Part shown: positions 1 through 64,000 of the stretch, piece by piece
Numbering within the stretch: position 1 is the stretch's first letter
Layout of the letters: the number at the start of each line of letters is the position of its first letter
From: Winogradskyella marincola
GTDB lineage: Bacteria; Bacteroidota; Bacteroidia; Flavobacteriales; Flavobacteriaceae
DNA: 64,000 nt
Reading direction: 5' to 3'
Assembly: GCF_029624125.1 (NCBI RefSeq)
Contig: NZ_JARSBN010000002.1
Location: 1-64,000 of the forward strand
The notes under the pieces: model-generated
What the model was told of the DNA's origin: nothing
What the model saw: only the letters and a program-made list of their open reading frames with translations
Databases searched by the model: none
Made by a program: the position numbers and the translations under genes

Positions 1-2693
1 AATATCTCAGCGTCTTTACTCGGTAAATCAAACTGCTCTTGTTCGTCCCCTGAATTGTCATTGTCGCATAACTCATAAGAACTTACTTCTATGGTATCTG
101 GTAGTGGGTTGACAATTAATTGCAAGGTCGTAGTATCATAACAGCCTGCTCCGTTTTCTATACGTACATATACTTCTTCTGCATTTGCAGTGGTATTGGT
201 GTATAAATTTGGTAATACTCCGGTATTGTCAATAGCTCCTTCTGGCGTGGAATGGTACGTTACTGTTACTCCTGTCTGAACTCCTATAACCTCAGCATCG
301 CGATCGCTTAATGTAAATACCGTAAAACCATCGGTATCGTCATCACACTCCTCTAAAGCTATAGGTGCATTTGCAGTTGGATTACCTAATACTTCTAGGG
401 TTAAAGAAGTAACAGCATAACACTCCTCATTATTATTGTCTTCTAATCGTGCATAAATAACCTGACTATTTGGTGTTGTATTGTTGTAAGGAGATGCTAA
501 TGGTGATTGGTCGTCTTCAGCATCTGTTTCGGTTAAATGATAAGTTACACTTACATTGTCAGGATCATTTGTTCCTATAACTTCTGCATCTCTATCTGTT
601 AAAGTAAATGTTCCTATTCCATCAATCGTATCGCCATCACAAACTTGTATTGGAGTTATCATACTTCCTGTTGTAATATCTGTAAATAAGAGTTGAAATG
701 ATGTGGTATCAAAACATTCTTGAGAAGCATCAGCTATGCGAACCCATATTGTTTGAGGGTTAGAAACATTAGTATAGTTTGTAGGTAAAGCTCCTACATT
801 ATCAATGGCATCTTGCTCTGTAAGGTGATACGTTATGACAAAATCGTCAGGGTTTTGACTTCCTAACACATCATCATCATTTTCTGATAAATCAAACTCT
901 GCTGTTCCATCAGCATCACATGTAGACAAATCTGGTGCAGTATTAGCGACAGGATTTGGTTTAAACTGTACAAAAATATCTGATGAATTTTCACATCCTG
1001 GTGCAAACACTACATCAACATAATAATATCCTTCATCTATAACATCAATTGTAGAACCTGTCTCTCCATTAATAAGAGTTGCATTATTAATATCATCTGT
1101 AGGAGAGTAATACCAAGTATGTGTTGCTGTTGGAGCTTGCGTATCTAGGGTTACTGCAGTACCACCACATTCTGCAGTACCAGCTGCAATAGTTACATCA
1201 TCACCTAAATCTCCTCCTAAATTAAAACTGCCTGCTTCTAAAAATATAGCAGAATCCCAAATAGAGTCTCCTTCATCAGCAACAACAAGTTTAATCTCAT
1301 ACTCTACATTTGGTGTAACAGGAGCAGTTGCTGTTAAAGCAATTGTGCGTCCACCATAGTTGGTATCGCCTAACTCATATCCATTAAAAAAAGCTGGATT
1401 AGCCGTACATGTGCCAGAGTTATTAATATTGGTTACACTTACAGGAGTACCATCATCTAATACCGCCAAATTAGTGTATTCTGTTGTTCCTACTTCTCGT
1501 AATAAAAATGCAAAAGCATCGGCAAAACTACATTCTGTACTACCATCATATTCCTCAGAGAACATGATGTAACGGAAACTTATTGCTGTGTCTGTAGGCA
1601 CAAAACTAAACTTCACATATGTAGCATCATTAGAATTAAAACTTGGATCCGTTGGCAAGAATAAAGCTTCTAAATCTGCATCACCTCCTAAGCCAAGATT
1701 TGTTGATGCTGTTGTTCCTGGCCCATCATCTTGATTACCTCCTTCAAATGCTCTACCTGTAGATAAAACAATACCTTCTTCAAACGGAAAATTAGGAGCT
1801 GCACCACCTCTTGTAAAATATCCATAACTTTTGGTTTGTAGTGCTCCAGGCGTACCACTGACTTGCACTTCAAAATTATCTACACTTGAACATCCTCCTG
1901 AAACCAATACATTTTCAACCAATTCCTCTAAGGTATAAGAAGATTCTGGGTATGCCGAATTATTTATTGTTACTATAGGATCTAATACATTAACAAAAAA
2001 TGTTGTGCTTTCATCACAACCTATGGGATTATCATCTTCTACAGTTAATGTTACTAAATATGTACCTGGTGCTGCATAAGTGTTAGACACATTTGTTCCA
2101 GTACCAACATTACCATCTCCAAAAGTCCATGAATATGTTGCATTTGTACCATCAACTGAAAATGTAGCTCCACCTACAAAATCAACTGTTTCTCCTGGTA
2201 ATATCTCAACAACATTCGGAAAAGTTTCTGCTGGTGTTGTACTTACAATCTCAGGTGTTATTGTTTGACAGGACACAGCACAAGTGATGTTGGCTTCCCA
2301 ACCTGTTGTATTTAGCGAACCATTAGATGTAAAAGTTATAGTTAAACATCCTGAAGCATTATCTGTTGACGCTATTACAGTTCCTGGAGACGCTACACCA
2401 GAATATGTCCCAATAACAGGCGCTGTAGTATCATCTCCATCGTAAATGGTTAATATATCAGCATTTAACTGTGTACTAAAATCAACAAAATCTAATATAA
2501 TAAACTCATCTGCATTTGGTGCACATATCGTTGTTGTAAAACTTTCGTCATCTCCATAAGAACCAAACTCTCCACCTGAATCAAAAAACCTATCAGGTTC
2601 ACAACGCGTAAATGTCCCATCTTGCATTGAGAAGTCTTGAGAATACCCAAGAACTGAAATCATCAGTGCAGTAAAAAATAATATCTTTTTCAT
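1..2693 (-). CDS. Large secreted surface/adhesin-like protein, 5' part only (choice-of-anchor L, PKD, repeats)
   Basis: The frame is open from an ATG at 2693 to the window edge (897 codons, no stop), so the C-terminus is missing. Residues 1-20 are a signal peptide (MKKILFFTALMISVLGYSQ). A CUB-like domain follows to about 140 (CEPDRFFDSGG, LTIYDGDDT). A PKD domain lies at about 155-240 (SWTFGDG). A domain resembling choice-of-anchor L spans about 250-500 (GIVLSTG, FRYIMFSEEYDG, DAFAFLLRE). After an Ig-like segment there are at least three and a half ~90-residue repeats (genome about 960 down to 1) with the pattern C(D)D-dG...F-LtDrDaEViG...VTYHlTE-dA. Such repeats are common in type IX-secreted flavobacterial proteins that end in a gliding-motility-type C-terminal signal, but that end is outside the window. 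A role in adhesion or biofilm formation is inference. Confidence 0.88.
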   Translation of the reverse strand, partial: MKKILFFTALMISVLGYSQDFSMQDGTFTRCEPDRFFDSGGEFGSYGDDESFTTTICAPNADEFIILDFVDFSTQLNADILTIYDGDDTTAPVIGTYSGVASPGTVIASTDNASGCLTITFTSNGSLNTTGWEANITCAVSCQTITPEIVSTTPAETFPNVVEILPGETVDFVGGATFSVDGTNATYSWTFGDGNVGTGTNVSNTYAAPGTYLVTLTVEDDNPIGCDESTTFFVNVLDPIVTINNSAYPESSYTLEELVENVLVSGGCSSVDNFEVQVSGTPGALQTKSYGYFTRGGAAPNFPFEEGIVLSTGRAFEGGNQDDGPGTTASTNLGLGGDADLEALFLPTDPSFNSNDATYVKFSFVPTDTAISFRYIMFSEEYDGSTECSFADAFAFLLREVGTTEYTNLAVLDDGTPVSVTNINNSGTCTANPAFFNGYELGDTNYGGRTIALTATAPVTPNVEYEIKLVVADEGDSIWDSAIFLEAGSFNLGGDLGDDVTIAAGTAECGGTAVTLDTQAPTATHTWYYSPTDDINNATLINGETGSTIDVIDEGYYYVDVVFAPGCENSSDIFVQFKPNPVANTAPDLSTCDADGTAEFDLSENDDDVLGSQNPDDFVITYHLTEQDAIDNVGALPTNYTNVSNPQTIWVRIADASQECFDTTSFQLLFTDITTGSMITPIQVCDGDTIDGIGTFTLTDRDAEVIGTNDPDNVSVTYHLTETDAEDDQSPLASPYNNTTPNSQVIYARLEDNNNEECYAVTSLTLEVLGNPTANAPIALEECDDDTDGFTVFTLSDRDAEVIGVQTGVTVTYHSTPEGAIDNTGVLPNLYTNTTANAEEVYVRIENGAGCYDTTTLQLIVNPLPDTIEVSSYELCDNDNSGDEQEQFDLPSKDAEI

Positions 2694-2858
2694 AGCTAGT
2701 TAGAATCCATTAAAAAACACAATAAAATATTATAAATTTAACATTAGACATTATGTTTTTACAAATGAGGACGAAATTTAATCAAATAAAATGAATTGAC
2801 TTAAGAAATTGGTCACAAAACATTATATACATGATTAACGATTGATGCTGATATTTCA

Positions 2859-2866
2859 TATTTTTG
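2859..2866 (+). promoter_or_regulatory. Candidate -7 element TATTTTTG for the NifU-like gene
   Basis: TATTTTTG matches the Bacteroidota -7 consensus TAnnTTTG. It ends 11 nt before the ATG at 2878, so the 5' leader would be only a few nucleotides. No -33 TTTG at the ideal ~19-nt spacing is evident; a TTG sits 14 nt upstream. Confidence 0.5.
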
Positions 2867-2877
2867 CATAAAAAAAG

Positions 2878-3780
2878 ATGCCTAACACAAAAATAACAAT
2901 AGTTCCTACCTCTAATGAGGCCATTTTAAAATTTGAAGCTGATCGGTTTTTAACCAATCACAATAGTTTTGAATTTAATAACATTGACGAAGCAAAAAAC
3001 TCTCCTCTAGCTCAGCAATTATTTTATTTACCTTTTGTAAAGAAAGTATACATTGCATCGAATTTTGTAGCTATTGAGCGCTACAATATAGTTACTTGGC
3101 CAGATGTACAAGATGAAGTAGCTACACAACTAGAAGACTATTTATCTGGCGATGGTATCATTGTTACAGAAGACGCTGTAAAACCAAAAGCTGCAGTTAC
3201 TGTTTATGCAGAAAGCACACCTAACCCAAGTGTTATAAAATTTGTTTGTAATAAAGTTTTAGTACCAAATGTATATGAATTTACATCTATTGAAGAGGCC
3301 AAACCTTCTCCAATGGCAACTGCTTTATTTCAATTTCCATTTGTAAAAAATGTGTTCATGGAAAAAAACTTTATTTCCATCACTAAGTTTGACATCATTG
3401 AATGGGAAGAAATAACACTTCAACTTAGAGAGTTTATAAAATCTTATGTTGAAGATGGTAAAACTATACTTAATGATGACGCTCCTAAGCAGCTTAACAA
3501 AACAGAAAAAGCCATTGAGCAAAAATTTGAAGCTCTAGACGACACTTCAAAAAGCATTGTAAATATTCTTGAAGAATACGTTAAACCTGCTGTTGCTAGT
3601 GACGGAGGTAATATTGAGTTTAGGTCTTACGATGAAAACACAAAAAAGGTAGAAGTGTTACTACAAGGTGCTTGTAGTGGATGCCCTTCTTCTACTTTTA
3701 CATTAAAAAGTGGAATTGAAAACATGCTAAAAGAAATGTTAAACGATACTGCTATTACCGTTAACGCAATTAATGGGTAA
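2878..3780 (+). CDS. NifU-like Fe-S scaffold protein with duplicated Nfu N-terminal domain
   Basis: 300 aa. Residues about 5-95 and 105-195 are two diverged copies of the Nfu/NifU N-terminal domain (shared features: ILKF/VIKF, the EAK-SP motif before an FLYLPFVK/FQFPFVK block). Residues about 215-300 are the NifU C-terminal domain, with the cluster-binding pair Cys266-x-x-Cys269 in ACSGCPSS. Proteins of this family accept or carry [4Fe-4S] clusters and deliver them to target enzymes. The first N-terminal copy is less conserved (TSNEAILKF against TPNPSVIKF). It lies 63 nt upstream of the dodecin-like gene on the same strand and may be cotranscribed with it. Family assignment is firm; the exact client proteins are unknown. 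Confidence 0.92.
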   Translation: MPNTKITIVPTSNEAILKFEADRFLTNHNSFEFNNIDEAKNSPLAQQLFYLPFVKKVYIASNFVAIERYNIVTWPDVQDEVATQLEDYLSGDGIIVTEDAVKPKAAVTVYAESTPNPSVIKFVCNKVLVPNVYEFTSIEEAKPSPMATALFQFPFVKNVFMEKNFISITKFDIIEWEEITLQLREFIKSYVEDGKTILNDDAPKQLNKTEKAIEQKFEALDDTSKSIVNILEEYVKPAVASDGGNIEFRSYDENTKKVEVLLQGACSGCPSSTFTLKSGIENMLKEMLNDTAITVNAING

Positions 3781-3843
3781 ACTTATGTGACTTTTTATCT
3801 TCAATTGTTTCTAAAAAATACAATCTAATAAAACAATATTATT

Positions 3844-4044
3844 ATGGCAGTATTAAAAGTAATTGAAGTATTATCTAACTCAGACAAAAGTTGGGAAGAT
3901 GCCACTAAAAAAGCTGTAAAAGAAGCATCTAAAACAGTAAAAAATATACGTTCTGTATACGTACAAGACCAAAGTGCCATTGTTAAAGATGGTGATGTTA
4001 CAGAATTTAGAGTTAACTTAAAGTTGACATTCGAAGTTAAATAA
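3844..4044 (+). CDS. Dodecin-like small flavoprotein family protein
   Basis: 66 aa, the normal size for dodecins, which assemble as dodecameric shells that store or buffer flavins. The N-terminal VLKVIEVLSNSDKSWEDA strand-helix start and the C-terminal EFRVNLKLTFEV strands fit the family. Bacterial dodecins usually have an aromatic residue (Trp) after the N-[IL]-R motif that stacks on the flavin; here the segment reads NIRSVYVQDQ, with Ser37 at that place and Tyr39 two residues on, so flavin binding may differ. It ends 24 nt before an intrinsic terminator. Family call is good; ligand is not certain. Confidence 0.88.
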   Translation: MAVLKVIEVLSNSDKSWEDATKKAVKEASKTVKNIRSVYVQDQSAIVKDGDVTEFRVNLKLTFEVK

Positions 4045-4067
4045 TTGCAAAACAATATTTTAAATTT

Positions 4068-4091
4068 ACTCGGTTTACTACCGAGTTTTTT
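4068..4091 (+). terminator. Intrinsic terminator after the dodecin-like gene
   Basis: Stem ACTCGG (4068-4073), loop TTTACTA, stem CCGAGT (4081-4086), followed by a run of T. It separates nifU-dodecin from the MscS gene that starts at 4113. Confidence 0.8.
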
Positions 4092-4112
4092 ATTCAAAAA
4101 AAAATAATCAAG

Positions 4113-4925
4113 ATGGAAACACAAAAATGGATAGATAAAGGTTATGACATAATTGTTGAATTTGCGCCTAAAATTTTGGCTGCAATTCTGATATGGATTA
4201 TTGGTAATTGGGTCATTAAAATGGTAATGAAAGGTGTAAAAAAAGCCATGACCAAAGCTAATTATGAAGATAGCTTAAAAAAATTCTTACTCAACCTACT
4301 TAATTGGATTTTTAAGATTGTATTAATCCTTGTTGTGCTTGGCACTGTTGGTGTAGAAACCACTTCTTTTGCTGCAATACTAGCTGCTGCTGGTTTGGCT
4401 ATTGGTATGGCTTTGCAAGGATCTCTTGGTAATTTTGCTGGTGGTGTTTTAATAATGATTTTTAAACCTTTTAAGATTGGAGATCTTATTGAGGCTCAAG
4501 GCGAAATCGGAGCTGTAAAAGAGATAGAAATTTTTACCACCAAACTAACAGGTCTTTCTAATAAAGAAATTATAATTCCTAATGGTGCGTTGTCTAATGG
4601 CAATATTATAAATTATACTACTGAAGGCACAAGACGTGTAGACTTGGTTTTTGGCGTAAGTTATGATGCAGACATAAAACAAACTAAAGAGGTTTTAATG
4701 AATGTGCTTACCTCTAACCCTAAAGTATTAAAAGAGCCTGCTCCTGCTGTTACGGTATTAGAATTAGCAGACAGCTCTGTTAATTTTGCAGTAAGACCTT
4801 GGAGTAAGGCAGAAGATTATTGGAGTGTTTACTTTGAAGTTACAGAAAACACAAAAGAAGCGTTAGATGCAGCTGGTATAGAAATACCTTATCCACACTC
4901 TGTAGAAATACAAAAAGAAGGTTAA
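4113..4925 (+). CDS. mscS: Small-conductance mechanosensitive channel (MscS family)
   Basis: 270 aa, the minimal MscS architecture: about three N-terminal membrane segments (about 15-110), the Gly/Ala-rich pore helix AAILAAAGLAIGMALQGSLGNFAGG (about 88-112) followed by IMIFKPFKIGDLIE, then the cytoplasmic beta domain (IIIPNGALSNGNIINYT) and the alpha/beta C-terminal region ending near residue 265. MscS channels open under membrane tension and release solutes during hypo-osmotic shock in the inner membrane. The stop codon overlaps that of convergent tsaB by 4 nt, inside a shared terminator hairpin. Confidence 0.95.
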   Translation: METQKWIDKGYDIIVEFAPKILAAILIWIIGNWVIKMVMKGVKKAMTKANYEDSLKKFLLNLLNWIFKIVLILVVLGTVGVETTSFAAILAAAGLAIGMALQGSLGNFAGGVLIMIFKPFKIGDLIEAQGEIGAVKEIEIFTTKLTGLSNKEIIIPNGALSNGNIINYTTEGTRRVDLVFGVSYDADIKQTKEVLMNVLTSNPKVLKEPAPAVTVLELADSSVNFAVRPWSKAEDYWSVYFEVTENTKEALDAAGIEIPYPHSVEIQKEG

Positions 4926-4937
4926 ACCTTCTTTTTT
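4912..4937. terminator. Bidirectional terminator shared by mscS and tsaB
   Basis: A perfect 10-bp stem, AAAAAGAAGG (4912-4921) with CCTTCTTTTT (4927-4936), and loop TTAAA. The mscS stop TAA (4923-4925) and the tsaB stop (reverse complement of 4922-4924) overlap within or at the edge of the loop. Each strand gives a G/C core followed by T residues, so it can end transcription from both sides, although its GC core is short. Confidence 0.75.
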
Positions 4938-5593
4938 ACAGCTACAAAATCTTTTAAATAATAAGGTTCAAAATAGGCGACATCTTCGATGTCGCTTTTT
5001 TTATACTTTAACTCAGACAGCAAACTCATTTCATTTGCAGAAGGTAATTTATCTTCAACAAAAATTGCATTTGGATGATTAAGCAACTCTTTTGTTTTAG
5101 CAACACCACTTCCTACAAAATAAACCTTATTGTCTTTTAGCAAGTCTATATAACTCTCTTCGGTTAACACTTCGGCTTTAATCTCTCTAACCTGTTCGTA
5201 TTTATGATTAAAAATAGCTGAATACACTTCCATACGACGTGCATCTAACATAGGTATAATAACACCATCATCAGCTTTTACCTGATGTGCTAAACTTTCT
5301 AACGTCGAAACCGAAATTAAAGGCTTACTTAAAGCATAACACAATCCTTTAGCAGATGACACACCTATACGCAAACCTGTGTAAGACCCAGGACCTTTGC
5401 TTACTGCAACAGCATCTATATCTTTAGAAGAGATGTTTGCTTCTGCAAAAACATCTTTTATATAGACATGCAAGGTTTCTGCATGAGAGTAACCAGCACT
5501 GTTATCTTCTTTTAAAACTAAAGTCTCTCCATCTTTAGACAGAGAGACTGAACAATTTGTTGTGGCTGTTTCTATATTAAGTACTAAGGCCAT
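4922..5593 (-). CDS. tsaB: tRNA N6-threonylcarbamoyladenosine biosynthesis protein TsaB
   Basis: 223 aa. The N-terminus VLNIETATTNCSVSL and the block SKGPGSYTGLRIGVSSAKGLCYAL are diagnostic for TsaB, the pseudo-enzyme partner of TsaD in the t6A37 tRNA modification complex. The ASKHA-fold N-lobe is well conserved and the C-lobe is short, as usual. It is the last gene of the minus-strand efflux operon, starting 17 nt after the adaptor gene stop, and is followed by the bidirectional terminator. There is no obvious functional link to efflux; the position is probably incidental cotranscription. Confidence 0.95.
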   Translation of the reverse strand: MALVLNIETATTNCSVSLSKDGETLVLKEDNSAGYSHAETLHVYIKDVFAEANISSKDIDAVAVSKGPGSYTGLRIGVSSAKGLCYALSKPLISVSTLESLAHQVKADDGVIIPMLDARRMEVYSAIFNHKYEQVREIKAEVLTEESYIDLLKDNKVYFVGSGVAKTKELLNHPNAIFVEDKLPSANEMSLLSELKYKKSDIEDVAYFEPYYLKDFVAVKKKV

Positions 5594-5610
5594 TAAATGC
5601 TATTTAAAAT

Positions 5611-6924
5611 TTATTCCTCTTTCTTATCCTTTACGCCTGAGGTTGTTTTCTTTTTGTTTTTATACTCTAAAAGATCACCAGGATTTAAGGATTTTGAAAC
5701 CATATTATATGGACCTGTTATGATCTTATCGTCTTTTGATAATCCTGAAATAATCTCAATATTAGAGTCGTCTTGAATACCTGTTTTTACAACTCTTAAT
5801 TTGGCTTTCCCGTTATCATCTATAAACACGCATTCAAACTTTTCTTCTTCATTTTGAATTTCGTCTTCTTCAAACTCAGCCTTAGAACCATAAGGTTTTT
5901 TAGTAGCGCTTGTATCTGTCTTAATTACAATTGCACTTATTGGCACTGCTACTGCATTTTTCTTTGTTTTGGTAATAATATCTACCGTAGCTGTCATACC
6001 TGGTCTAAATGGTGAATAATTCTCTGGCTTACCTTCTGTAAGATCTTTGTAAGACTCTTCAAGTATTCTAACTTTTACTTTAAAATTAGTAACCTGATCT
6101 GCAGTTAAACTACCTGCTGCAGAGTTAGCTATTTCTGTTACTACTCCTTTAAATTCTTTTTTCAAATAAGCATCTACTTCAACAATTGTAGAATCTCCAA
6201 TGCTTACCTTTACAATATCATTTTCGTTAACATCTACCTCAACTTCCATATTATTAAGGTTTGCTACTCTTAAAATCTCAGTACCAGCCATTTGTTGCGT
6301 ACCTACAACACGCTCACCTTCTTCAACATCAAGCTTAGAAATTGTACCGCTCATTGGCGCATAGATTGTTGTTCTGTTTAGATTGTCTTTTGCTTCATTA
6401 ACAGTTGCTGCTGCACTTTGCACATTGTAGTACGCAGAATTTTTTCCAGCCACCGCAGTTTCGTAGGCTGCAATAGAACTGTCCCAATCTGCTTTTGAAA
6501 TTACGCCTTTATCAAAAAGCGACTTGCTTCTTTCGTAATCTGCTTTGGCTTGTTTAAGATTAGCTTCGGCTTGCTCTAATCCAGCTTTTACATTCTGATA
6601 GGATGCTTGAGAACGGTTTACAGCAGATTGAATTAAATCTGGATTTACTCTTACTAATAAATCTCCCTTTTTAACCTCCTGACCTTCTTTAAATGGTAAT
6701 TCTAAGATTTCGCCCGATACTTCTGAAGAGATTTTAACCTCTACTTCTGGTTGAATTTTTCCGGTAGCAGAAACGGTTTCTACTATATCTCTTAGAGCAA
6801 CTTCTTTTACTATAACTTCTTTAAAGTTTCCTTTTTTACCAAACCATCCCAATGATGAACCTGTCACTAATAAAATTAGTAAAGCAACAACACCACCAAT
6901 TATAATTTTTACAGTTTTACTCAT
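5611..6924 (-). CDS. Efflux periplasmic adaptor (HlyD/MacA family), second copy
   Basis: 437 aa. One N-terminal membrane anchor (about 6-27, VKIIIGGVVALLILLVTGSSLGW), lipoyl half-domains (GKIQPEVEVKISSEVSGEI near 55-73 and IYAPMSGTISKL near 190), an alpha-hairpin between them (about 100-185), then beta-barrel and membrane-proximal domains. Such adaptors join an inner-membrane ABC pump to the TolC channel. It starts 8 nt after the TolC-like gene and is the second adaptor in the operon, paralogous to the one at 8407-9567 (shared DKGVISKADWD / DKGVISANDFD hairpin segment). The C-terminus is charged and Lys-rich. Confidence 0.9.
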   Translation of the reverse strand: MSKTVKIIIGGVVALLILLVTGSSLGWFGKKGNFKEVIVKEVALRDIVETVSATGKIQPEVEVKISSEVSGEILELPFKEGQEVKKGDLLVRVNPDLIQSAVNRSQASYQNVKAGLEQAEANLKQAKADYERSKSLFDKGVISKADWDSSIAAYETAVAGKNSAYYNVQSAAATVNEAKDNLNRTTIYAPMSGTISKLDVEEGERVVGTQQMAGTEILRVANLNNMEVEVDVNENDIVKVSIGDSTIVEVDAYLKKEFKGVVTEIANSAAGSLTADQVTNFKVKVRILEESYKDLTEGKPENYSPFRPGMTATVDIITKTKKNAVAVPISAIVIKTDTSATKKPYGSKAEFEEDEIQNEEEKFECVFIDDNGKAKLRVVKTGIQDDSNIEIISGLSKDDKIITGPYNMVSKSLNPGDLLEYKNKKKTTSGVKDKKEE

Positions 6925-6932
6925 TTCTAATA

Positions 6933-8273
6933 TTAATTTAAATCAGTTATTGGAAGTCCAAAATAGAATTCTAATATTTTAAGTCTGAAAATATAATCAT
7001 ACTTTGTCCTTACCACGTCTGATTGTGCATTTTCATATGCTGTTCTCGATTGATTAAAATCGAATGAATTAGACAAACCTACATCATAACGTTCTTTGGC
7101 GTACTCAAAAGCTAAACGACGCGCTTCTTCTGTTTTCAAAGCTGCTTCGTAAGATTTTTTAGAGTTTTTTGCATCATTATAAGCCTGATAAACGGTAGAC
7201 TCTAAGTCTAACTCTGTTTGCTCTAACTGAAATTTTTGGCGCTCTATGGCTACTTTACTTCTTTGAACATTATTTCTTACGCTAAACCCATTAAAAACAG
7301 GGATTCTAAGTTGTAATCCAAGTGATGTACCATCAAAAATGTATAACTGGTCTATAAATGGAATATCTTCACCTGTAAATGGATTTGTTTGAGAACTTGC
7401 CCAACGCGTGTTGTATTGCACAAAACCAGATAATGTAGGATAGTAGCTAGATTTACTGATTTCTAAATCTTTTTCTGCCAAATCTAAATTAGCTTTAGCT
7501 ATAAGCACATTATTAACTTCTTCTTTAGCTTTCTCTGCAATCTCAGCTGGACTTTTTTCTAATATATCTGCAGACACTAAACCGTAGTCTATATCTACAA
7601 TATCAAAATTTAAATAATCTTTAAGTTGTAATGTTTGTGCTAATCCTAGCTTAGAAATAAACAATGCATTCTCTGCATTTATAATTTGTTGTTCTTGGGT
7701 AGCGCTTGTAGCTTGTATTTCTAATAAATCGCCTCTTGGCAACACTCCTGCATCAACAAGATCTTGGGTGTTTTTAATATTCTCTTTTGTTACTTCGTTT
7801 TGAGATTTTAAAACACGCAACTGCTCTCTGTTAGCAAGGATTTGTAAAAAAGAATTTGCAACCATAAGTGATACATCATCCTTCATTTTATCTAATCCAT
7901 ACTGCGAAGCTATTTGATTTAACTTAGCTCTTTGAAGCGTCTTCCAGTTGGCTAAACCATTAAAGATATTAATCCCAGAACTAATTGAACCATTAGCAGA
8001 CTCAAACGTGCTATTTTCAAACTGGTTTGTTGCTGGGTTTACGTTAGCACCTGTATTACTTCCAAAACTTCCGTTGGCATTAAGAGTTGGTAAAAAATTA
8101 CCAATAGCATCTTTTTTTGCTATATCTGCAAGATTAGTATCTAACTCACTTTGCTTAATAGAAATATTATTTTCTAAAGCATGATTTACACACTCTAAAA
8201 GTGTCCACTTTTTATCTTGTGCCTGACCAAAAGCTACAAAAAAGAGTAGTAATACTATGATTGATTTTTTCAT
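6933..8273 (-). CDS. TolC-family outer membrane efflux protein
   Basis: 446 aa from the chosen ATG at 8273, where a classical signal peptide begins (MKKSIIVLLLFFVAFGQAQ). An in-frame ATG at 8351 would add 26 hydrophilic residues ahead of the signal peptide and is rejected. The mature protein opens with WTLLECVNHALENNISIKQSELD, typical of outer membrane efflux proteins, and carries the two internally repeated helical halves of about 200 residues (first ending near NALFISKLGLAQTLQL). It forms the outer-membrane duct for the pump encoded in the same operon. A 133-nt gap separates it from the upstream adaptor gene; no terminator was seen there. Confidence 0.93.
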   Translation of the reverse strand: MKKSIIVLLLFFVAFGQAQDKKWTLLECVNHALENNISIKQSELDTNLADIAKKDAIGNFLPTLNANGSFGSNTGANVNPATNQFENSTFESANGSISSGINIFNGLANWKTLQRAKLNQIASQYGLDKMKDDVSLMVANSFLQILANREQLRVLKSQNEVTKENIKNTQDLVDAGVLPRGDLLEIQATSATQEQQIINAENALFISKLGLAQTLQLKDYLNFDIVDIDYGLVSADILEKSPAEIAEKAKEEVNNVLIAKANLDLAEKDLEISKSSYYPTLSGFVQYNTRWASSQTNPFTGEDIPFIDQLYIFDGTSLGLQLRIPVFNGFSVRNNVQRSKVAIERQKFQLEQTELDLESTVYQAYNDAKNSKKSYEAALKTEEARRLAFEYAKERYDVGLSNSFDFNQSRTAYENAQSDVVRTKYDYIFRLKILEFYFGLPITDLN

Positions 8274-8406
8274 CTGTATGTTTATTGATTGTTTGATAGA
8301 CAGATGGAATTTGTCATTATTAAATATATTGAAATTTATTTTTTGACTCATTTCACAATGCCTATATGTCTATGTAAATTATAAAGTGTTACACTAAATG
8401 TTAAAA

Positions 8407-9567
8407 TTATTGTTTGGCAAATTTTTCAACACCTTGAACAGGATTCCAAACCTTTATTTTATCATCCTTGGTAATACCGCTTTTAACCTCTACAAATATA
8501 CCGTCTCCTATACCTAGTTCTAAATCTCTGCGTTCAAATTTTTGCTCTCCAATCTGAACTTCTACATATGGTTTTTTGGTTTCATCATCATACTGCACTA
8601 AGGCTTCTTTTATCGCTAAAACCTTTTCTGCCTTTTCTAAAATTATTGAAGCATTAGCACTTAATCCTGCTCTAATAAATGTAGAATCCATTTTCTTTAA
8701 AGTTCCTTTAATTTCAAACTGAATAGCTCCATTTTCTTCAACTCCTTTAGGTGCAATGTAATCTAAAACTGCATCAAATTTATCGTCCTCTATAGCACCA
8801 ACAGTAATCTCTAAAGGTAAGCCTTCTTTTATTTTTCCGACTTCACTTTCATCTACCTTACCTTCAAAAATCATTTTAGTTACATCTGCTAATGATGCAA
8901 TTGAAGTTCCTTCATTAAAATTGTTAGCTTCAATAACCTGGTTTCCAGCCTTAACTGGAACATCTAACACCATACCAGATACAGTTGCTCTAACCTGCGT
9001 TTGAGCTATATTACCAAGTCCTGAAGTAGTTCCGGTTTTAATAATATCATAATTTTGGCGCGCTTGAGTAACATTAATTCTCGCTTGCTCTACTTGTTGC
9101 TTAGCCTGAAGAAAGGTATTGTTTACCTGATCGAAATCATTTGCTGAAATTACACCTTTATCAAACAGTGCTTTTTGACGATCATAAATCGCTTTCTGAG
9201 TATTAAAATTAATCTCTGCGGTTTGTAGTGACGTTTGATTGGAAGAAATACTGTTTTTTGCACTTGTAAGATTTGAAACATTTGGTATTACTCTAATCTG
9301 AGCAATTAGATCTCCTTGTTCTACATACTCTCCTGCTTCTACATATACTTCGTCTACAACACCAGAAATATTTGGCTTAATTAAGACCTCTTCTTTTGGC
9401 ACAATAGAACCAGTAGCTACAGTCTTAACCACAATGGTCTCTTCTGTAGGAGACTCTGTTGAATAAGTCACAGGATCTTCCTGATTTTTTTGCCATAAAT
9501 AATATAAAGCAACTACAAATAACACTACAATAAGCAGTAAGGCAATTAATGTTTTTGTTCTTTTCAT
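8407..9567 (-). CDS. Efflux periplasmic adaptor (HlyD/MacA family), first copy
   Basis: 386 aa. Membrane anchor at 6-25 (TLIALLLIVVLFVVALYYLW), lipoyl motif ATGSIVPKEEVLIKPNISGVVDEVYVEAGEYVEQGDLIAQI, a long coiled-coil hairpin about 95-170, second lipoyl half (VSGMVLDVPVKAGNQV), and a beta-barrel domain. It begins 22 nt after the permease gene. It should be the MacA-like partner of the MacB-like permeases upstream. The presence of a second adaptor downstream suggests heteromeric adaptors or two alternative assemblies. Confidence 0.92.
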   Translation of the reverse strand: MKRTKTLIALLLIVVLFVVALYYLWQKNQEDPVTYSTESPTEETIVVKTVATGSIVPKEEVLIKPNISGVVDEVYVEAGEYVEQGDLIAQIRVIPNVSNLTSAKNSISSNQTSLQTAEINFNTQKAIYDRQKALFDKGVISANDFDQVNNTFLQAKQQVEQARINVTQARQNYDIIKTGTTSGLGNIAQTQVRATVSGMVLDVPVKAGNQVIEANNFNEGTSIASLADVTKMIFEGKVDESEVGKIKEGLPLEITVGAIEDDKFDAVLDYIAPKGVEENGAIQFEIKGTLKKMDSTFIRAGLSANASIILEKAEKVLAIKEALVQYDDETKKPYVEVQIGEQKFERRDLELGIGDGIFVEVKSGITKDDKIKVWNPVQGVEKFAKQ

Positions 9568-9589
9568 GAGTTAATTGATGATAATTAAT

Positions 9590-10849
9590 TTATTCTATTC
9601 TTAAAGCGTCTACGGGTTTCATCTTGGTAGCTCTTGTTGCTGGAATAAATCCTGCAGCCAGCCCAGAGACAATTAAAATTATTAATGCTGTAAATACAAC
9701 TTGCATACTTACGCTTGGATTGGCAAAGTTTTCGGTAGGACCAGCATTGTCTAAAATGGTATTTAATCCCCAAATTAAAAAAGCGGCGAATGTAATACCT
9801 ATCATACCAGACAAGGTTGTTAACAATAAACTTTCTTGAAGAATTTGAGATTTTATAGTCCATGGAGAAGCTCCCAACGCTCTTCTAATTCCTATTTCCT
9901 TTGTACGCTCTTTTACAACTATAAGCATAATATTGTTAATCCCAATAATACCAGACATTAACACCAGTATACCTACAAAATAACCAACAATACTTAAAAT
10001 TGAAAACAGACCATTAATTCTTCCAAATTCTTCAGCGAGATCAAAATGGCCAATAGCTCTATCGTCTTCTGGGTGCACTTTGTGCCTCGATTTCATTAAA
10101 TCAAAAACCTTTTGCTTAATTGTTGTAATTGGCACATTGTCTTTTGCTGTTATAGCCATCCAACCAACTCTATCTCCTCTATTAAAAGCTTGACCAAAAG
10201 TGGTAAAAGGAATATAAATGGTATTGGCTTCTTCTTCTTGGTTACCTTGACTATTACTCATTTTAAATGTACCAACAACCATAAAATTAACACCATTAAT
10301 CTTAATGTAAGTACCTATAGGATCTTCGTCTTTATCGTATAAACCTTTTATAACACCTGTACCTATAACACAGGTTTTTCTTTTTTCGTTAATATCAGAA
10401 TATGAAACAAAACGCCCTTGAAGTATATCCATAGGTTGTTGATTTATATACTCTGGGTAATCTCCATAAATTTCAAAAGCACCTGTTTTTGTACCTCTTA
10501 TGACATTGTTAGCTCCTCTAAATCCTCCGAGTTGGTTTCGTGGAGACACATATTTTAGATTAGGAATTTGACTTTTTATTGCTGCAACATCATCTATCTT
10601 ATAGTTAAAATAACGTCCTTTTGGCAATCCTTTATATGGTTTAGAAGTACCTTGAGTCCACATAAACATAGAGTTGGTAGCAAAATCACCAAAATCTGCT
10701 GTAACTCCATTTCTTAATCCATTGGTTAATGCTAATAATATAACCAGAACAAAGATTCCCCAAGCAACACCAAATGCTGTTAAGGCTGTTCTTAACTTAT
10801 TTGCACTTAAGGCTTCTAATATTTCGCTCCAACGTTCTCTGTTAAACAT
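9590..10849 (-). CDS. ABC transporter permease (MacB/FtsX type), second of a pair
   Basis: 419 aa. Topology fits MacB-PCD plus FtsX: one N-terminal membrane helix (about 20-42, LTAFGVAWGIFVLVILLALTNG), a periplasmic domain of about 230 residues, then three C-terminal membrane helices, with the signature INNIMLIVVKERTKEIGIRRALGAS preceding the second-last segments. No ATPase domain is fused; the ATPase is encoded at 12088-12789. It starts 1 nt after the paralogous permease, so the pair is likely translationally coupled and could form a heterodimer. Substrate unknown. Confidence 0.94.
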   Translation of the reverse strand: MFNRERWSEILEALSANKLRTALTAFGVAWGIFVLVILLALTNGLRNGVTADFGDFATNSMFMWTQGTSKPYKGLPKGRYFNYKIDDVAAIKSQIPNLKYVSPRNQLGGFRGANNVIRGTKTGAFEIYGDYPEYINQQPMDILQGRFVSYSDINEKRKTCVIGTGVIKGLYDKDEDPIGTYIKINGVNFMVVGTFKMSNSQGNQEEEANTIYIPFTTFGQAFNRGDRVGWMAITAKDNVPITTIKQKVFDLMKSRHKVHPEDDRAIGHFDLAEEFGRINGLFSILSIVGYFVGILVLMSGIIGINNIMLIVVKERTKEIGIRRALGASPWTIKSQILQESLLLTTLSGMIGITFAAFLIWGLNTILDNAGPTENFANPSVSMQVVFTALIILIVSGLAAGFIPATRATKMKPVDALRIE

Positions 10850-10850
10850 A

Positions 10851-12095
10851 TTATTCGTCTCTTAATGCTACAATAGGTTTTATTTTTGCTGCTCTGTAAG
10901 CTGGAAAAAAACCAGCAACTGCACCTGCAAAAACAAGCACAAAAACAGCACTTAAAGCAATATTAAAATCTACTTGTGGATATTTTATAAAATCGTGCTG
11001 AACCTGAGGTCCTACTATTTCGAGAAGCCCTAAACCGAAAATTAAGCCAAATAAACCTGCAAACATGGTTACAAAAATGGCTTCCTGTAATATCATTCCT
11101 ATTATTGATAATGGTAAAGCTCCAAGTGCTTTTCTAATACCTATTTCTTTAGTGCGCTCCTTTACGATAATCAACATAATATTTCCAACACCAACTACAC
11201 CTGCTATTATAGTTAGCACACCTATAACCCAAAACACAAATTGAATGGTATCTATTAATGAATATATTTTTTTAGCTTCTTCTAATGTATTAAATACACG
11301 CACAGCACTCGTATCATCTGGAGCAACGGTATGTATTTGTTTTAATTCAGTTTCAATAGCAGTAGACATATTATTAGATAGTGTAACTGCATCTTCAAAA
11401 TTATCAGACATCTTAACCGTAACTAGGATGTTTCTAATATTATCACCAGCTCCAAAAACTTTTTGAGAAGTAGATAATGGAATATAAGCTTGTTGCTCTT
11501 CGCGCTCACCACCTGGATCTATAAATACACCAACAACCTTAAAACTTATTCCATAGATTTTTATTTCTTTATTTATCGGGTCTTCATCCTTAAACAGATC
11601 TTGCCTAAGTTTTTTGCCAATAACAGCTACTTTTCTGGTTTCTTCTACATCTGTTTCGTTAACAAATCTACCAGTTTCCATATCAGCATTTTCAATAAAC
11701 TGATGATCTGGCATAACACCTCTAACCTGATAATTTACATTTTCGTTTTTATAGGTAATCTCTGCTCCCCAAATAGAAAATATAGCTGTTTCGTGCTCTA
11801 TATTACTTTTGTATTTCTGAGAAATGAAGTCAAAATTTTCATTTTTCATTTGAACATATCTCCCTGGATTAAGGCCTTTGTATCCTTTTGTAGTAACACC
11901 AGTCCATACTGTAATTAAATTAGAAGCATCTCTTTCAAACTGAGACTTAACACCATTTTCTAACCCTTTACTAAAGCCTAAAAGGATAACTAAAATAAAA
12001 ATTCCTGATGCTACTGAAAGACCAGTTAAGAATGTACGAAGTTTATTTTTTCGTAAAGTTTCAAATATTTCTTGCCAACGCTCTAAATCAAACAT
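10851..12095 (-). CDS. ABC transporter permease (MacB/FtsX type), first of a pair
   Basis: 414 aa, same architecture as its neighbour: N-terminal helix (about 20-42), periplasmic MacB-PCD domain, and C-terminal FtsX domain with VGNIMLIIVKERTKEIGIRKALGAL. The start overlaps the end of the ATPase gene by 8 nt, indicating translational coupling. The two permeases are clearly paralogous but well diverged, consistent with a heterodimeric pump rather than a recent duplication. Exported substrate (antimicrobial, lipid or peptide) cannot be told from sequence. Confidence 0.94.
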   Translation of the reverse strand: MFDLERWQEIFETLRKNKLRTFLTGLSVASGIFILVILLGFSKGLENGVKSQFERDASNLITVWTGVTTKGYKGLNPGRYVQMKNENFDFISQKYKSNIEHETAIFSIWGAEITYKNENVNYQVRGVMPDHQFIENADMETGRFVNETDVEETRKVAVIGKKLRQDLFKDEDPINKEIKIYGISFKVVGVFIDPGGEREEQQAYIPLSTSQKVFGAGDNIRNILVTVKMSDNFEDAVTLSNNMSTAIETELKQIHTVAPDDTSAVRVFNTLEEAKKIYSLIDTIQFVFWVIGVLTIIAGVVGVGNIMLIIVKERTKEIGIRKALGALPLSIIGMILQEAIFVTMFAGLFGLIFGLGLLEIVGPQVQHDFIKYPQVDFNIALSAVFVLVFAGAVAGFFPAYRAAKIKPIVALRDE

Positions 12096-12789
12096 GTGCT
12101 GATGCCCTAACTTGTTCTACAGTGCTATCGTCTATAATAACACCATCTCTAAGGTTTACAATACGCTTAGTCATATGTGCTATATCATCTTCGTGTGTTA
12201 CAATAAGTATTGTCTTGCCTTCATCATTAATGCCTTGAATAAGCTCCATTACTTCGTAAGATGTTTTTGTATCCAAAGCTCCTGTTGGCTCATCTGCTAA
12301 CAGTACTTTAGGGTCGCTAGCCAACGCTCTTGCTATTGCTACACGTTGCTTTTGACCTCCAGACAACTCACTTGGGAGATGATGAGACCACTCTGCTAAG
12401 CCTACCTTTTCTAGATAATGCATGGCTCTGTCGGTACGCTCTTTCCGCTTTACGCCTTTGTAGTATAATGGCATAGAAACGTTATCTAATGCACTTTTAT
12501 AATTAATAAGGTTGAAGGATTGAAAGATAAATCCTAAAAATTCATTCCTGTATTTGGCTGCTATCTTCTCATTAAGATTTTTAATAGGCACGTTATCCAG
12601 AATATATTGACCTGAGTCTGCTTCATCTAACATTCCTAAAATGTTTAACAAAGTAGATTTACCAGATCCTGATGAACCCATTATGGAGACTAGCTCACCT
12701 TCATTTACATTAAAATTTATTCCTTTTAACACGTGAAGCGAATTGCTTCCCATATGGTAAGACTTATGTAAATCTTTAATCTGAATCAT
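12088..12789 (-). CDS. ABC transporter ATP-binding protein (LolD/MacB-like)
   Basis: 233 aa. Walker A GSSGSGKST (about 38-46), Q-loop FIFQSFNLI, ABC signature LSGGQKQRVAIARAL, Walker B VLLADEPTGALD and the H-switch VTHEDD are all intact. The sequence is of the LolD/MacB/FtsE group that energises FtsX-type permeases. It is the first gene of the seven-gene efflux operon reading down to tsaB. No perfect TAnnTTTG element lies upstream; a one-mismatch version (TAAACTTG, 12817-12810) is the best candidate. Confidence 0.96.
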   Translation of the reverse strand: MIQIKDLHKSYHMGSNSLHVLKGINFNVNEGELVSIMGSSGSGKSTLLNILGMLDEADSGQYILDNVPIKNLNEKIAAKYRNEFLGFIFQSFNLINYKSALDNVSMPLYYKGVKRKERTDRAMHYLEKVGLAEWSHHLPSELSGGQKQRVAIARALASDPKVLLADEPTGALDTKTSYEVMELIQGINDEGKTILIVTHEDDIAHMTKRIVNLRDGVIIDDSTVEQVRASAHV

Positions 12790-12911
12790 AATTGGTTGGT
12801 TAACACATACAAGTTTAAGAAAATCTAGGAGGCTTTTGTGCCAACAAATTGTTAAGACTTCTTTACAAACCCTATGATATAGACTAAAATTTTAAAGAAT
12901 TGTTACAATTA

Positions 12912-13145
12912 TTAAACTGTTTTATTTGACTTTTTAGAATTATTGAAAGTCTTGTATACAAAAAAACCTATAACAGCTACCAGAATATAAGGTACTGCCA
13001 TTAAAAACATAATGCCATCATTGATGCCTTCTGCTGCAGATTGATCCTCTCCACTTTCTAACACTGCTCTACACATAGCACACTGCGCATTTGTTCTTAG
13101 AAAAAAGAAAAGTGACATTATTAGAAAGGTTATTTTTTGTTTCAT
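12912..13145 (-). CDS. Small CxxC membrane protein of the cytochrome oxidase assembly cluster
   Basis: 77 aa from the ATG at 13145; a longer frame to 13211 is rejected because this ATG opens a signal-like sequence (MKQKITFLIMSLFFFLRTNA) and follows the DUF420 stop by 2 nt. Right after the likely cleavage site comes CAMCRAVLES, a CxxC pair that would face the periplasm, then one membrane helix (about 46-66, IMFLMAVPYILVAVIGFFVY) and a Lys-rich tail. I do not recognise a named family. Its place as last gene after the Sco-type and DUF420 genes suggests a role in copper or redox handling during oxidase assembly, which is inference only. Confidence 0.75.
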   Translation of the reverse strand: MKQKITFLIMSLFFFLRTNAQCAMCRAVLESGEDQSAAEGINDGIMFLMAVPYILVAVIGFFVYKTFNNSKKSNKTV

Positions 13146-13147
13146 TA

Positions 13148-13693
13148 TTAAATGTAATAAGGCGAAATCATAAAGTATACTACAACACCTGTTACTGCAA
13201 CATACAACCACATAGGAAACGTTACTTTAGCTATTTTCTTATGACGCTCTATATTATTAGTTATAGCTCTTACATAGGTGATAAGCACAAATGGTATAAT
13301 GACAACAGAGAGTAAAATGTGCGTTATTAGGATAAAGTAATATATATATTTTATAGCTCCCTCTCCACCGAATTTTGTTGAATCACTCGTCATATGATAC
13401 GCCACATACATTACTAAAAACATTACAGATAATGCTATGGCAAACTTCATTAAGTTTTCGTGTAGTTTCCTGTTTTTATTTTTAATTGCTATTACGGCAA
13501 CTATAAGTACAATTGCTGTTAACCCATTAATGCCAGCATAAATTGGAGGCAACATCGTTAGTGGCTCTACATCGAAACCTAATTCTCGAAGATTAATTCC
13601 AAAAAGCGCTGCTACTGCAATTGGTATTACCACTGACAATACAACTATCCACTTATTGTACTTTTTTTCCTGATCTAAATCTACATTACTCAT
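13148..13693 (-). CDS. DUF420 membrane protein (CtaM-like, oxidase assembly)
   Basis: 181 aa with about five membrane segments: 15-33, 44-64, 75-97, 113-140 and 156-178. The segments with conserved His (VMYVAYHMTSD, LITHILLSVV, IERHKKIAK) match the DUF420 family, members of which are encoded next to Sco and ctaB genes and in Gram-positives (CtaM) are needed for cytochrome aa3 maturation. The gene starts 1 nt after the Sco-type gene. Function here is by family and context. Confidence 0.88.
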   Translation of the reverse strand: MSNVDLDQEKKYNKWIVVLSVVIPIAVAALFGINLRELGFDVEPLTMLPPIYAGINGLTAIVLIVAVIAIKNKNRKLHENLMKFAIALSVMFLVMYVAYHMTSDSTKFGGEGAIKYIYYFILITHILLSVVIIPFVLITYVRAITNNIERHKKIAKVTFPMWLYVAVTGVVVYFMISPYYI

Positions 13694-13694
13694 A

Positions 13695-14432
13695 TTATTC
13701 TTTCAATAGTTTAGCAATATCTTCTTTTAGAATTGTAATTTCTTGCGGAATTCCTTCATCATCTTCTCCTTCTTCTTCAGAAATTAAACCATTATAAAAC
13801 AATAAAGGGTTTCCAAAATTATCTCTTCTAGATCTTATATATCCTTCTTTATCTATTAGAGCAAAATTACCTGAATGTTCAAAGCCACCTTCTACATCAT
13901 CATTTTTTCCAGTATATAGATTGAAACCTTGATTGGCTAGCTTGTAAATAGCATCTTCATCTCCTGTCATTAAATGCCAGTTAGGATTTGTAATTCCGTA
14001 CGACTTGGCATAAGCTTTCAAAACTTCGGGAGTATCGATTTCTGGATTTATGGTAAATGAAGCTACACCGAAATTTTCAAAATCTTTGAAGTGATTTTGT
14101 ACGTTTACTAGGTTACGATTCATTATTGGACAAATCGTTGGACAGGTTGTAAAAAAGAATTCTATAACATAGACCTTACCTAAATAATCCTTGTTAGTAA
14201 CAGTGTTACCATTTTGGTCTGTAAAACTAAACTCTGGCACTGTTCTATTTTTTCCATCTAACGGAATATATGCTAAATCCGAAGCTTTCTTTGATACATC
14301 TTCGCTTCTGCTTTCGTCTCTTGTAATATCATTATTGCTTACTCTATTTATAATCTTTGGTATAAAAATGATACCAAAAACTAAAATGATAAAAGCAATA
14401 CCTACATATGAATAGTTAGCCTTTTTACTCAT
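13695..14432 (-). CDS. Sco1/SenC/PrrC-type copper chaperone
   Basis: 245 aa. N-terminal membrane anchor (about 7-26, YVGIAFIILVFGIIFIPKII), then a thioredoxin-like domain facing the periplasm. The Sco copper motif CPTICP is intact in FFFTTCPTICPIMNRN, and the distal His is in GGFEHSGNFALID. Sco proteins deliver Cu or reduce cysteines for the CuA site of oxidase subunit II, which is encoded at 38665-39723. The start overlaps the end of the upstream gene by 8 nt. An acidic loop (EEEGEDDEG) sits near the C-terminus. Confidence 0.95.
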   Translation of the reverse strand: MSKKANYSYVGIAFIILVFGIIFIPKIINRVSNNDITRDESRSEDVSKKASDLAYIPLDGKNRTVPEFSFTDQNGNTVTNKDYLGKVYVIEFFFTTCPTICPIMNRNLVNVQNHFKDFENFGVASFTINPEIDTPEVLKAYAKSYGITNPNWHLMTGDEDAIYKLANQGFNLYTGKNDDVEGGFEHSGNFALIDKEGYIRSRRDNFGNPLLFYNGLISEEEGEDDEGIPQEITILKEDIAKLLKE

Positions 14433-15135
14433 TGATTTGTTTTAAATCTTTATTTCTTCTTTGATTAGAATCATCAAACTCTCCTTTGCGCTTATCTCTA
14501 TATTCTTTAAAAAGCACTCTCATATCTTCTGCTGCCATTTTGTTTTTAAGCTCAGCAACTTCTACACAATCATAACTATACAAGCTATAAACTGACGCAT
14601 TTGATTCTATCTCTTTATCTGTTCTATCGTCTAATCTTCCTCTTTGGTTTAAATCTCTATCTACTATAAAAACCATACTTGAAGAAAGATTGTTATCTAA
14701 TGTTTGTTCTGACTTTAAGCTATTAAAAATGCTTTTAATATTAGACTCATTAGTATAAACTAGGTGCCAAAATTTTAAATCTTCGTAAGTCTTAATTTCC
14801 TTTAGTAATGTTTCTGCTTCGGATTTAGCTTCGTGTGGCAACAACATAACGACTTGAAAAGTTTTAAATCCTTTACTTCGGTCGTATACCAATTCTTTAA
14901 GATTAAAAGCTGCAGTAGAATTATCCATTGGCTTTTTACCTAAAAAAGATAAAATAGTAATATGATCTTTTAGTTGAATCTCGTTTTCATTGGCAGGTAG
15001 TTCTTTAATACCTTCTTTAACGATATCTAATGGATTATAATTATCCTTAGAAAGCAACATTACTAGTATAAATGCTACTGGCAAAAAGAATAAAATACCT
15101 AAGACGATGTTGCGTTTTCCGCTGCTTAATTCCAT
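14425..15135 (-). CDS. Membrane-anchored protein of the oxidase assembly cluster, unknown family
   Basis: 236 aa from the ATG at 15135 (MELSSGKRN); the longer frame to 15171 would run through the terminator hairpin and is rejected. One N-terminal helix (about 10-28, VLGILFFLPVAFILVML), then a soluble domain of about 200 residues whose beta-strand pattern (ITILSFLGKKP, TFQVVMLLPHEA, SSMVFIVDRDLNQRGRLDD) suggests a thioredoxin-like fold without visible active cysteines. The C-terminus is highly charged. It overlaps the Sco-type gene by 8 nt. The fold suggestion is inference; no function can be given beyond context in oxidase biogenesis. Confidence 0.82.
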   Translation of the reverse strand: MELSSGKRNIVLGILFFLPVAFILVMLLSKDNYNPLDIVKEGIKELPANENEIQLKDHITILSFLGKKPMDNSTAAFNLKELVYDRSKGFKTFQVVMLLPHEAKSEAETLLKEIKTYEDLKFWHLVYTNESNIKSIFNSLKSEQTLDNNLSSSMVFIVDRDLNQRGRLDDRTDKEIESNASVYSLYSYDCVEVAELKNKMAAEDMRVLFKEYRDKRKGEFDDSNQRRNKDLKQINE

Positions 15136-15139
15136 AATA

Positions 15140-15147
15140 CAAAAATA
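15140..15147 (-). promoter_or_regulatory. Candidate -7 element TATTTTTG directly before the 15135 start
   Basis: On the minus strand TATTTTTG ends 4 nt before the ATG at 15135, and overlaps the T-tract of the terminator at 15149-15176. If used, the transcript of the assembly genes would be leaderless. No good -33 box was found inside the hairpin. Confidence 0.45.
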
Positions 15148-15148
15148 A

Positions 15149-15176
15149 AAAAGGTGGTTTAGAAAAACCACCTTTT
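15149..15176 (-). terminator. Intrinsic terminator after the subunit IV gene
   Basis: Perfect 12-bp stem AAAAGGTGGTTT (15149-15160) with AAACCACCTTTT (15165-15176), loop of 4 nt, followed on the minus strand by a T-rich stretch. It separates the structural oxidase genes from the assembly genes downstream. Confidence 0.88.
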
Positions 15177-15204
15177 AATATCATTTAACTCAATATTTTT
15201 GAGT

Positions 15205-15651
15205 TTAAAAATCTCTAGTAATCAAAGCATCTTCTGCATTGTATACACTAAATACATAACCACCTTCTTGCAATAAGATGAATATTAAGTAGCAGATTAA
15301 GAAAACTCCTGTCCAAACCACAGATCTTCTTAGCCCTTTGGTTTCATCTCTCATGTGCATAAAATCCCAAGTGATGTAATATGCTTTAACGATTGTAAGA
15401 AGGATAAATATTAAGTTTAGAGGCTTCATATATACAAATGGCGATAAAATTATATTACCAATTGTTGCAAAGAACCCTCCCTTAAAAGGATCTATCCAAG
15501 TGTGCATTAAAATTTCTGGTTTGTAAATACCTAGTACAACTTCTACAGCAGTTACAAATGTTAAGAATGCTAAAACACCCCAAATTTTTTGTGTATTGGA
15601 TTTAAATTTCCAAAGCCCTCTAAATATCTCTAATTTATGTTCGTGTGCCAT
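15205..15651 (-). CDS. Cytochrome c oxidase subunit IV family protein
   Basis: 148 aa with three to four membrane segments (about 25-45, 63-82, 84-100, 113-133) and a soluble N-terminus rich in charged residues. The pattern fits the prokaryotic COX4/caa3 subunit IV family seen beside subunit III in Bacteroidota. The motif YITWDFMHMRDETKGLRR is typical. It follows the large subunit III gene by 22 nt and ends before a strong terminator, so it closes the ctaB-coxC-coxC-coxD transcript. Confidence 0.85.
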   Translation of the reverse strand: MAHEHKLEIFRGLWKFKSNTQKIWGVLAFLTFVTAVEVVLGIYKPEILMHTWIDPFKGGFFATIGNIILSPFVYMKPLNLIFILLTIVKAYYITWDFMHMRDETKGLRRSVVWTGVFLICYLIFILLQEGGYVFSVYNAEDALITRDF

Positions 15652-15673
15652 AATTTATTAACTATTCTATATT

Positions 15674-16675
15674 TTAAACTAAGTAGAAGAATGTAAATAC
15701 AAATACCCAAACTAAATCGACAAAGTGCCAATAAAGTCCAACTTTTTCTACCATTTCGTAGCTACCTCTTCTTTCGTATGTTCCTAAAACAACATTAAAG
15801 AAGATAATGATATTAATTACTACACCAGAGAAAACGTGAAATCCGTGAAATCCAGTTATGAAAAAGAAAAAGTCTGCAAATAAGGATGTACCGTATTCGT
15901 TAACTACTAAGTTAGCACCTTTAACTACTAACTTTCCATGTTCTTTTATTTGTCTTAGAGATTCCTCTCTAGACAAAACAGTTTTTTCACCTTCCGCGTT
16001 TATTTCCTGAGTTCTTACTCTAATATTTTCGTTTGCAGCAAGACCATTGTAGATTTCGCTTACAGAGTAAGGTGGCAATGCTTCTTCACCAACAAACCAT
16101 AAACCGTTTTTACGTTCGTGCTGTGCTCTTACACCTTCTTCTACAACCGCAATATCTTCTATAGATACTCTTTTGAATTTTTCTTTGCCATCTACAGTTA
16201 CATACTCACCAAACTGCAGGATATTACCACCATTAGTCTGTACTGCACCATAGTCTCCTTGTATAAATGTTGCCCATTCCCAAGCCTGAGAACCAACAAA
16301 TATTAAACCACCAATAATGGTTAAAAACATGTATACGGTTACTTTGGCTTTGTTCATATGATGACCTGCATCTACAGCTAATACCATAGTTACAGAAGAC
16401 ATAATAAGAACAAATGTCATAAACGCAACGTAAATCATTGGCAACTCTTGCCCATGTAAAAACGGAACGTGAGTAAACACTTCATCGGCAATTGGCCATT
16501 CTTTAATAAACTTAAATCTAGAAAAGCCGTAAGCGGCTAAAAAACCTGAAAAAGTTAATGCATCAGAAACGATAAAAAACCACATCATCATTTTACCATA
16601 ACTTGCTTTTAGAGGCTTATTTCCTCCTCCCCAAGTTTTTTCTTCTGTGCCAGTATTTGCTACTGTAGAATCCAT
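15674..16675 (-). CDS. Cytochrome c oxidase subunit III, long form with soluble insert
   Basis: 333 aa. Membrane segments at about 30-50, 75-100, 115-135, 265-290 and 310-332. The two subunit III landmark blocks are present: SDALTFSGFLAAYGFSRF near the start and FFFFITGFHGFHVFSGVV plus VGLYWHFVDLVWVFVFTFFYLV at the end. Between them, residues about 138-258 form a hydrophilic insert (GDYGAVQTNGG ... VVNEYGTS) that most subunit III proteins lack. Subunit III stabilises the oxidase core and its proton uptake. A TAnnTTTG element 27 nt upstream could give an internal start of transcription. Confidence 0.93.
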   Translation of the reverse strand: MDSTVANTGTEEKTWGGGNKPLKASYGKMMMWFFIVSDALTFSGFLAAYGFSRFKFIKEWPIADEVFTHVPFLHGQELPMIYVAFMTFVLIMSSVTMVLAVDAGHHMNKAKVTVYMFLTIIGGLIFVGSQAWEWATFIQGDYGAVQTNGGNILQFGEYVTVDGKEKFKRVSIEDIAVVEEGVRAQHERKNGLWFVGEEALPPYSVSEIYNGLAANENIRVRTQEINAEGEKTVLSREESLRQIKEHGKLVVKGANLVVNEYGTSLFADFFFFITGFHGFHVFSGVVINIIIFFNVVLGTYERRGSYEMVEKVGLYWHFVDLVWVFVFTFFYLV

Positions 16676-16702
16676 AGAAATTATTTAAATTTTAAGATTG
16701 GA

Positions 16703-16710
16703 CAAAAATA
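16703..16710 (-). promoter_or_regulatory. Possible internal -7 element TATTTTTG before the long subunit III gene
   Basis: A perfect TAnnTTTG match lies just after the stop of the upstream subunit III gene and 27 nt before the ATG at 16675. No -33 TTTG at about 19 nt was seen, so this may be chance in AT-rich DNA. Confidence 0.3.
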
Positions 16711-16711
16711 A

Positions 16712-17311
16712 TCAAATTCTGTCTCTAAAAAAATATAAAAACAAAAACAGCACAAGCCAAAGCAGGTCAACGAAATGCCAGAAATTTGCAGCCAGTTCTA
16801 AACCCAACATATTGTTGGCATTGTACTTTTGTTTAAAATGATTATAAATAACAACAGCTATACAAATTAACCCAGCAATAACGTGCAATATGTGCACAAC
16901 CGCTATGATGTATATGTATGATATTGTGATATTACTTGTTGGTCCTGTAAAGTTGTATCCTGCTTCAATGATTTGCTTAAAACCTTCAAACTGAACGTAT
17001 ATAAAAGCAATACCTAAAACTAAAGTGATTAACAACCAGATCTTAGACATTTGCCCATTATTTTGTTTTAGAGCTTTTTTAGCTAAGATGAAAGTTAAAC
17101 TACTTAAAAGAATAACAACAACACTTACATAAAATGCACTTGGCAATTCGTAATTGCTAAGCCAATCTTTATCTCTTCGTTGTTTAGAACTTACAATGAA
17201 AGCACTCAATAATGCCGAAAAAGTCATTATTAGAGATCCTATACCAAACCAAAGCATCATTTTCTTTGATCTGCCTATTTTTTCCTGTTGTGTTCCTTCT
17301 GTTAAATCCAT
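16712..17311 (-). CDS. Cytochrome c oxidase subunit III, short form
   Basis: 199 aa with five membrane helices (about 18-40, 55-75, 90-110, 128-155, 170-195). HAIGL-like and terminal blocks AVVHILHVIAGLICIAVV and ANFWHFVDLLWLVLFLFLYFF identify the subunit III family. It lies between ctaB (1 nt upstream) and the long subunit III gene. Two different subunit III homologues in a row are common in Bacteroidota oxidase loci; which one joins the aa3 complex encoded at 36.8-39.7 kb cannot be decided from sequence. Confidence 0.92.
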   Translation of the reverse strand: MDLTEGTQQEKIGRSKKMMLWFGIGSLIMTFSALLSAFIVSSKQRRDKDWLSNYELPSAFYVSVVVILLSSLTFILAKKALKQNNGQMSKIWLLITLVLGIAFIYVQFEGFKQIIEAGYNFTGPTSNITISYIYIIAVVHILHVIAGLICIAVVIYNHFKQKYNANNMLGLELAANFWHFVDLLWLVLFLFLYFFRDRI

Positions 17312-17312
17312 T

Positions 17313-18206
17313 CTATCTCAAAAATTTATCCGCAACAAATATAATTTGCAACATTGTAATATAGAAAACACTAGACAACATAAGTTGTTTAGCGGCTTTT
17401 ACCGTTCGCTGTTTAAATAATCTTAATGCAAAAACCAACATTAGTACACCTAATAAAAATACTAGCACTGCAGCTAGAATAGACAGTTTTAAGTCTCCCG
17501 TAAAACCTAAAACAGGGATAATAGATACTAATATTGTCCACACACTATACATTATAATCTGTACTGCAGTTCCTTTATCTCTCTTTCCTGTTGGAAGCAT
17601 AAAAAAACCTCCTTTTTCATAGTCCTCATATAAAAACCAACCAATAGACCAAAAATGAGGAAATTGCCAAAAAAACTGAATAGCAAATAAAGTTCCTGGC
17701 TCTATACCAAACTCTCCTCGAGCAGCTACCCAACCCAACATAAATGGAATTGCTCCTGGTAGTGCACCTACAAATACAGATAATGGTGTCTTAGTTTTTA
17801 AAGGTGTGTAAACACTTGTATATAAAAATATAGAGATTGCTCCCCACATTGCTGTTTTAGGATTAATATTATAAAGTGTTACAATTCCTAAAACTGCAAA
17901 TACCGTAGCAATAACAAATGCAGTATTAACAGACATACGACCAGCAGGAATAGGTCTATTTTTAGTCCTATCCATTAAAGCATCTAAGTCTCTCTCAATA
18001 ATTTGATTGTAAGCATTTGAAGCACCTACCATAAAGTATCCACCAAGAGCTAATAGAATAAGTGTAGTATAGCTTATTGTCTCGGCACCCAACAAATATC
18101 CTGCAAGTGCAGAAAACACCACACTAACAGACAATCCCATTTTTGTGATTTCTTTAAAATCTGTTATTACAGAATTTTTTGATATCGAAGAATTTGTAGT
18201 GCCCAA
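17313..18206 (-). CDS. ctaB: Protoheme IX farnesyltransferase (heme O synthase)
   Basis: 297 aa as drawn, UbiA prenyltransferase fold with about nine membrane helices. The first Asp-rich motif NAYNQIIERDLDALMDRTKNRPIP and the second region YTPLKTKTPLSVFVGALPGAIP are intact. The enzyme farnesylates heme B to heme O, needed for the a-type hemes of the aa3 oxidase in this window. The start is unusual: the codon at 18206 is TTG, preceded in frame by a stop 24 nt upstream; the first ATG is at 18140, which would remove the conserved DFKEITK segment, so TTG is preferred. First gene of the oxidase transcript, behind a good promoter. Confidence 0.93.
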   Translation of the reverse strand: MGTTNSSISKNSVITDFKEITKMGLSVSVVFSALAGYLLGAETISYTTLILLALGGYFMVGASNAYNQIIERDLDALMDRTKNRPIPAGRMSVNTAFVIATVFAVLGIVTLYNINPKTAMWGAISIFLYTSVYTPLKTKTPLSVFVGALPGAIPFMLGWVAARGEFGIEPGTLFAIQFFWQFPHFWSIGWFLYEDYEKGGFFMLPTGKRDKGTAVQIIMYSVWTILVSIIPVLGFTGDLKLSILAAVLVFLLGVLMLVFALRLFKQRTVKAAKQLMLSSVFYITMLQIIFVADKFLR

Positions 18207-18237
18207 TGCTGTTTTATTGTCCAGTTCTTAGCGAGTG

Positions 18238-18267
18238 CAAAGATACTTTAAAAAAGGGTTTCACCAA
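18238..18267 (-). promoter_or_regulatory. Promoter of the ctaB-oxidase operon
   Basis: On the minus strand TTGG (18267-18264) and TATCTTTG (18245-18238) are separated by about 19 nt, matching the Bacteroidota -33/-7 arrangement. The -7 box ends 31 nt before the TTG start of ctaB. Confidence 0.75.
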
Positions 18268-18299
18268 CGTTATAGAAACTTTAATAAACGTATTTTTTT

Positions 18300-20417
18300 T
18301 TAAAAATCGTTATACCAATTAAAAAGATCTGTCCTAATGCCTAAGCTAAACCAAAGCGTGTTTGAATCTGCAGTTGTAGACGTTATGGTTTCAGGATTAA
18401 AATCTCTGTAGATAATATTTGCAAACACTTTTAAGTTTGTTTGCGGATTGAGTAAGTACCCCATTTGATGTTCCCACATAAAACTATTGGTTTTATTTCC
18501 TTGACCAATAGTTATACCTGTGTCAGAAACACGATCATTGTAATCTCTATAAATATCTCCTCCATAAGAAAAGCTATCTTCTTCTGTATTATAGTCAAAA
18601 CCTCTTTGCCCAATAATTAACTTGCTATCTGCAAACCAACGCTTATAATTATATCGACCAATTAGCACCAACTCTCTAAAATTAGATCCCCAAAGATGTG
18701 CCATCGGCTGGTTAAAATGCCCATAATTAAGAATTTGAGTATTGTGAGAATATGTATAAGGACGAACTTGATTGTATTCGGCCTGAAGCAGCAAGTTATC
18801 GACTTTAAATGCATTGAAATATTTAGCACCTAATTGAAAACCAAACTTATTTTTCCAGCTTTTGTTTCCACCTGTGACATCACTTAAGGAAAATTCATCT
18901 AAAATGAATTGCCCATAGAGATTTACTTTATTATTCCATTTGTATTTACCACTTAGACCTAAAATAGCATTTCCAGCTCCTTGCCCTGTTTGAAACTCAA
19001 TCGCTCTAAAGAAAATAATCGGATTAAGATAATTAACATCAAAACCTCTACCATTTGTATCCGCCCACATTACAGACTCAAACAATCCTATATTAAGTCT
19101 TTTAGACACATTCCAACTTAGATAATGATTTGCCATATACTTAGTTAAAAAGGCATCATCTACCACAACCTCTGGCCTAACATCCTTAAGCCACATCCAT
19201 GTGCTTGTGTATTTTATCTTCCAGAAACTCGTATTCAGCTTAAGGAAAGGATATGGACTTGCTACATCACTCTGAAATAGTGAACGGTATCCATCACCAA
19301 TAAAATTTTTACCATGTCCAAATTGAATATTTAAAAAATCTGCTGGTGTGTAAGATAAATACGCTTCTGCAACAGGATAATCATACGAGTTTTCTTTAAA
19401 TCCCTTACCAATGCCACGACCAGGAATTATTGCTGGATCTGGACCAAAAGCCTTTAGACTTTCTGCATAAGCATTAAAATAGTCTGCAAATCTTCCTTGA
19501 CTCTCATATACCGAAGTGGAAATATTGAAACGCTTACCAAAACCAGCTTGAATATAGATACCTCTCGTATTGTTCCAGGTACCATCATCTCCTTCTGTTT
19601 CTCCACCAAGTTGCAAATCCACAACTGGGTCTACTGTAAACCAGTAATCTTTACCTTGAACTTGCACTAAATGTTCGTTATAAAGCTTTCTGCCAAACCA
19701 ACTATCTGTTTCTTTTGCTAAACTTTCTTTCTCTGCTTTAATGTCATAATATTTAGCAACATCAGCTTGAATAAAAGGCTTGGCTGCCGTATGACTATTA
19801 GTGCCTATTACATTCATATCATCATCAAAACGTGCGTAATAAGAATGCGTAAAAGGAACATTTAATTGACTGTTATACTCTAAGCCTTCATAAGGTTTTG
19901 TGCCTTTATTTACATTATCAAACTCGTTAGACAAAGTCGCATTTAAGTCATCTTTTCTTTTCTGGCCTTTTGCATTAGCCTCATCACTTTCATTCTCATT
20001 AGTTTTCTCAATAGGCTCAACCAAAGGGATATTTATATTTAAGCTATACTGAACAAAAGTTGGCTTACCATTATACGTAGCTGGCTTTATTTTTGGCAAC
20101 GCTTCAAAAACTCGTTTAGTTTCTTCCTTTAGTTCATCATAGATAGCATCCACGTATACAACGTTGAATTTACCTTCTTTACTAACTTCAAACAACACTT
20201 GCACATTTCCTTTATAATCTTCGTCTGTGATTATTTGAGGTACTTTAAAATTATTATACACAAAACTATTTAAAGTAAAATTGAAACATGACCTTAACTG
20301 CTCTACCGCAAGCGAATCGCACTCACTAAATACAGGTGGTTTTTCGTAGGTTGAAAGTGTCTGAGCATTACTCAAAAAAGAAATTAATAAACCAGCAATA
20401 AGCCAAATACGCTTCAT
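18300..20417 (-). CDS. remB: RemB-like outer membrane gliding motility protein
   Basis: 705 aa. Signal peptide 1-19 (MKRIWLIAGLLISFLSNAQ). Residues about 20-135 resemble a TonB C-terminal/energy-transducer-like domain (KGNVQVLFEVSKEGKFNVVYVDAIY ... ALPKIKPATYNGKP). The remaining ~500 residues are rich in alternating aromatic strands (YLSYTPADFLNIQFGHGKNFIGDGYRS), as in capsule-assembly-type outer membrane barrels, and end in an aromatic-rich strand. In Flavobacterium johnsoniae remB (Fjoh_1657) lies four genes from sprA (Fjoh_1653); the order here (sprA, gcvH, vanZ-like, tonB genes, this gene) fits. The name rests on synteny, size and topology, not on an alignment. Confidence 0.72.
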   Translation of the reverse strand: MKRIWLIAGLLISFLSNAQTLSTYEKPPVFSECDSLAVEQLRSCFNFTLNSFVYNNFKVPQIITDEDYKGNVQVLFEVSKEGKFNVVYVDAIYDELKEETKRVFEALPKIKPATYNGKPTFVQYSLNINIPLVEPIEKTNENESDEANAKGQKRKDDLNATLSNEFDNVNKGTKPYEGLEYNSQLNVPFTHSYYARFDDDMNVIGTNSHTAAKPFIQADVAKYYDIKAEKESLAKETDSWFGRKLYNEHLVQVQGKDYWFTVDPVVDLQLGGETEGDDGTWNNTRGIYIQAGFGKRFNISTSVYESQGRFADYFNAYAESLKAFGPDPAIIPGRGIGKGFKENSYDYPVAEAYLSYTPADFLNIQFGHGKNFIGDGYRSLFQSDVASPYPFLKLNTSFWKIKYTSTWMWLKDVRPEVVVDDAFLTKYMANHYLSWNVSKRLNIGLFESVMWADTNGRGFDVNYLNPIIFFRAIEFQTGQGAGNAILGLSGKYKWNNKVNLYGQFILDEFSLSDVTGGNKSWKNKFGFQLGAKYFNAFKVDNLLLQAEYNQVRPYTYSHNTQILNYGHFNQPMAHLWGSNFRELVLIGRYNYKRWFADSKLIIGQRGFDYNTEEDSFSYGGDIYRDYNDRVSDTGITIGQGNKTNSFMWEHQMGYLLNPQTNLKVFANIIYRDFNPETITSTTADSNTLWFSLGIRTDLFNWYNDF

Positions 20418-20477
20418 AAAACAGACCTAATTATTAGTGCTCGAAAGATACTTATTTTTTTTAGTAACCTTAAAACA

Positions 20478-20507
20478 AAAAACCGCTACAGCTGGGTAAC
20501 GGTTTTT
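20478..20507 (-). terminator. Terminator after the second tonB gene
   Basis: Stem AAAAACCG (20478-20485) with CGGTTTTT (20500-20507) and a 14-nt loop, T-rich on the downstream side of the minus strand. It lies between tonB (ends 20526) and remB (starts 20417). Confidence 0.75.
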
Positions 20508-20525
20508 ATAACTATGCAATTACTA

Positions 20526-21320
20526 TTAGTCTCTTACCATAAACTTAATTGGCAAATTATAGATAACACCAACGGCTTTATTCTGCTGATAACCTGGCTT
20601 CATACTAGGTATTTTATCTATAACACGTATTGCTTCTTTCTCTAGTACTGGGTGTGGAGCCCTAATTTTTACATCAGTAACGTTACCATTTTTATCTACT
20701 GTAAACTGTGTTTGAATAACTTGCAAGCCAGATATACCATGGTCGCTAGCTATTTCTGTATTAAACTTTCTACCAACTAGCTTGGTAATCTTATCTGACA
20801 TGCATTTTTTTCTATCCTCATTGGTATTCATTTTTTCACATCCTGGATATATTGGAGCTTTCTCAATTTTATAAAAAGGAACATCTACAGGTGGATCTAC
20901 TTTATCTACAATAATATCTTCTGGTTTAACCGTAGGCTCATCAGAAGGTTTTGGGTCATCTGGTGTAAAAATTACTTCTTCTATATCTGGTGTATCATTC
21001 TCTACCTCCTTGTAAACATCTTTTAAATCTCTACTGCGCTCTACTTTGGGCTCGCTTTTCTTCTCAACAACCTGTTCTACTCGATAATCCGGCACTACAT
21101 CTATAGTTGCTAAATCATTACTTTCTACAACATCGATTGTTACCTTTTTTTCTTGAAACTGCATTTCAAAAAGCCCATAAGTAGCCAGCAAACAAAGAAT
21201 CAACCCTATTTGAAAATACAGGGTTGAGTTTTTTTGTAAATTTGCATCATGCTTTTGTGACTTCTTCACCTCAACAGTGCTCTGACCAGCGTTGTTGAGA
21301 TCTTTTTTTGAATTTTTCAT
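20526..21320 (-). CDS. tonB: TonB-family energy transducer, second of a tandem pair
   Basis: 264 aa. Cytoplasmic N-terminus of about 30 residues with LNNAGQSTVEVKKS, one membrane helix (about 34-50, YFQIGLILCLLATYGLF), a charged Pro/Asp/Glu linker (about 60-150), then a TonB C-terminal domain (about 170-262) with DKNGNVTDVKIRAPHP and PSMKPGYQQNKAVGV. It is paralogous to the gene upstream, including a shared insertion with two Cys (YPGCEKMNTNEDRKKCM). TonB proteins couple the proton-motive force to outer membrane receptors. The intergenic gap of 119 nt contains a terminator for the first tonB. Confidence 0.92.
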   Translation of the reverse strand: MKNSKKDLNNAGQSTVEVKKSQKHDANLQKNSTLYFQIGLILCLLATYGLFEMQFQEKKVTIDVVESNDLATIDVVPDYRVEQVVEKKSEPKVERSRDLKDVYKEVENDTPDIEEVIFTPDDPKPSDEPTVKPEDIIVDKVDPPVDVPFYKIEKAPIYPGCEKMNTNEDRKKCMSDKITKLVGRKFNTEIASDHGISGLQVIQTQFTVDKNGNVTDVKIRAPHPVLEKEAIRVIDKIPSMKPGYQQNKAVGVIYNLPIKFMVRD

Positions 21321-21379
21321 AATACGTATTATTTAAAATGTTAATATTATGATAAAGTCACAATAAGCGTACCAAAAAG

Positions 21380-21413
21380 AAAATCCCGTCCAATTAATTT
21401 TGAACGGGATTTT
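21380..21413 (-). terminator. Terminator after the first tonB gene
   Basis: Stem AAAATCCCGT (21380-21389) with ACGGGATTTT (21404-21413) around a 14-nt loop, between the two tonB genes. The second tonB gene may therefore depend on its own promoter, which I could not locate. Confidence 0.82.
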
Positions 21414-21439
21414 TATTTTTTAAATAAGTCTTAGACTAT

Positions 21440-22168
21440 TTAGTCATTTACCTGGAATACAATTGGAATTGAAAACGGCATTACCACAGACTTACCTCTT
21501 TGTTTTCCTGGCTTCATTTTAGGAAGCTTAGATAAAACTTTTTGAGCTTCTTTTTCTAAAGCTGGGTGAGGACCTCGAGTTTGTATCGCAGTAACATTTC
21601 CATTTTTATCTACTTTAAATCTACAGAAGATTCTTTTCTTACCTGGAGCTAAACCTAAATCTTGAGCTAAATCTGTGTTGAATTTTCTTGAGATAAATTT
21701 ATTTACCTTTTCATTCATACATTCTTTTTTTGCTGCGTTACCTTTTTCATTTTCACAACCAGGGAAAACAGCAACATTTTCAATAACATGGAAAGGTACC
21801 TCAAGATCTTCTTCTACCTCTTCTACTTCTACCTCTTCTACCTCAACGATTTCAGTTTCCATTTCAGTTTCCGTAGACTCTATAACTGTTTCTTCTACTT
21901 CTACTTCATCTTCTACAACCTCGATTACTTCAGGCGCAGCTGGTGGTGGAGGTGGTGGAGGTGGTGGAGTAACGATTTGCTCTGTAACAGGCGCTTCTTC
22001 TTCAAACTCATCATCTACATTAAGTGTGTCTGCGACAATATCGCTCTTCTCATAACTCTTGTATTCAAGAGCCATATATGTAAAGCCTAGCATTAATGCT
22101 AAACCAACAGCAAAATATAATGAGCTGTTTCTACTTACATCTGATTTTGGATTCTTTTTAAGTTCCAT
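21440..22168 (-). CDS. tonB: TonB-family energy transducer, first of a tandem pair
   Basis: 242 aa. Short cytoplasmic tail (MELKKNPKSDVSRNSS), membrane helix about 17-33 (YFAVGLALMLGFTYMAL), an eight-Pro run followed by a strongly acidic Glu/Val linker (about 55-125), and a TonB C-terminal domain (about 150-240) with VDKNGNVTAIQTRGPHP and PKMKPGKQRGKS. The two Cys in FPGCENEKGNAAKKECM are shared with the downstream paralogue. The best upstream promoter candidate is a one-mismatch box, AAGTTTTG at 22229-22222. Confidence 0.94.
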   Translation of the reverse strand: MELKKNPKSDVSRNSSLYFAVGLALMLGFTYMALEYKSYEKSDIVADTLNVDDEFEEEAPVTEQIVTPPPPPPPPPAAPEVIEVVEDEVEVEETVIESTETEMETEIVEVEEVEVEEVEEDLEVPFHVIENVAVFPGCENEKGNAAKKECMNEKVNKFISRKFNTDLAQDLGLAPGKKRIFCRFKVDKNGNVTAIQTRGPHPALEKEAQKVLSKLPKMKPGKQRGKSVVMPFSIPIVFQVND

Positions 22169-22233
22169 ATTGAAAATTCTTTAATAGAGTTGCTAATTTA
22201 ATTAAATAATAAGTAAAAAAGCAAAACTTCTTT

Positions 22234-22596
22234 TTATTTTAACTTTATTATATTTAATCTAACAGCAATTAACGTGCCAATTATAACACCTGAAGCATTC
22301 GCCATCAAATCAAAATTATCGTAAGTTCTTTTTATATTTATTTGATGCTGCAAAACCTCTAACAAAACACCAAATAAAAAAATAACGATAAAAATCAACC
22401 ATAAGTTTTGTTTTGTTTTACCTGATTTAAAGAATGTAATCCACAAACCAGCTAAACCAGCATAGGCCAAAAAATGATATATCTTATCGTCAAATGAAGA
22501 CCCTAAATTTGGCACTCCATCTAGGCTTATAAACGTTACTACAATCAGTGCTAATGTATAAATAACAGCAACCGATAATAGTAGTTTTCTAAGCAC
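22234..22596 (-). CDS. VanZ-like small membrane protein
   Basis: 120 aa with four membrane helices (about 7-26, 42-60, 66-86, 98-115) and the VanZ-family features [19 protein letters not shown] and [30 protein letters not shown]. The start codon is GTG at 22596, inside the gcvH coding sequence (8-nt overlap), so it is translationally coupled to gcvH. VanZ-like proteins are of uncertain role outside teicoplanin resistance loci; no resistance function is implied. The same gcvH-vanZ pairing next to sprA occurs in other flavobacteria. Confidence 0.88.
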
Positions 22597-22969
22597 TTAC
22601 TAAAGCTTTATAGTCTTCTGCAGACAGTAAGTTATCTACTTGAGAAGCATCAGAAAACTTTATCTTAATCATCCAACCATCACCATAAGGGTCTGTATTT
22701 ACCTTTTCTGGCTCATCTTCTAGATTTTCGTTGAATTCAATAATTTCACCAGATAATGGTAAAAACAAATCTGACACAGTTTTTACAGCTTCAACTGTAC
22801 CAAATACTTCTTCTGCGTTTAGAGTTTCGTCTACAGTTTCTACTTCTACATAAACGATATCTCCTAATTCTCCTTGTGCAAAATCTGTAATGCCTACTGT
22901 TGCAATATCACCTTCTATTTTGATCCACTCGTGATCTTTGGTGTATTTTAATTCTGATGGTATATTCAT
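22589..22969 (-). CDS. gcvH: Glycine cleavage system H protein
   Basis: 126 aa, normal length. The lipoyl domain is complete: [34 protein letters not shown], and the lipoylated Lys is in [12 protein letters not shown] (about residue 63). GcvH carries the aminomethyl group between the P, T and L proteins of glycine decarboxylation. It has its own promoter, 22998-23029. No other gcv gene is in the window. Confidence 0.97.
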
Positions 22970-22997
22970 CTTAAATTGTATAATATAATTAGTGAAG

Positions 22998-23029
22998 CAA
23001 AAGTAATTTTTTAATTGCTTGTTTTCAAA
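22998..23029 (-). promoter_or_regulatory. Promoter of gcvH-vanZ
   Basis: Minus-strand TTTG (23029-23026), 20-nt spacer, TACTTTTG (23005-22998), ending 28 nt before the gcvH ATG. It lies between the sprA stop (23044) and gcvH, so the pair can be transcribed separately from sprA. Confidence 0.75.
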
Positions 23030-23043
23030 CCAAAATCCTAAAA

Positions 23044-26000
23044 TTAATTTCCGAAGTTATATCGCAATGTAAAACCTGATCTAATTGAGGTTTGAGGGAA
23101 TGATGTAGATATTGCAAAATCTGAAAATGTATAATCAAAATAGAATATCGCTGTAAGATTTTTACTAAATGCATAATCAGCTGTAAATTTTCCTCCCCAA
23201 ATAGTTTGGCCAGCAGTAATCTGATTATTTTCTAAATCGAGATATCGTATTATGGTTTTATTATCTCTCACAGAGATATCTGCACGCATGTTTAAATCGC
23301 TTTTTACAATTTGTTTTGCACCTGCTAATGCAGATCTAATTCTAAGGTCCTTTATACGATATCCTAATCCAAGTGTATATTCTTGACCTTGAATTTCTGT
23401 AAGCAGATTGTTATCGAAACTTAAGGATAACATTCTGTCTTTTTGTATTTCTGCTAATACCTTGATAGAGTTTTTCATTTCAAACTCTAAACGAATTAAT
23501 GGACTAAATTGCTCTTCTAAGTTGATGTTACTATACAAGGTACCATTTTTAAAATCTCCCGACTGGTTTAAAGCATCTGTTGATTGATCGTCATATTCTA
23601 CACCTCTTTCTCCTGCTACATAATCTAAATTTGTTCTAAACTGGTTTATGGTATATCTAGATCTATAGCCATGTTGTACAGAAAAACGTCTAAAGGTCTT
23701 TTTGAACCATGGAATTTTCATTAATCCAGTATACTTTAACGTCCAGTTAGGTATTGGTACATCTCTAAACGCTCTAGTTGTTATTTTCTCTGGATCGCTA
23801 CCATGGTAAGCCGAAAGGAAAGCTGGCAACAATACACGTTGACTATTTTTTCCAAAACCTAACGGATATCCTTCTGCATCTGTTGCAAAGTTGTTTGTAC
23901 CATAAAACTCTCTCGCTAATCTATTGGCTACAATTAATCTATTGGCTCTAAAATCGTCAAAAGCGTCAGATTGATTTTCATCACTTTTACCAAAAGCTGT
24001 TTTGATTAAAGCTGTTGATATATTAAAATTACCAAATGTATTAGGTGTTAAAGATCTATAATCTAAAATACCATCACCTGAACCTACAGGCACTTCGTTT
24101 CCATCAGCATCCAAATAATCTTCTACTCTAAAGTTTTCTGTAAAGTTCTCTGCGTAGGTTCGGTTACCTATTAAATCGATTTTTAAATCTCGCATTGGCT
24201 CTACATTAACCGAATAGTCTAATGAGGTATTTTTTACAGATGTGAATTGTTCATTAAAATTATCGTAAGTTGTTAACCAACCATTATTAGCCACTATGCT
24301 TCTAATATCGTTTTGGCTACCAAAAGTATAACCCCAAGTTGGTCTTAGCGTTCCTATAAAACCTGGTGTAGGTAAATATCCAGGCAAATAGGTTCCGTTA
24401 TTCTCACTATAACCAAATTGTATACGCTTTACCATGGTAACAATATCTACTAAAGTATTGTACGCTTTCTTTCCTGCACTTAACCTATTAGGGTCTTTTT
24501 GCTCGTCTCCACCATCTAGTGATTTATTTGTATTTGGTGTTGCAGATCTTGATTTAACACGAGATTTGCTGTTTCTACCTCTACCACGTCTATTATCTTT
24601 TCTTACTAAACCTACAGACCTGTAAAATGTCTCCATGTTTAAGGTAGAATTAATATTGTGCGTATTAGAGTTCTGTATAGAGTGCCCTAGATTTTGTGGT
24701 TGCCCATCAATAATAATACCTTCATTTAAATCTGAACCTTTTTGCCACTGAAATGCTCCATTATAGGTGTAAGTGGTTCTTAAAAAACTTAAAGCAGGAA
24801 TCTTATACAAAGGCAATTCGTAATTAACCTGAAGTTGTTGTGTTTGGTAGTTTGGATCTCCAAAATCAAAGAAACCATCCCAAACATCTAACGTTGGGTC
24901 TTGCCTTCCATTAAGCTGGTCATCTATAAAATAGTTTCTAACAATATTAGTATTAGCAGCGCTAAAATTAAGACTTAATGCATCTGTAAAATTATAATTT
25001 ATGGCATACTGAAAATCGAAAGTATAGTTTCTTCTAAATAATTCTTCAATACCAATATTATCACCACCCAGTTCTACTTCTCTAAACTTCTGTTTACTAA
25101 ATTGCCTGTTTATATCTGTATTTACCGAAATGTTAGATGGTAATAAATTAAGGTTAAAATCTTTTAGAATCTTCCAGTACTTTCCTGTAAAGAGAGAGTC
25201 ATTCTTTTTAAAAGGCTCTATTCTTACTGGCTCAAAAGCGTAGTTATAGTTGACACCTGCTCTTACATTTTGGTCTAAAGAATTTTCAATCTCAAAATCG
25301 CGATGCTCAACTTTGTTATACGAATAGTTGAAGGTTAAGTTTTCTACATCGTAAAAACGTTTCTTCTTTTCTGTTGTACGTTGTTTTCTAACACCTATGA
25401 AGTTTATACTCTTTCGTTTTGTATAATTTTCATTTACTTTAAGTATAGAATCTTGGTTGGTAGTATTATCTAACTGTGTTTGTAACTCTATATCTCTATA
25501 GTACTCATCAAACTGAGGAGTTATAATTTCTTCGCTTTGCGAGTAGTTAAACGGAAGTTGAATTCCCCATTTTTTAGGTAGCAACTGACCTAACTGCACA
25601 TTAGTAACTACATCGTATTGTTTTACATCTTCTCTGCTACGCTCGTTAGGAGACTGTTCTAAACCACCAAAACCGATTGTACTACGTCTACCTGTTGCAC
25701 TAATATCTGCAAAATCTGCAATATTAGAGTCCATACTTACTACAGCAGCCCAACCACCTTCGTTTTCTAGATCAGACATACGCAACTCATTGAACCAAAC
25801 TTCACCACAAGCAGGAGTTCCTGTTATACCAGAATTCTTTACACCTACCATTAAAACTCTAATATCACCAAAATTAGGATTACCTTTTATAGCCACACGT
25901 TGTTGTCCTGTTGCTAAAGGCGAAAATTCTGCGACAGGTGTATCATTTAACACTCCATCTATAACATTATAAAACGTAGGATCTTCGTTAGAAAGCGTCT

Positions 26001-29000
26001 GATCAAAAATTCCCTGTGACTTAATATCTTGAAGAATATCTAACGAGATATTAATCTCATTAACTGCTGGCCAAATACGTTCTTCTATAGACAAATTACC
26101 ATCCACTAAATCTGTTGGTAATAATGGTACTTCTATTTGATAGAAATTTTGAGTAAAGTCATTACCCATTCTTATAAAGGCAGTAAGCTCTCCTTCTTGA
26201 AGGGTTTGCCCATCTTGAGCTTCAGCATGTAAAAACATACGTAAGTTTTTGTACTGACGCATATCTACATTAATATTCTTAAACACACCTCTAGAGTCTT
26301 CTGGCTCCAACTCGCAAGCTTGTAACACTAAAGACTGTTCGTTTTGTCTTATAATGTTGTTGTTGTTATTTAATTCCTCACGTCTTACACCTGGTGGAAT
26401 TACGTAATCTCCATCATTTTCTTGCACACCAATAATACCAACATTAAACTCTGCGTTTGCACTGTTATTAGTTGGATCGTTATCTAAGTCTAACGTGTAT
26501 CGTCTCCAATCACTTCTTACCAAATCTAAAGTTGCAAAACGAAGCACAGTATTTTCAACAAAATCTCGTAAGTATAGACGAGCAAAACGCACAGATCTTA
26601 TATCAGAAATACCACCTATAGAATTAGTTGGCTCGTTGATCGGTAATCTAAACTGGTACCAAGTTACATCTCTTTGAGTTCCATTTGGAAGTGTTACAGT
26701 CCTTACTTTAACGTCGTTAATCTGAGGATTATTGGCATTTAAAATTGTTGGGTTTATATCTACCTCATACTCGTAATAACTATCAATAGTATTCATGGTG
26801 TTATCACGGTTAATATCTTCTACATCTGGCTGCGTAGTAGATCCTCTATTCGTATCTGTAAACACATCTGGAGTATTACCTTCTAATCCATTGTATTGCT
26901 TATAACGTTCAAAAATATTACCATCTGTATTAAGGTAGTAGGTATAATTATCTTTTGCTGGATCTTCGCCAAATTGCGAACCATAAACAGCAGCTTCTTC
27001 AACATCATCATAACCATCTAATCCAACATCTTGATATGTTCTTTCTTGTCCTGTAGTTGCAAAGGTGTAAATTAAAGATTGGTTTTGTGGCACAACACTA
27101 TTATAAGCTGTAGGCTCTAGAATTGAAACATTACCATCATCTGGAAGTCCGTTTTCATATTGCTTCTTCCCATCTTTTAAGACATCTTCAGAGATGTTTC
27201 CTAAGTTTATAAAAAGCTTACCACCTTGACTTGCAGGATTATCTAAAAATGGATCTTGCACCCAAAATTCAATATATTCTACATTGGCTTGTTCAAAATC
27301 TGTAGATGTAATTTGTCTAGATATACCTGCCCAACGTTGGTTTGGCATTACTGTTCCTTGTGCTTCTTGAGGATCAAAATTATAAGGTCCTCTTTCGTCT
27401 GGATAATATGTTAAATCTAAAGTATTAATTACAGCTGTTTGCCCTTGAACTATATCTACCTCTGGAAAAATTTCTTCAATAAAAACACGTCTTGTGTATA
27501 AGTTAGACACATCATCATCGCTTATACCACTTGGACGTTGTGTACTATAAAAAATAGGATCTACAGTATACCAGTTTAAAAACCCTCTACCATAACCATT
27601 TTCTACTCCACTATCGTCATTACCTCTTATATTTCCTGGTAATTCTTTTGGTCTACTAGACAAGTACCAAGATAACGGACTTAATAAGTCTATAGAGCCT
27701 TGTGTACCTTCAAAATCATCAATATAAGCTGTAGCCTCTCCATCGAAATCTGTGCCTTTTGGTGCTCCAGGCAGTAGGTATGCAAACTCACCTCTTACCG
27801 AAAGGTTAGATGGCACATCTGTATCTATGTTAGGAAGCTTATTTACCAACCTTGTTAAAAACGGAACTTCAGTTGAATAATTACCATTAAAACCAAAGAT
27901 GGTATTATTTATAGGCTCTGAATTAAAATTAGCTTTTTGAGTAATTGGTCTTTCATTAAGATTTAAAAGTGTTGCTCCAAGCACAAAATTTTCATTAAAC
28001 TGATGCTCTACATTAACACCAGTAAATCGTCTTGTTTGCTGACCAAACACTGCATTATTTTCTACCGAAACATTGATTGGTGTATTTGATGCTTTTAAAG
28101 CTTCATCTAAAATCTCTACGCGTCCTAACTGATAATTCACGGTATAATCTATACCTTCTACCAATACTCTACCACCTGCTGTAACTCTTACAGAACCTCT
28201 AGGCACATTAAAAGCACCTATAGGAATTCCTCCATCGCCTCCACTACTCTTAAAACGTCCTTTTATCTGAAACTTGTTTTTTTCAGCTTCATTTAAAGCT
28301 TGCGTTTTTGTAGATTTATAAAGCAAATCGTAAACGTACTTTTCTTGGTTTTCATTGGTGTAAACGTCTTGTTCATAATCCGTATCATTATTACTTGGAT
28401 TATTATCATTATCTAAGACATCGAATAAGTAACGACCAAAAGGCTCGACCTTTGTGAAAATAATTTTACCATTTTGAGGTATTATTGTTATCTGAGGATT
28501 TGTAACATAATCAAAGAAACCATCACCTCCTTCTTGAGGATCATTGTTGCTATTTAATCGATCTAGATGAAATAGCCTAATTAATGGTGTTTCTTGTATC
28601 TCGGTATCGTCATTAGGATCTAATGGTGTGTTATTATTGTACAATGGAAATGTTGTACCTTCAACTGGTCTTATGTAGTTGACAGGTGATGCTTCTGTAT
28701 AGAAAATATTTAACCTAAAATCTTCTTGACTTAATTGAAAAGCACCTGTATCGTAGATGTTTTTCATCATTAAGTCCCAAATTGGCTGTTCTACAGATGT
28801 TACAGCACTCTTCAGCATTTTTAAGACTAAACTTTGGTTGTTTACCACCTGATTACCTGTAGTACCTTCGCTTACTTGGGTTGCATCTACTCCATCGTTT
28901 GCAAACTCACCAACTTGGTACACTTGCCCACCTCTTGTATACTGAAACGCTACAGCTAAAACTTCGTCATTTAACAACCTTTGGTTTAAAGAGATATAAC

Positions 29001-30339
29001 CAAGTTCAGTATTTAAAACATAATCTTGTCCTTCTTGAAGCTTACGCGCAGCTTCAAGCTTTCCGTAATCAAAACCTTCATTAACATTTACAGAAACACC
29101 AGCTTCTACGTTGGTTATATTTCTAACTGCTTCCGTTAAAAGCGAGCCTGCACCACCAATATTAGTAGGATCAAAATCATTGTTACCATTATCTGGTAGT
29201 CCTCCTAGGTTATTGATAAAACCTCCTGGCAATGGATCTAATCCTATATTCTCTGGATCTGACTCACCTAAATCCTGAAATGCTACAATGTTTCTTACAT
29301 TTTCAGTTTGGTTATTTCTGTTTGTTACCCAGACTTCTACTCTGGTAATTTGTAAACCTTGATTGTCTATAAAAGGGTATTGTAATAAAGCTTTATCATA
29401 GTTATCTCTAAAGTAATGAGATAAAAAATAGTGTCGGTTTTCGTCATAATCTCTTGCAAAGAATTCAAACTCTTCTAAAGTACCACCTCCTTGTGCTACA
29501 ACAGATTTAGACTGGGATTGTTGCTCCGAGAAAACAGCTGTAACTCTTGTTTTACCAAACTGCAATTCTGTTTTTACACCAAACAGACTTTGTGCGCCTC
29601 TAATTAAAGAACTATTAAGAGGCATATTTACATTACCAACTTCAATCTTTCTAATGATATCGTCTTCTGTTGGTGTATATTCTAATTTTACAAGCTGTTG
29701 AAAATCGAACGTTGCTTCGGTATCATAGTTGGCTGTAACCTGAAGTCTGGTACCAACCTTACCAAGTAAACTTAGCCCTATTCGTTGGTCAAAATCAAAA
29801 GTAAAGTTAGATCTATTACGAGGTGAAAATGAAGGATTATCTTGCTTAGAAAATAACACTCCTAAATCCACTTCTGCATAACCACTTGGTATTACACTGA
29901 TTGTATTACCGCCAAAAATAGTTTCAAAAAGTCCAGAATTAACATAAAACTCTGGTAACAAATTCTTCTGGTCTTCCTCGCTACCTTCTTTCTGTCCAGC
30001 AGCAGCATCTGCCATGCGCTTGTAATACTCTTTTAATCTTTCTTCTAATACCAAACGTCTGAATTCTTCTGGAGTAAGAATTAAAGGATAGTTTATATTA
30101 AAATCGCCTATTTTCTCTGTATACACATAGCGTTCTAAAATAGGATCGTAAGTATATTTTGAAATAATGCTACTAGGATTTGGCATTTTAAGCTTACCTA
30201 GTGCAAATGTTGTTTTTGTAGAATCTTGCTCTTCTGTTTCTGGCTCTTGGGCAAAAGCAGGCGCACTCATTAGCATCATAAATGCTAGTGACACGTAAAA
30301 ACTGATTGACTTTAATTGATTGTAGTTAGTTCTATTCAA
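23044..30339 (-). CDS. sprA: Type IX secretion translocon / gliding motility protein SprA (Sov homologue)
   Basis: 2431 aa, close to the known F. johnsoniae SprA length. N-terminal signal peptide ends about residue 30 (LMSAPAFAQ). The rest alternates amphipathic strands with large loops, ending in FTLRYNFGN with a terminal aromatic typical of outer membrane barrels; SprA is known to form a giant 36-strand barrel that exports type IX substrates, including motility adhesins. Characteristic segments include [16 protein letters not shown], the plug/cap-type [15 protein letters not shown] and [23 protein letters not shown]-type acidic loops. The start at 30339 is TTG; no ATG before the signal peptide exists, since the next ATG lies inside it. 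It begins 5 nt after the ruvA stop, so it is probably cotranscribed with ruvA. Confidence 0.97.
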
Positions 30340-30344
30340 TTGTA

Positions 30345-30926
30345 TTATAAGTTTTTAAGAGCTTCTTTTATGATTTGCTCCACAAGGGCATCTGGTTGGG
30401 CTTGTAATATTTTATCAACTACTTTTTCGGATTGTTTTTTGTTAAATCCTAAAACATCTAAAGCAGATAACGCTTCTTCTTTGCTTGTATTGTTTGGTAT
30501 AAGAGAAAGTTCGTCTATACCATACACTTTTAACACTTTATCCTTAAGATCTATAATAACACGTTGAGCGGTTTTGGCTCCAATACCTTTTACACTCTGA
30601 ATTAATGCCACATCTCCACTTGCTATTCCTTCTTTAACTTGGTCTGGCGTTAAGGACGATAGCATTGTACGCGCAGTATTTGCACCTATTCCACTAACTG
30701 AAATTAGAAGTTTAAAAATTTCGCGCTCTGTTTTAGAAGAAAAACCATAGAGACTATGCGAATCTTCTCTTACCTGTAGATATGTGTACAGTTTTAAATG
30801 TTCTTTATCAGGAATTTGAGAAAATGTATGTAGAGATATATTAATAAAATATCCTACTCCGTTGCAATCTATTACAACGTCTGTAGGATTTTTTTCTACT
30901 AGTTTTCCCTCTAAGTGTGTAATCAT
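30345..30926 (-). CDS. ruvA: Holliday junction branch migration protein RuvA
   Basis: 193 aa. OB-fold N-terminus (MITHLEGKLVEKNPTDVVIDCNGVGYFINIS), tandem helix-hairpin-helix region (LISVSGIGANTARTMLSSL and LIQSVKGIGAKTAQRVIIDLKDK), and a C-terminal RuvB-binding domain (about 145-193). RuvA tetramers bind Holliday junctions and load the RuvB motor, encoded separately at 35647-36669. ruvA and sprA are adjacent in other flavobacteria as well. Confidence 0.97.
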   Translation of the reverse strand: MITHLEGKLVEKNPTDVVIDCNGVGYFINISLHTFSQIPDKEHLKLYTYLQVREDSHSLYGFSSKTEREIFKLLISVSGIGANTARTMLSSLTPDQVKEGIASGDVALIQSVKGIGAKTAQRVIIDLKDKVLKVYGIDELSLIPNNTSKEEALSALDVLGFNKKQSEKVVDKILQAQPDALVEQIIKEALKNL

Positions 30927-30948
30927 TTATTACATAAGGTTAAAGTCC

Positions 30949-30956
30949 CAAATGTA
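30949..30956 (-). promoter_or_regulatory. Candidate -7 element TACATTTG for ruvA-sprA
   Basis: Perfect TAnnTTTG match on the minus strand, ending 22 nt before the ruvA ATG. A TTG lies 13 nt upstream, shorter than the ideal ~19-nt spacing. Confidence 0.5.
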
Positions 30957-30997
30957 ATAAAATTATTTACAATAAAAGAGGTGTTACTAATGTAAGA

Positions 30998-33286
30998 CTA
31001 CTTTGCCTTTTGTTGTCTTTTTTCTCTTTCTTGTGCATCTATAACTGCTATTGCAGTCATATTTACAATTTCGTCTACACTAGCTCCCAATTGAAGTATA
31101 TGTACAGGCTTTGCCATACCCATCATAATAGGACCTATAGACTCTGATTTATTAAGCTCTTTTAATAATTTATAGGTAATATTTGCAGCATCTAAATTTG
31201 GAAAAATAAGTGTATTTACTTTTCGTCCTGCTAATTTAGAAAACGGAAATATATCTTGAAGCATTTTAGCATTCAAAGCAAAGTCGGTCTGTAACTCACC
31301 ATCAACAACCATATCTGGATATGCTTCATGCAAAAACGCAACAGCATCTTGTACTTTCTTTGATTTTGGGTTTTCTGAAGATCCAAAATTAGAATACGAA
31401 ATCATTGCTGTTACAGGTTCTATTCCAAACATTCTTGTAACTTTTGATGTCATTCTTGCTATTCTTGCCAAATCCTTTGCATCTGGATCTATATTTATGG
31501 CTGTATCGCTTAAGAACATTGGTCCTCTTTGCGTCATCATAACGTTGGTTGTAGCTATTCTAGTTGCTCCATCTGCTTTACCTATTAATTCTAACATAGG
31601 CTTTACAACAGTTGGATAACTTCTTGAGTAGCCTGTAATAAGCGCATCTGCATCACCTACATTTACCATCATTGCAGCAAAGAAATTACGTTCACGCATT
31701 TTTTTCTCCGCAGAATAAACAGTTACTCCTTGTCGTTGACGTTTTTCCCAATAAACCTTAGCGTATTGGTTTTTGCGTTCATTCTCTTCATCAGATTTTG
31801 GATCAATAATTTCTACATCTGCATCAAACTCTATTTCAGACATTAACTCTATAATGGTATCTTTTCTACCTAAAAGCACTGGTTCTGCCACGCCTTCTTC
31901 GTAAACTATCTGAGCTGCTTTTAAAACATCTAGTTGGTCTGCTTCTGCAAAAACTACTCGTTTTGGGTTAGTACGTGCTCTTCCTAGCAACTGACGTACC
32001 AACTTATTATCAGAACCCAGACGTTCTAACAACGCATTTTTATATCTGTCCCAATCCTCAATTGGTTCTTGCGCAACACCACTTTCCATAGCTGCTTTTG
32101 CTACAGCAGGTGGCACTTCTGCTATTAATCTTGGATCAAAAGGTTTTGGAATAATATAATCTCTACCAAAGGCTAATCTGGTTTCGTTATATGCCAAATT
32201 AACCTGTTCTGGTACTGGTTCTTTAGCCAATCTAGATAGTGCTTTTACAGCAGCCATCTTCATTTCTTCATTAATTTTGGTAGCTCTAACGTCTAATGCA
32301 CCTCTAAAAATGAAAGGAAACCCAAGCACATTATTTACCTGGTTAGGATGATCACTACGACCAGTTGCCATAATGATGTCTTTTCTGGTATCAATAGCTA
32401 AATCGTAATTTATTTCGGGATTTGGATTTGCCATTGCAAATACAATTGGGTTTGCAGACATTGACTTTAGCATCTCAGGAGACACAACATCTGCCATAGA
32501 TAAACCGATAAAAACATCAGCATCTTTCATGGCTTCATCTAAAGTATCTATTTTTCTGTCTGTTGCAAACTCTGCTTTTTGAGCTGTAAGATTATCTCTG
32601 TCTTTTCTAATAACCCCTTTACTGTCTAACATTACAATGTTTTCGCACTTAGCACCAAAGGCTTTGTAAAGTCTTGTACAAGAAATAGCAGCTGCTCCTG
32701 CTCCACTTACTACAATTCTTACATCTTCAATATTTTTTTCGGCCAGCTCTAAAGCATTCAATAATGCTGCTGCTGAGATTATTGCCGTACCATGCTGGTC
32801 GTCGTGCATAACAGGAATATCTAACTCTTCCTTTAAGCGACGCTCTATTTCAAAGGCTTCAGGTGCTTTAATATCTTCAAGATTAATACCACCAAATGTT
32901 GGTGCAATGTTTTTAACCGTTTCTATAAACTCATCAACATTTTCTGTATCTACCTCAATATCAAAAACATCTATGTCTGCAAAGATTTTAAACAGCAACC
33001 CTTTTCCTTCCATTACAGGTTTTGAAGCTTCAGGACCAATATTACCAAGTCCTAAAACTGCTGTTCCATTAGATATTACTGCTACTAAATTTCCTTTTGC
33101 TGTGTATTTATAGACATTGTTAACATCCTTTTCTATTTCTAGACATGGTTCTGCAACACCTGGTGAATATGCTAAAGATAAATCTCTCTGTGATGCATAT
33201 TTCTTTGTTGGAACAACTTTTATTTTTCCTGGAGTTGGCTTGGCATGATATACCAAAGCTTCTAATCGCTTGCTTTGTTTGCTCAT
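30998..33286 (-). CDS. maeB: NADP-dependent malic enzyme with phosphotransacetylase-like domain
   Basis: 762 aa, the usual length of MaeB. Residues about 1-425 form the malic enzyme (SLAYSPGVAEPCLEI, DDQHGTAIISAAALLNAL, VVSGAGAAAISCTRLY NAD(P)-binding site, FAMANPNPEI). Residues about 430-762 are the PTA-like regulatory domain (GRARTNPKRVVFAEAD, LITGYSRSYPTVVKPML, PIMMGMAKPVHILQLGASVDEIVNM). It decarboxylates malate to pyruvate, linking the TCA cycle to gluconeogenesis and NADPH supply. It has its own candidate promoter and appears monocistronic. Confidence 0.97.
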   Translation of the reverse strand: MSKQSKRLEALVYHAKPTPGKIKVVPTKKYASQRDLSLAYSPGVAEPCLEIEKDVNNVYKYTAKGNLVAVISNGTAVLGLGNIGPEASKPVMEGKGLLFKIFADIDVFDIEVDTENVDEFIETVKNIAPTFGGINLEDIKAPEAFEIERRLKEELDIPVMHDDQHGTAIISAAALLNALELAEKNIEDVRIVVSGAGAAAISCTRLYKAFGAKCENIVMLDSKGVIRKDRDNLTAQKAEFATDRKIDTLDEAMKDADVFIGLSMADVVSPEMLKSMSANPIVFAMANPNPEINYDLAIDTRKDIIMATGRSDHPNQVNNVLGFPFIFRGALDVRATKINEEMKMAAVKALSRLAKEPVPEQVNLAYNETRLAFGRDYIIPKPFDPRLIAEVPPAVAKAAMESGVAQEPIEDWDRYKNALLERLGSDNKLVRQLLGRARTNPKRVVFAEADQLDVLKAAQIVYEEGVAEPVLLGRKDTIIELMSEIEFDADVEIIDPKSDEENERKNQYAKVYWEKRQRQGVTVYSAEKKMRERNFFAAMMVNVGDADALITGYSRSYPTVVKPMLELIGKADGATRIATTNVMMTQRGPMFLSDTAINIDPDAKDLARIARMTSKVTRMFGIEPVTAMISYSNFGSSENPKSKKVQDAVAFLHEAYPDMVVDGELQTDFALNAKMLQDIFPFSKLAGRKVNTLIFPNLDAANITYKLLKELNKSESIGPIMMGMAKPVHILQLGASVDEIVNMTAIAVIDAQEREKRQQKAK

Positions 33287-33306
33287 AATCTAAACGGATT
33301 AAGCCG

Positions 33307-33314
33307 CAAAGATA
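33307..33314 (-). promoter_or_regulatory. Candidate -7 element TATCTTTG for maeB
   Basis: Perfect TAnnTTTG match ending 20 nt before the maeB ATG. No TTTG or TTG at about 19 nt upstream is evident. Confidence 0.5.
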
Positions 33315-33376
33315 CGTAATGAAACTGGGTCTTAAAGACCATTAGCATTAAAATAACATGAAAGTATATATAATAG

Positions 33377-34300
33377 TTAATCTTTGAGAAACTGAACATT
33401 TCTAAGCAGTCCTGCATACTTAGTTCGCTTTACTGCAGATTTTTTAAATACTTTTTTAAACGTCTCTTCTGTAATGTCTTCCCAGTCTTTTTTGGTCATT
33501 GATAATAGTTCAGGGTGCGGATTAAATAAAGGCTCGTTATGCGGTTTACTAAACCGATTCCATGGACAAACGTCCTGACATACATCGCAACCAAACATCC
33601 AATCATCAAATTTACCTTTCATGTCAGAGGGTAAATTATCTTTTAATTCTATTGTAAAGTACGAAATGCATTTACTTCCATCTACAACATAAGGTTCTGT
33701 AATGGCTTCTGTTGGGCAAGCATCTATACAGGCCGTACACGTACCACAATGGTCTGTAACTGGTGTATCATACTCTAACTCTAAGTCTATAATAAGTTCT
33801 GCAATAAAATAGAATGAACCAACTCTTTGAGTTAGTAGATTAGAATGTTTTCCTATCCATCCTAAACCAGATTTTGCTGCCCAAGCTTTGTCTAAAACTG
33901 GTGCAGAATCTACAAATGCGCGTCCATCAACTTCTCCTATTTCTTCTTGAATAAAAGCCAACAACATTTTGAGTTTATCTTTTATTACAAAATGATAATC
34001 GGTACCATAAGCATATTTTGATAGCTTATAGCTATTAGCTGTTTGCTCTTGGCTTGGAAAATAATTAAGCAATAAAGACACTACACTTTTTGATCCTTCT
34101 ACAAGTAGTGTTGGATCTAAACGTTTATCGAAATGGTTTTCCATATAACGCATTTCGCCATTCATATTTTTATTTAACCAAGATTCTAGTCTTGGTGCTT
34201 CTTCCTCTAAAAATCCAGCTTTACTGACTCCACAAGACAAAAAGCCGAGTCTCTTGGCTTCTGCTTTAATAAGTTGTGTGTATTTAGAGGTATTAGTCAT
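33377..34300 (-). CDS. queG: Epoxyqueuosine reductase QueG
   Basis: 307 aa. The N-terminal cobalamin-dependent domain is followed by two [4Fe-4S] motifs, [12 protein letters not shown] and [11 protein letters not shown], preceded by the QueG-type block [23 protein letters not shown]. QueG reduces epoxyqueuosine to queuosine in tRNA wobble position 34. The C-terminal HEAT-like repeats of some homologues are absent, as in short bacterial forms. Its ATG overlaps the stop of the P450 gene by 1 nt (TAATG), indicating translational coupling. Confidence 0.96.
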
Positions 34301-35634
34301 TAAGATCGAGGTTCAAATCTTAAGAAAGCATTTTTTGGTTTTAAGGTAATGAGTGGTGTAATTTCTATAGTTTCAAATTCTGGTATAATCTTATATTCTG
34401 AAACTAGTTGACTTACTGCTATTATCATTTCAAACATAGCGAAGTTATTACCTATACACTTTCTTGGACCTGCACCAAATGGAAAATATTGAGATGAGTA
34501 CTTTCGTCCTCCTTCATCAAAGCGCTCTGGCATAAAAGCTTCTGGCTGATCCCATAAATCTGGGTGTCGATGAATCTCGAAAATAGAGAACAACAAACTA
34601 GAATCTGCCTTAAACTTCATTTCATTAAAAGTATCGTCAGAGATATTAACACGATCAATAAAATAAGCTGGCGGATACAATCGCATAGCTTCCTCTATTA
34701 CTTGTTGGCATACTTTTGCAGATGTTACTATTGCCATTATATCATCTGTTTCTTGCTTTATACCAGAAACTTCTTCTACAATCTTATCTTGCCAATTGGG
34801 ATGTTGTGCAAGTAACTGAAATGTAAATGTTAGAGCATTAGATGTTGTTTCGTGTCCTGCTACAAATAATATTAAAATTTCGTCAATTAACTGTGCTTCG
34901 CTCATTGGTGTACCATCTTCATATTTGGCATCGAGCAGCATATCTAATAAATCGTTTTGCCTAGAACCCGAATCTCTTCGCTCGTTAACAATACGTTTTA
35001 AAATTTGTCTTGCCTCTTGGGTAAGATCTAAATGCTTTTTTAAACTTCCGCTTGCAGAAAACCACCATGCTAAATAAGGTTGCCTTAATTCTTTTACAAG
35101 CATTTTTTGAGTTGCCTCTGTTATGTGCTGCAATCTGTGTATATCTTTTTGATTTACAGCACTGCTAAACAATGATTTTACAACAGTTTGAAATGCTAAA
35201 TCATTTAATATAGGAAAGATATCTATTCTTTGGTTAGGCTGAATTTGTTGGTATTCTGAAATAATAGTATTCTTAATATTATCTAACAACAAATTGAGTT
35301 GCTTTTTATGAAAAGCTGGCTGAATCAGTTTTCGTTGCTTTTTCCAATGTTCTCCTTCAGATGTTAATAATCCTTGGCCAACATACTTTGATAGATCTTG
35401 TGTTTGGATCTTGGTTTTTGAATAGTTTTTCTGATTTTTTTGAAGCACATATTCTGCAAAAGCAGCATCTCTAGAAAAGTAAATTTTTCTATTTGGACCT
35501 ATTGTAAGGCTAAATGTATTTCCTTTTTCAGAGAAATTTTTGTGATGAAACGGTAAAGGGTTTTTTAAAATATTTAGCGAATGCCTTAAAAATTGAGATA
35601 AAGGCACGTTAGGTATGTTTGTATTATTCTTCAT
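34300..35634 (-). CDS. Cytochrome P450
   Basis: 444 aa. All P450 landmarks are present: I-helix oxygen-binding motif [12 protein letters not shown], the K-helix E-x-x-R in [15 protein letters not shown], the PERF-like segment FMPERFD, and the heme-binding loop [13 protein letters not shown] with ligand Cys393. No membrane anchor is evident, so it is soluble. The sequence is of the fatty-acid-hydroxylase-like bacterial type by general look; the substrate is not known. No ferredoxin or reductase gene is adjacent. It sits between ruvB (12 nt upstream) and queG, an odd place for a P450. Confidence 0.95.
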
Positions 35635-35646
35635 AGATCTAAAAAA

Positions 35647-36669
35647 TCAAAACAAACCTCCTTGTATTGGCCCTTTAACTTTTCCTAAGTGTTTATATGC
35701 TTGTTCTGTGACTTCTCTTCCACGAGGTGTTCGCATTATAAAACCTTGCTGAATTAAAAAAGGTTCGTATACTTCTTCTATTGTTTCGGCACTCTCACTT
35801 ACAGCTGTTGCTAAAGTTGTAATACCAACAGGTCCTCCTTTAAACTTATCTATAATGGTGGTTAGGATTTTATTATCCATTTCATCCAATCCATGTGCAT
35901 CAACATTTAAAGCCTCTAAGGCGAACTTAGCTATTTCTATATCTATTTTACCGTTACCTTTTATCTGAGCAAAATCTCTAACACGTCTTAATAAAGCATT
36001 AGCAATACGAGGTGTCCCACGACTACGACCTGCAATTTCTATTGCTGCTTCCATTGATATTGGCACATTGAGTATTGATGAACTTCTTTGCACAATTGTA
36101 GTTAGCAAATCTGTTTTATAATACTGCAAACGACTGCTTATACCAAAACGTGCTCTCATAGGTGCTGTTAATAGTCCTGAGCGTGTTGTGGCACCAACTA
36201 AAGTAAATGGATTTAAATTAATCTGAACAGTCCTTGCGTTTGGTCCAGACTCTATCATGATGTCTATTTTATAGTCCTCCATGGCAGAGTACAAATACTC
36301 CTCTACAATTGGGCTTAATCGATGTATTTCATCAATAAAAAGTACATCTCTCTCTTCTAAGTTAGTTAGTAAACCTGCTAAGTCACCTGGCTTATCTAAA
36401 ACTGGTCCTGATGTTACTTTAATATTTACATCTAGTTCGTTTGCTAATATGTGTGCTAATGTGGTTTTACCTAATCCAGGAGGCCCATGAAAAAGGGTAT
36501 GATCTAATGCCTCTCCTCTTAGGTTAGCCGCTTGAACAAAAATCAATAAATTCTCTAATACCTGATCTTGGCCTGTAAAATCATTAAAGGATAAGGGTCT
36601 TAACTTTTTTTCTAGATCAAGCTCTTCTGGACCAAAGTTGTCGTTAGATGGATTTAGGTTTTCGTTCAT
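35647..36669 (-). CDS. ruvB: Holliday junction DNA helicase RuvB
   Basis: 340 aa, full length. AAA+ motor with Walker [13 protein letters not shown], Walker [10 protein letters not shown], sensor 1 [20 protein letters not shown], and the C-terminal winged helix ([21 protein letters not shown]). It drives branch migration with RuvA. First gene of the ruvB-P450-queG operon; a TATATTTG box lies 83 nt upstream, behind a dispersed palindromic element. Confidence 0.98.
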
Positions 36670-36713
36670 AGTATTTTCCGTGAAAACGGGAATCTTTATA
36701 AGTTACATATTAA

Positions 36714-36740
36714 AGATTCTGAAGCTAGTTCAGAATGACA
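36714..36740. repeat. Dispersed palindromic intergenic element, copy A
   Basis: Inverted repeat ATTCTGAA (36716-36723), spacer GCTAG, TTCAGAAT (36729-36736), flanked by AG at the left and GACA at the right. The same unit occurs at 63320-63346 and, diverged and inverted, at 63266-63290. It lies in the ruvB 5' region, downstream of its candidate -7 box. Confidence 0.8.
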
Positions 36741-36752
36741 AAGAAGTCTAAA

Positions 36753-36760
36753 CAAATATA
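36753..36760 (-). promoter_or_regulatory. Candidate -7 element TATATTTG for ruvB
   Basis: Perfect TAnnTTTG match on the minus strand between the coxA terminator and ruvB. No -33 box at the ideal spacing was seen. The transcript would carry the palindromic element in its leader. Confidence 0.45.
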
Positions 36761-36764
36761 ATGA

Positions 36765-36803
36765 AAAAGACCTTTGAAGATTTAATCACTCCAAAGGTCT
36801 TTT
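36765..36803 (-). terminator. Terminator of the act-cox operon
   Basis: 12-bp perfect stem AAAAGACCTTTG (36765-36776) with CAAAGGTCTTTT (36792-36803), 15-nt loop, followed by T residues on the minus strand. It lies 38 nt past the coxA stop. Confidence 0.85.
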
Positions 36804-36841
36804 CTTATTTATTCTGCGACATCATATATCGCGAGTATTTT

Positions 36842-38638
36842 TTAGTGATGTAATTCCTCTTCACCTTCTTTCATCGGTACAGTTTGAGGCACAAAATCTT
36901 CGTCGTGACCTGGCTTACTGTAATCGTATGGCCAACGGTGTACATGAGGAATTTCTCCTGGCCAATTACCATGAATATGCTCTACTGGAGTTGTCCACTC
37001 TAATGTCGTAGATCTCCATGGGTTTTGAGTCGCTTTCTTACCGTAGAAAATACTACTAAAGAAGTTATATAAGAATATTAACTGAGCTGCTCCTGCTATC
37101 AATGCAAATACTGTTATTACAACTTGAGTATCTGCAGTATCGTCAAATAATGGGAAGTTAGAGTTAGTATAATAACGTCTTGGTAAACCTGCCATTCCGA
37201 TAAAGTGCATTGGGAAGAAAACACCATAAGCACAAACTGCAGTTATCCAAAAATGTAAATAACCCAATTTTTTGTTCATCATTCTTCCAAACATTTTAGG
37301 GAACCAATGGTACACACCTGCAAATACACCATATAATGCTGATATACCCATTACTAAGTGGAAGTGAGCAACCACAAAATATGTATCGTGTACGTTAATA
37401 TCTAATGCACTATCACCTAAAATGATACCTGTTAAACCACCTGTAATAAATGTAGATACTAATCCTATAGAAAACAGCATTGCTGGATTCATCTGAAGAT
37501 TACCCTTCCAGAGGGTGGTTATATAGTTAAATGCTTTTACCGCTGATGGTATTGCAATTAATAATGTAGTAAATGTAAATACAGATCCTAAGAATGGATT
37601 CATACCAGAGATAAACATGTGGTGACCCCAAACTATAGTAGATAAAAATGCAATTGCAAGGATAGAAAGAATCATTGCTCTATATCCAAATATTGGTTTT
37701 CTAGAGTTGGTTGCAATTATCTCTGATGTAATCCCTAATGCTGGAAGTAATACGATATATACTTCTGGATGTCCTAGGAACCAAAATAAGTGTTCGTATA
37801 ATACAGGAGAACCACCTTGGTAATGTAATACTTCACCTTGAATAAATATATCTGATAAGAAGAATGAAGTACCAAAACTTCTATCCATTATTAAAAGTAA
37901 TGCTGCAGATAAAAGAACAGGGAAAGATATAATACCTATTACTGCTGTGATGAAAAATGCCCAGATTGTTAATGGCATTCTTGTCATAGACATCCCTTTT
38001 GTTCTTAAGTTTAATACAGTTACAACATAATTTAAAGATCCTAATAATGAAGATGCAATAAATATAGCCATAGATACTAACCACATAGTCATACCTGTAC
38101 CAGAACCTGGCTGCGCCATTGGCAATGCACTAAGCGGTGGATATATAGTCCATCCTGCTGCTGCTGGACCTGCCTCTACAAAAAATGATAATACCATTAT
38201 TACACAAGACAAGAAGAACAACCAATAAGATACCATATTCAAGAATCCTGAAGCCATATCTCTGGCACCAATCTGAAGTGGAATCAGAAGGTTACTAAAT
38301 GTACCACTAAGACCTGCTGTAAGTACAAAGAATACCATTATTGTACCATGAATAGTAACTAATGCTAAGTATATATCAGCATCCATAATACCATCTGGAG
38401 CCCACTTACCAAGTAGAGCTTCAAAAACAGCATTTTGTTGGTCTGGCCATGCTATTTGCATACGAATCATTAACGACATCATAATACCTATGATACCCAT
38501 TGCTATAACACCAGTAATTAAATACTGCTTAGCTATCATTTTATGATCTTGACTAAATATATACTTAGTCACGAAAGTTTCTTTATGATGATGTACGTCG
38601 TGATCGTCGTGATTGTGTGTATCTACTGTTGCTGACAT
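36842..38638 (-). CDS. coxA: Cytochrome c oxidase subunit I (aa3 type)
   Basis: 598 aa with twelve core membrane helices. The metal and channel residues are present: FWFLGHPEVYIVLLP (CuB His and cross-linked Tyr, A1-type Glu), VWGHHMFISGMNPF (CuB His pair) and HDTYFVVAHFHLVMG (heme a and a3 His). The N-terminus is His-rich (DTHNHDDHDVHHH), the C-terminal tail acidic. Last gene of the act-cox operon; with CoxB it accepts electrons from the Alternative Complex III made by the upstream genes and reduces O2. Confidence 0.98.
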   Translation of the reverse strand: MSATVDTHNHDDHDVHHHKETFVTKYIFSQDHKMIAKQYLITGVIAMGIIGIMMSLMIRMQIAWPDQQNAVFEALLGKWAPDGIMDADIYLALVTIHGTIMVFFVLTAGLSGTFSNLLIPLQIGARDMASGFLNMVSYWLFFLSCVIMVLSFFVEAGPAAAGWTIYPPLSALPMAQPGSGTGMTMWLVSMAIFIASSLLGSLNYVVTVLNLRTKGMSMTRMPLTIWAFFITAVIGIISFPVLLSAALLLIMDRSFGTSFFLSDIFIQGEVLHYQGGSPVLYEHLFWFLGHPEVYIVLLPALGITSEIIATNSRKPIFGYRAMILSILAIAFLSTIVWGHHMFISGMNPFLGSVFTFTTLLIAIPSAVKAFNYITTLWKGNLQMNPAMLFSIGLVSTFITGGLTGIILGDSALDINVHDTYFVVAHFHLVMGISALYGVFAGVYHWFPKMFGRMMNKKLGYLHFWITAVCAYGVFFPMHFIGMAGLPRRYYTNSNFPLFDDTADTQVVITVFALIAGAAQLIFLYNFFSSIFYGKKATQNPWRSTTLEWTTPVEHIHGNWPGEIPHVHRWPYDYSKPGHDEDFVPQTVPMKEGEEELHH

Positions 38639-38664
38639 AATCTATTTATCTGTTTCTTAATTTT

Positions 38665-39723
38665 TTAGTTCAATGATTTTGCAAAAGTGGTCTGTTCTGC
38701 CATCCAAGCATTATATTCTTCTTCGGTCTCTACAATAATTTTCATCTGCATGTTGTAGTGTGACTTTCCACAAATTTTATTACATAATAATAAGTAATCA
38801 AATTCGTAGGTTAATTCTTGACCTGCTTCTTCTATCTCTGCTTGACGTGCTCTTCTAAGGTTGTTAATATTTTGAACCTTATCAATTATATCTGGATTTT
38901 GACGCATATCTGCAGTTGTTACAGTTGGTGTAAATCCGAATTGAGTTACCATACCTGGTACACAGTTCATTTGTGCTCTAAAATAAGGCATGTAAGCTGA
39001 GTGCAATACATCTTGAGAACGCATCTTAAATAAAACTGGTCTATTTACAGGCAAATGTAGTTCTGTAACTATAACGTCGTCTTGAGCGTTAGGATCGCGC
39101 TCATCTACACCTAGTATGTTAGCTCTATCTAAATCTATTAATCTTACGTTAGCTTTTCCAAGTACATTATCTTGACCTGCATATCTAGCTTTCCAGTTAA
39201 ATTGTTGAGCATAAAGTTCTACAATTAAAGGATCTTCTTGGTCATCAACATTCATGATATCATTCCATGTAAATAAACCGTAGATAATTAAACCTGCTAA
39301 AACAACAACAGGAATGCCTGTCCAGATAGCTTCTAAAGTATTGTTATCTGCATAGAATAATGCTTTTCTACCTTTTTCACCTCTGTATTTAAAAGCAAAG
39401 TAGTGTAACAAAAATTGAGTTACTGTCTGTACTATAAAAATAACAACCATAGAAATGGCCATAAGGTTATCTATACCAGGACCATGTTCTGAAGCTGAGT
39501 TAGACATTAAAGGTAAGTCACCTAAATACCAAAAACATAATATAGTAATGATATATATGAAGGCTAAAAAGCCCATCATTAAGTAACCGTTTAACTTATT
39601 ATCTTTATCGTCAGCTACTTGAGAATTGCTTGCTCCTACTTGAGCCAAGTCAAAAATCTTTATCAATTGCCAAATAGCAACAGCTACAAAGAGTACAATT
39701 ATAATCGTTAATAAAGTAGTCAT
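38665..39723 (-). CDS. coxB: Cytochrome c oxidase subunit II (CuA)
   Basis: 352 aa. Two to three N-terminal membrane helices (about 2-22, 49-70, 88-112, and a further one near 138-156), then a cupredoxin domain. CuA ligands: the first His in VLHSAYMPYFRAQ and the cluster CNKICGKSHYNM, i.e. two Cys, His and Met. The residue usually Glu between the two cysteines (CxExC) is Lys here. Residues such as W in WKARYAGQDN correspond to the electron entry strand region. It starts 24 nt after actF and precedes coxA by 26 nt. Confidence 0.97.
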   Translation of the reverse strand: MTTLLTIIIVLFVAVAIWQLIKIFDLAQVGASNSQVADDKDNKLNGYLMMGFLAFIYIITILCFWYLGDLPLMSNSASEHGPGIDNLMAISMVVIFIVQTVTQFLLHYFAFKYRGEKGRKALFYADNNTLEAIWTGIPVVVLAGLIIYGLFTWNDIMNVDDQEDPLIVELYAQQFNWKARYAGQDNVLGKANVRLIDLDRANILGVDERDPNAQDDVIVTELHLPVNRPVLFKMRSQDVLHSAYMPYFRAQMNCVPGMVTQFGFTPTVTTADMRQNPDIIDKVQNINNLRRARQAEIEEAGQELTYEFDYLLLCNKICGKSHYNMQMKIIVETEEEYNAWMAEQTTFAKSLN

Positions 39724-39747
39724 TATCGTATGAGTTCTTTTTAAATA

Positions 39748-41121
39748 TTAATAATGGAAATGTTTACTTTCCTCTGTAAATGGATTTTGTTTTGCTAATA
39801 ATGGTGCTTTTCCTAAAGCTGTAAATACAATGAATAAGAAAAGACCACCAAATAATAAGACAGCACCTATTTCTGGCATACCTATAAACCATCTATCTAC
39901 TACTGTTGCTGGCATAATCCAGTTGAAAACATCTAGATAGTGACCGCAAAGAATTACGATACCTGCCATGATTACAAACCAGTTAATACGCTTGTAATCA
40001 CTATTCATTAATAGTAATAATGGGAAAATAAAGTTCATTGCTAACATTCCGAAGAATGGAAGTTTGTAATGTTCTATTCTAGTAACAAAATAAGTTACCT
40101 CTTCTGGAATATTTGAATACCATATTAACATGAATTGAGAGAACCATAAATAGGTCCAGAAAATACTGATACCAAACATAAATTTAGCTAAATCATGAAT
40201 ATGGCTGTCATTAACAAACTCTAACAATCCTTTAGATTTTAAGTAGATAGATATCATTGCAATTACCGTAATACCACTTACAAACATACTTGCAAAAACA
40301 TACCATCCAAATAAAGTACTAAACCAGTGAGGATCTACACTCATTATCCAATCCCAAGACATCATAGACTCAGTATAGATATAAAACACTAAGAATGCTG
40401 CAGAGATTCTAAAGTTCTTTTTAAAGTTTTTATTATCACTTGCATTATCTTGAGCAATAGAGAACTTTCTAGAGAAATATCTGTATAAAGACCATCCTCC
40501 TAAGAAAATAAGACCTCTAATAAAGAAACCTGTTTTGTTTAACCATCCAGATTTACCTGCCACTAATTTATCGTAGTTTTCGTGTCCTACTTCTGTAACA
40601 CCTTCTTTTAACCATACAAATAAATGGCTATCTGCGGCAAAAGCAATGGCTAACACAATTAAACCACCAGGTAAAACATAAGAAGTAATACCTTCCATAA
40701 CTCTAAATAAGACTGGAGACCAACCTGCTTGTGCTGCATACTGAATTGCGTAAAAAGCAAGAACACCAAGAGCAATCATAAAGAAAAAGAATGCACCAAC
40801 ATAAAGTGCTGCATAAGGTCTGTTGTGGATTTGGTGTAGCGCATGCTCTTCATGATGTGTTAATCCACCATGAGCTTCTTCACCATGATGATCATCGTTC
40901 TTTGCAACAGCATGACCTGCTTCTGCATGCTCATCACCATGAGCTTCTGTAGCATGAGTATCACCATGCGATCCATGACTATTTTCTGCTTTTATATATT
41001 GATCAATGTTTCCTTCATTCCAATGATGTGAATCAATAAAACCATAAGCAACACCTATCAAACCGAGTACCATCATAATAATAGCACCCATTCTTAATCG
41101 ATTTGAAATTTTATATTCCAT
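39748..41121 (-). CDS. actF: Alternative Complex III subunit ActF
   Basis: 457 aa, about ten membrane helices, the usual ActF topology (NrfD-like polytopic). A hydrophilic His-rich loop (about 47-105, with HGSHGDTHATEAHGDEHAEAGH and HHGEEAHGGLTHHEEHALH segments) lies between helices 1 and 2. The SMMSWDWIMSVDPHWFSTLFGWYVFASMFVSG block is typical of ActF/ActC-like proteins. ActF supports the membrane core beside ActC. Position in the actABCDEF-coxBA order confirms the assignment. Confidence 0.94.
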   Translation of the reverse strand: MEYKISNRLRMGAIIMMVLGLIGVAYGFIDSHHWNEGNIDQYIKAENSHGSHGDTHATEAHGDEHAEAGHAVAKNDDHHGEEAHGGLTHHEEHALHQIHNRPYAALYVGAFFFFMIALGVLAFYAIQYAAQAGWSPVLFRVMEGITSYVLPGGLIVLAIAFAADSHLFVWLKEGVTEVGHENYDKLVAGKSGWLNKTGFFIRGLIFLGGWSLYRYFSRKFSIAQDNASDNKNFKKNFRISAAFLVFYIYTESMMSWDWIMSVDPHWFSTLFGWYVFASMFVSGITVIAMISIYLKSKGLLEFVNDSHIHDLAKFMFGISIFWTYLWFSQFMLIWYSNIPEEVTYFVTRIEHYKLPFFGMLAMNFIFPLLLLMNSDYKRINWFVIMAGIVILCGHYLDVFNWIMPATVVDRWFIGMPEIGAVLLFGGLFLFIVFTALGKAPLLAKQNPFTEESKHFHY

Positions 41122-41143
41122 TTATATAATCTTTATCTAAATC

Positions 41144-41704
41144 TTATTTTTCTAAATCTGCCTTTAGTTTCTCAACATAAGCAACTACTTGCCAACGCTC
41201 TTCCTCGTTCAATTGGTTTGCATAAGAACCCATTGTGTTTTTACCATAATAAATAACATGGTAAATACTACCTGTAGTTATTGCTCTACCAGCGTCATCA
41301 TAACTTGGCACACCTAATATTTTTTCACGGTCTACTAGCTTACCTTTTCCGTTTCCTTTATTTCCGTGGCAAATACCGCAGTAAATATCGTAAAGCGCTT
41401 TTCCTTTATCATAATCTACTTGTGTAGAATCTAAAGGACTTGTTAATGTTGTCTTTGCTAGTTCGTACCCTTCATTAGTATTCTCTATCTCATAAGGCAT
41501 AAAGTCACCTCTAGGAATAGTTCCTTCTGCTGGTAACTGTGCTTGAACTCCGTTAGCAAAAGCATCAGATTCCTGATAAGTTTCATAACCTACTGATTGG
41601 TACATATTAGGCATGTATTGATAGTTAGGTCTAGAATCTTTTTTACAAGACACAAAACTTACTAATAAACCTAGTACTACGATATATTTCAATGATGTCT
41701 TCAT
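41144..41704 (-). CDS. actE: Alternative Complex III subunit ActE, monoheme cytochrome c lipoprotein
   Basis: 186 aa from the ATG at 41704 (an ATG 12 nt earlier is possible but overlaps actD). A lipoprotein signal precedes the lipobox Cys in LVSFVSCKKDS (about residue 21). One heme-binding motif CGICH is near residue 115, and a Met ligand candidate lies in GKNTMGSYANQLNEEERWQVVAYV. ActE accepts electrons from the ActA heme chain and passes them to the oxidase. It lies 1 nt from actD. Confidence 0.94.
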   Translation of the reverse strand: MKTSLKYIVVLGLLVSFVSCKKDSRPNYQYMPNMYQSVGYETYQESDAFANGVQAQLPAEGTIPRGDFMPYEIENTNEGYELAKTTLTSPLDSTQVDYDKGKALYDIYCGICHGNKGNGKGKLVDREKILGVPSYDDAGRAITTGSIYHVIYYGKNTMGSYANQLNEEERWQVVAYVEKLKADLEK

Positions 41705-41705
41705 A

Positions 41706-42245
41706 TTAATGTGCATCTTCGTCTTTATCTACAATATTAATTTCAACAGCTCCTGTTTCTTGTAATAATGAAGTTAATTCACTTTCATTATTATGAATAG
41801 CAATTTCCATTAAGAAATGATCATCTGTTGTTCTTGGATCAGGGTTTTCTGCCTTCTTAAAAGGCCACATTCTACTTCTTAGATAAAATGTAATTACCAT
41901 TAAGTGCGCTGCAAAGAATACCGTAAGCTCAAACATAATAGGCACAAATGCAGGTAAATTTTCTAAATAACTAAAGCTTGGTTTACCACCAATGTCTTGT
42001 GGCCAATCTTTAATCATTATAAAATTCATCATTGTAATAGCAACCGTTAAGCCAACACATCCATACATAAATGCTGTTATTGCAAGTCTTGTTGGTGCTA
42101 AACCCATTGCTTTGTCTAGTCCGTGAACAGGAAAAGGAGTATATATTTCCTCGATATGATGCTTTTTTGCCTTTACCGTTTTTACGGCTGACATCAATAC
42201 ATCATCATCTGTATAAATAGCATGAATTACTTTTGAAGCTTCCAT
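41706..42245 (-). CDS. actD: Alternative Complex III subunit ActD
   Basis: 179 aa, DUF3341 family. Cytoplasmic N-terminal domain (IHAIYTDDDVLMSAVKTVKAKKHHIEEIYTPFPVHGLDKAMGL), then two membrane helices (about 57-80 and 100-122) and a C-terminal HDHFLMEIAI-like cytoplasmic tail. ActD binds the membrane face next to ActC. Starts 8 nt after actC. Confidence 0.95.
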   Translation of the reverse strand: MEASKVIHAIYTDDDVLMSAVKTVKAKKHHIEEIYTPFPVHGLDKAMGLAPTRLAITAFMYGCVGLTVAITMMNFIMIKDWPQDIGGKPSFSYLENLPAFVPIMFELTVFFAAHLMVITFYLRSRMWPFKKAENPDPRTTDDHFLMEIAIHNNESELTSLLQETGAVEINIVDKDEDAH

Positions 42246-42253
42246 ATACTATA

Positions 42254-43990
42254 TTAGTTGTTTAATAAATTTTTAGCTTGCCCTGCCCAATCATCACGCT
42301 CTGCTCTTCCTGGGAAAGAACCTGTGATTGAATCTAACAAATCATATTCTGTTTTTGTCATCTTACTAACTTGTAAGAACGTATAAATACCAATACTGTT
42401 TAGTACTTCTTCCATCTTAGGTCCAACACCATTGATCTTCTTTAAATCATCTGCTGATTCTGTTGAAGGATCAAAAGAACCTATGCTACCTAGAAGACTA
42501 TTAACTTTTTCTGAATTGTCAACTGATGCACTATCTTTTGAAGATGAAGCTACAAATCCTACAGGACTTGATGTTCTAGAATCTGCTCCTGTACCTACTA
42601 AGCTATCTCCTCTTTCTCTTATGTTTTTGTAACGCTCACCAGATGACTTTAAGATCGTCTTAACTTCTGCTTGTGCAATTACTGGGAATGTACGAGAGTA
42701 TAATAAGAATAATACAAAGAAGAATCCTATTGTACCTATAAATATACCTATATCTACAAATGTTGGAGAGAACATAGTCCAAGAAGATGGTAAGTAATCT
42801 CTGTGTAATGATGTTACAATGATTACAAAACGCTCAAACCACATACCTATGTTTACAACTATTGATATAAAGAATGAGAACATGATACTTGTTCTAAGTT
42901 TCTTAAACCACATAAACTGTGGAGAGAATACATTACAAGTCATCATAGCCCAATATGCCCACCAGTAAGGTCCTGTTGCTCTGTTTAAGAATGCATATTG
43001 TTCATATTCTACACCAGAATACCATGCAATAAATAACTCAGTGATATAAGCCACACCTACAATTGAACCTGTAATCATAATTACAATGTTCATTAACTCA
43101 ATGTGCTGTACTGTAATATAGTCTTCTAAATTACACACCTTACGCATAATGATAAGAAGTGTGTTTACCATTGCAAATCCTGAGAAAATTGCACCAGCAA
43201 CGAAGTAAGGTGGGAAAATTGTTGTATGCCAACCTGGAATTACAGACGTTGCGAAGTCAAATGATACAATTGTGTGTACAGAAAGTACAAGAGGTGTTGC
43301 TAAACCAGCAAGTACCAATGATACTTCTTCGAAACGTTGCCAGTCTTTAGCTCTACCAGACCAACCAAAACTAATCAAAGAATAAATCTTCTTTTGGAAA
43401 GGTCTAATGGCTCTATCTCTAAGCATTGCAAAATCTGGTAATAAACCTGTCCACCAGAATACTAATGACACAGATAAATAAGTTGAAATTGCAAATACGT
43501 CCCAAAGTAATGGCGAGTTAAAGTTTACCCATAACGAACCAAATTGGTTAGGAATTGGTAATACCCAATATGCTAACCATGGACGACCCATGTGAATAAT
43601 TGGGAATAAACCTGCTTGAACAACCGAAAAGATTGTCATTGCTTCTGCAGAACGGTTAATTGCCATTCTCCATTTTTGGCGGAATAATAAAAGTACTGCA
43701 GAAATAAGTGTTCCTGCGTGACCAATACCAACCCACCAAACGAAGTTAGTAATATCCCAAGCCCAGTTTACAGTCTTGTTAAGACCCCAAACTCCAATAC
43801 CAGTTGACACGGTATAAATAATACAACCTATTCCCCAAAGGAATGCAACCAAAGAGATGCCAAAAACAATCCACCAAGCTTTGTTTGCTTTGCCTTCTAC
43901 CGGTTTTGCTACATCTATTGTAACATCGTGGTACGATTTTTCTCCGGTAACTAAAGGTCTTCTAATAGGTGCTTCGTAATGAGACGCCAT
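42254..43990 (-). CDS. actC: Alternative Complex III subunit ActC (NrfD type) with C-terminal helix-hairpin-helix-like tail
   Basis: 578 aa. Residues about 35-455 are the ten-helix NrfD-like quinol-binding subunit (WWVGIGHAGTLISAVLLLFRQKWR, MAINRSAEAMTIFSVVQAGLFPIIHMGRPWL). A Ser-rich linker (about 456-512) leads to a 65-residue C-terminal domain, DDLKKINGVGPKMEEVLNSIG followed by WAGQAKNLL. The GVGP motif and spacing look like the helix-hairpin-helix domain found at the end of several Bacteroidota proteins (for example extended L21). ActC usually ends near residue 460, so the tail is an addition. The gene lies 29 nt after actB. Confidence 0.95.
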   Translation of the reverse strand: MASHYEAPIRRPLVTGEKSYHDVTIDVAKPVEGKANKAWWIVFGISLVAFLWGIGCIIYTVSTGIGVWGLNKTVNWAWDITNFVWWVGIGHAGTLISAVLLLFRQKWRMAINRSAEAMTIFSVVQAGLFPIIHMGRPWLAYWVLPIPNQFGSLWVNFNSPLLWDVFAISTYLSVSLVFWWTGLLPDFAMLRDRAIRPFQKKIYSLISFGWSGRAKDWQRFEEVSLVLAGLATPLVLSVHTIVSFDFATSVIPGWHTTIFPPYFVAGAIFSGFAMVNTLLIIMRKVCNLEDYITVQHIELMNIVIMITGSIVGVAYITELFIAWYSGVEYEQYAFLNRATGPYWWAYWAMMTCNVFSPQFMWFKKLRTSIMFSFFISIVVNIGMWFERFVIIVTSLHRDYLPSSWTMFSPTFVDIGIFIGTIGFFFVLFLLYSRTFPVIAQAEVKTILKSSGERYKNIRERGDSLVGTGADSRTSSPVGFVASSSKDSASVDNSEKVNSLLGSIGSFDPSTESADDLKKINGVGPKMEEVLNSIGIYTFLQVSKMTKTEYDLLDSITGSFPGRAERDDWAGQAKNLLNN

Positions 43991-44019
43991 AATTATATAA
44001 TTGATTCTTTAATTTTTAT

Positions 44020-47000
44020 TTATGCTTGTGATGTGTTACGTACTTTTGTTTGATAAACCACGTTAGGTTTTACACCAACATGCTCTAACAAGTGATACGC
44101 TCTATCATCTTTTACTAATTCTGAAATTGGACTTCCTTCTTCATTAACATCTCCAAAACGCATTGCTCCACTACCACATGCTGCTGAACATGCACATGCA
44201 TCGTTAAACTCGCCTTTTGCAACAGGTCTTCCTTCGCGCTTAGCTTTAAGGATTACTGCTTGAGTAGACTGGATACAGAAAGAACATTTCTCCATAACAC
44301 CACGTGAACGAACTGTAACATCTGGATTTAACACCATACGTCCTAAATCATCATTCATGTAGTAATCAAACTCATCATTTTGGTTATATAAGAACCAGTT
44401 AAAACGACGAACTTTATACGGACAGTTGTTAGCACAGTAACGAGTACCTACACAACGGTTATACGCCATATGGTTTTGACCTTGACGACCATGCGATGTT
44501 GCTGCTACAGGACAAACTGTTTCACAAGGTGCATGATTACAATGCTGACACATTACTGGTTGGAAAGCTACTTGTGGATTATCCGCTGGATTTTCCATTT
44601 CGCCAAACTCACTTAAAGAGCTTCCTAAGCCAGATATGTTTTCTTTCTTTTCGTTATCACCTTCAAAAGTATCTTGAGAAGAGTAATACCTATCAATACG
44701 CAACCAGTGCATATCTCTACTTCTTCTCATCTCTGATTTACCTACTACAGGCACATTGTTTTCTGCGTGACAAGCGATAACACAAGCTCCACATCCTGTA
44801 CAAGCATTTAAATCTATAGATAAGTTAAAATGATGTCCTACTGTACGGTCAAACTCATCCCATAAGTCTACTTTTGAATCTGTAACTTTTACAGGATTAT
44901 GATCTAATGACACTAGAGGAACAGCATTCCAAACATCTCTGTCTTTTGTATTGAATACCTCTAAGCTAGTTTCTTTAATGATATCTCCACGACCCATTAA
45001 TGTGTTATGCAATTGCACACACGCAAACTCATGTTCACCAGATGCTTTACTTAAAGTTACATCTTGTACAGAGTTAAAGTTGTGGTATAGAGGGTAAGCA
45101 TTAACACCAGTCTTCATTTCTGCTTTCATACCTTCAGCAGTTCTACCATATCCAAATGATAATCCTACTGAACCTTTAGCTTGACCTGGTTGTATAATTA
45201 CAGGAACATTTTCTAAAGTAGTTCCGTTTACTGTAATATTTACTCTGCTTCCGTTTAATCCTCCATTAGCTACATTCCAGTTTTCAAGACCTAAAGCTTC
45301 TGCATCTGCTCTTGAAACTGTTACGTAGTTATCCCAAGTTGTTCTTGTTATTGGATCAGGAAACTCTTGTAACCAAGGGTTATTAGCTTGCTGACCATCT
45401 CCCATTCCTGTCTTAGGATATAGAACCAATTGCATTTTCCCAGCTTTAGCAGATGCTGCTAATTGTCTTGCTGCGTTACCACTTGGTGTTTCTACATTAT
45501 CATCTGAAGAACTATCCTCTACTGCTTCCGTGTTTTCCACACTTGAAGTTGATGTAGACACAAACACACCATCTTGTACAGCTTTGTTAAATGAAGCTCC
45601 ATTTAAAACATCAGCTGTCCAAACAGATTTTAAATAATCTCTGTATGATGTACTATTTCCATTCCATGCTAAAAGCACTTCCTGAAATTGTTTTGTATCG
45701 AATAACGGACGAATTGTTGGCTGCATTAACGAGTAATGTCCTGCTTTTAATTCGAAATCACCCCAAGATTCTAAACTGTGAGGTGCAGCAGCTATATATT
45801 GTGAAAGTACAGATGTTTCATCTTGTTTCATAGAGAATGAAACTGATAATTCTGTTTTCTTTAAACCTTCAGCAAAATCTGTTGAATTAGGAAGTGTGTA
45901 CATTGGGTTAACACCATTCATAATAAGTGCACCAACTTTACCAGCTTTCATATCAGCTACAAGTTGCATTACACCTTTATCACTTCCTTGTCTTGTATTT
46001 ATCGTTGTTTTAGGATCAAATGCCTTACTGTTTAAATACTCATTAATCTCTAAAACTACAGTTTGCGCATTTACGTCTTGAATACCTGCAACAACCACAG
46101 CATTACTACCAGCTTTTGAAATCTCATTTGCAGCAGACTGCACAGCTTTAGCAATGTTTTCTGGTAAATCTACCGAAACAGCACCACCAACTACTAAACT
46201 ATGTAATTTTGCTAGTGCTAATTTCTGTTGATTTGGTGTTAATGGCACACGCTTATCAGCGTTAGCTCCAGATAGAGTCATGTTAGACTCAAACTGGATG
46301 TGACGCGACATTTTTCCATTTTCAGGAATACGCTTTTTTGCATAATCACTATCGAATCCTCCACCTTGCCAATCGCCAAGAAAATCTGCACCAACAGATA
46401 CTATAGTTGTAGCTTTTGAGAAATCGTAATTAGCCATTCCTCTTTTACCATACTTTGCTTGGTATGCATCTAAAGTTGCTGATTCTGAAATCGCATCATA
46501 AGTAACATGCTTTACATTACCATACTTTTCTGCAAACTCAGAAACCAATTTATTAGTTGAAGGACTTGGCGTTGTAGCTGTTAAGAAAACGATTTGCTTA
46601 TCGTCACTTAAGCTATTTAATTTTGAAGTTGTTTCAGAGACAAAAGTATCCCAAGAAATGGTATCATTACCCTTCATTGGCGACTTCACTCTTAAACTAT
46701 CGTATAAACCTAATATAGAAGCATGAACTCTTGCATTAGCACTGCAATTTGTTTTTGCATCTGTATTGTTTTCAATTTTTATTGGTCTTCCTTCTCTTGT
46801 TTTTACCAAAACACTTGCAAAATCATAACCATCTGCAATTGTTGTTGCATAGAAATTAGCAACACCTGGCACTATTTCTTTTGGTTGATTTATATAAGGA
46901 ATTGACTTAATTACCGGACCTTCACAAGCAGCCAACGAAGCAGCAGCTGTACTAAACCCGATATACTTTAAGAAATCACGACGCGATGTAGATGACGACT

Positions 47001-47136
47001 CTAAAGTCTCCTTATCTCCTAAAAACTCATCTGTTGGAATTTCTTCCACAAATTCATTTTGTCTAAGCGTCTCAACAATAGAGCTATTATCGTTTAGCTC
47101 TTCAACACTTTTCCAGTATTTCTTGTTTGATGACAT
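44020..47136 (-). CDS. actB: Alternative Complex III subunit ActB (molybdopterin-oxidoreductase-like, Fe-S)
   Basis: 1038 aa. An N-terminal extension (KKYWKSVEELN) of the type preceding Tat signals in this family runs to residue 50; the twin-arginine motif is SRRDFLKYIG (51-60) with a lipobox ending SLAAC71, so a Tat-exported lipoprotein is predicted. Residues about 90-720 resemble the catalytic molybdopterin domain but the family lacks the cofactor. The C-terminal part holds four cysteine groups for three [4Fe-4S] and one [3Fe-4S] cluster: CTGCGACVIAC, CQHCNHAPCETVCP, CVGTRYCANNCP, CSFCIQ and CACSAAC. It wires quinol electrons to ActA. Confidence 0.97.
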   Translation of the reverse strand: MSSNKKYWKSVEELNDNSSIVETLRQNEFVEEIPTDEFLGDKETLESSSTSRRDFLKYIGFSTAAASLAACEGPVIKSIPYINQPKEIVPGVANFYATTIADGYDFASVLVKTREGRPIKIENNTDAKTNCSANARVHASILGLYDSLRVKSPMKGNDTISWDTFVSETTSKLNSLSDDKQIVFLTATTPSPSTNKLVSEFAEKYGNVKHVTYDAISESATLDAYQAKYGKRGMANYDFSKATTIVSVGADFLGDWQGGGFDSDYAKKRIPENGKMSRHIQFESNMTLSGANADKRVPLTPNQQKLALAKLHSLVVGGAVSVDLPENIAKAVQSAANEISKAGSNAVVVAGIQDVNAQTVVLEINEYLNSKAFDPKTTINTRQGSDKGVMQLVADMKAGKVGALIMNGVNPMYTLPNSTDFAEGLKKTELSVSFSMKQDETSVLSQYIAAAPHSLESWGDFELKAGHYSLMQPTIRPLFDTKQFQEVLLAWNGNSTSYRDYLKSVWTADVLNGASFNKAVQDGVFVSTSTSSVENTEAVEDSSSDDNVETPSGNAARQLAASAKAGKMQLVLYPKTGMGDGQQANNPWLQEFPDPITRTTWDNYVTVSRADAEALGLENWNVANGGLNGSRVNITVNGTTLENVPVIIQPGQAKGSVGLSFGYGRTAEGMKAEMKTGVNAYPLYHNFNSVQDVTLSKASGEHEFACVQLHNTLMGRGDIIKETSLEVFNTKDRDVWNAVPLVSLDHNPVKVTDSKVDLWDEFDRTVGHHFNLSIDLNACTGCGACVIACHAENNVPVVGKSEMRRSRDMHWLRIDRYYSSQDTFEGDNEKKENISGLGSSLSEFGEMENPADNPQVAFQPVMCQHCNHAPCETVCPVAATSHGRQGQNHMAYNRCVGTRYCANNCPYKVRRFNWFLYNQNDEFDYYMNDDLGRMVLNPDVTVRSRGVMEKCSFCIQSTQAVILKAKREGRPVAKGEFNDACACSAACGSGAMRFGDVNEEGSPISELVKDDRAYHLLEHVGVKPNVVYQTKVRNTSQA

Positions 47137-47164
47137 ATAATTCTGAATTACTTCTTATTAAAAA

Positions 47165-48451
47165 TTAATAATGGCACTTACCACATTCTAATCCACCCAT
47201 TTGTGCCGCAGTTAATTGCTCAACACCATACTTTTTAGATAACTCTTCATGAATCTTAGTATAGTAACCGTTGTCTTTAACCTTCACATTTGTCTCCCTA
47301 TGACAATTAATACACCAACCCATTGTTAATGGCGCGTGTTGATACATTACTTCCATTTCCTCTACAGGACCATGACACGTTTGACACTCTACACCTGCAA
47401 CAGACACGTGCTGAGAGTGATTAAAGTACGCAAAGTCTGGTAAATTATGTATACGAATCCATTTCACTGGCTTAGAATCACCTGTATAACCAGTACCATC
47501 CCAACCAACAGCAGCATATAATTTTTGAATCTCTGCATTATAATCCACACCATACTCTTTACCTTCAGCTAAAGTCTCTGGCGCTACTTCTGAAATAGAC
47601 TTGTGACAGTTCATACACACATTCAACGAAGGAATGCCTGATGTTTTACTTACTCTAGCAGAAGAGTGGCAGTATTTACAATCTATACCGTTATCTCCAG
47701 CATGTATTCTATGAGAATAATGAATTGGTTGCACAGGCTCATAACCTTGATCAACACCAACCTGCATAAAATAACCGTACACAAAATAACCACTTGCTAA
47801 CAAAAACAAAATAGCAGTTACCAGTACTAAGAATTGGTTTTCTATAAATGCTTTCCAAATTGGTTTTCTTTGTTCGTCTACAGGAATCTCAATACCCTTT
47901 GCTTCCGCAAAACGATTTAACGTACGCTTTACTAAAACCAAAGCCATTGCTAACAACCCAAATAACACTACCAGTGCACCAAGAATTAGATCATTAGAAA
48001 CTCCTCCTCCAGAACCAGTTCCTTTAACCTCACCAGTTGTTGGAACAGGTTTTTCTTCTTTAGGCTGAGCAGTATATGCTAAAATATCAGTAATATCCTG
48101 ATCACTTAACTGCGGAAATGCAGTCATTGCAGTCTGGTTATACTCGTTAAAAATCTTAACAGCATAAGCATCACCTGCCTTAATTAGAGATGAACTGTTG
48201 CGTATCCACTTGTTTAACCACTCTCTATCCAAACCTTGCTCATCGGCTAATCTTGCTTCTACATTACGCAAAGCAGGACCTGTCATTGGCTTATCTAGCT
48301 TATGACACGCAGCACAGTTAGTATTAAATAAAGATTTTCCGTTTGCTGGATCTCCTTCTTGAGCAGTCAGTGAAGTTGAAAACGTAAGTAATAAAATAAA
48401 ACCAACACTAAATATCTTAGAGGTTAAATTACGGTAAATCACTTGTTTCAT
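47165..48451 (-). CDS. actA: Alternative Complex III subunit ActA with fused N-terminal cytochrome c domain
   Basis: 428 aa. Signal peptide to about residue 30. A monoheme cytochrome c domain carries CAACH (46-50) and a Met region (NQTAMTAFPQLSDQDITDILAYT). A Gly/Ser linker and two membrane helices (about 153-172, 205-230) follow. The C-terminal half has five CxxCH motifs: CKYCH, CMNCH, CQTCH, CINCH and CGKCH, the last at the very end. Pentaheme ActA is the electron-transfer subunit of Alternative Complex III; six hemes in total are predicted for this polypeptide. First gene of the operon. Confidence 0.96.
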   Translation of the reverse strand: MKQVIYRNLTSKIFSVGFILLLTFSTSLTAQEGDPANGKSLFNTNCAACHKLDKPMTGPALRNVEARLADEQGLDREWLNKWIRNSSSLIKAGDAYAVKIFNEYNQTAMTAFPQLSDQDITDILAYTAQPKEEKPVPTTGEVKGTGSGGGVSNDLILGALVVLFGLLAMALVLVKRTLNRFAEAKGIEIPVDEQRKPIWKAFIENQFLVLVTAILFLLASGYFVYGYFMQVGVDQGYEPVQPIHYSHRIHAGDNGIDCKYCHSSARVSKTSGIPSLNVCMNCHKSISEVAPETLAEGKEYGVDYNAEIQKLYAAVGWDGTGYTGDSKPVKWIRIHNLPDFAYFNHSQHVSVAGVECQTCHGPVEEMEVMYQHAPLTMGWCINCHRETNVKVKDNGYYTKIHEELSKKYGVEQLTAAQMGGLECGKCHY

Positions 48452-48502
48452 ATTGTTAGTTGAATTATCTTCTAATCTTTGGTACGATTTTTTCAGTTAA
48501 AT

Positions 48503-48516
48503 ATGACAAAAGTCAT
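48503..48516. promoter_or_regulatory. Inverted repeat ATGAC-N4-GTCAT in the act operon leader
   Basis: A perfect 5-bp inverted repeat with a 4-nt AAAA spacer, 52 nt upstream of the actA ATG. The N4 spacing resembles Crp/Fnr-type boxes, and oxygen regulation of a terminal oxidase operon would make sense, but this is inference from one short palindrome. Confidence 0.3.
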
Positions 48517-48532
48517 GTTTCTGAAACTCTGG

Positions 48533-48540
48533 CAAAAGTA
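48533..48540 (-). promoter_or_regulatory. Candidate -7 element TACTTTTG of the act-cox operon
   Basis: Perfect TAnnTTTG match on the minus strand, giving a leader of about 75 nt before actA. No -33 TTTG at about 19 nt was seen. Confidence 0.5.
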
Positions 48541-48636
48541 AGATATTAAGTCGATTTTAGAAATCATAGAGAAGTGTTAATATCTAATTTATACCAATTC
48601 TAAATAACATTTTTATGGCTATATCGTTGAATAATA

Positions 48637-48644
48637 TAACTTTG
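48637..48644 (+). promoter_or_regulatory. Candidate -7 element TAACTTTG of the SPOR gene
   Basis: Perfect TAnnTTTG match, 17 nt before the ATG at 48662. It diverges from the act operon promoter about 100 nt away. Confidence 0.45.
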
Positions 48645-48661
48645 TATTTAAACCACAAATT

Positions 48662-49045
48662 ATGACAAAAAAAAACAAATATATCAGTACTGCAATTTTA
48701 ACATTATTACTCTCCGCAAGCTTAAATGCGCAGCAAGGAGACGTCACAATTGAGCAAGATAAAGAAATAGATAAGCTGCTAGAATACAAAAAGGATGTTA
48801 AGACCAGTAAAGTCTATAGAATACAAATATTCCAAAGCACAGATCCTGATAAAGCTGATCGTGAAAAATTGAATTTTTTAAACCTATTTGACGAGTGGCC
48901 TGCTGAAATTGTTTGGAACACTCCAAACTATAAAATATGGGTAGGTAATTTTACAACAAGACTTGAAGCAGATAGAGCTCTAGCTAAAATAAAGAAAGAA
49001 TACATGTATGCTATGATTTTTCAACCTAAATCTGACAAAAAATAG
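48662..49045 (+). CDS. Secreted SPOR-domain protein
   Basis: 127 aa. Signal peptide 1-25 (MTKKNKYISTAILTLLLSASLNAQ). Residues about 55-122 form a SPOR-like domain: KVYRIQIFQSTDPDKADREKLNFLNLFDEW...KIWVGNFTTRLEADRALAKIKKEY. SPOR domains bind denuded peptidoglycan, often at division sites; this short protein has nothing else, so it may act as a periplasmic peptidoglycan-binding factor. Single-gene unit between two minus-strand operons, ended by a bidirectional terminator. Confidence 0.9.
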   Translation: MTKKNKYISTAILTLLLSASLNAQQGDVTIEQDKEIDKLLEYKKDVKTSKVYRIQIFQSTDPDKADREKLNFLNLFDEWPAEIVWNTPNYKIWVGNFTTRLEADRALAKIKKEYMYAMIFQPKSDKK

Positions 49046-49068
49046 AAACACAGTTAAAATAAAACACA

Positions 49069-49100
49069 AAAAAAAGCGACTTATATAAGTCGCTTTTTTT
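49069..49100. terminator. Bidirectional terminator between the SPOR gene and infB
   Basis: 14-bp perfect stem (49069-49082 with 49087-49100; core AAGCGACTT/AAGTCGCTT) with 4-nt loop ATAT and T runs on both strands. It serves the plus-strand SPOR gene and the minus-strand rimP-nusA-infB operon. Confidence 0.92.
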
Positions 49101-49118
49101 ATTTAAATTATTTAGAAA

Positions 49119-51854
49119 TTATTTTAATTTCTTTTTTACTTCAACCTCTTGGAACGCTTCTAAAATATCTCCTTCATTGATATCATTGTAACCTTTAATT
49201 TGCATACCACAATCGTAACCTTTAGAAACTTCCTTAACATCATCTTTAAATCGTTTTAATGATGATAATTCACCTGTGTAAACCACAACTCCATCTCTAA
49301 TAAGTCTTATACCAGAATTTCTGTAAATTTTACCATTAGTTACCATACAACCTGCAATGGTACCAATCTTAGAGATCTTAAATGTTTCTCTAATTTCTGC
49401 TGTACCTGTAACCTCTTCTTTAAGCTCTGGAGATAACATACCTTCCATAGCATCTTTAAGGTCATTAATAGCATCGTAGATGATAGAATATGTTCTGATA
49501 TCGATTTCTTCTTTATCGGCAGTTATTCTGGCATTTCCAACAGGTCTAACGTTAAAGCCAACAATAATTGCATCAGAAGCAGATGCTAACAACACATCAC
49601 TTTCTGTAATTGCTCCAACACCTTTGTGGATAATATTTACCTGAATTTCTTCTGTAGACAACTTCTGGAATGAATCAGTTAATGCTTCAACAGAACCATC
49701 CACATCACCTTTAAGGATAATGTTCAGCTCTTGGAAATCACCAAGCGCTATACGTCTTCCAATTTCATCAAGTGTAATATGACGTTGAGTTCTAACAGAC
49801 TGTTCACGTTGTAATTGTGTACGTTTAGCAGCAATTTGTTTTGCTTCACGCTCATCTTCAAATACATTGAATTTATCACCTGCTTGTGGTGCACCATCCA
49901 GACCTAATATTGATACTGGTGTTGATGGCCCTGCTTCTACTATGTCGTGACCACGCTCATCGTGCATAGCTTTAACCTTACCACTATTCTTACCTGCTAA
50001 AACGTAGTCTCCTACTTTTAAGGTACCAGCTTGTACTAAAATTGTTGATACATAACCTCTACCTTTATCTAAATAAGCTTCTACTACTGTTCCGCTTGCT
50101 GCTTTGTTAGGGTTAGCTTTTAATTCTAATAATTCTGCTTCAAGTAATACTTTTTCCAAAAGCTCTTTTACTCCAGTACCAAATTTTGCTGATATATCAT
50201 GTGATTGAATTTTTCCTCCCCAATCTTCAACTAATAAATTCATATTAGCTAATCCTTCTTTCACCTTGTCTGGGTTTGCGTCTGGCTTATCAATTTTATT
50301 TATAGCGAATACGATTGGAACACCTGCCGCTTGAGCATGAGAAATTGCTTCTTTGGTTTGTGGCATTATAGCGTCATCAGCAGCTACAACAATAATAGCA
50401 ATATCTGTTACTTGAGCACCACGAGCACGCATTGCCGTAAAGGCTTCGTGACCTGGTGTATCTAAGAATGCTATTTTTTGACCATTATCTAACTGAACTC
50501 CATAAGCACCAATATGCTGAGTAATTCCACCAGATTCACCTGCAATCACATTTTCTTCACGAATGTAATCTAGTAATGATGTTTTACCATGATCTACGTG
50601 ACCCATCACTGTTACGATTGGTGCACGAGATTTTAAATCTTTTGGATCGTCTTCTACTGTTTCTATTGATTCTTCAATATCTGCAGTAACAAACTCTACT
50701 TCATATCCAAACTCTTCTGCTACGATGGATAATGTTTCTGCGTCTAAACGCTGATTCATTGTTACCATCATACCCAAAGACATACATGCAGAAATAACTT
50801 GTGTTACACCAACATCCATCATTGTTGCAACTTCACTTACAGTAACAAATTCTGTTACTTTAAGGATTTTGCTTTCTGCTGCTTCTGCTTGAAGTTCCTT
50901 TTGAGATTGCTCTCTATGTCGATCTCTTTTTTCTCGACGGTTTTTAGCTCCTTTTCCTTTACTAGATTTTCCTTGTAGCTTTTCTAGTGTTTCTCTTACT
51001 TGCTTTTGTACTTCTTCTTCACTAGGCTCTTCCTTAACTACTTTTGGACGAGTACCTCTTCCTTTGCCTCCTCTTCTATTATCAAAGTTTGGTCTTCCGC
51101 CTCCATCATTGCCTCCTTTGCTAATTCTACGTCTCTTACGTTTATTATTGTCATTAGAAGAATCTGTCTTTTTATCTTCTTTTTTCTTCTTAGGCTTATT
51201 AAACTGAGATAAATCTATTTTTTTACCTGTAGTAACCGGACCTGTTAGTTTTTGGTATTGAGTTTTTAACTTATCATCTGTCCTAGGCTCAGTGGACTCT
51301 GGTTTCTTCTCAACTTTAGGTTCTACCTTTTTTGGCTCTTCTTTTTTAGGCTCAACCTTCTTAGGCTCCACTTTTACAGGCTCAACCTTTTTAGGTTCTT
51401 CTTTCTTAGGCTCCTCTTTTTTAGGTTTTTCCTCTACTACCTTTTGTTTTTCTTCTTTAACAACAGGCTTTTCCTCTTCTTTCTTCTCCTCTTTAGCTTT
51501 TGGCTTTTTATCTAAATCGATTTTACCTATCTGCTTTGGACCACTAAGCTCAGCCTTTGCTTTTACAACAGACTCTTTTACAGCTTCTTTCTTTTCCTTT
51601 TCTACAATTTCGCGTTCGCGCTGCTCACGAAGCTTCTCTTTTTCCTTGAGTTTTGCTTCACTTACCTCTTGAGCTTTTTCACGCTTAGATGCATCTGTTT
51701 GAAATTCATCAGATAACGTGTTGTAAACCTCTTGCGAAATTTTTGTATTAGGACTTTTCTCAATTTCGATGCCCTTAGACTCTAAAAAGTCTACTGCACG
51801 GTCTAATGAGATGTTTAGTTCTCTTAATACTTTATTAATTCTAATTTGAGCCAT
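49119..51854 (-). CDS. infB: Translation initiation factor IF-2
   Basis: 911 aa. An IF2-N domain at the start ([26 protein letters not shown]) is followed by a long low-complexity charged region, including pentapeptide [K/V][K/V]xEP repeats at about 144-182 and a basic Gly/Arg stretch (about 230-270). The GTPase domain has [29 protein letters not shown] and NKIDKP. Domains II-IV follow to the end. It positions fMet-tRNA on the 30S subunit. Last gene of rimP-nusA-infB. Confidence 0.98.
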
Positions 51855-51925
51855 AAATTGCTGTAATATACTTAAATCTGTTTTATATCAATCTAACTTC
51901 TTCTGTTTTTAAAGTTAAACTGCTA

Positions 51926-53158
51926 TTAGTCTTCAAACTCTTCCTTAAGAATTCTAATGACTTCTAATATTGTTTCTTCTTCTAAATCAGTACGTTTTAC
52001 TAAATCGTCTACGTCTTGTTCTAGAATGCTTTTTGCTGTATCCATACCAGCTTTGCTGAATTCATCAATAATCCATCCATCGATTTCATCTGAGAATTCT
52101 TTTAATTCTACATCTTCTTCTGCACCTTCTCTAAACACGTCTATCTCATAACCTGTTAACTGACCTGCTAAACGAATGTTATGTCCACCTCTACCAATAG
52201 CTTTGGACACTTCTTCTGGCTTTAACAACACCTCAGCACGCATGTTTTCTTCGTCTAACTTTAAAGATGTTACTCTTGCTGGACTTAATGCTCTTGTTAC
52301 ATACAGTTGCGTGTTGTTTGTAAAATTAATTACATCTATATTCTCGTTACCAAGCTCGCGCACAATACCATGAATACGAGACCCTTTCATACCAACACAA
52401 GCTCCTACAGGATCTATTCTGTCGTCATAAGAATCTACAGCTACTTTAGCTTTTTCTCCTGGTATACGAACTACTTTTTTCACTGTTATTAAACCGTCAA
52501 ATACTTCAGGAATTTCTTGCTCAAATAACTTTTCTAAAAACAATGGTGATGTTCTAGACATTATAATTGCAGGCTTACTTCCTTTTAATTCAACACTTTC
52601 TATAACTCCTCTTACATTTTCACCCTTTCTAAAGAAATCTGAAGGTATTTGTCTGTCTTTTGGCAAGATAATTTCATTACCATCATCGTCTAATAAAATT
52701 ATAGCTCTATGACGGATGTGATGTACCTCTGCAGTATAAATTTCACCTTCTAACTCTTTAAATTGCTTATAAATGTTAGTATTATCGTGCTCATGAATTT
52801 TAGAAATAAGATTTTGTCTTAATGCTAAAATTGAACGTCTTCCTAAATCAATTAACTTTACTTCTTCTGCAACGTCTTCACCTACTTCAAAATCTGGCTC
52901 TATTTTTTGAGCTTCTGATAATGCAATCTCTTGATTAGGATCCTCAACTTCACCATCTGCAACTACGATACGATTTCTCCAAATCTCTAAATCACCTTTA
53001 TCTGGATTGATAATGATATCAAAGTTGTCGTCGTCTCCGTACTTCTTTTTTAAAGCATTACGTAACACATCTTCTAGAATCGCCATCAGCGTCACTCTAT
53101 CAATTAACTTATCGTCCTTAAATTCTGAAAATGACTCTATTAACGCTACATTTTCCAT
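51926..53158 (-). CDS. nusA: Transcription elongation/termination factor NusA
   Basis: 410 aa. NusA N-terminal RNAP-binding domain (about 1-130, LIDRVTLMAILEDVLRNALKKKYG), an S1 domain (about 130-205), and KH domains with GACVGMKGSRIHGIVRELGNENIDV and AIGRGGHNIRLAGQLTGYEIDV. The C-terminal acidic repeats of E. coli NusA are reduced to one short segment, usual outside Proteobacteria. It lies between rimP and infB, the classic order, 12 nt after rimP. Confidence 0.98.
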   Translation of the reverse strand: MENVALIESFSEFKDDKLIDRVTLMAILEDVLRNALKKKYGDDDNFDIIINPDKGDLEIWRNRIVVADGEVEDPNQEIALSEAQKIEPDFEVGEDVAEEVKLIDLGRRSILALRQNLISKIHEHDNTNIYKQFKELEGEIYTAEVHHIRHRAIILLDDDGNEIILPKDRQIPSDFFRKGENVRGVIESVELKGSKPAIIMSRTSPLFLEKLFEQEIPEVFDGLITVKKVVRIPGEKAKVAVDSYDDRIDPVGACVGMKGSRIHGIVRELGNENIDVINFTNNTQLYVTRALSPARVTSLKLDEENMRAEVLLKPEEVSKAIGRGGHNIRLAGQLTGYEIDVFREGAEEDVELKEFSDEIDGWIIDEFSKAGMDTAKSILEQDVDDLVKRTDLEEETILEVIRILKEEFED

Positions 53159-53170
53159 AATTGAATTGAA

Positions 53171-53635
53171 TTAAAATTTTATTTTAACTTTTGCTTCTTT
53201 AATGTTATCAAAAGCAATATTAACTTCTTTAATTATTGTTACCTTACCTTTTCCTACTGGTTTTGGTTCTCTAGCTTTCCACTTTAACATCACCCCTTCT
53301 AGTGTAACATCTGTTAATTGCCCTTCTAGCACATTACCTTCTACAGTTTTTATTTCTAGGTTTCTACCTATATGCTTATTATACTGTCTTGGTTTTTGCA
53401 AAGGCGATGCTGCACCACAAGAGGATACTTCTAATGAAAAGTCTTGCTCTTCTCTATCAAGATTGTGCTCAATGGCTCTACTTACAAAGATGCAATCTTC
53501 TACTAACACACCATTATCGCCATCTAAAATAACTTTAATGGTATTATCTGATAAAATTTCAAAATCAATAAGGATTAAATCCTTACGCTGATCTAGTGCC
53601 TGATCTAATAAATCTTTTACTGTATCCTTAAACAT
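53171..53635 (-). CDS. rimP: Ribosome maturation factor RimP
   Basis: 154 aa from the ATG at 53635 (MFKDTVKDLLDQAL), which matches the normal RimP length. A longer frame to 53728 would start upstream of the -7 element and read through the leader hairpin, so it is rejected. The VSRAIEHNLDREEQDFSLEVSSCGAASPLQKPRQYNKHIGRNLEI block is typical. RimP aids 30S subunit assembly. First gene of the operon, behind the leader hairpin at 53650-53673. Confidence 0.95.
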   Translation of the reverse strand: MFKDTVKDLLDQALDQRKDLILIDFEILSDNTIKVILDGDNGVLVEDCIFVSRAIEHNLDREEQDFSLEVSSCGAASPLQKPRQYNKHIGRNLEIKTVEGNVLEGQLTDVTLEGVMLKWKAREPKPVGKGKVTIIKEVNIAFDNIKEAKVKIKF

Positions 53636-53649
53636 CTCTTGATATAAAA

Positions 53650-53673
53650 AGAGAGGACTTTTTCGTCCTCTCT
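53650..53673 (-). terminator. Terminator-like hairpin in the rimP leader
   Basis: Minus-strand transcript: stem AGAGAGGAC, loop GAAAAA, stem GTCCTCTCT, then TTTTATA. This is an intrinsic-terminator form 15 nt before the rimP ATG and about 20 nt after the predicted transcription start. A leader attenuator is plausible; see findings. Confidence 0.8.
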
Positions 53674-53698
53674 CGTTTTCTTTCCGTAAACAATTGTG

Positions 53699-53729
53699 CA
53701 AATATACAATATTATATGAACTTTTCAAA
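53699..53729 (-). promoter_or_regulatory. Promoter of the rimP-nusA-infB operon
   Basis: TTTG (53729-53726), 19-nt spacer, TATATTTG (53706-53699): a full Bacteroidota promoter. Transcription would begin near 53693, giving a leader of about 58 nt that contains the hairpin. Confidence 0.82.
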
Positions 53730-53789
53730 GTCCAGTAAAATGGATTTATTTTCGTAAATTTATGTAACTAATATAAATCACTCAAAATA

Positions 53790-54614
53790 ATGAATAGAAT
53801 CCTAGTCCCTACTGATTTTTCGGAGCAAGCAACTAATGCTTTGGAAGTTGCTGCCATGTTAGCAAAAAAACATGATGCCGAAATTTACTTATTACACATG
53901 ATGGAAATACCTATGCAACATATTGATCCAGGATCTGTAAAAAGTGACATTCCTGAAACGCTTTTTTTTATGAAACTAGCGCATAAAAAATTTGAAGATC
54001 TTATGGATAGTGATTTTTTAGAGGGCATTACTGTTCATGAAACTGTAAAGGCTGATATTACATTCAATGAGATAAAAGATGCTTGCAAAGAATTTGACAT
54101 TGACTTAATAGTTATGGGCTCTCATGGTGCTTCTGGCCTCAAAGAAATGTTTATTGGTTCTAATGCTGAAAAGGTAGTTAGATCTTCTGATGTTCCTGTG
54201 CTGGTTATTAAAAATAAGCACAACAGCTTTAATATTAAAAACTTTGTTTTTGCCTCCGACTTTAAAAATGACAATAGAGAAACTTATAAACAAGCCGTAA
54301 AGTTTGCGGAATTATTTGATGCTAAAATTCACCTATTACTAGTTAATACTGCAAATAATTTTATTACAACTCACGAATCTAGAACTCGAATAAACGATTT
54401 TATTTCTGGGCAGAGTTTTGAAAACTATACTATAAACGTGCACAACGACTTTAGTATAGAACAAGGTATCTTAACTTTTTCTCAAGAAATTGACGCGGAC
54501 CTAATAGGTATAAGTACACATGGCAGACAAGGTATTGCTCATTTTTTTAATGGCAGCATAAGTGAAGACTTAGTAAACCATGCTAAAAGACCAGTAATAA
54601 CTTTTAAGATATAA
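53790..54614 (+). CDS. Universal stress protein with two UspA domains
   Basis: 274 aa. Domain 1 (about 1-142) ends in VMGSHGASGLKEMFIGSNAEKVV...VPVLVI, which includes the Gly-rich ATP-binding pattern G-x2-G-x9-GS. Domain 2 (about 148-274) has GISTHGRQGIAHFFNGSISEDLVN...RPVITFKI with a matching Gly pattern. Tandem Usp proteins are common stress or metabolic regulators in flavobacteria; the precise role is unknown. The likely promoter has TATTTTCG (53747-53754), one mismatch to the -7 consensus. It diverges from the rimP operon and ends at a strong terminator. Confidence 0.94.
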   Translation: MNRILVPTDFSEQATNALEVAAMLAKKHDAEIYLLHMMEIPMQHIDPGSVKSDIPETLFFMKLAHKKFEDLMDSDFLEGITVHETVKADITFNEIKDACKEFDIDLIVMGSHGASGLKEMFIGSNAEKVVRSSDVPVLVIKNKHNSFNIKNFVFASDFKNDNRETYKQAVKFAELFDAKIHLLLVNTANNFITTHESRTRINDFISGQSFENYTINVHNDFSIEQGILTFSQEIDADLIGISTHGRQGIAHFFNGSISEDLVNHAKRPVITFKI

Positions 54615-54635
54615 AAGAATACCACAGATGTAAAT

Positions 54636-54670
54636 AAAAAATCCTAATCAAAAATGATTAGGATTTTTTT
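54636..54670 (+). terminator. Terminator of the universal stress gene
   Basis: Stem of about 15 bp, core TCCTAATCA (54642-54650) with TGATTAGGA (54655-54663), loop AAAA, A run before and T run after. It lies 22 nt past the stop. Confidence 0.92.
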
Positions 54671-54731
54671 GTTGATCTGCTTGAGCTCTCTTCGATTACA
54701 CTCTACATAAACTTCTCATCTTATATATTGT

Positions 54732-54772
54732 AAAAAAAAAAAAAAATCCTTACTCTAATAGAATAAGGATTT
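54732..54772 (-). terminator. Terminator of tRNA-Gln
   Basis: Minus-strand stem AAATCCTTA/TAAGGATTT (54772-54764 with 54752-54744), followed by a tract of about 15 T (plus-strand A run 54732-54746). It is just downstream of the tRNA 3' end at 54782. Confidence 0.88.
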
Positions 54773-54781
54773 AGATTTCAG

Positions 54782-54854
54782 TTGGCCTACTAGGGCTCGA
54801 ACCTAGACTCTTCTGGACCAAAACCAGACGTGTTGCCAGTTACACCATAGGCCA
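54782..54854 (-). tRNA. tRNA-Gln (anticodon UUG)
   Basis: 73 nt. Acceptor stem TGGCCTA/TAGGCCA with discriminator A at 54782, anticodon stem TCTGG/CCAGA with loop TTTTGGT (anticodon TTG), and T arm CTAGG-TTCGAGC-CCTAG are all visible. The 3' CCA is not encoded (the next bases read CTG). It has its own promoter and terminator. The stretch from 54615 to 55006 between protein genes holds this tRNA, two terminators and promoter elements. Confidence 0.96.
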
Positions 54855-54873
54855 ATCTCTCAAATTGAGGGTG

Positions 54874-54904
54874 CAAATTTAATACAAAAGTTGTATTAAG
54901 CAAA
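54874..54904 (-). promoter_or_regulatory. Promoter of tRNA-Gln
   Basis: Minus-strand TTTG (54904-54901), 19-nt spacer, TAAATTTG (54881-54874), 19 nt before the tRNA 5' end. It is a full consensus promoter, and its spacer is almost entirely an inverted repeat. Confidence 0.8.
54879..54899. promoter_or_regulatory. 21-bp inverted repeat inside the tRNA-Gln promoter spacer
   Basis: Arms TTAATACAA (54879-54887) and TTGTATTAA (54891-54899) with a 3-nt spacer AAG, perfect over 9 bp. Placed between the -33 and -7 boxes, where a bound repressor would block RNA polymerase. Also about 110 nt upstream of the DUF2723 gene on the other strand. Confidence 0.6.
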
Positions 54905-55006
54905 AAAAAGTAAAAAAATAATTGAAATTACTTAACGTTAACTTAAAAATGTAGGCATTACTATAATAATTAGTAAATTCGCCAGCATCATTAACCAAGG
55001 TTTTCA

Positions 55007-58000
55007 ATGACAGATTTTAACTTTAAAAAGTGGAATAACGTATTAGCATGGCTAGTATTTGCAATCTCTTGTACAGTCTATGCGCTAACTGTAGAACCAA
55101 CAGTAAGCTTTTGGGATGCAGGAGAATACATCTTAACATCATCTAAATTACAGGTTGGTCATCCACCAGGAGCACCATTGTTTCAAATGATGGGAGCTTT
55201 CTTTTCTATTTTTGCTTTAGAACCTTCACAAATTGGTATGATTATGAATTTAATGAGTGCTGTAGCAAGTGCTTTCACCATTTTATTCATGTTTAAAACC
55301 ATAAGTCTTTTATTAGTAAAACTTGTAAAATATAATGAAGATCCTTCTCAAGGTAAAGGACTAGCCATATTAGGCAGTGCTTTTGTGGGTAGTTTAGCTT
55401 TTACGTTTACAGACTCTTTTTGGTTTAATGCTGTTGAGACCGAAGTCTATGCCATGGCTACGCTTATAATGTCTATAATGTTCTATTTAGCGTTGCGCTG
55501 GGAACAAGACATGCATAAGCCAAGAGGTAACAAATGGCTAATTCTTATTGCTTTTGTTATTGGTCTTTCGTTTGGAGTTCACTTTATGGGATTACTAACT
55601 ATACCTGCTATTGGCCTTATATACTACTTTAAGAATTACAAAACGATAACCGTTAAAAACTTTATTTTAGCAAACGTTGCTTCTGCCGCTATACTTTTGT
55701 TTATTTTCAAATTATTATTGCCATCTACTTTAAAACTCTTTGGTAATTTAGAAGTGTTTTTTGTAAACTCTATAGGATTACCATTCAATTCTGGAACTAT
55801 CATTACAGGCCTCTTGGTGATTGCCTTGTTCTACTTTGGACTAAATTATACTCGTAAAAAAGGATTTATTCACCTTAACACATTGGCACTATGCCTTATG
55901 TTTATTTTTATTGGGTTTTCTTCTTGGATGATGCTACCTATCAGAGCTAATGCAAATGTAATTATTAACGAGAATGATCCGTCTGATGCCAGAGAATTAT
56001 TAGCTTACTATAACTTAGAACAATATCCAGAAACCCATTTGTTTTACGGACCACAGTTTACCGAAATCTATTCTGGAGCGGATAAAGATGAGCCTTTTGT
56101 TAATGACAAAAAGAACTACGAACGTGACGAAAAAACCGGAAAATACATAATCATTAACGAGTGGGAAGGCACTAAACAAAACTACAACCATGAGCATGCT
56201 TCTATACTACCAAGAATGTGGAGTAGTGAACATGCTGAAAATTATATGATGTTTGCTGGGTTAATTGATTTTAAAATAAACCCAAATCTTCAAAAAAATG
56301 CTTTTGATGAAGCATACAATGTCTTTATGAACGATGCATTAAGACAAGGTTTAGGCGAAGCTGAAGCAGACCAAATCGCTACTGAACAAGCAAGCTCATA
56401 CGCTTTACAAGAAAAACGTCGTTTTGACCAAGTTGTCAACGATTTTAGAACGCGTATAAAAAAAGGTGAAATAGACTACGAAGGCTATGACAAATTCTTA
56501 AGACGATACGGACAACAATACCTAATTGTAGAGCAACCTTCTTTTGCAGATAATATTACCTATATGCTCCAATACCAATTTGGTTACATGTATTGGCGTT
56601 ATTTTATGTGGAATTTTACCGGAAGACAAAACGATATTCAGGGTAAATACGACGATTTTAATGGTAATTGGATTTCTGGAATTAAGTTTATTGACGAATT
56701 GCACCTAGGTGTATCTCAAGACAACTTACCTACAGAAGTTTTAGAAAATAAAGCCAGAAACACGTATTACTTCTTACCATTATTACTCGGTATAGTTGGA
56801 TTTTTGTTCTTATTGTATACAGATGCTAAACGTTTTTGGGTTTTACTAGTTTTCTTTTTAATGACTGGTTTAGCAATTCAATTTTACACTAACATTAGAC
56901 CTTTTGAGCCTCGTGAACGTGATTACTCGGTAGTTGGATCTTTCTATGTGTTTGCCATTTGGATTGGCTTTGGAGTTTATGCCATCTACGATCTTTTAAA
57001 ATCTAGCATAAAAACAAAATTATTAGCTCCTGCCGTTACAATCGCATGTTTAGTTATTGTACCAGGTGTTTTAGCGGCTAACAATTGGGATGACCATGAT
57101 CGCTCAGGAAAATATACAGCCAATGCAATGGCAAGAAAGTATTTAGAATCTTGTGCACCAAATGCCATTCTATTTACCATTGGAGATAACGACTCCTTCC
57201 CATTGTGGTACTTACAAGAAATTGAAGGTGTAAGAACAGATGTTCGTGTGGTTAACACAAGTTTATTTCAAACAGATTGGTATATAGATCAAATGAAACG
57301 AAAGGCCTACGAAAGCGATCCTATTCCTTCAAAATTGACCCACGATAAGTATAGAGGTAGCAATAGAGATATTACAATCTACAGAGAGATTACTAGAAAA
57401 ATTGCAAACGACACTTTAGACATCAAAGAGTTTATGGACTTTATAACCAGTGACAGACCAGACACTAAGTTTGAACATGTTGTAAAAGCTCAAGGTGAAG
57501 ATCCTAGACAATATCCTAAACACATTCTTAACACTAATTATTTCCCAACAAGGCATATCAGTATTCCTGTTAATAAAGACCAAGTTCTTAAAAACGGTAT
57601 TGTTAAAGCCAAAGATTTGGATAAAGTTGAAGACAAAATTTATGCTGAGATAGAAGGAAGTTATATCTACAAAAACAGATTATTAATGTTAGATATTTTA
57701 GCAAATAATAATTGGGAGCGTCCAATCTACTTTACTGGTGGAGCCTTTGGTGCAGAAGACTATGTTTGGCTTAAAGATTACCTACAATTAGATGGCATGT
57801 GTTACAAACTAGTACCGATAAAAACACCTGTAGACAGAGCTAACCCTTACGATATGGGACGTGTTGACTCTGAACTTATGTACAACATGGTGAAAAAATG
57901 GAATTGGGGAGGAAGCGGCGAAGACATCTATCACGACATTGAAAGTAGAAGAAACGGTATTACATACAGAGGTAATTTAGCACGATTAATAGAAGCTCTT

Positions 58001-58456
58001 ATCAATGAAGATAAGTTAAAAGAAGCTGAAGAGATTGCAGATATTGCCATGGAAAAAATGCCTGTAGATAAATTTGGATACCACTCACTTTTAGAACCAT
58101 ACATAAGCGCTTATTACGAGGTCGGAAATACCGAAAAAGGAAGAGCTTTATACAAAGATGTAGCAAAAGTTTATCAAGAAAACTTAGTGTACTATGGAGG
58201 CTTAGAAGAATACGATCAAATAAGATTAATTGATGACATATATCTAGACATACAACGCTACAGAGCCTTAGTAGACCTTCTGGTAATATATAACGACAAA
58301 GACTTTGCTTTAGAGGAAACCAAGAAGTTTAACAGCTACCTAAGCCTACTTAAACTTATGGATTCTGCCGAGCAAGAAGAACAACCAAGAGACGATATAG
58401 ACATTAATACTATTTTAAACGATACAATTAAAGATTCTATTACTCCTGAAGAATAA
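55007..58456 (+). CDS. DUF2723/GT117 membrane glycosyltransferase (GT-C fold)
   Basis: 1149 aa. The N-terminal half has about ten to twelve membrane helices starting with the DUF2723 hallmark EPTVSFWDAGEYILTSSKLQVGHPPGAPLFQMMGAF; the WDAGE acidic motif in the first periplasmic loop is where GT-C enzymes hold catalytic residues. A second membrane block lies near 585-690, with RPFEPRERDYSVVGSFYVF. The C-terminal ~450 residues are soluble, with GDNDSFPLWYLQ and helical TPR-like repeats near the end (about 1000-1110). Family members are annotated as protein O-glycosyltransferases in Bacteroidota; the acceptor is unknown. The polysaccharide deacetylase gene starts 6 nt downstream. One-mismatch -7 box TAAATTCG at 54974-54981. 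Confidence 0.93.
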   Translation: MTDFNFKKWNNVLAWLVFAISCTVYALTVEPTVSFWDAGEYILTSSKLQVGHPPGAPLFQMMGAFFSIFALEPSQIGMIMNLMSAVASAFTILFMFKTISLLLVKLVKYNEDPSQGKGLAILGSAFVGSLAFTFTDSFWFNAVETEVYAMATLIMSIMFYLALRWEQDMHKPRGNKWLILIAFVIGLSFGVHFMGLLTIPAIGLIYYFKNYKTITVKNFILANVASAAILLFIFKLLLPSTLKLFGNLEVFFVNSIGLPFNSGTIITGLLVIALFYFGLNYTRKKGFIHLNTLALCLMFIFIGFSSWMMLPIRANANVIINENDPSDARELLAYYNLEQYPETHLFYGPQFTEIYSGADKDEPFVNDKKNYERDEKTGKYIIINEWEGTKQNYNHEHASILPRMWSSEHAENYMMFAGLIDFKINPNLQKNAFDEAYNVFMNDALRQGLGEAEADQIATEQASSYALQEKRRFDQVVNDFRTRIKKGEIDYEGYDKFLRRYGQQYLIVEQPSFADNITYMLQYQFGYMYWRYFMWNFTGRQNDIQGKYDDFNGNWISGIKFIDELHLGVSQDNLPTEVLENKARNTYYFLPLLLGIVGFLFLLYTDAKRFWVLLVFFLMTGLAIQFYTNIRPFEPRERDYSVVGSFYVFAIWIGFGVYAIYDLLKSSIKTKLLAPAVTIACLVIVPGVLAANNWDDHDRSGKYTANAMARKYLESCAPNAILFTIGDNDSFPLWYLQEIEGVRTDVRVVNTSLFQTDWYIDQMKRKAYESDPIPSKLTHDKYRGSNRDITIYREITRKIANDTLDIKEFMDFITSDRPDTKFEHVVKAQGEDPRQYPKHILNTNYFPTRHISIPVNKDQVLKNGIVKAKDLDKVEDKIYAEIEGSYIYKNRLLMLDILANNNWERPIYFTGGAFGAEDYVWLKDYLQLDGMCYKLVPIKTPVDRANPYDMGRVDSELMYNMVKKWNWGGSGEDIYHDIESRRNGITYRGNLARLIEALINEDKLKEAEEIADIAMEKMPVDKFGYHSLLEPYISAYYEVGNTEKGRALYKDVAKVYQENLVYYGGLEEYDQIRLIDDIYLDIQRYRALVDLLVIYNDKDFALEETKKFNSYLSLLKLMDSAEQEEQPRDDIDINTILNDTIKDSITPEE

Positions 58457-58462
58457 AAACTA

Positions 58463-59119
58463 ATGCAGATTATTCCAGCCAAAACACCAGGATTTGTAAA
58501 AGCATTATTCCCAAATTTTGTCTGGAATATCAACACACCAAACAAAGAGCTTTATCTAACCTTTGATGATGGACCCACGCCCGAAATTACAGATTGGGTA
58601 CTTTCTACATTAGAAGAATACAATGCTAAAGCAACGTTTTTTTGCATAGGCAATAACATTGAGAAACATCCAGAAATCTTTCAAAGAATCATTAATTACG
58701 GACACGCTGTAGGCAACCACACTTTTAATCATCTTAAAGGCTGGAAACACCAAACTGAGGATTATATTAATGATGTTATTAAAACTGAAAGCTTCATAAA
58801 AAAGCACAAGCTTAATAGTAATGAAAAGTTATTTAGACCTCCTTATGGAAAATTCAAATCAAAACAGAGCAAAAAGATTTTAGAACTAGACTACAAAGTC
58901 ATTATGTGGGACGTTATTTCTTATGATTGGGATAAATCAATATCTGAAGAAAATTGCCTAAAAAATGTAACATCTACTGCAAAAAATGGTAGTATTATCA
59001 TTTTTCATGATAGCGTAAAAGCATACAAAAACCTAAAATATGCCTTACCTAAAGTTTTAGAATATTATAGTAAAAAAGGATTTGCGTTTAAGGCTTTATC
59101 TAGAGATACTCTTGAATAA
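58463..59119 (+). CDS. Polysaccharide deacetylase (NodB/CE4 family)
   Basis: 218 aa. The CE4 motifs are present: TFDDGPTP (motif 1, with catalytic base Asp and metal Asp), GNHTFNHLKGW (motif 2, metal His pair), RPPYGKF (motif 3), and the late VIIFHDS-like block SIIIFHDSVKAYKN. No signal peptide or membrane helix is visible, so substrate access is unclear; a cytoplasmic or lipid-linked substrate is possible. Cotranscribed with the DUF2723 gene. The last 20 bp overlap convergently with the thioredoxin-like gene. Confidence 0.94.
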   Translation: MQIIPAKTPGFVKALFPNFVWNINTPNKELYLTFDDGPTPEITDWVLSTLEEYNAKATFFCIGNNIEKHPEIFQRIINYGHAVGNHTFNHLKGWKHQTEDYINDVIKTESFIKKHKLNSNEKLFRPPYGKFKSKQSKKILELDYKVIMWDVISYDWDKSISEENCLKNVTSTAKNGSIIIFHDSVKAYKNLKYALPKVLEYYSKKGFAFKALSRDTLE

Positions 59120-59396
59120 TACTTATTAAAGTAGCAACATCTTGCCCACCGCTGTGACGCCATTTCATCTCGCCATTTTTGTAGATTATTAAAGTAGGCA
59201 AACCCTTTACTCGCAATGCTTCTGCCAGCTCTCTGTTTTTATCAACATCTATCTTAATAACCTTAGCCTTATCACCTAATGCTGCAGCAACATCTCTAAG
59301 TATAGGATGCATAGCTATAGATTGGTCATTCCACTCTGTGTAGAAGTCTAATAGTACCGGAATATCGACATCTATTAATTCCCCAAATTTTGACAT
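59100..59396 (-). CDS. Thioredoxin-fold protein lacking the CxxC active site
   Basis: 98 aa, single thioredoxin domain. The fold markers are intact: LLDFYTEWND at the place of the active site, KVIKIDVDKNRELAEALRVKGLPTLIIYKNGE with the cis-Pro loop, and a C-terminal helix. The usual WCGPC is WNDQSI, with no cysteine anywhere in the protein, so it cannot act as a disulfide reductase. It may be a binding or scaffold protein. Its 3' end overlaps the deacetylase gene by 20 bp. Confidence 0.93.
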   Translation of the reverse strand: MSKFGELIDVDIPVLLDFYTEWNDQSIAMHPILRDVAAALGDKAKVIKIDVDKNRELAEALRVKGLPTLIIYKNGEMKWRHSGGQDVATLISIIQEYL

Positions 59397-59412
59397 ACAT
59401 TATATTTTTAGT

Positions 59413-59420
59413 CAAACTTA
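59413..59420 (-). promoter_or_regulatory. Candidate -7 element TAAGTTTG of the thioredoxin-like gene
   Basis: Perfect TAnnTTTG match, 16 nt before the ATG at 59396; no -33 box at the ideal distance. Confidence 0.45.
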
Positions 59421-59503
59421 TTCAACTAACCTCTTAAACTTATGAGTAAAAAAAACACAACAGATTAGTTACGAACTATATAAAAATAAGCATTTCTTTA
59501 CAA

Positions 59504-60730
59504 TTATGCTTGTTTTGTTCCTTTTTTGAGCTCTATTACAGTAATTTCTGGCCATATACCAACTCTGCCTGGATAACCAAGATAACCAAAACCTCTATTA
59601 ACATTTATATATTGACCAAGAGCTTCATATATTCCTGCCCATTGCTTGTAGCGCCATTTTACAGGACTCCATTTTATCCAACCAGGAATTTCTATACCAA
59701 ACTGCATTCCGTGCGTATGACCACTCAAGGTTAAATGATAATGGTACGTATCATTTACCACTTGCGCATCCCAATGACTCGGATCATGAGACATTAAAAT
59801 TTTAAAATCATCAGAATTAATCTGCGACGAAGCCTTTTTAAGATCTCCTTTTTGCTTGAAGCCTTTTCCCCAATTTTCAACTCCAACGATAGCTATTTTT
59901 TCACCATTTCTTTCTAAATATCTATGCTCGTTGAGTAAAAGATCAAAACCAATTTCTCTTTGTATATCTTTTAAATCTTCAAGATTTTTTGCTTTTTCTG
60001 CTGAGGAATCCCAATCCACATAATCACCATAATCATGATTTCCCAAAACAGAATATTTTCCGTCTTTAGCCTTTAGTCTACTAAAAGTAGTTTTCCAAGG
60101 TAACATCTCTGAAGCTTTATTATTTACCATATCACCTGTAAATAATATAACATCAGATTTCTGATCATTTATTAGATCAATAGCATATTCAATTTTCTCC
60201 TTGTTATCAAAACTTCCAGAATGTATATCGCTGATTTGTGTTAGTCGATAACCATCAAAAGCCTCTGGTAAATCTTCAAAGTGCAGTGTATAATTCAAAA
60301 CTCTAAAATTATACTTACCCTTATACATACCATACAATAATGATGCAAATGGTATTGCAGCTAGTCCTAGACCTATTTGGCTAATAAACTTACGTCTTCC
60401 TGGTATATGAAAAACCTCTTTTTTGGCAATAAACTTATCATACAAACCAAAAATTCCTCTAATGATATCTTCGCCCAAAAGTATAGGTACAAGCACAAGA
60501 TTTAGAGACATAAAAGTTAATAAAAAACCAAAAGCATAACTTTTTAAAGGGCTTAATACCCTACCTTCATTCACTACCGTAAATTGAAGAATAAAATTAC
60601 CAACTACAACGACAGCAATTGCAATAAATAAGTAATGAATCCACGTTTGCTTTGTCACAGTCTTAATGGCCTGAAAACCGTAAACTGTAAGTAAAATATA
60701 TAGTATAATAAAAATTATCCATCTTGTCAT
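59504..60730 (-). CDS. Membrane-anchored metallophosphoesterase
   Basis: 408 aa. Four N-terminal membrane helices (about 3-20, 31-50, 62-85, and one at 115-135). The calcineurin-like domain (about 155-405) has all metal-binding motifs: SDIHSG, FTGDMVNN, LGNHDYG, MSHDPSHW and LSGHTHG. Just before the fourth helix is GRRKFISQIGLG (RR at 112-113), which resembles a twin-arginine motif and is known from YkuE-like phosphoesterases. Substrate unknown; homologues are often linked to lipid A or UDP-diacylglucosamine-type chemistry, but that is not shown here. Confidence 0.93.
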   Translation of the reverse strand: MTRWIIFIILYILLTVYGFQAIKTVTKQTWIHYLFIAIAVVVVGNFILQFTVVNEGRVLSPLKSYAFGFLLTFMSLNLVLVPILLGEDIIRGIFGLYDKFIAKKEVFHIPGRRKFISQIGLGLAAIPFASLLYGMYKGKYNFRVLNYTLHFEDLPEAFDGYRLTQISDIHSGSFDNKEKIEYAIDLINDQKSDVILFTGDMVNNKASEMLPWKTTFSRLKAKDGKYSVLGNHDYGDYVDWDSSAEKAKNLEDLKDIQREIGFDLLLNEHRYLERNGEKIAIVGVENWGKGFKQKGDLKKASSQINSDDFKILMSHDPSHWDAQVVNDTYHYHLTLSGHTHGMQFGIEIPGWIKWSPVKWRYKQWAGIYEALGQYINVNRGFGYLGYPGRVGIWPEITVIELKKGTKQA

Positions 60731-60734
60731 AAGA

Positions 60735-60742
60735 CAAATTTA
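60735..60742 (-). promoter_or_regulatory. Candidate -7 element TAAATTTG directly before the phosphoesterase start
   Basis: Perfect TAnnTTTG match whose last base is 4 nt from the ATG at 60730. If used, the mRNA would be leaderless. No clear -33 box. Confidence 0.4.
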
Positions 60743-60759
60743 AACATATGCACCTGTAC

Positions 60760-63225
60760 TTATCTTATGAAAGTGTTAAAGGTTTTTACAGCTAAATCAT
60801 CCAAACTATTAACCTCTGTTTTAAAATAAACAGTTTTTGATTCATCAGGCATTAAATCGAAAAAATTATCAGAAAAATGACCTTTAGCGTTTGTATACAA
60901 AAACACATCTTTTTGAAGTGTTGACGAAGACAACTCTACAGAAAAACCATCATTAGTTTTAGTGATTATTTTTTGAATTTCGGCTTGATGCAGTTTTAAA
61001 TCTTTTGGTTTTACAAAGTAGAAAAATGATGAATCACCATTGAAAGTTGAAACTAAAACAGTTTCGCCTTTATTGAAGTTTAAGGCTTTTAAATCTAATT
61101 CAAATTTTACTTCACTTGAAAGTGGCTTGACCGATATTTGCTCTTCGTTAGACCAAATAACTTTGCCTGAAAAATTCATTAGTTTCAAACTTAGCTTTCC
61201 TGATATATCTTCTAAACCATCATTAACAACCCAGGTTTTTAAAGTTTCATTTTCAACTTTTGAAGACACTAAAATATTTTCAAAACTTCTTTTAGCCTTA
61301 TAATGTAAGGCTTTCCAATTACCAAAATAATCGATACTACTCCATGAAACCGCTGGCCAGCAATCATTGAGTTGCCAGTATAGTGTACCCATATTATAAG
61401 GTTTTGCACGTCTATGTGCTTCAATACCTTTAGTGATGCCGTAAGCTTGTACTAATTGACTCATATATACATAATCTTCCGCTGAATCAGGCACAGGAAA
61501 ATCGCGTTGCATATAAGTTTCTATAATTTGAAATCCTCTAGAATGCTTTTGATGATTTTTAAAACCTTCAGAAGTAATATCTATACTATCCTTTTGATTT
61601 ATGAATTGAATGACCTCGTAACTCGGAAACGACTGAAACCCAAACTCACTCATAAAACGTGGCACATTATCTTCCAGATGTTCAAATGGATAACCATCGT
61701 GCCAAATCCACCAATCGTGCGCATCGCCTTCTGACTTATACAACGGATTGCCTCTTCCATATTTTGGAGACGTTTGCCAGTAACTGGTATTTGAGTATTG
61801 ATTCACTACTTTTGGAAGTATGCTATCAAAAACCTTTATATAATTGTTCCAAATTTCTTCTTTCTCTTCTTCACTTCTGTCGGCTTGCCAACCCCAACGA
61901 TTCCAGCCTTCAGAACTTTCGTTATTACCGCACCAAAGTGCAATAGATGGATGATTTCGCAATCTTTTTACATTCTGCTCAGCTTCTTTAGCAACATTAT
62001 CTAAAAACTCAGTGTCGCCAGGATACATTGCACAGGCAAACATAAAATCTTGCCAGACCAAAATGCCTTTTTCATCGCACAAGTCATAAAACTTATCATC
62101 CTCATAAATGCCACCTCCCCAAACTCTCAGCATATTCATATTGGCATCTACAACATCGCTTAACAACCTTTCGTAATCACTATTTTTTACTTCATTTTGA
62201 AAACTGTGCTGTGGAATATAATTAGCGCCCTTGGCATAAACAGGCACATCGTTGACTTTAAAATAAAAGGATTCGCCATTACTATCTCTTTCGGTAGCCA
62301 ACTCAACAGTTCTCAAACCTTTTTTTACTGAAATACTATCTAAAATTTTTCTGCCATCTTTTACAACAACTTTAATATCGTATAAATATGGTTCGCCTAG
62401 ATTGTGTGGCCACCAAAGTTTTGGGTTTTTTATATCAAAAATAATCTCTGATTTATTTTGGTCTGAATATTCTACATTCAATTTATTATTAACATAAACA
62501 CCATAGGTCAAATTACTTTTATCTTTCGCTTCAACCTTTATATCTAATATGAATTTTGCGATGGAATCTTTCAACTCAATTTGATTTAAAAATGTTTCTC
62601 TAATCTTAAAATCATTCCAAGCCACTAACTTTATCGGTCGCCAAATACCACTTGTATTCAATTTTGGTCCCCAATCCCAACCGTATTGAAATTGTGCTTT
62701 TCTTGTAAAAACACGCTCGCCTTCCGGTAGCTCATATGATAATTTTTCTTGTGCTTCTTTTTCATATTTAGAAGTACTTTCAAAAACTAATCGCAATTCA
62801 TTTTCAGCTTTTAAAAGTGGTTTTACATCTACGTCCCATTTTCTAAATGCGTTGTTAGCTTTTAAAATTAAACTGTCATTTAAATAAACCGAGGCGTAAG
62901 TATCTAGACCATCAAAATTGAGCTCAAAATGTTTTTTCTCGAGCAAGTCTTCGCTTAATGAAAAAGTGGTTTTGTATTCCCAATCGGTTTCTGAAACCCA
63001 TTGTACTTTTTCTTCATTATTACCAATAAAAGGGTCTTCAATAAATTGATGATACAACAAATCTGAAAACACATTTCCCGGAACAGTTGCAGAGTTCCAA
63101 ACGGTATCTGCTACTTTTTTGAATTGCCAATTTTCATTGAGATTAATTGTAGTTGGTAAATCGTGTTTTGGCTGACAGCTGAAACAGAGTAAACAGGTTA
63201 TAAAAAAAACAATAAAATATCTCAT
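60760..63225 (-). CDS. Lipoprotein glycoside hydrolase family 2 (beta-mannosidase-like)
   Basis: 821 aa from the ATG at 63225, which opens a lipoprotein signal (MRYFIVFFITCLLCFSC, Cys about 17). A frame from a TTG at 63270 is rejected because it starts in a palindromic repeat and hides the signal. GH2 domains: sugar-binding (FELNFDGLDTYASVYLN), immunoglobulin-like, and the catalytic TIM barrel with the acid/base Glu in ALWCGNNESSEGW and the nucleophile Glu in RFMSEFGFQSFPS. The WCGNNE sequence is typical of GH2 mannosidases. It likely cleaves beta-mannosides at the cell surface or in the periplasm. The metallophosphoesterase gene lies 29 nt downstream on the same strand. Confidence 0.93.
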   Translation of the reverse strand: MRYFIVFFITCLLCFSCQPKHDLPTTINLNENWQFKKVADTVWNSATVPGNVFSDLLYHQFIEDPFIGNNEEKVQWVSETDWEYKTTFSLSEDLLEKKHFELNFDGLDTYASVYLNDSLILKANNAFRKWDVDVKPLLKAENELRLVFESTSKYEKEAQEKLSYELPEGERVFTRKAQFQYGWDWGPKLNTSGIWRPIKLVAWNDFKIRETFLNQIELKDSIAKFILDIKVEAKDKSNLTYGVYVNNKLNVEYSDQNKSEIIFDIKNPKLWWPHNLGEPYLYDIKVVVKDGRKILDSISVKKGLRTVELATERDSNGESFYFKVNDVPVYAKGANYIPQHSFQNEVKNSDYERLLSDVVDANMNMLRVWGGGIYEDDKFYDLCDEKGILVWQDFMFACAMYPGDTEFLDNVAKEAEQNVKRLRNHPSIALWCGNNESSEGWNRWGWQADRSEEEKEEIWNNYIKVFDSILPKVVNQYSNTSYWQTSPKYGRGNPLYKSEGDAHDWWIWHDGYPFEHLEDNVPRFMSEFGFQSFPSYEVIQFINQKDSIDITSEGFKNHQKHSRGFQIIETYMQRDFPVPDSAEDYVYMSQLVQAYGITKGIEAHRRAKPYNMGTLYWQLNDCWPAVSWSSIDYFGNWKALHYKAKRSFENILVSSKVENETLKTWVVNDGLEDISGKLSLKLMNFSGKVIWSNEEQISVKPLSSEVKFELDLKALNFNKGETVLVSTFNGDSSFFYFVKPKDLKLHQAEIQKIITKTNDGFSVELSSSTLQKDVFLYTNAKGHFSDNFFDLMPDESKTVYFKTEVNSLDDLAVKTFNTFIR

Positions 63226-63265
63226 ATCATAAGTAAAGGCTAGATTGTCTGAAAACTTGAGTTTT

Positions 63266-63290
63266 GTCAATCTGAACTCGATTCAGATCT
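63266..63290. repeat. Dispersed palindromic element, copy B (diverged)
   Basis: ATCTGAA (63270-63276), spacer CTCGA, TTCAGAT (63282-63288), flanked by GTCA at its left. It is in inverted orientation to copy C 30 nt away. It lies in the 145-nt gap between the GH2 gene and cutC. Confidence 0.7.
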
Positions 63291-63319
63291 TAAAAAAACA
63301 CTAAACATAAATTAAAATG

Positions 63320-63346
63320 AGATTCTGAAACAAGTTCAGAATGACA
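63320..63346. repeat. Dispersed palindromic element, copy C
   Basis: ATTCTGAA (63322-63329), spacer ACAAG, TTCAGAAT (63335-63342), flanked by AG and GACA exactly as in copy A at 36714. Confidence 0.8.
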
Positions 63347-63370
63347 CTTCGCTATTTCTAAGAACCTAGA

Positions 63371-64000
63371 CTAATTTATCGCATCTAAAATAGCTTTTAT
63401 TTTTATTGGGTCTGATAAGGTCATTGGCACAGAAAACATAGAATTACCTTCCGCTTTGGTTGTTGAAGCTGAAGCGTGAATTTCGTCTAAACCAGCTTGT
63501 TTAAACAGCCTCGCATTTTTTAAAGACACGCCTCCTCCTGCTAAAATTTTGATTTTATTTTCGGCTAAAACATTTAATTCTTTTAATAGCTCTAAACCTT
63601 CTTCTGCGGTTGTTTTTTGGCCTGAAGTTAGCACACAATTAGCACCAAGTTCTATAAGTTGCAATAAGGTTTCTTTTGGGCTTTTAACCTCATCAAAAGC
63701 ACGATGAAATGTGAATGGTAAGGGCTTGGCAAGGTCAATCAGAACTTTTGTTCGTTCGTCATCTAATGTATTATCAGGTTTTAAAACACCTGAAACAATG
63801 CCTTTACAACCTAAATCTTTGCAAAGCTGAATATCGGTTTTCATTATCTGAAATTCATCATCAGAATACACAAAATTGCCACTTCGAGGACGTATCAACA
63901 CAAAGACTGGAATGTCTAATTCTTCAATTACTTTTTTCAATAAACCATATGATGGTGTAATGCCACCAACCGAGAGTTCTTGACACAATTCTATGCGATG
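63371..64000 (-). CDS. cutC: Copper homeostasis protein CutC, 5' end outside the window
   Basis: At least 210 codons, open to the window edge. The frame does not begin at 63988 (a TTG): upstream codons read HRIELCQELSVGGITPS, the conserved CutC start region that normally follows about 25 residues (ICANSLQSA-type), so the true ATG lies beyond 64000. The TIM-barrel family motifs VFVLIRPRSGNFVYSDDEFQIM, FHRAFDE, VLTSGQ and ILAGGGVSLKNA are present. CutC was named for copper tolerance in E. coli, though its function is still disputed. It is often next to GH2 mannosidase genes in Bacteroidota. Confidence 0.94.
   Translation of the reverse strand, partial: HRIELCQELSVGGITPSYGLLKKVIEELDIPVFVLIRPRSGNFVYSDDEFQIMKTDIQLCKDLGCKGIVSGVLKPDNTLDDERTKVLIDLAKPLPFTFHRAFDEVKSPKETLLQLIELGANCVLTSGQKTTAEEGLELLKELNVLAENKIKILAGGGVSLKNARLFKQAGLDEIHASASTTKAEGNSMFSVPMTLSDPIKIKAILDAIN

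Follow-up and report, generated by a model that had tools for sequence, protein, structure and literature searches.

Organization of the rimP-nusA-infB locus

The stretch of Winogradskyella marincola DNA analyzed here, hereafter the window, is 64,000 nucleotides long (contig NZ_JARSBN010000002.1, positions 1 to 64,000) and carries the rimP-nusA-infB operon on its minus strand. The genes and leader features of the locus are as follows.

49119–51854, minus strand: infB, encoding IF-2 (PF11987, PF04760)
51926–53158, minus strand: nusA (PF08529, PF13184)
53171–53635, minus strand: rimP, the first gene of the operon (PF02576 and PF17384), with its ATG at 53635
53643–53650, minus strand: U-tract UUUUUAUA (tail TTTTTATA), whose interruptions are kept across the genus
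53651–53672, minus strand: terminator hairpin GAGAGGAC-GAAAAA-GTCCTCTC, assigned by fold, conservation and covariation
53691–53695, minus strand: estimated transcription start region, inferred from the -7 box
53699–53706, minus strand: -7 box TATATTTG of the TAnnTTTG type, assigned by sequence and comparison
53726–53729, minus strand: TTTG, the -33 element of the promoter, assigned by sequence, 19 nt before the -7 box
53790–54614, plus strand: universal stress protein gene (PF00582), divergent from rimP

The original prediction had described a TTTG-N19-TATATTTG promoter, a hairpin, a tail and the distances between them, and all of these were present on the minus strand. The whole leader is about 60 nt long. 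Its stem of 8 bp can be extended with A-U and G-U pairs to 9–10 and carries the loop GAAAAA; it lies about 24–26 nt from the -7 box and 15 nt from the rimP ATG. Since the upstream neighbor is divergent, the hairpin is not the terminator of a preceding gene.

Elsewhere in the window, ORFs on the minus strand at 44020–48451 would encode a multiheme cytochrome and a large protein of Fe-S molybdoprotein type, which may resemble subunits of alternative complex III.

The motif TAnnTTTG is the published -7 consensus of Flavobacterium sigmaA, as described for Flavobacterium psychrophilum (PMC9723704). It was located no more than 62 nt 5' of the hairpin in 54/54 order-level and 18/18 class-level leaders, compared with approximately 5% in shuffled sequence, but in only 17 of 61 phylum leaders from outside the class. 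Among the leaders displayed from a set of 92, which excludes locus L210 for having no promoter match, 12–30 nt separate the box from the hairpin, a gap too short to hold a riboswitch.

Stability of the hairpin and comparison with other terminators

The folded rimP leader reached -20 kcal/mol (z = -3.4), and an equally stable fold was obtained in 1 of 200 shuffles; the dG of the hairpin alone was -13.8. A generic terminator scan over 18 kb yielded no excess of sites (9 sites vs 9.3 expected from shuffles). The terminator pattern by itself therefore proves nothing, and it is the position that discriminates. Within 464 kb of the same contig, terminator-like hairpins were counted at a hairpin score of at least 25 and, for leaders, within 110 nt of the start. 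Of 92 divergent leaders, only 2 had such a hairpin, namely those of rimP and of an ORF at 83038. Where the upstream gene is codirectional and might itself be terminated by the hairpin, the count was 18 of 120 leaders, and for gene ends it was 62 of 195. The ORFs for this count, as for the comparison with gene-end terminators, were called by a simple longest-ATG rule.

The other divergent leader with such a hairpin precedes an ORF at contig positions 83038–85887 on the plus strand (L056/L057). This hairpin ends 58 nt 5' of the ATG in a gap of 599 nt; it may represent a second attenuator or mark where an unrecognized small gene ends.

To characterize the rimP element further, 52 order-level rimP leaders were set against 63 terminators at gene ends in the window's genome. 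An A-tract 5' of the stem was present in 1/52 leaders vs 39/63 gene ends, and runs of 7 T in 2/52 vs 27/63. Both position 6 and position 8 of the U-tract were interrupted in 42/52 rimP leaders vs 7/63 gene ends, where 37 of the 52 rows come from one genus and are thus non-independent; outside this genus, the double interruption was found in 6 of 15 rows. In the wider phylum it occurred in 3 of 67 leaders, and runs of 7 or more T occurred in 18 of 67. The exact interruption of the U-tract is thus mainly a trait of the genus.

In Bacillus subtilis, distal U-tract interruptions have been tied to NusA- and NusG-dependent terminators, and NusA is described as aiding suboptimal hairpins (PMC8060035). 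The window tract TTTTTATA carries a distal interruption of this kind. The rimP hairpin, on the other hand, is stronger than 53 of the 63 gene-end terminators and so departs from the weak hairpins of NusA-dependent attenuators, which are a tendency in that source rather than a strict definition; because NusA aids suboptimal hairpins, this strength counts against a role for NusA.

A tRNA-Gln gene (anticodon TTG) lies at 54854–54781 on the minus strand and is followed by a strong hairpin with a T-run at 54772–54744, which looks like an ordinary tRNA terminator.

Conservation of the leader hairpin

Of 60 order-level genomes, 54, the window's own among them, had a RimP match. Lack of conservation of the hairpin, one of the outcomes that would have refuted the original prediction, was not seen: a hairpin with a T-tract was detected before rimP at all 54 of these loci, the window's own included, compared with 17/540 (3%) in shuffled sequence. 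The detector used here is fold-based and permits bulges; a strict perfect-stem script missed the hairpin in 15 of the 80 phylum loci described below. Between stem and start codon lie 11–29 nt in the 52 strict cases of the order. The exact motif GAGRGGAC-N3-6-GTCCYCTCTTTTTATA was found in 40 of 60 genomes, in a single copy each and directly 5' of rimP, and the reversed pattern used as a control gave 0 matches in the 60 genomes.

At the phylum level, RimP was identified in 289 of 296 genomes. From the best-scoring listed part of these 289, 80 loci were picked by hand to represent many families, so groups with weak RimP_N scores are under-represented. The fold-based detector found a hairpin with a T-tract before rimP in 79 of the 80 (shuffled, 176/800 or 22%), and L128 was the sole locus where it found none. 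Since the shuffled rate is this high, the total carries more weight than any individual phylum case. In six loci of other classes (L095, L120, L127, L131, L133, and L135), two tandem hairpins with T-tracts were seen before rimP by eye. These recall the tandem terminators of Gammaproteobacteria, and the first of the two could end the upstream gene.

A separate set of 80 named loci was fetched by NusA similarity; the closest named NusA, at 99% identity, belongs to a Winogradskyella MAG, and the 15 best were all labelled Winogradskyella. In 79 of them rimP was present with sufficient upstream sequence; in the excluded one (L282), rimP was out of reach. The strict motif was found at 66 of these 79 loci, all 66 with TAnnTTTG upstream, and the remaining 13 had variant stems by eye, for example GAGCGGAC/GTCCGCTC.

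A model built from the order (R1) matched 187 of 199 family genomes at E values up to 1, and the best 30 of these 187 matches all lay before rimP (30/30). A harder sample was composed of 30 family genomes: all 12 that R1 failed to match, plus 18 of the 19 whose match exceeded E 0.1. Of these, 21 yielded RimP, among them 8 of the 12 genomes without a model match, and 9 gave no RimP match. A hairpin with a T-tract was present in 21/21 of these leaders, 19 at dG of -7 or lower and two at -5.9 and -6.1. Twenty additional family stretches (8 second matches and 12 low-ranking ones) comprised 12 rimP loci and 8 others, of which 7 lay directly after an ORF stop, the eighth being L216. As for a wider regulon, model matches in the window's own genome besides rimP were weak (E of 0.9 or more). 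Four family loci (L193, L195, L198, and L200) carry the same hairpin more than 100 nt 5' of rimP, the start codon being preceded by a long additional segment.

Stem sequence and covariation

The stem GAGRGGAC/GTCCYCTC is nearly fixed in the genus. Many relatives have GAGGGGAC/GTCCCCTC in its place, and others have a C-rich 5' arm. Across the phylum, the stems are clade-specific, such as GAGGGGAC, TCGCCC, AAGTCCCGC, ATAGCCCG, AAAGTGGGG, and GTGAGCG, and these leaders rule out a single universal stem motif. As the stem sequence varies in this way, up to C-rich 5' arms, it is the fold and the position that are kept rather than one motif.

Changes on both sides of a pair were found in 5 of 8 pairs among 36 order-level hairpins (27 such cells vs 6.8 in shuffles) and in 7 of 8 pairs among 82 distinct class hairpins (shuffles, 4.0), with 40 cells vs 7.9. 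RNAalifold predicted the same 8 pairs from the 82-row class alignment, and one stem pair was found as G-C, A-U, G-U, and C-G. Because the alignment rows were picked by the hairpin detector, the percentage of paired positions is biased toward structure, and covariation is judged more fairly from the double-change and slide controls. Alignment A1 excludes L040, L046, L054, the f5 loci L042 and L043, and duplicates; from alignment A2, L259 and 89 duplicate hairpins were removed, and a small number of misaligned rows (L040, L042, and L082) remain in it.

The claim of an intrinsic terminator within the leader found support in the conserved position, the U-tract, the covarying stem, the upstream promoter motif and the divergent neighbor. 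With the order and spacing of these parts conserved as well, a premature intrinsic terminator inside the rimP leader is strongly supported at the level of sequence.

Other regulatory elements sought in the leader

A riboswitch or T-box was rejected, as no sensor domain was recognized in the gap of about 24 nt between box and hairpin, and cmscan gave no Rfam match to the leader. Rfam matches at E values up to 10 were below their gathering scores and were disregarded. A leader peptide was likewise rejected: the window leader has no ATG or GTG between the -7 box and rimP, and one TTG. An ATG does occur in the leaders of some relatives and is not common to the others. No antiterminator was found in the window leader, where a single 5' 5-mer (AAAGA) could pair with the stem region, and no larger conserved structure was seen in this leader.

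A boxA for NusB/S10 was also considered. The rRNA leaders for this comparison were taken from relatives, as the window's own assembly gave no 16S match. Five of the seven displayed rRNA loci contain GTTCATTAACA, which is boxA-like by eye when set beside E. coli boxA. A TTTA piece was present in 47 of 92 rimP leaders, with no clear match to this boxA-like sequence, and the candidate was not supported.

Relation to known rimP and nusA leaders

In its original paper, the B. subtilis nusA attenuator is said to work by NusA feedback without an antiterminator. A review reports for this operon NusA-stimulated termination in its own 5' leader, with feedback (PMC12288461). The original prediction, which mentioned other modes of nusA autoregulation, overlooked this published termination by NusA feedback. 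The window leader resembles the B. subtilis attenuator in being a nusA-operon leader terminator without an antiterminator. The two differ in that NusA dependence is reported for B. subtilis (PMC12288461) and is suggested here by analogy, and in length, which is approximately 180 nt in B. subtilis (PMC2965389) and approximately 60 nt here.

The rimP-leader of Naville and Gautheret (2010) is described as a short terminator hairpin with a U-stretch, 4–130 nt before rimP of rimP-nusA-infB, with no larger conserved element, and NusA feedback was proposed for it; it was reported in the majority of the species surveyed, including Firmicutes and Gammaproteobacteria (PMC2965389). The window element agrees with this description in its position (15 nt), its terminator hairpin and U-stretch and its lack of an antiterminator. 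It differs in the stem, for which a highly conserved GGGc(...)gCCC is reported (PMC2965389), whereas the window has GGAC...GTCC (GAGAGGAC/GTCCTCTC). The words Bacteroidetes and Flavobacter do not appear in the main text of that paper, its supplementary species lists aside. Rfam family RF01770 (threshold of 47 bits) covers leaders of the same gene, rimP; the window locus was absent among the 68 genome matches listed up to E 10 in a filtered first look, and cmscan gave no RF01770 match at the rimP locus. Having neither the GGGc...gCCC stem nor an RF01770 match, the window element is not a member of the sequence-defined rimP families; it is better described as a leader terminator that would act in the manner of the rimP-leader and of the nusA attenuator of B. 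subtilis.

In Streptococcus agalactiae gbs0413-gbs0418 (rimP-nusA-infB), termination 31 nt after the start site was reported by RNA-seq, and NusA feedback was proposed (PMC4448216). The likeness is an intrinsic terminator very near the start site, which was observed by RNA-seq there and is predicted here. In E. coli metY-nusA-infB, terminators t1 and t2 lie upstream of rimP and NusA acts on its own operon; that leader differs in being long and in containing metY, multiple promoters and RNase III sites (PMC6511841).

A structured 5' element upstream of rimP has been listed for F. psychrophilum, named without a mechanism, with conservation in other genera of Flavobacteriaceae and no Rfam match (PMC9723704). 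This is very probably the same element as that of the window, and since it was listed already, the rimP element is not new as an observation. The passages and sections covered here gave no reading of it as a premature terminator and no account of phylum-wide retention or stem turnover, and rimP and nusA are unmentioned in the main text of a B. theta transcriptome paper (PMC7366714).

Proposed mechanism and alternative explanations

The rimP leader element is probably a minimal transcription attenuator under NusA-stimulated feedback, with the part played by NusA drawn from the analogous leaders above; by the same analogy, a NusA feedback loop in Bacteroidota is plausible. RNA polymerase would initiate about 20 nt 5' of the hairpin, and a leader of roughly 50 nt would be made. 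Part of the transcripts would terminate at the U-tract while the start codon of rimP is still untranscribed, and the remaining polymerases would read through into rimP-nusA-infB. NusA, possibly together with NusG, would stimulate hairpin folding and pausing on the interrupted U-tract, and more NusA would thus lead to more termination and less operon mRNA. Because an antiterminator and a leader peptide are absent from the window leader, the polymerase-bound factor NusA is the most likely variable input. With 15 nt between stem and ATG, the start codon should not yet have been copied when the polymerase reaches the U-tract and, judging from these distances, a ribosome at rimP could presumably not sway the decision. 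We infer that transcription starts at this site, that termination takes place in vivo and that NusA controls it.

A fixed partial terminator, which would stop a constant fraction of polymerases irrespective of the NusA level and set expression without feedback, is unlikely. The strong hairpin (dG -13.8) would suit it, as would the window leader, in which nothing was recognized beyond promoter, hairpin and U-tract; a weaker promoter, however, would presumably achieve the same, and regulation is favored both by the retention of the element before the nusA operon (54/54 and 79/80) and by the report that NusA feeds back on its leader in B. subtilis (PMC12288461). Binding of the leader by another product or ligand, be it RimP, IF-2, a ribosomal protein or NusB/S10 at a boxA-like site, is considerably less probable. 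Protein recognition would fit the genus-fixed stem, but the stem sequence differs across the phylum while fold and position are kept, and the TTTA piece is present in only about half of the leaders with no clear boxA-like match.

It is slightly less probable still that the hairpin acts on rimP translation or mRNA stability rather than on transcription. Its distance from the start codon, 15 nt in the window and 11–29 nt in the strict order-level cases, would allow this, but a T-tract directly 3' of the stem is kept alongside it in almost all loci, and the hairpins more than 100 nt from the start in the four family loci are unexpected for a role in translation. That the hairpin is an ordinary gene-end terminator or arose by chance is highly improbable: although terminator-like sites were no more frequent than expected in the 18-kb scan of the window, the gene upstream is divergent, a promoter motif stands 5' of the hairpin, the A-tract common before gene-end stems is nearly absent from the leaders, and the hairpin is conserved at order and phylum levels alike.

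Extending the NusA-stimulated attenuator further, we tentatively suggest, with some doubt, that the promoter-hairpin-U-tract unit of about 50 nt may be a complete NusA autoregulatory switch of the entire phylum, an old circuit kept by its function. If so, sensor, effector and target would be the elongation complex itself, and the stem sequence would be able to drift freely, even swapping its G-rich arm. Such drift would explain why motif-based families (RF01770, GGGc...gCCC) miss the element here.

Implications for Bacteroidota

The leader terminator of the nusA operon, described for Firmicutes and Gammaproteobacteria in the literature cited above, is extended by this analysis to nearly every sampled rimP locus of Bacteroidota, including groups outside the class of the window. 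The comparison suggests that position and fold, and not stem sequence, are what is kept. A leader terminator would also probably account for the structured element that has been listed 5' of rimP in a flavobacterium. The leader of about 60 nt may serve as a minimal test bed for the question of whether the NusA of Bacteroidota stimulates intrinsic termination.
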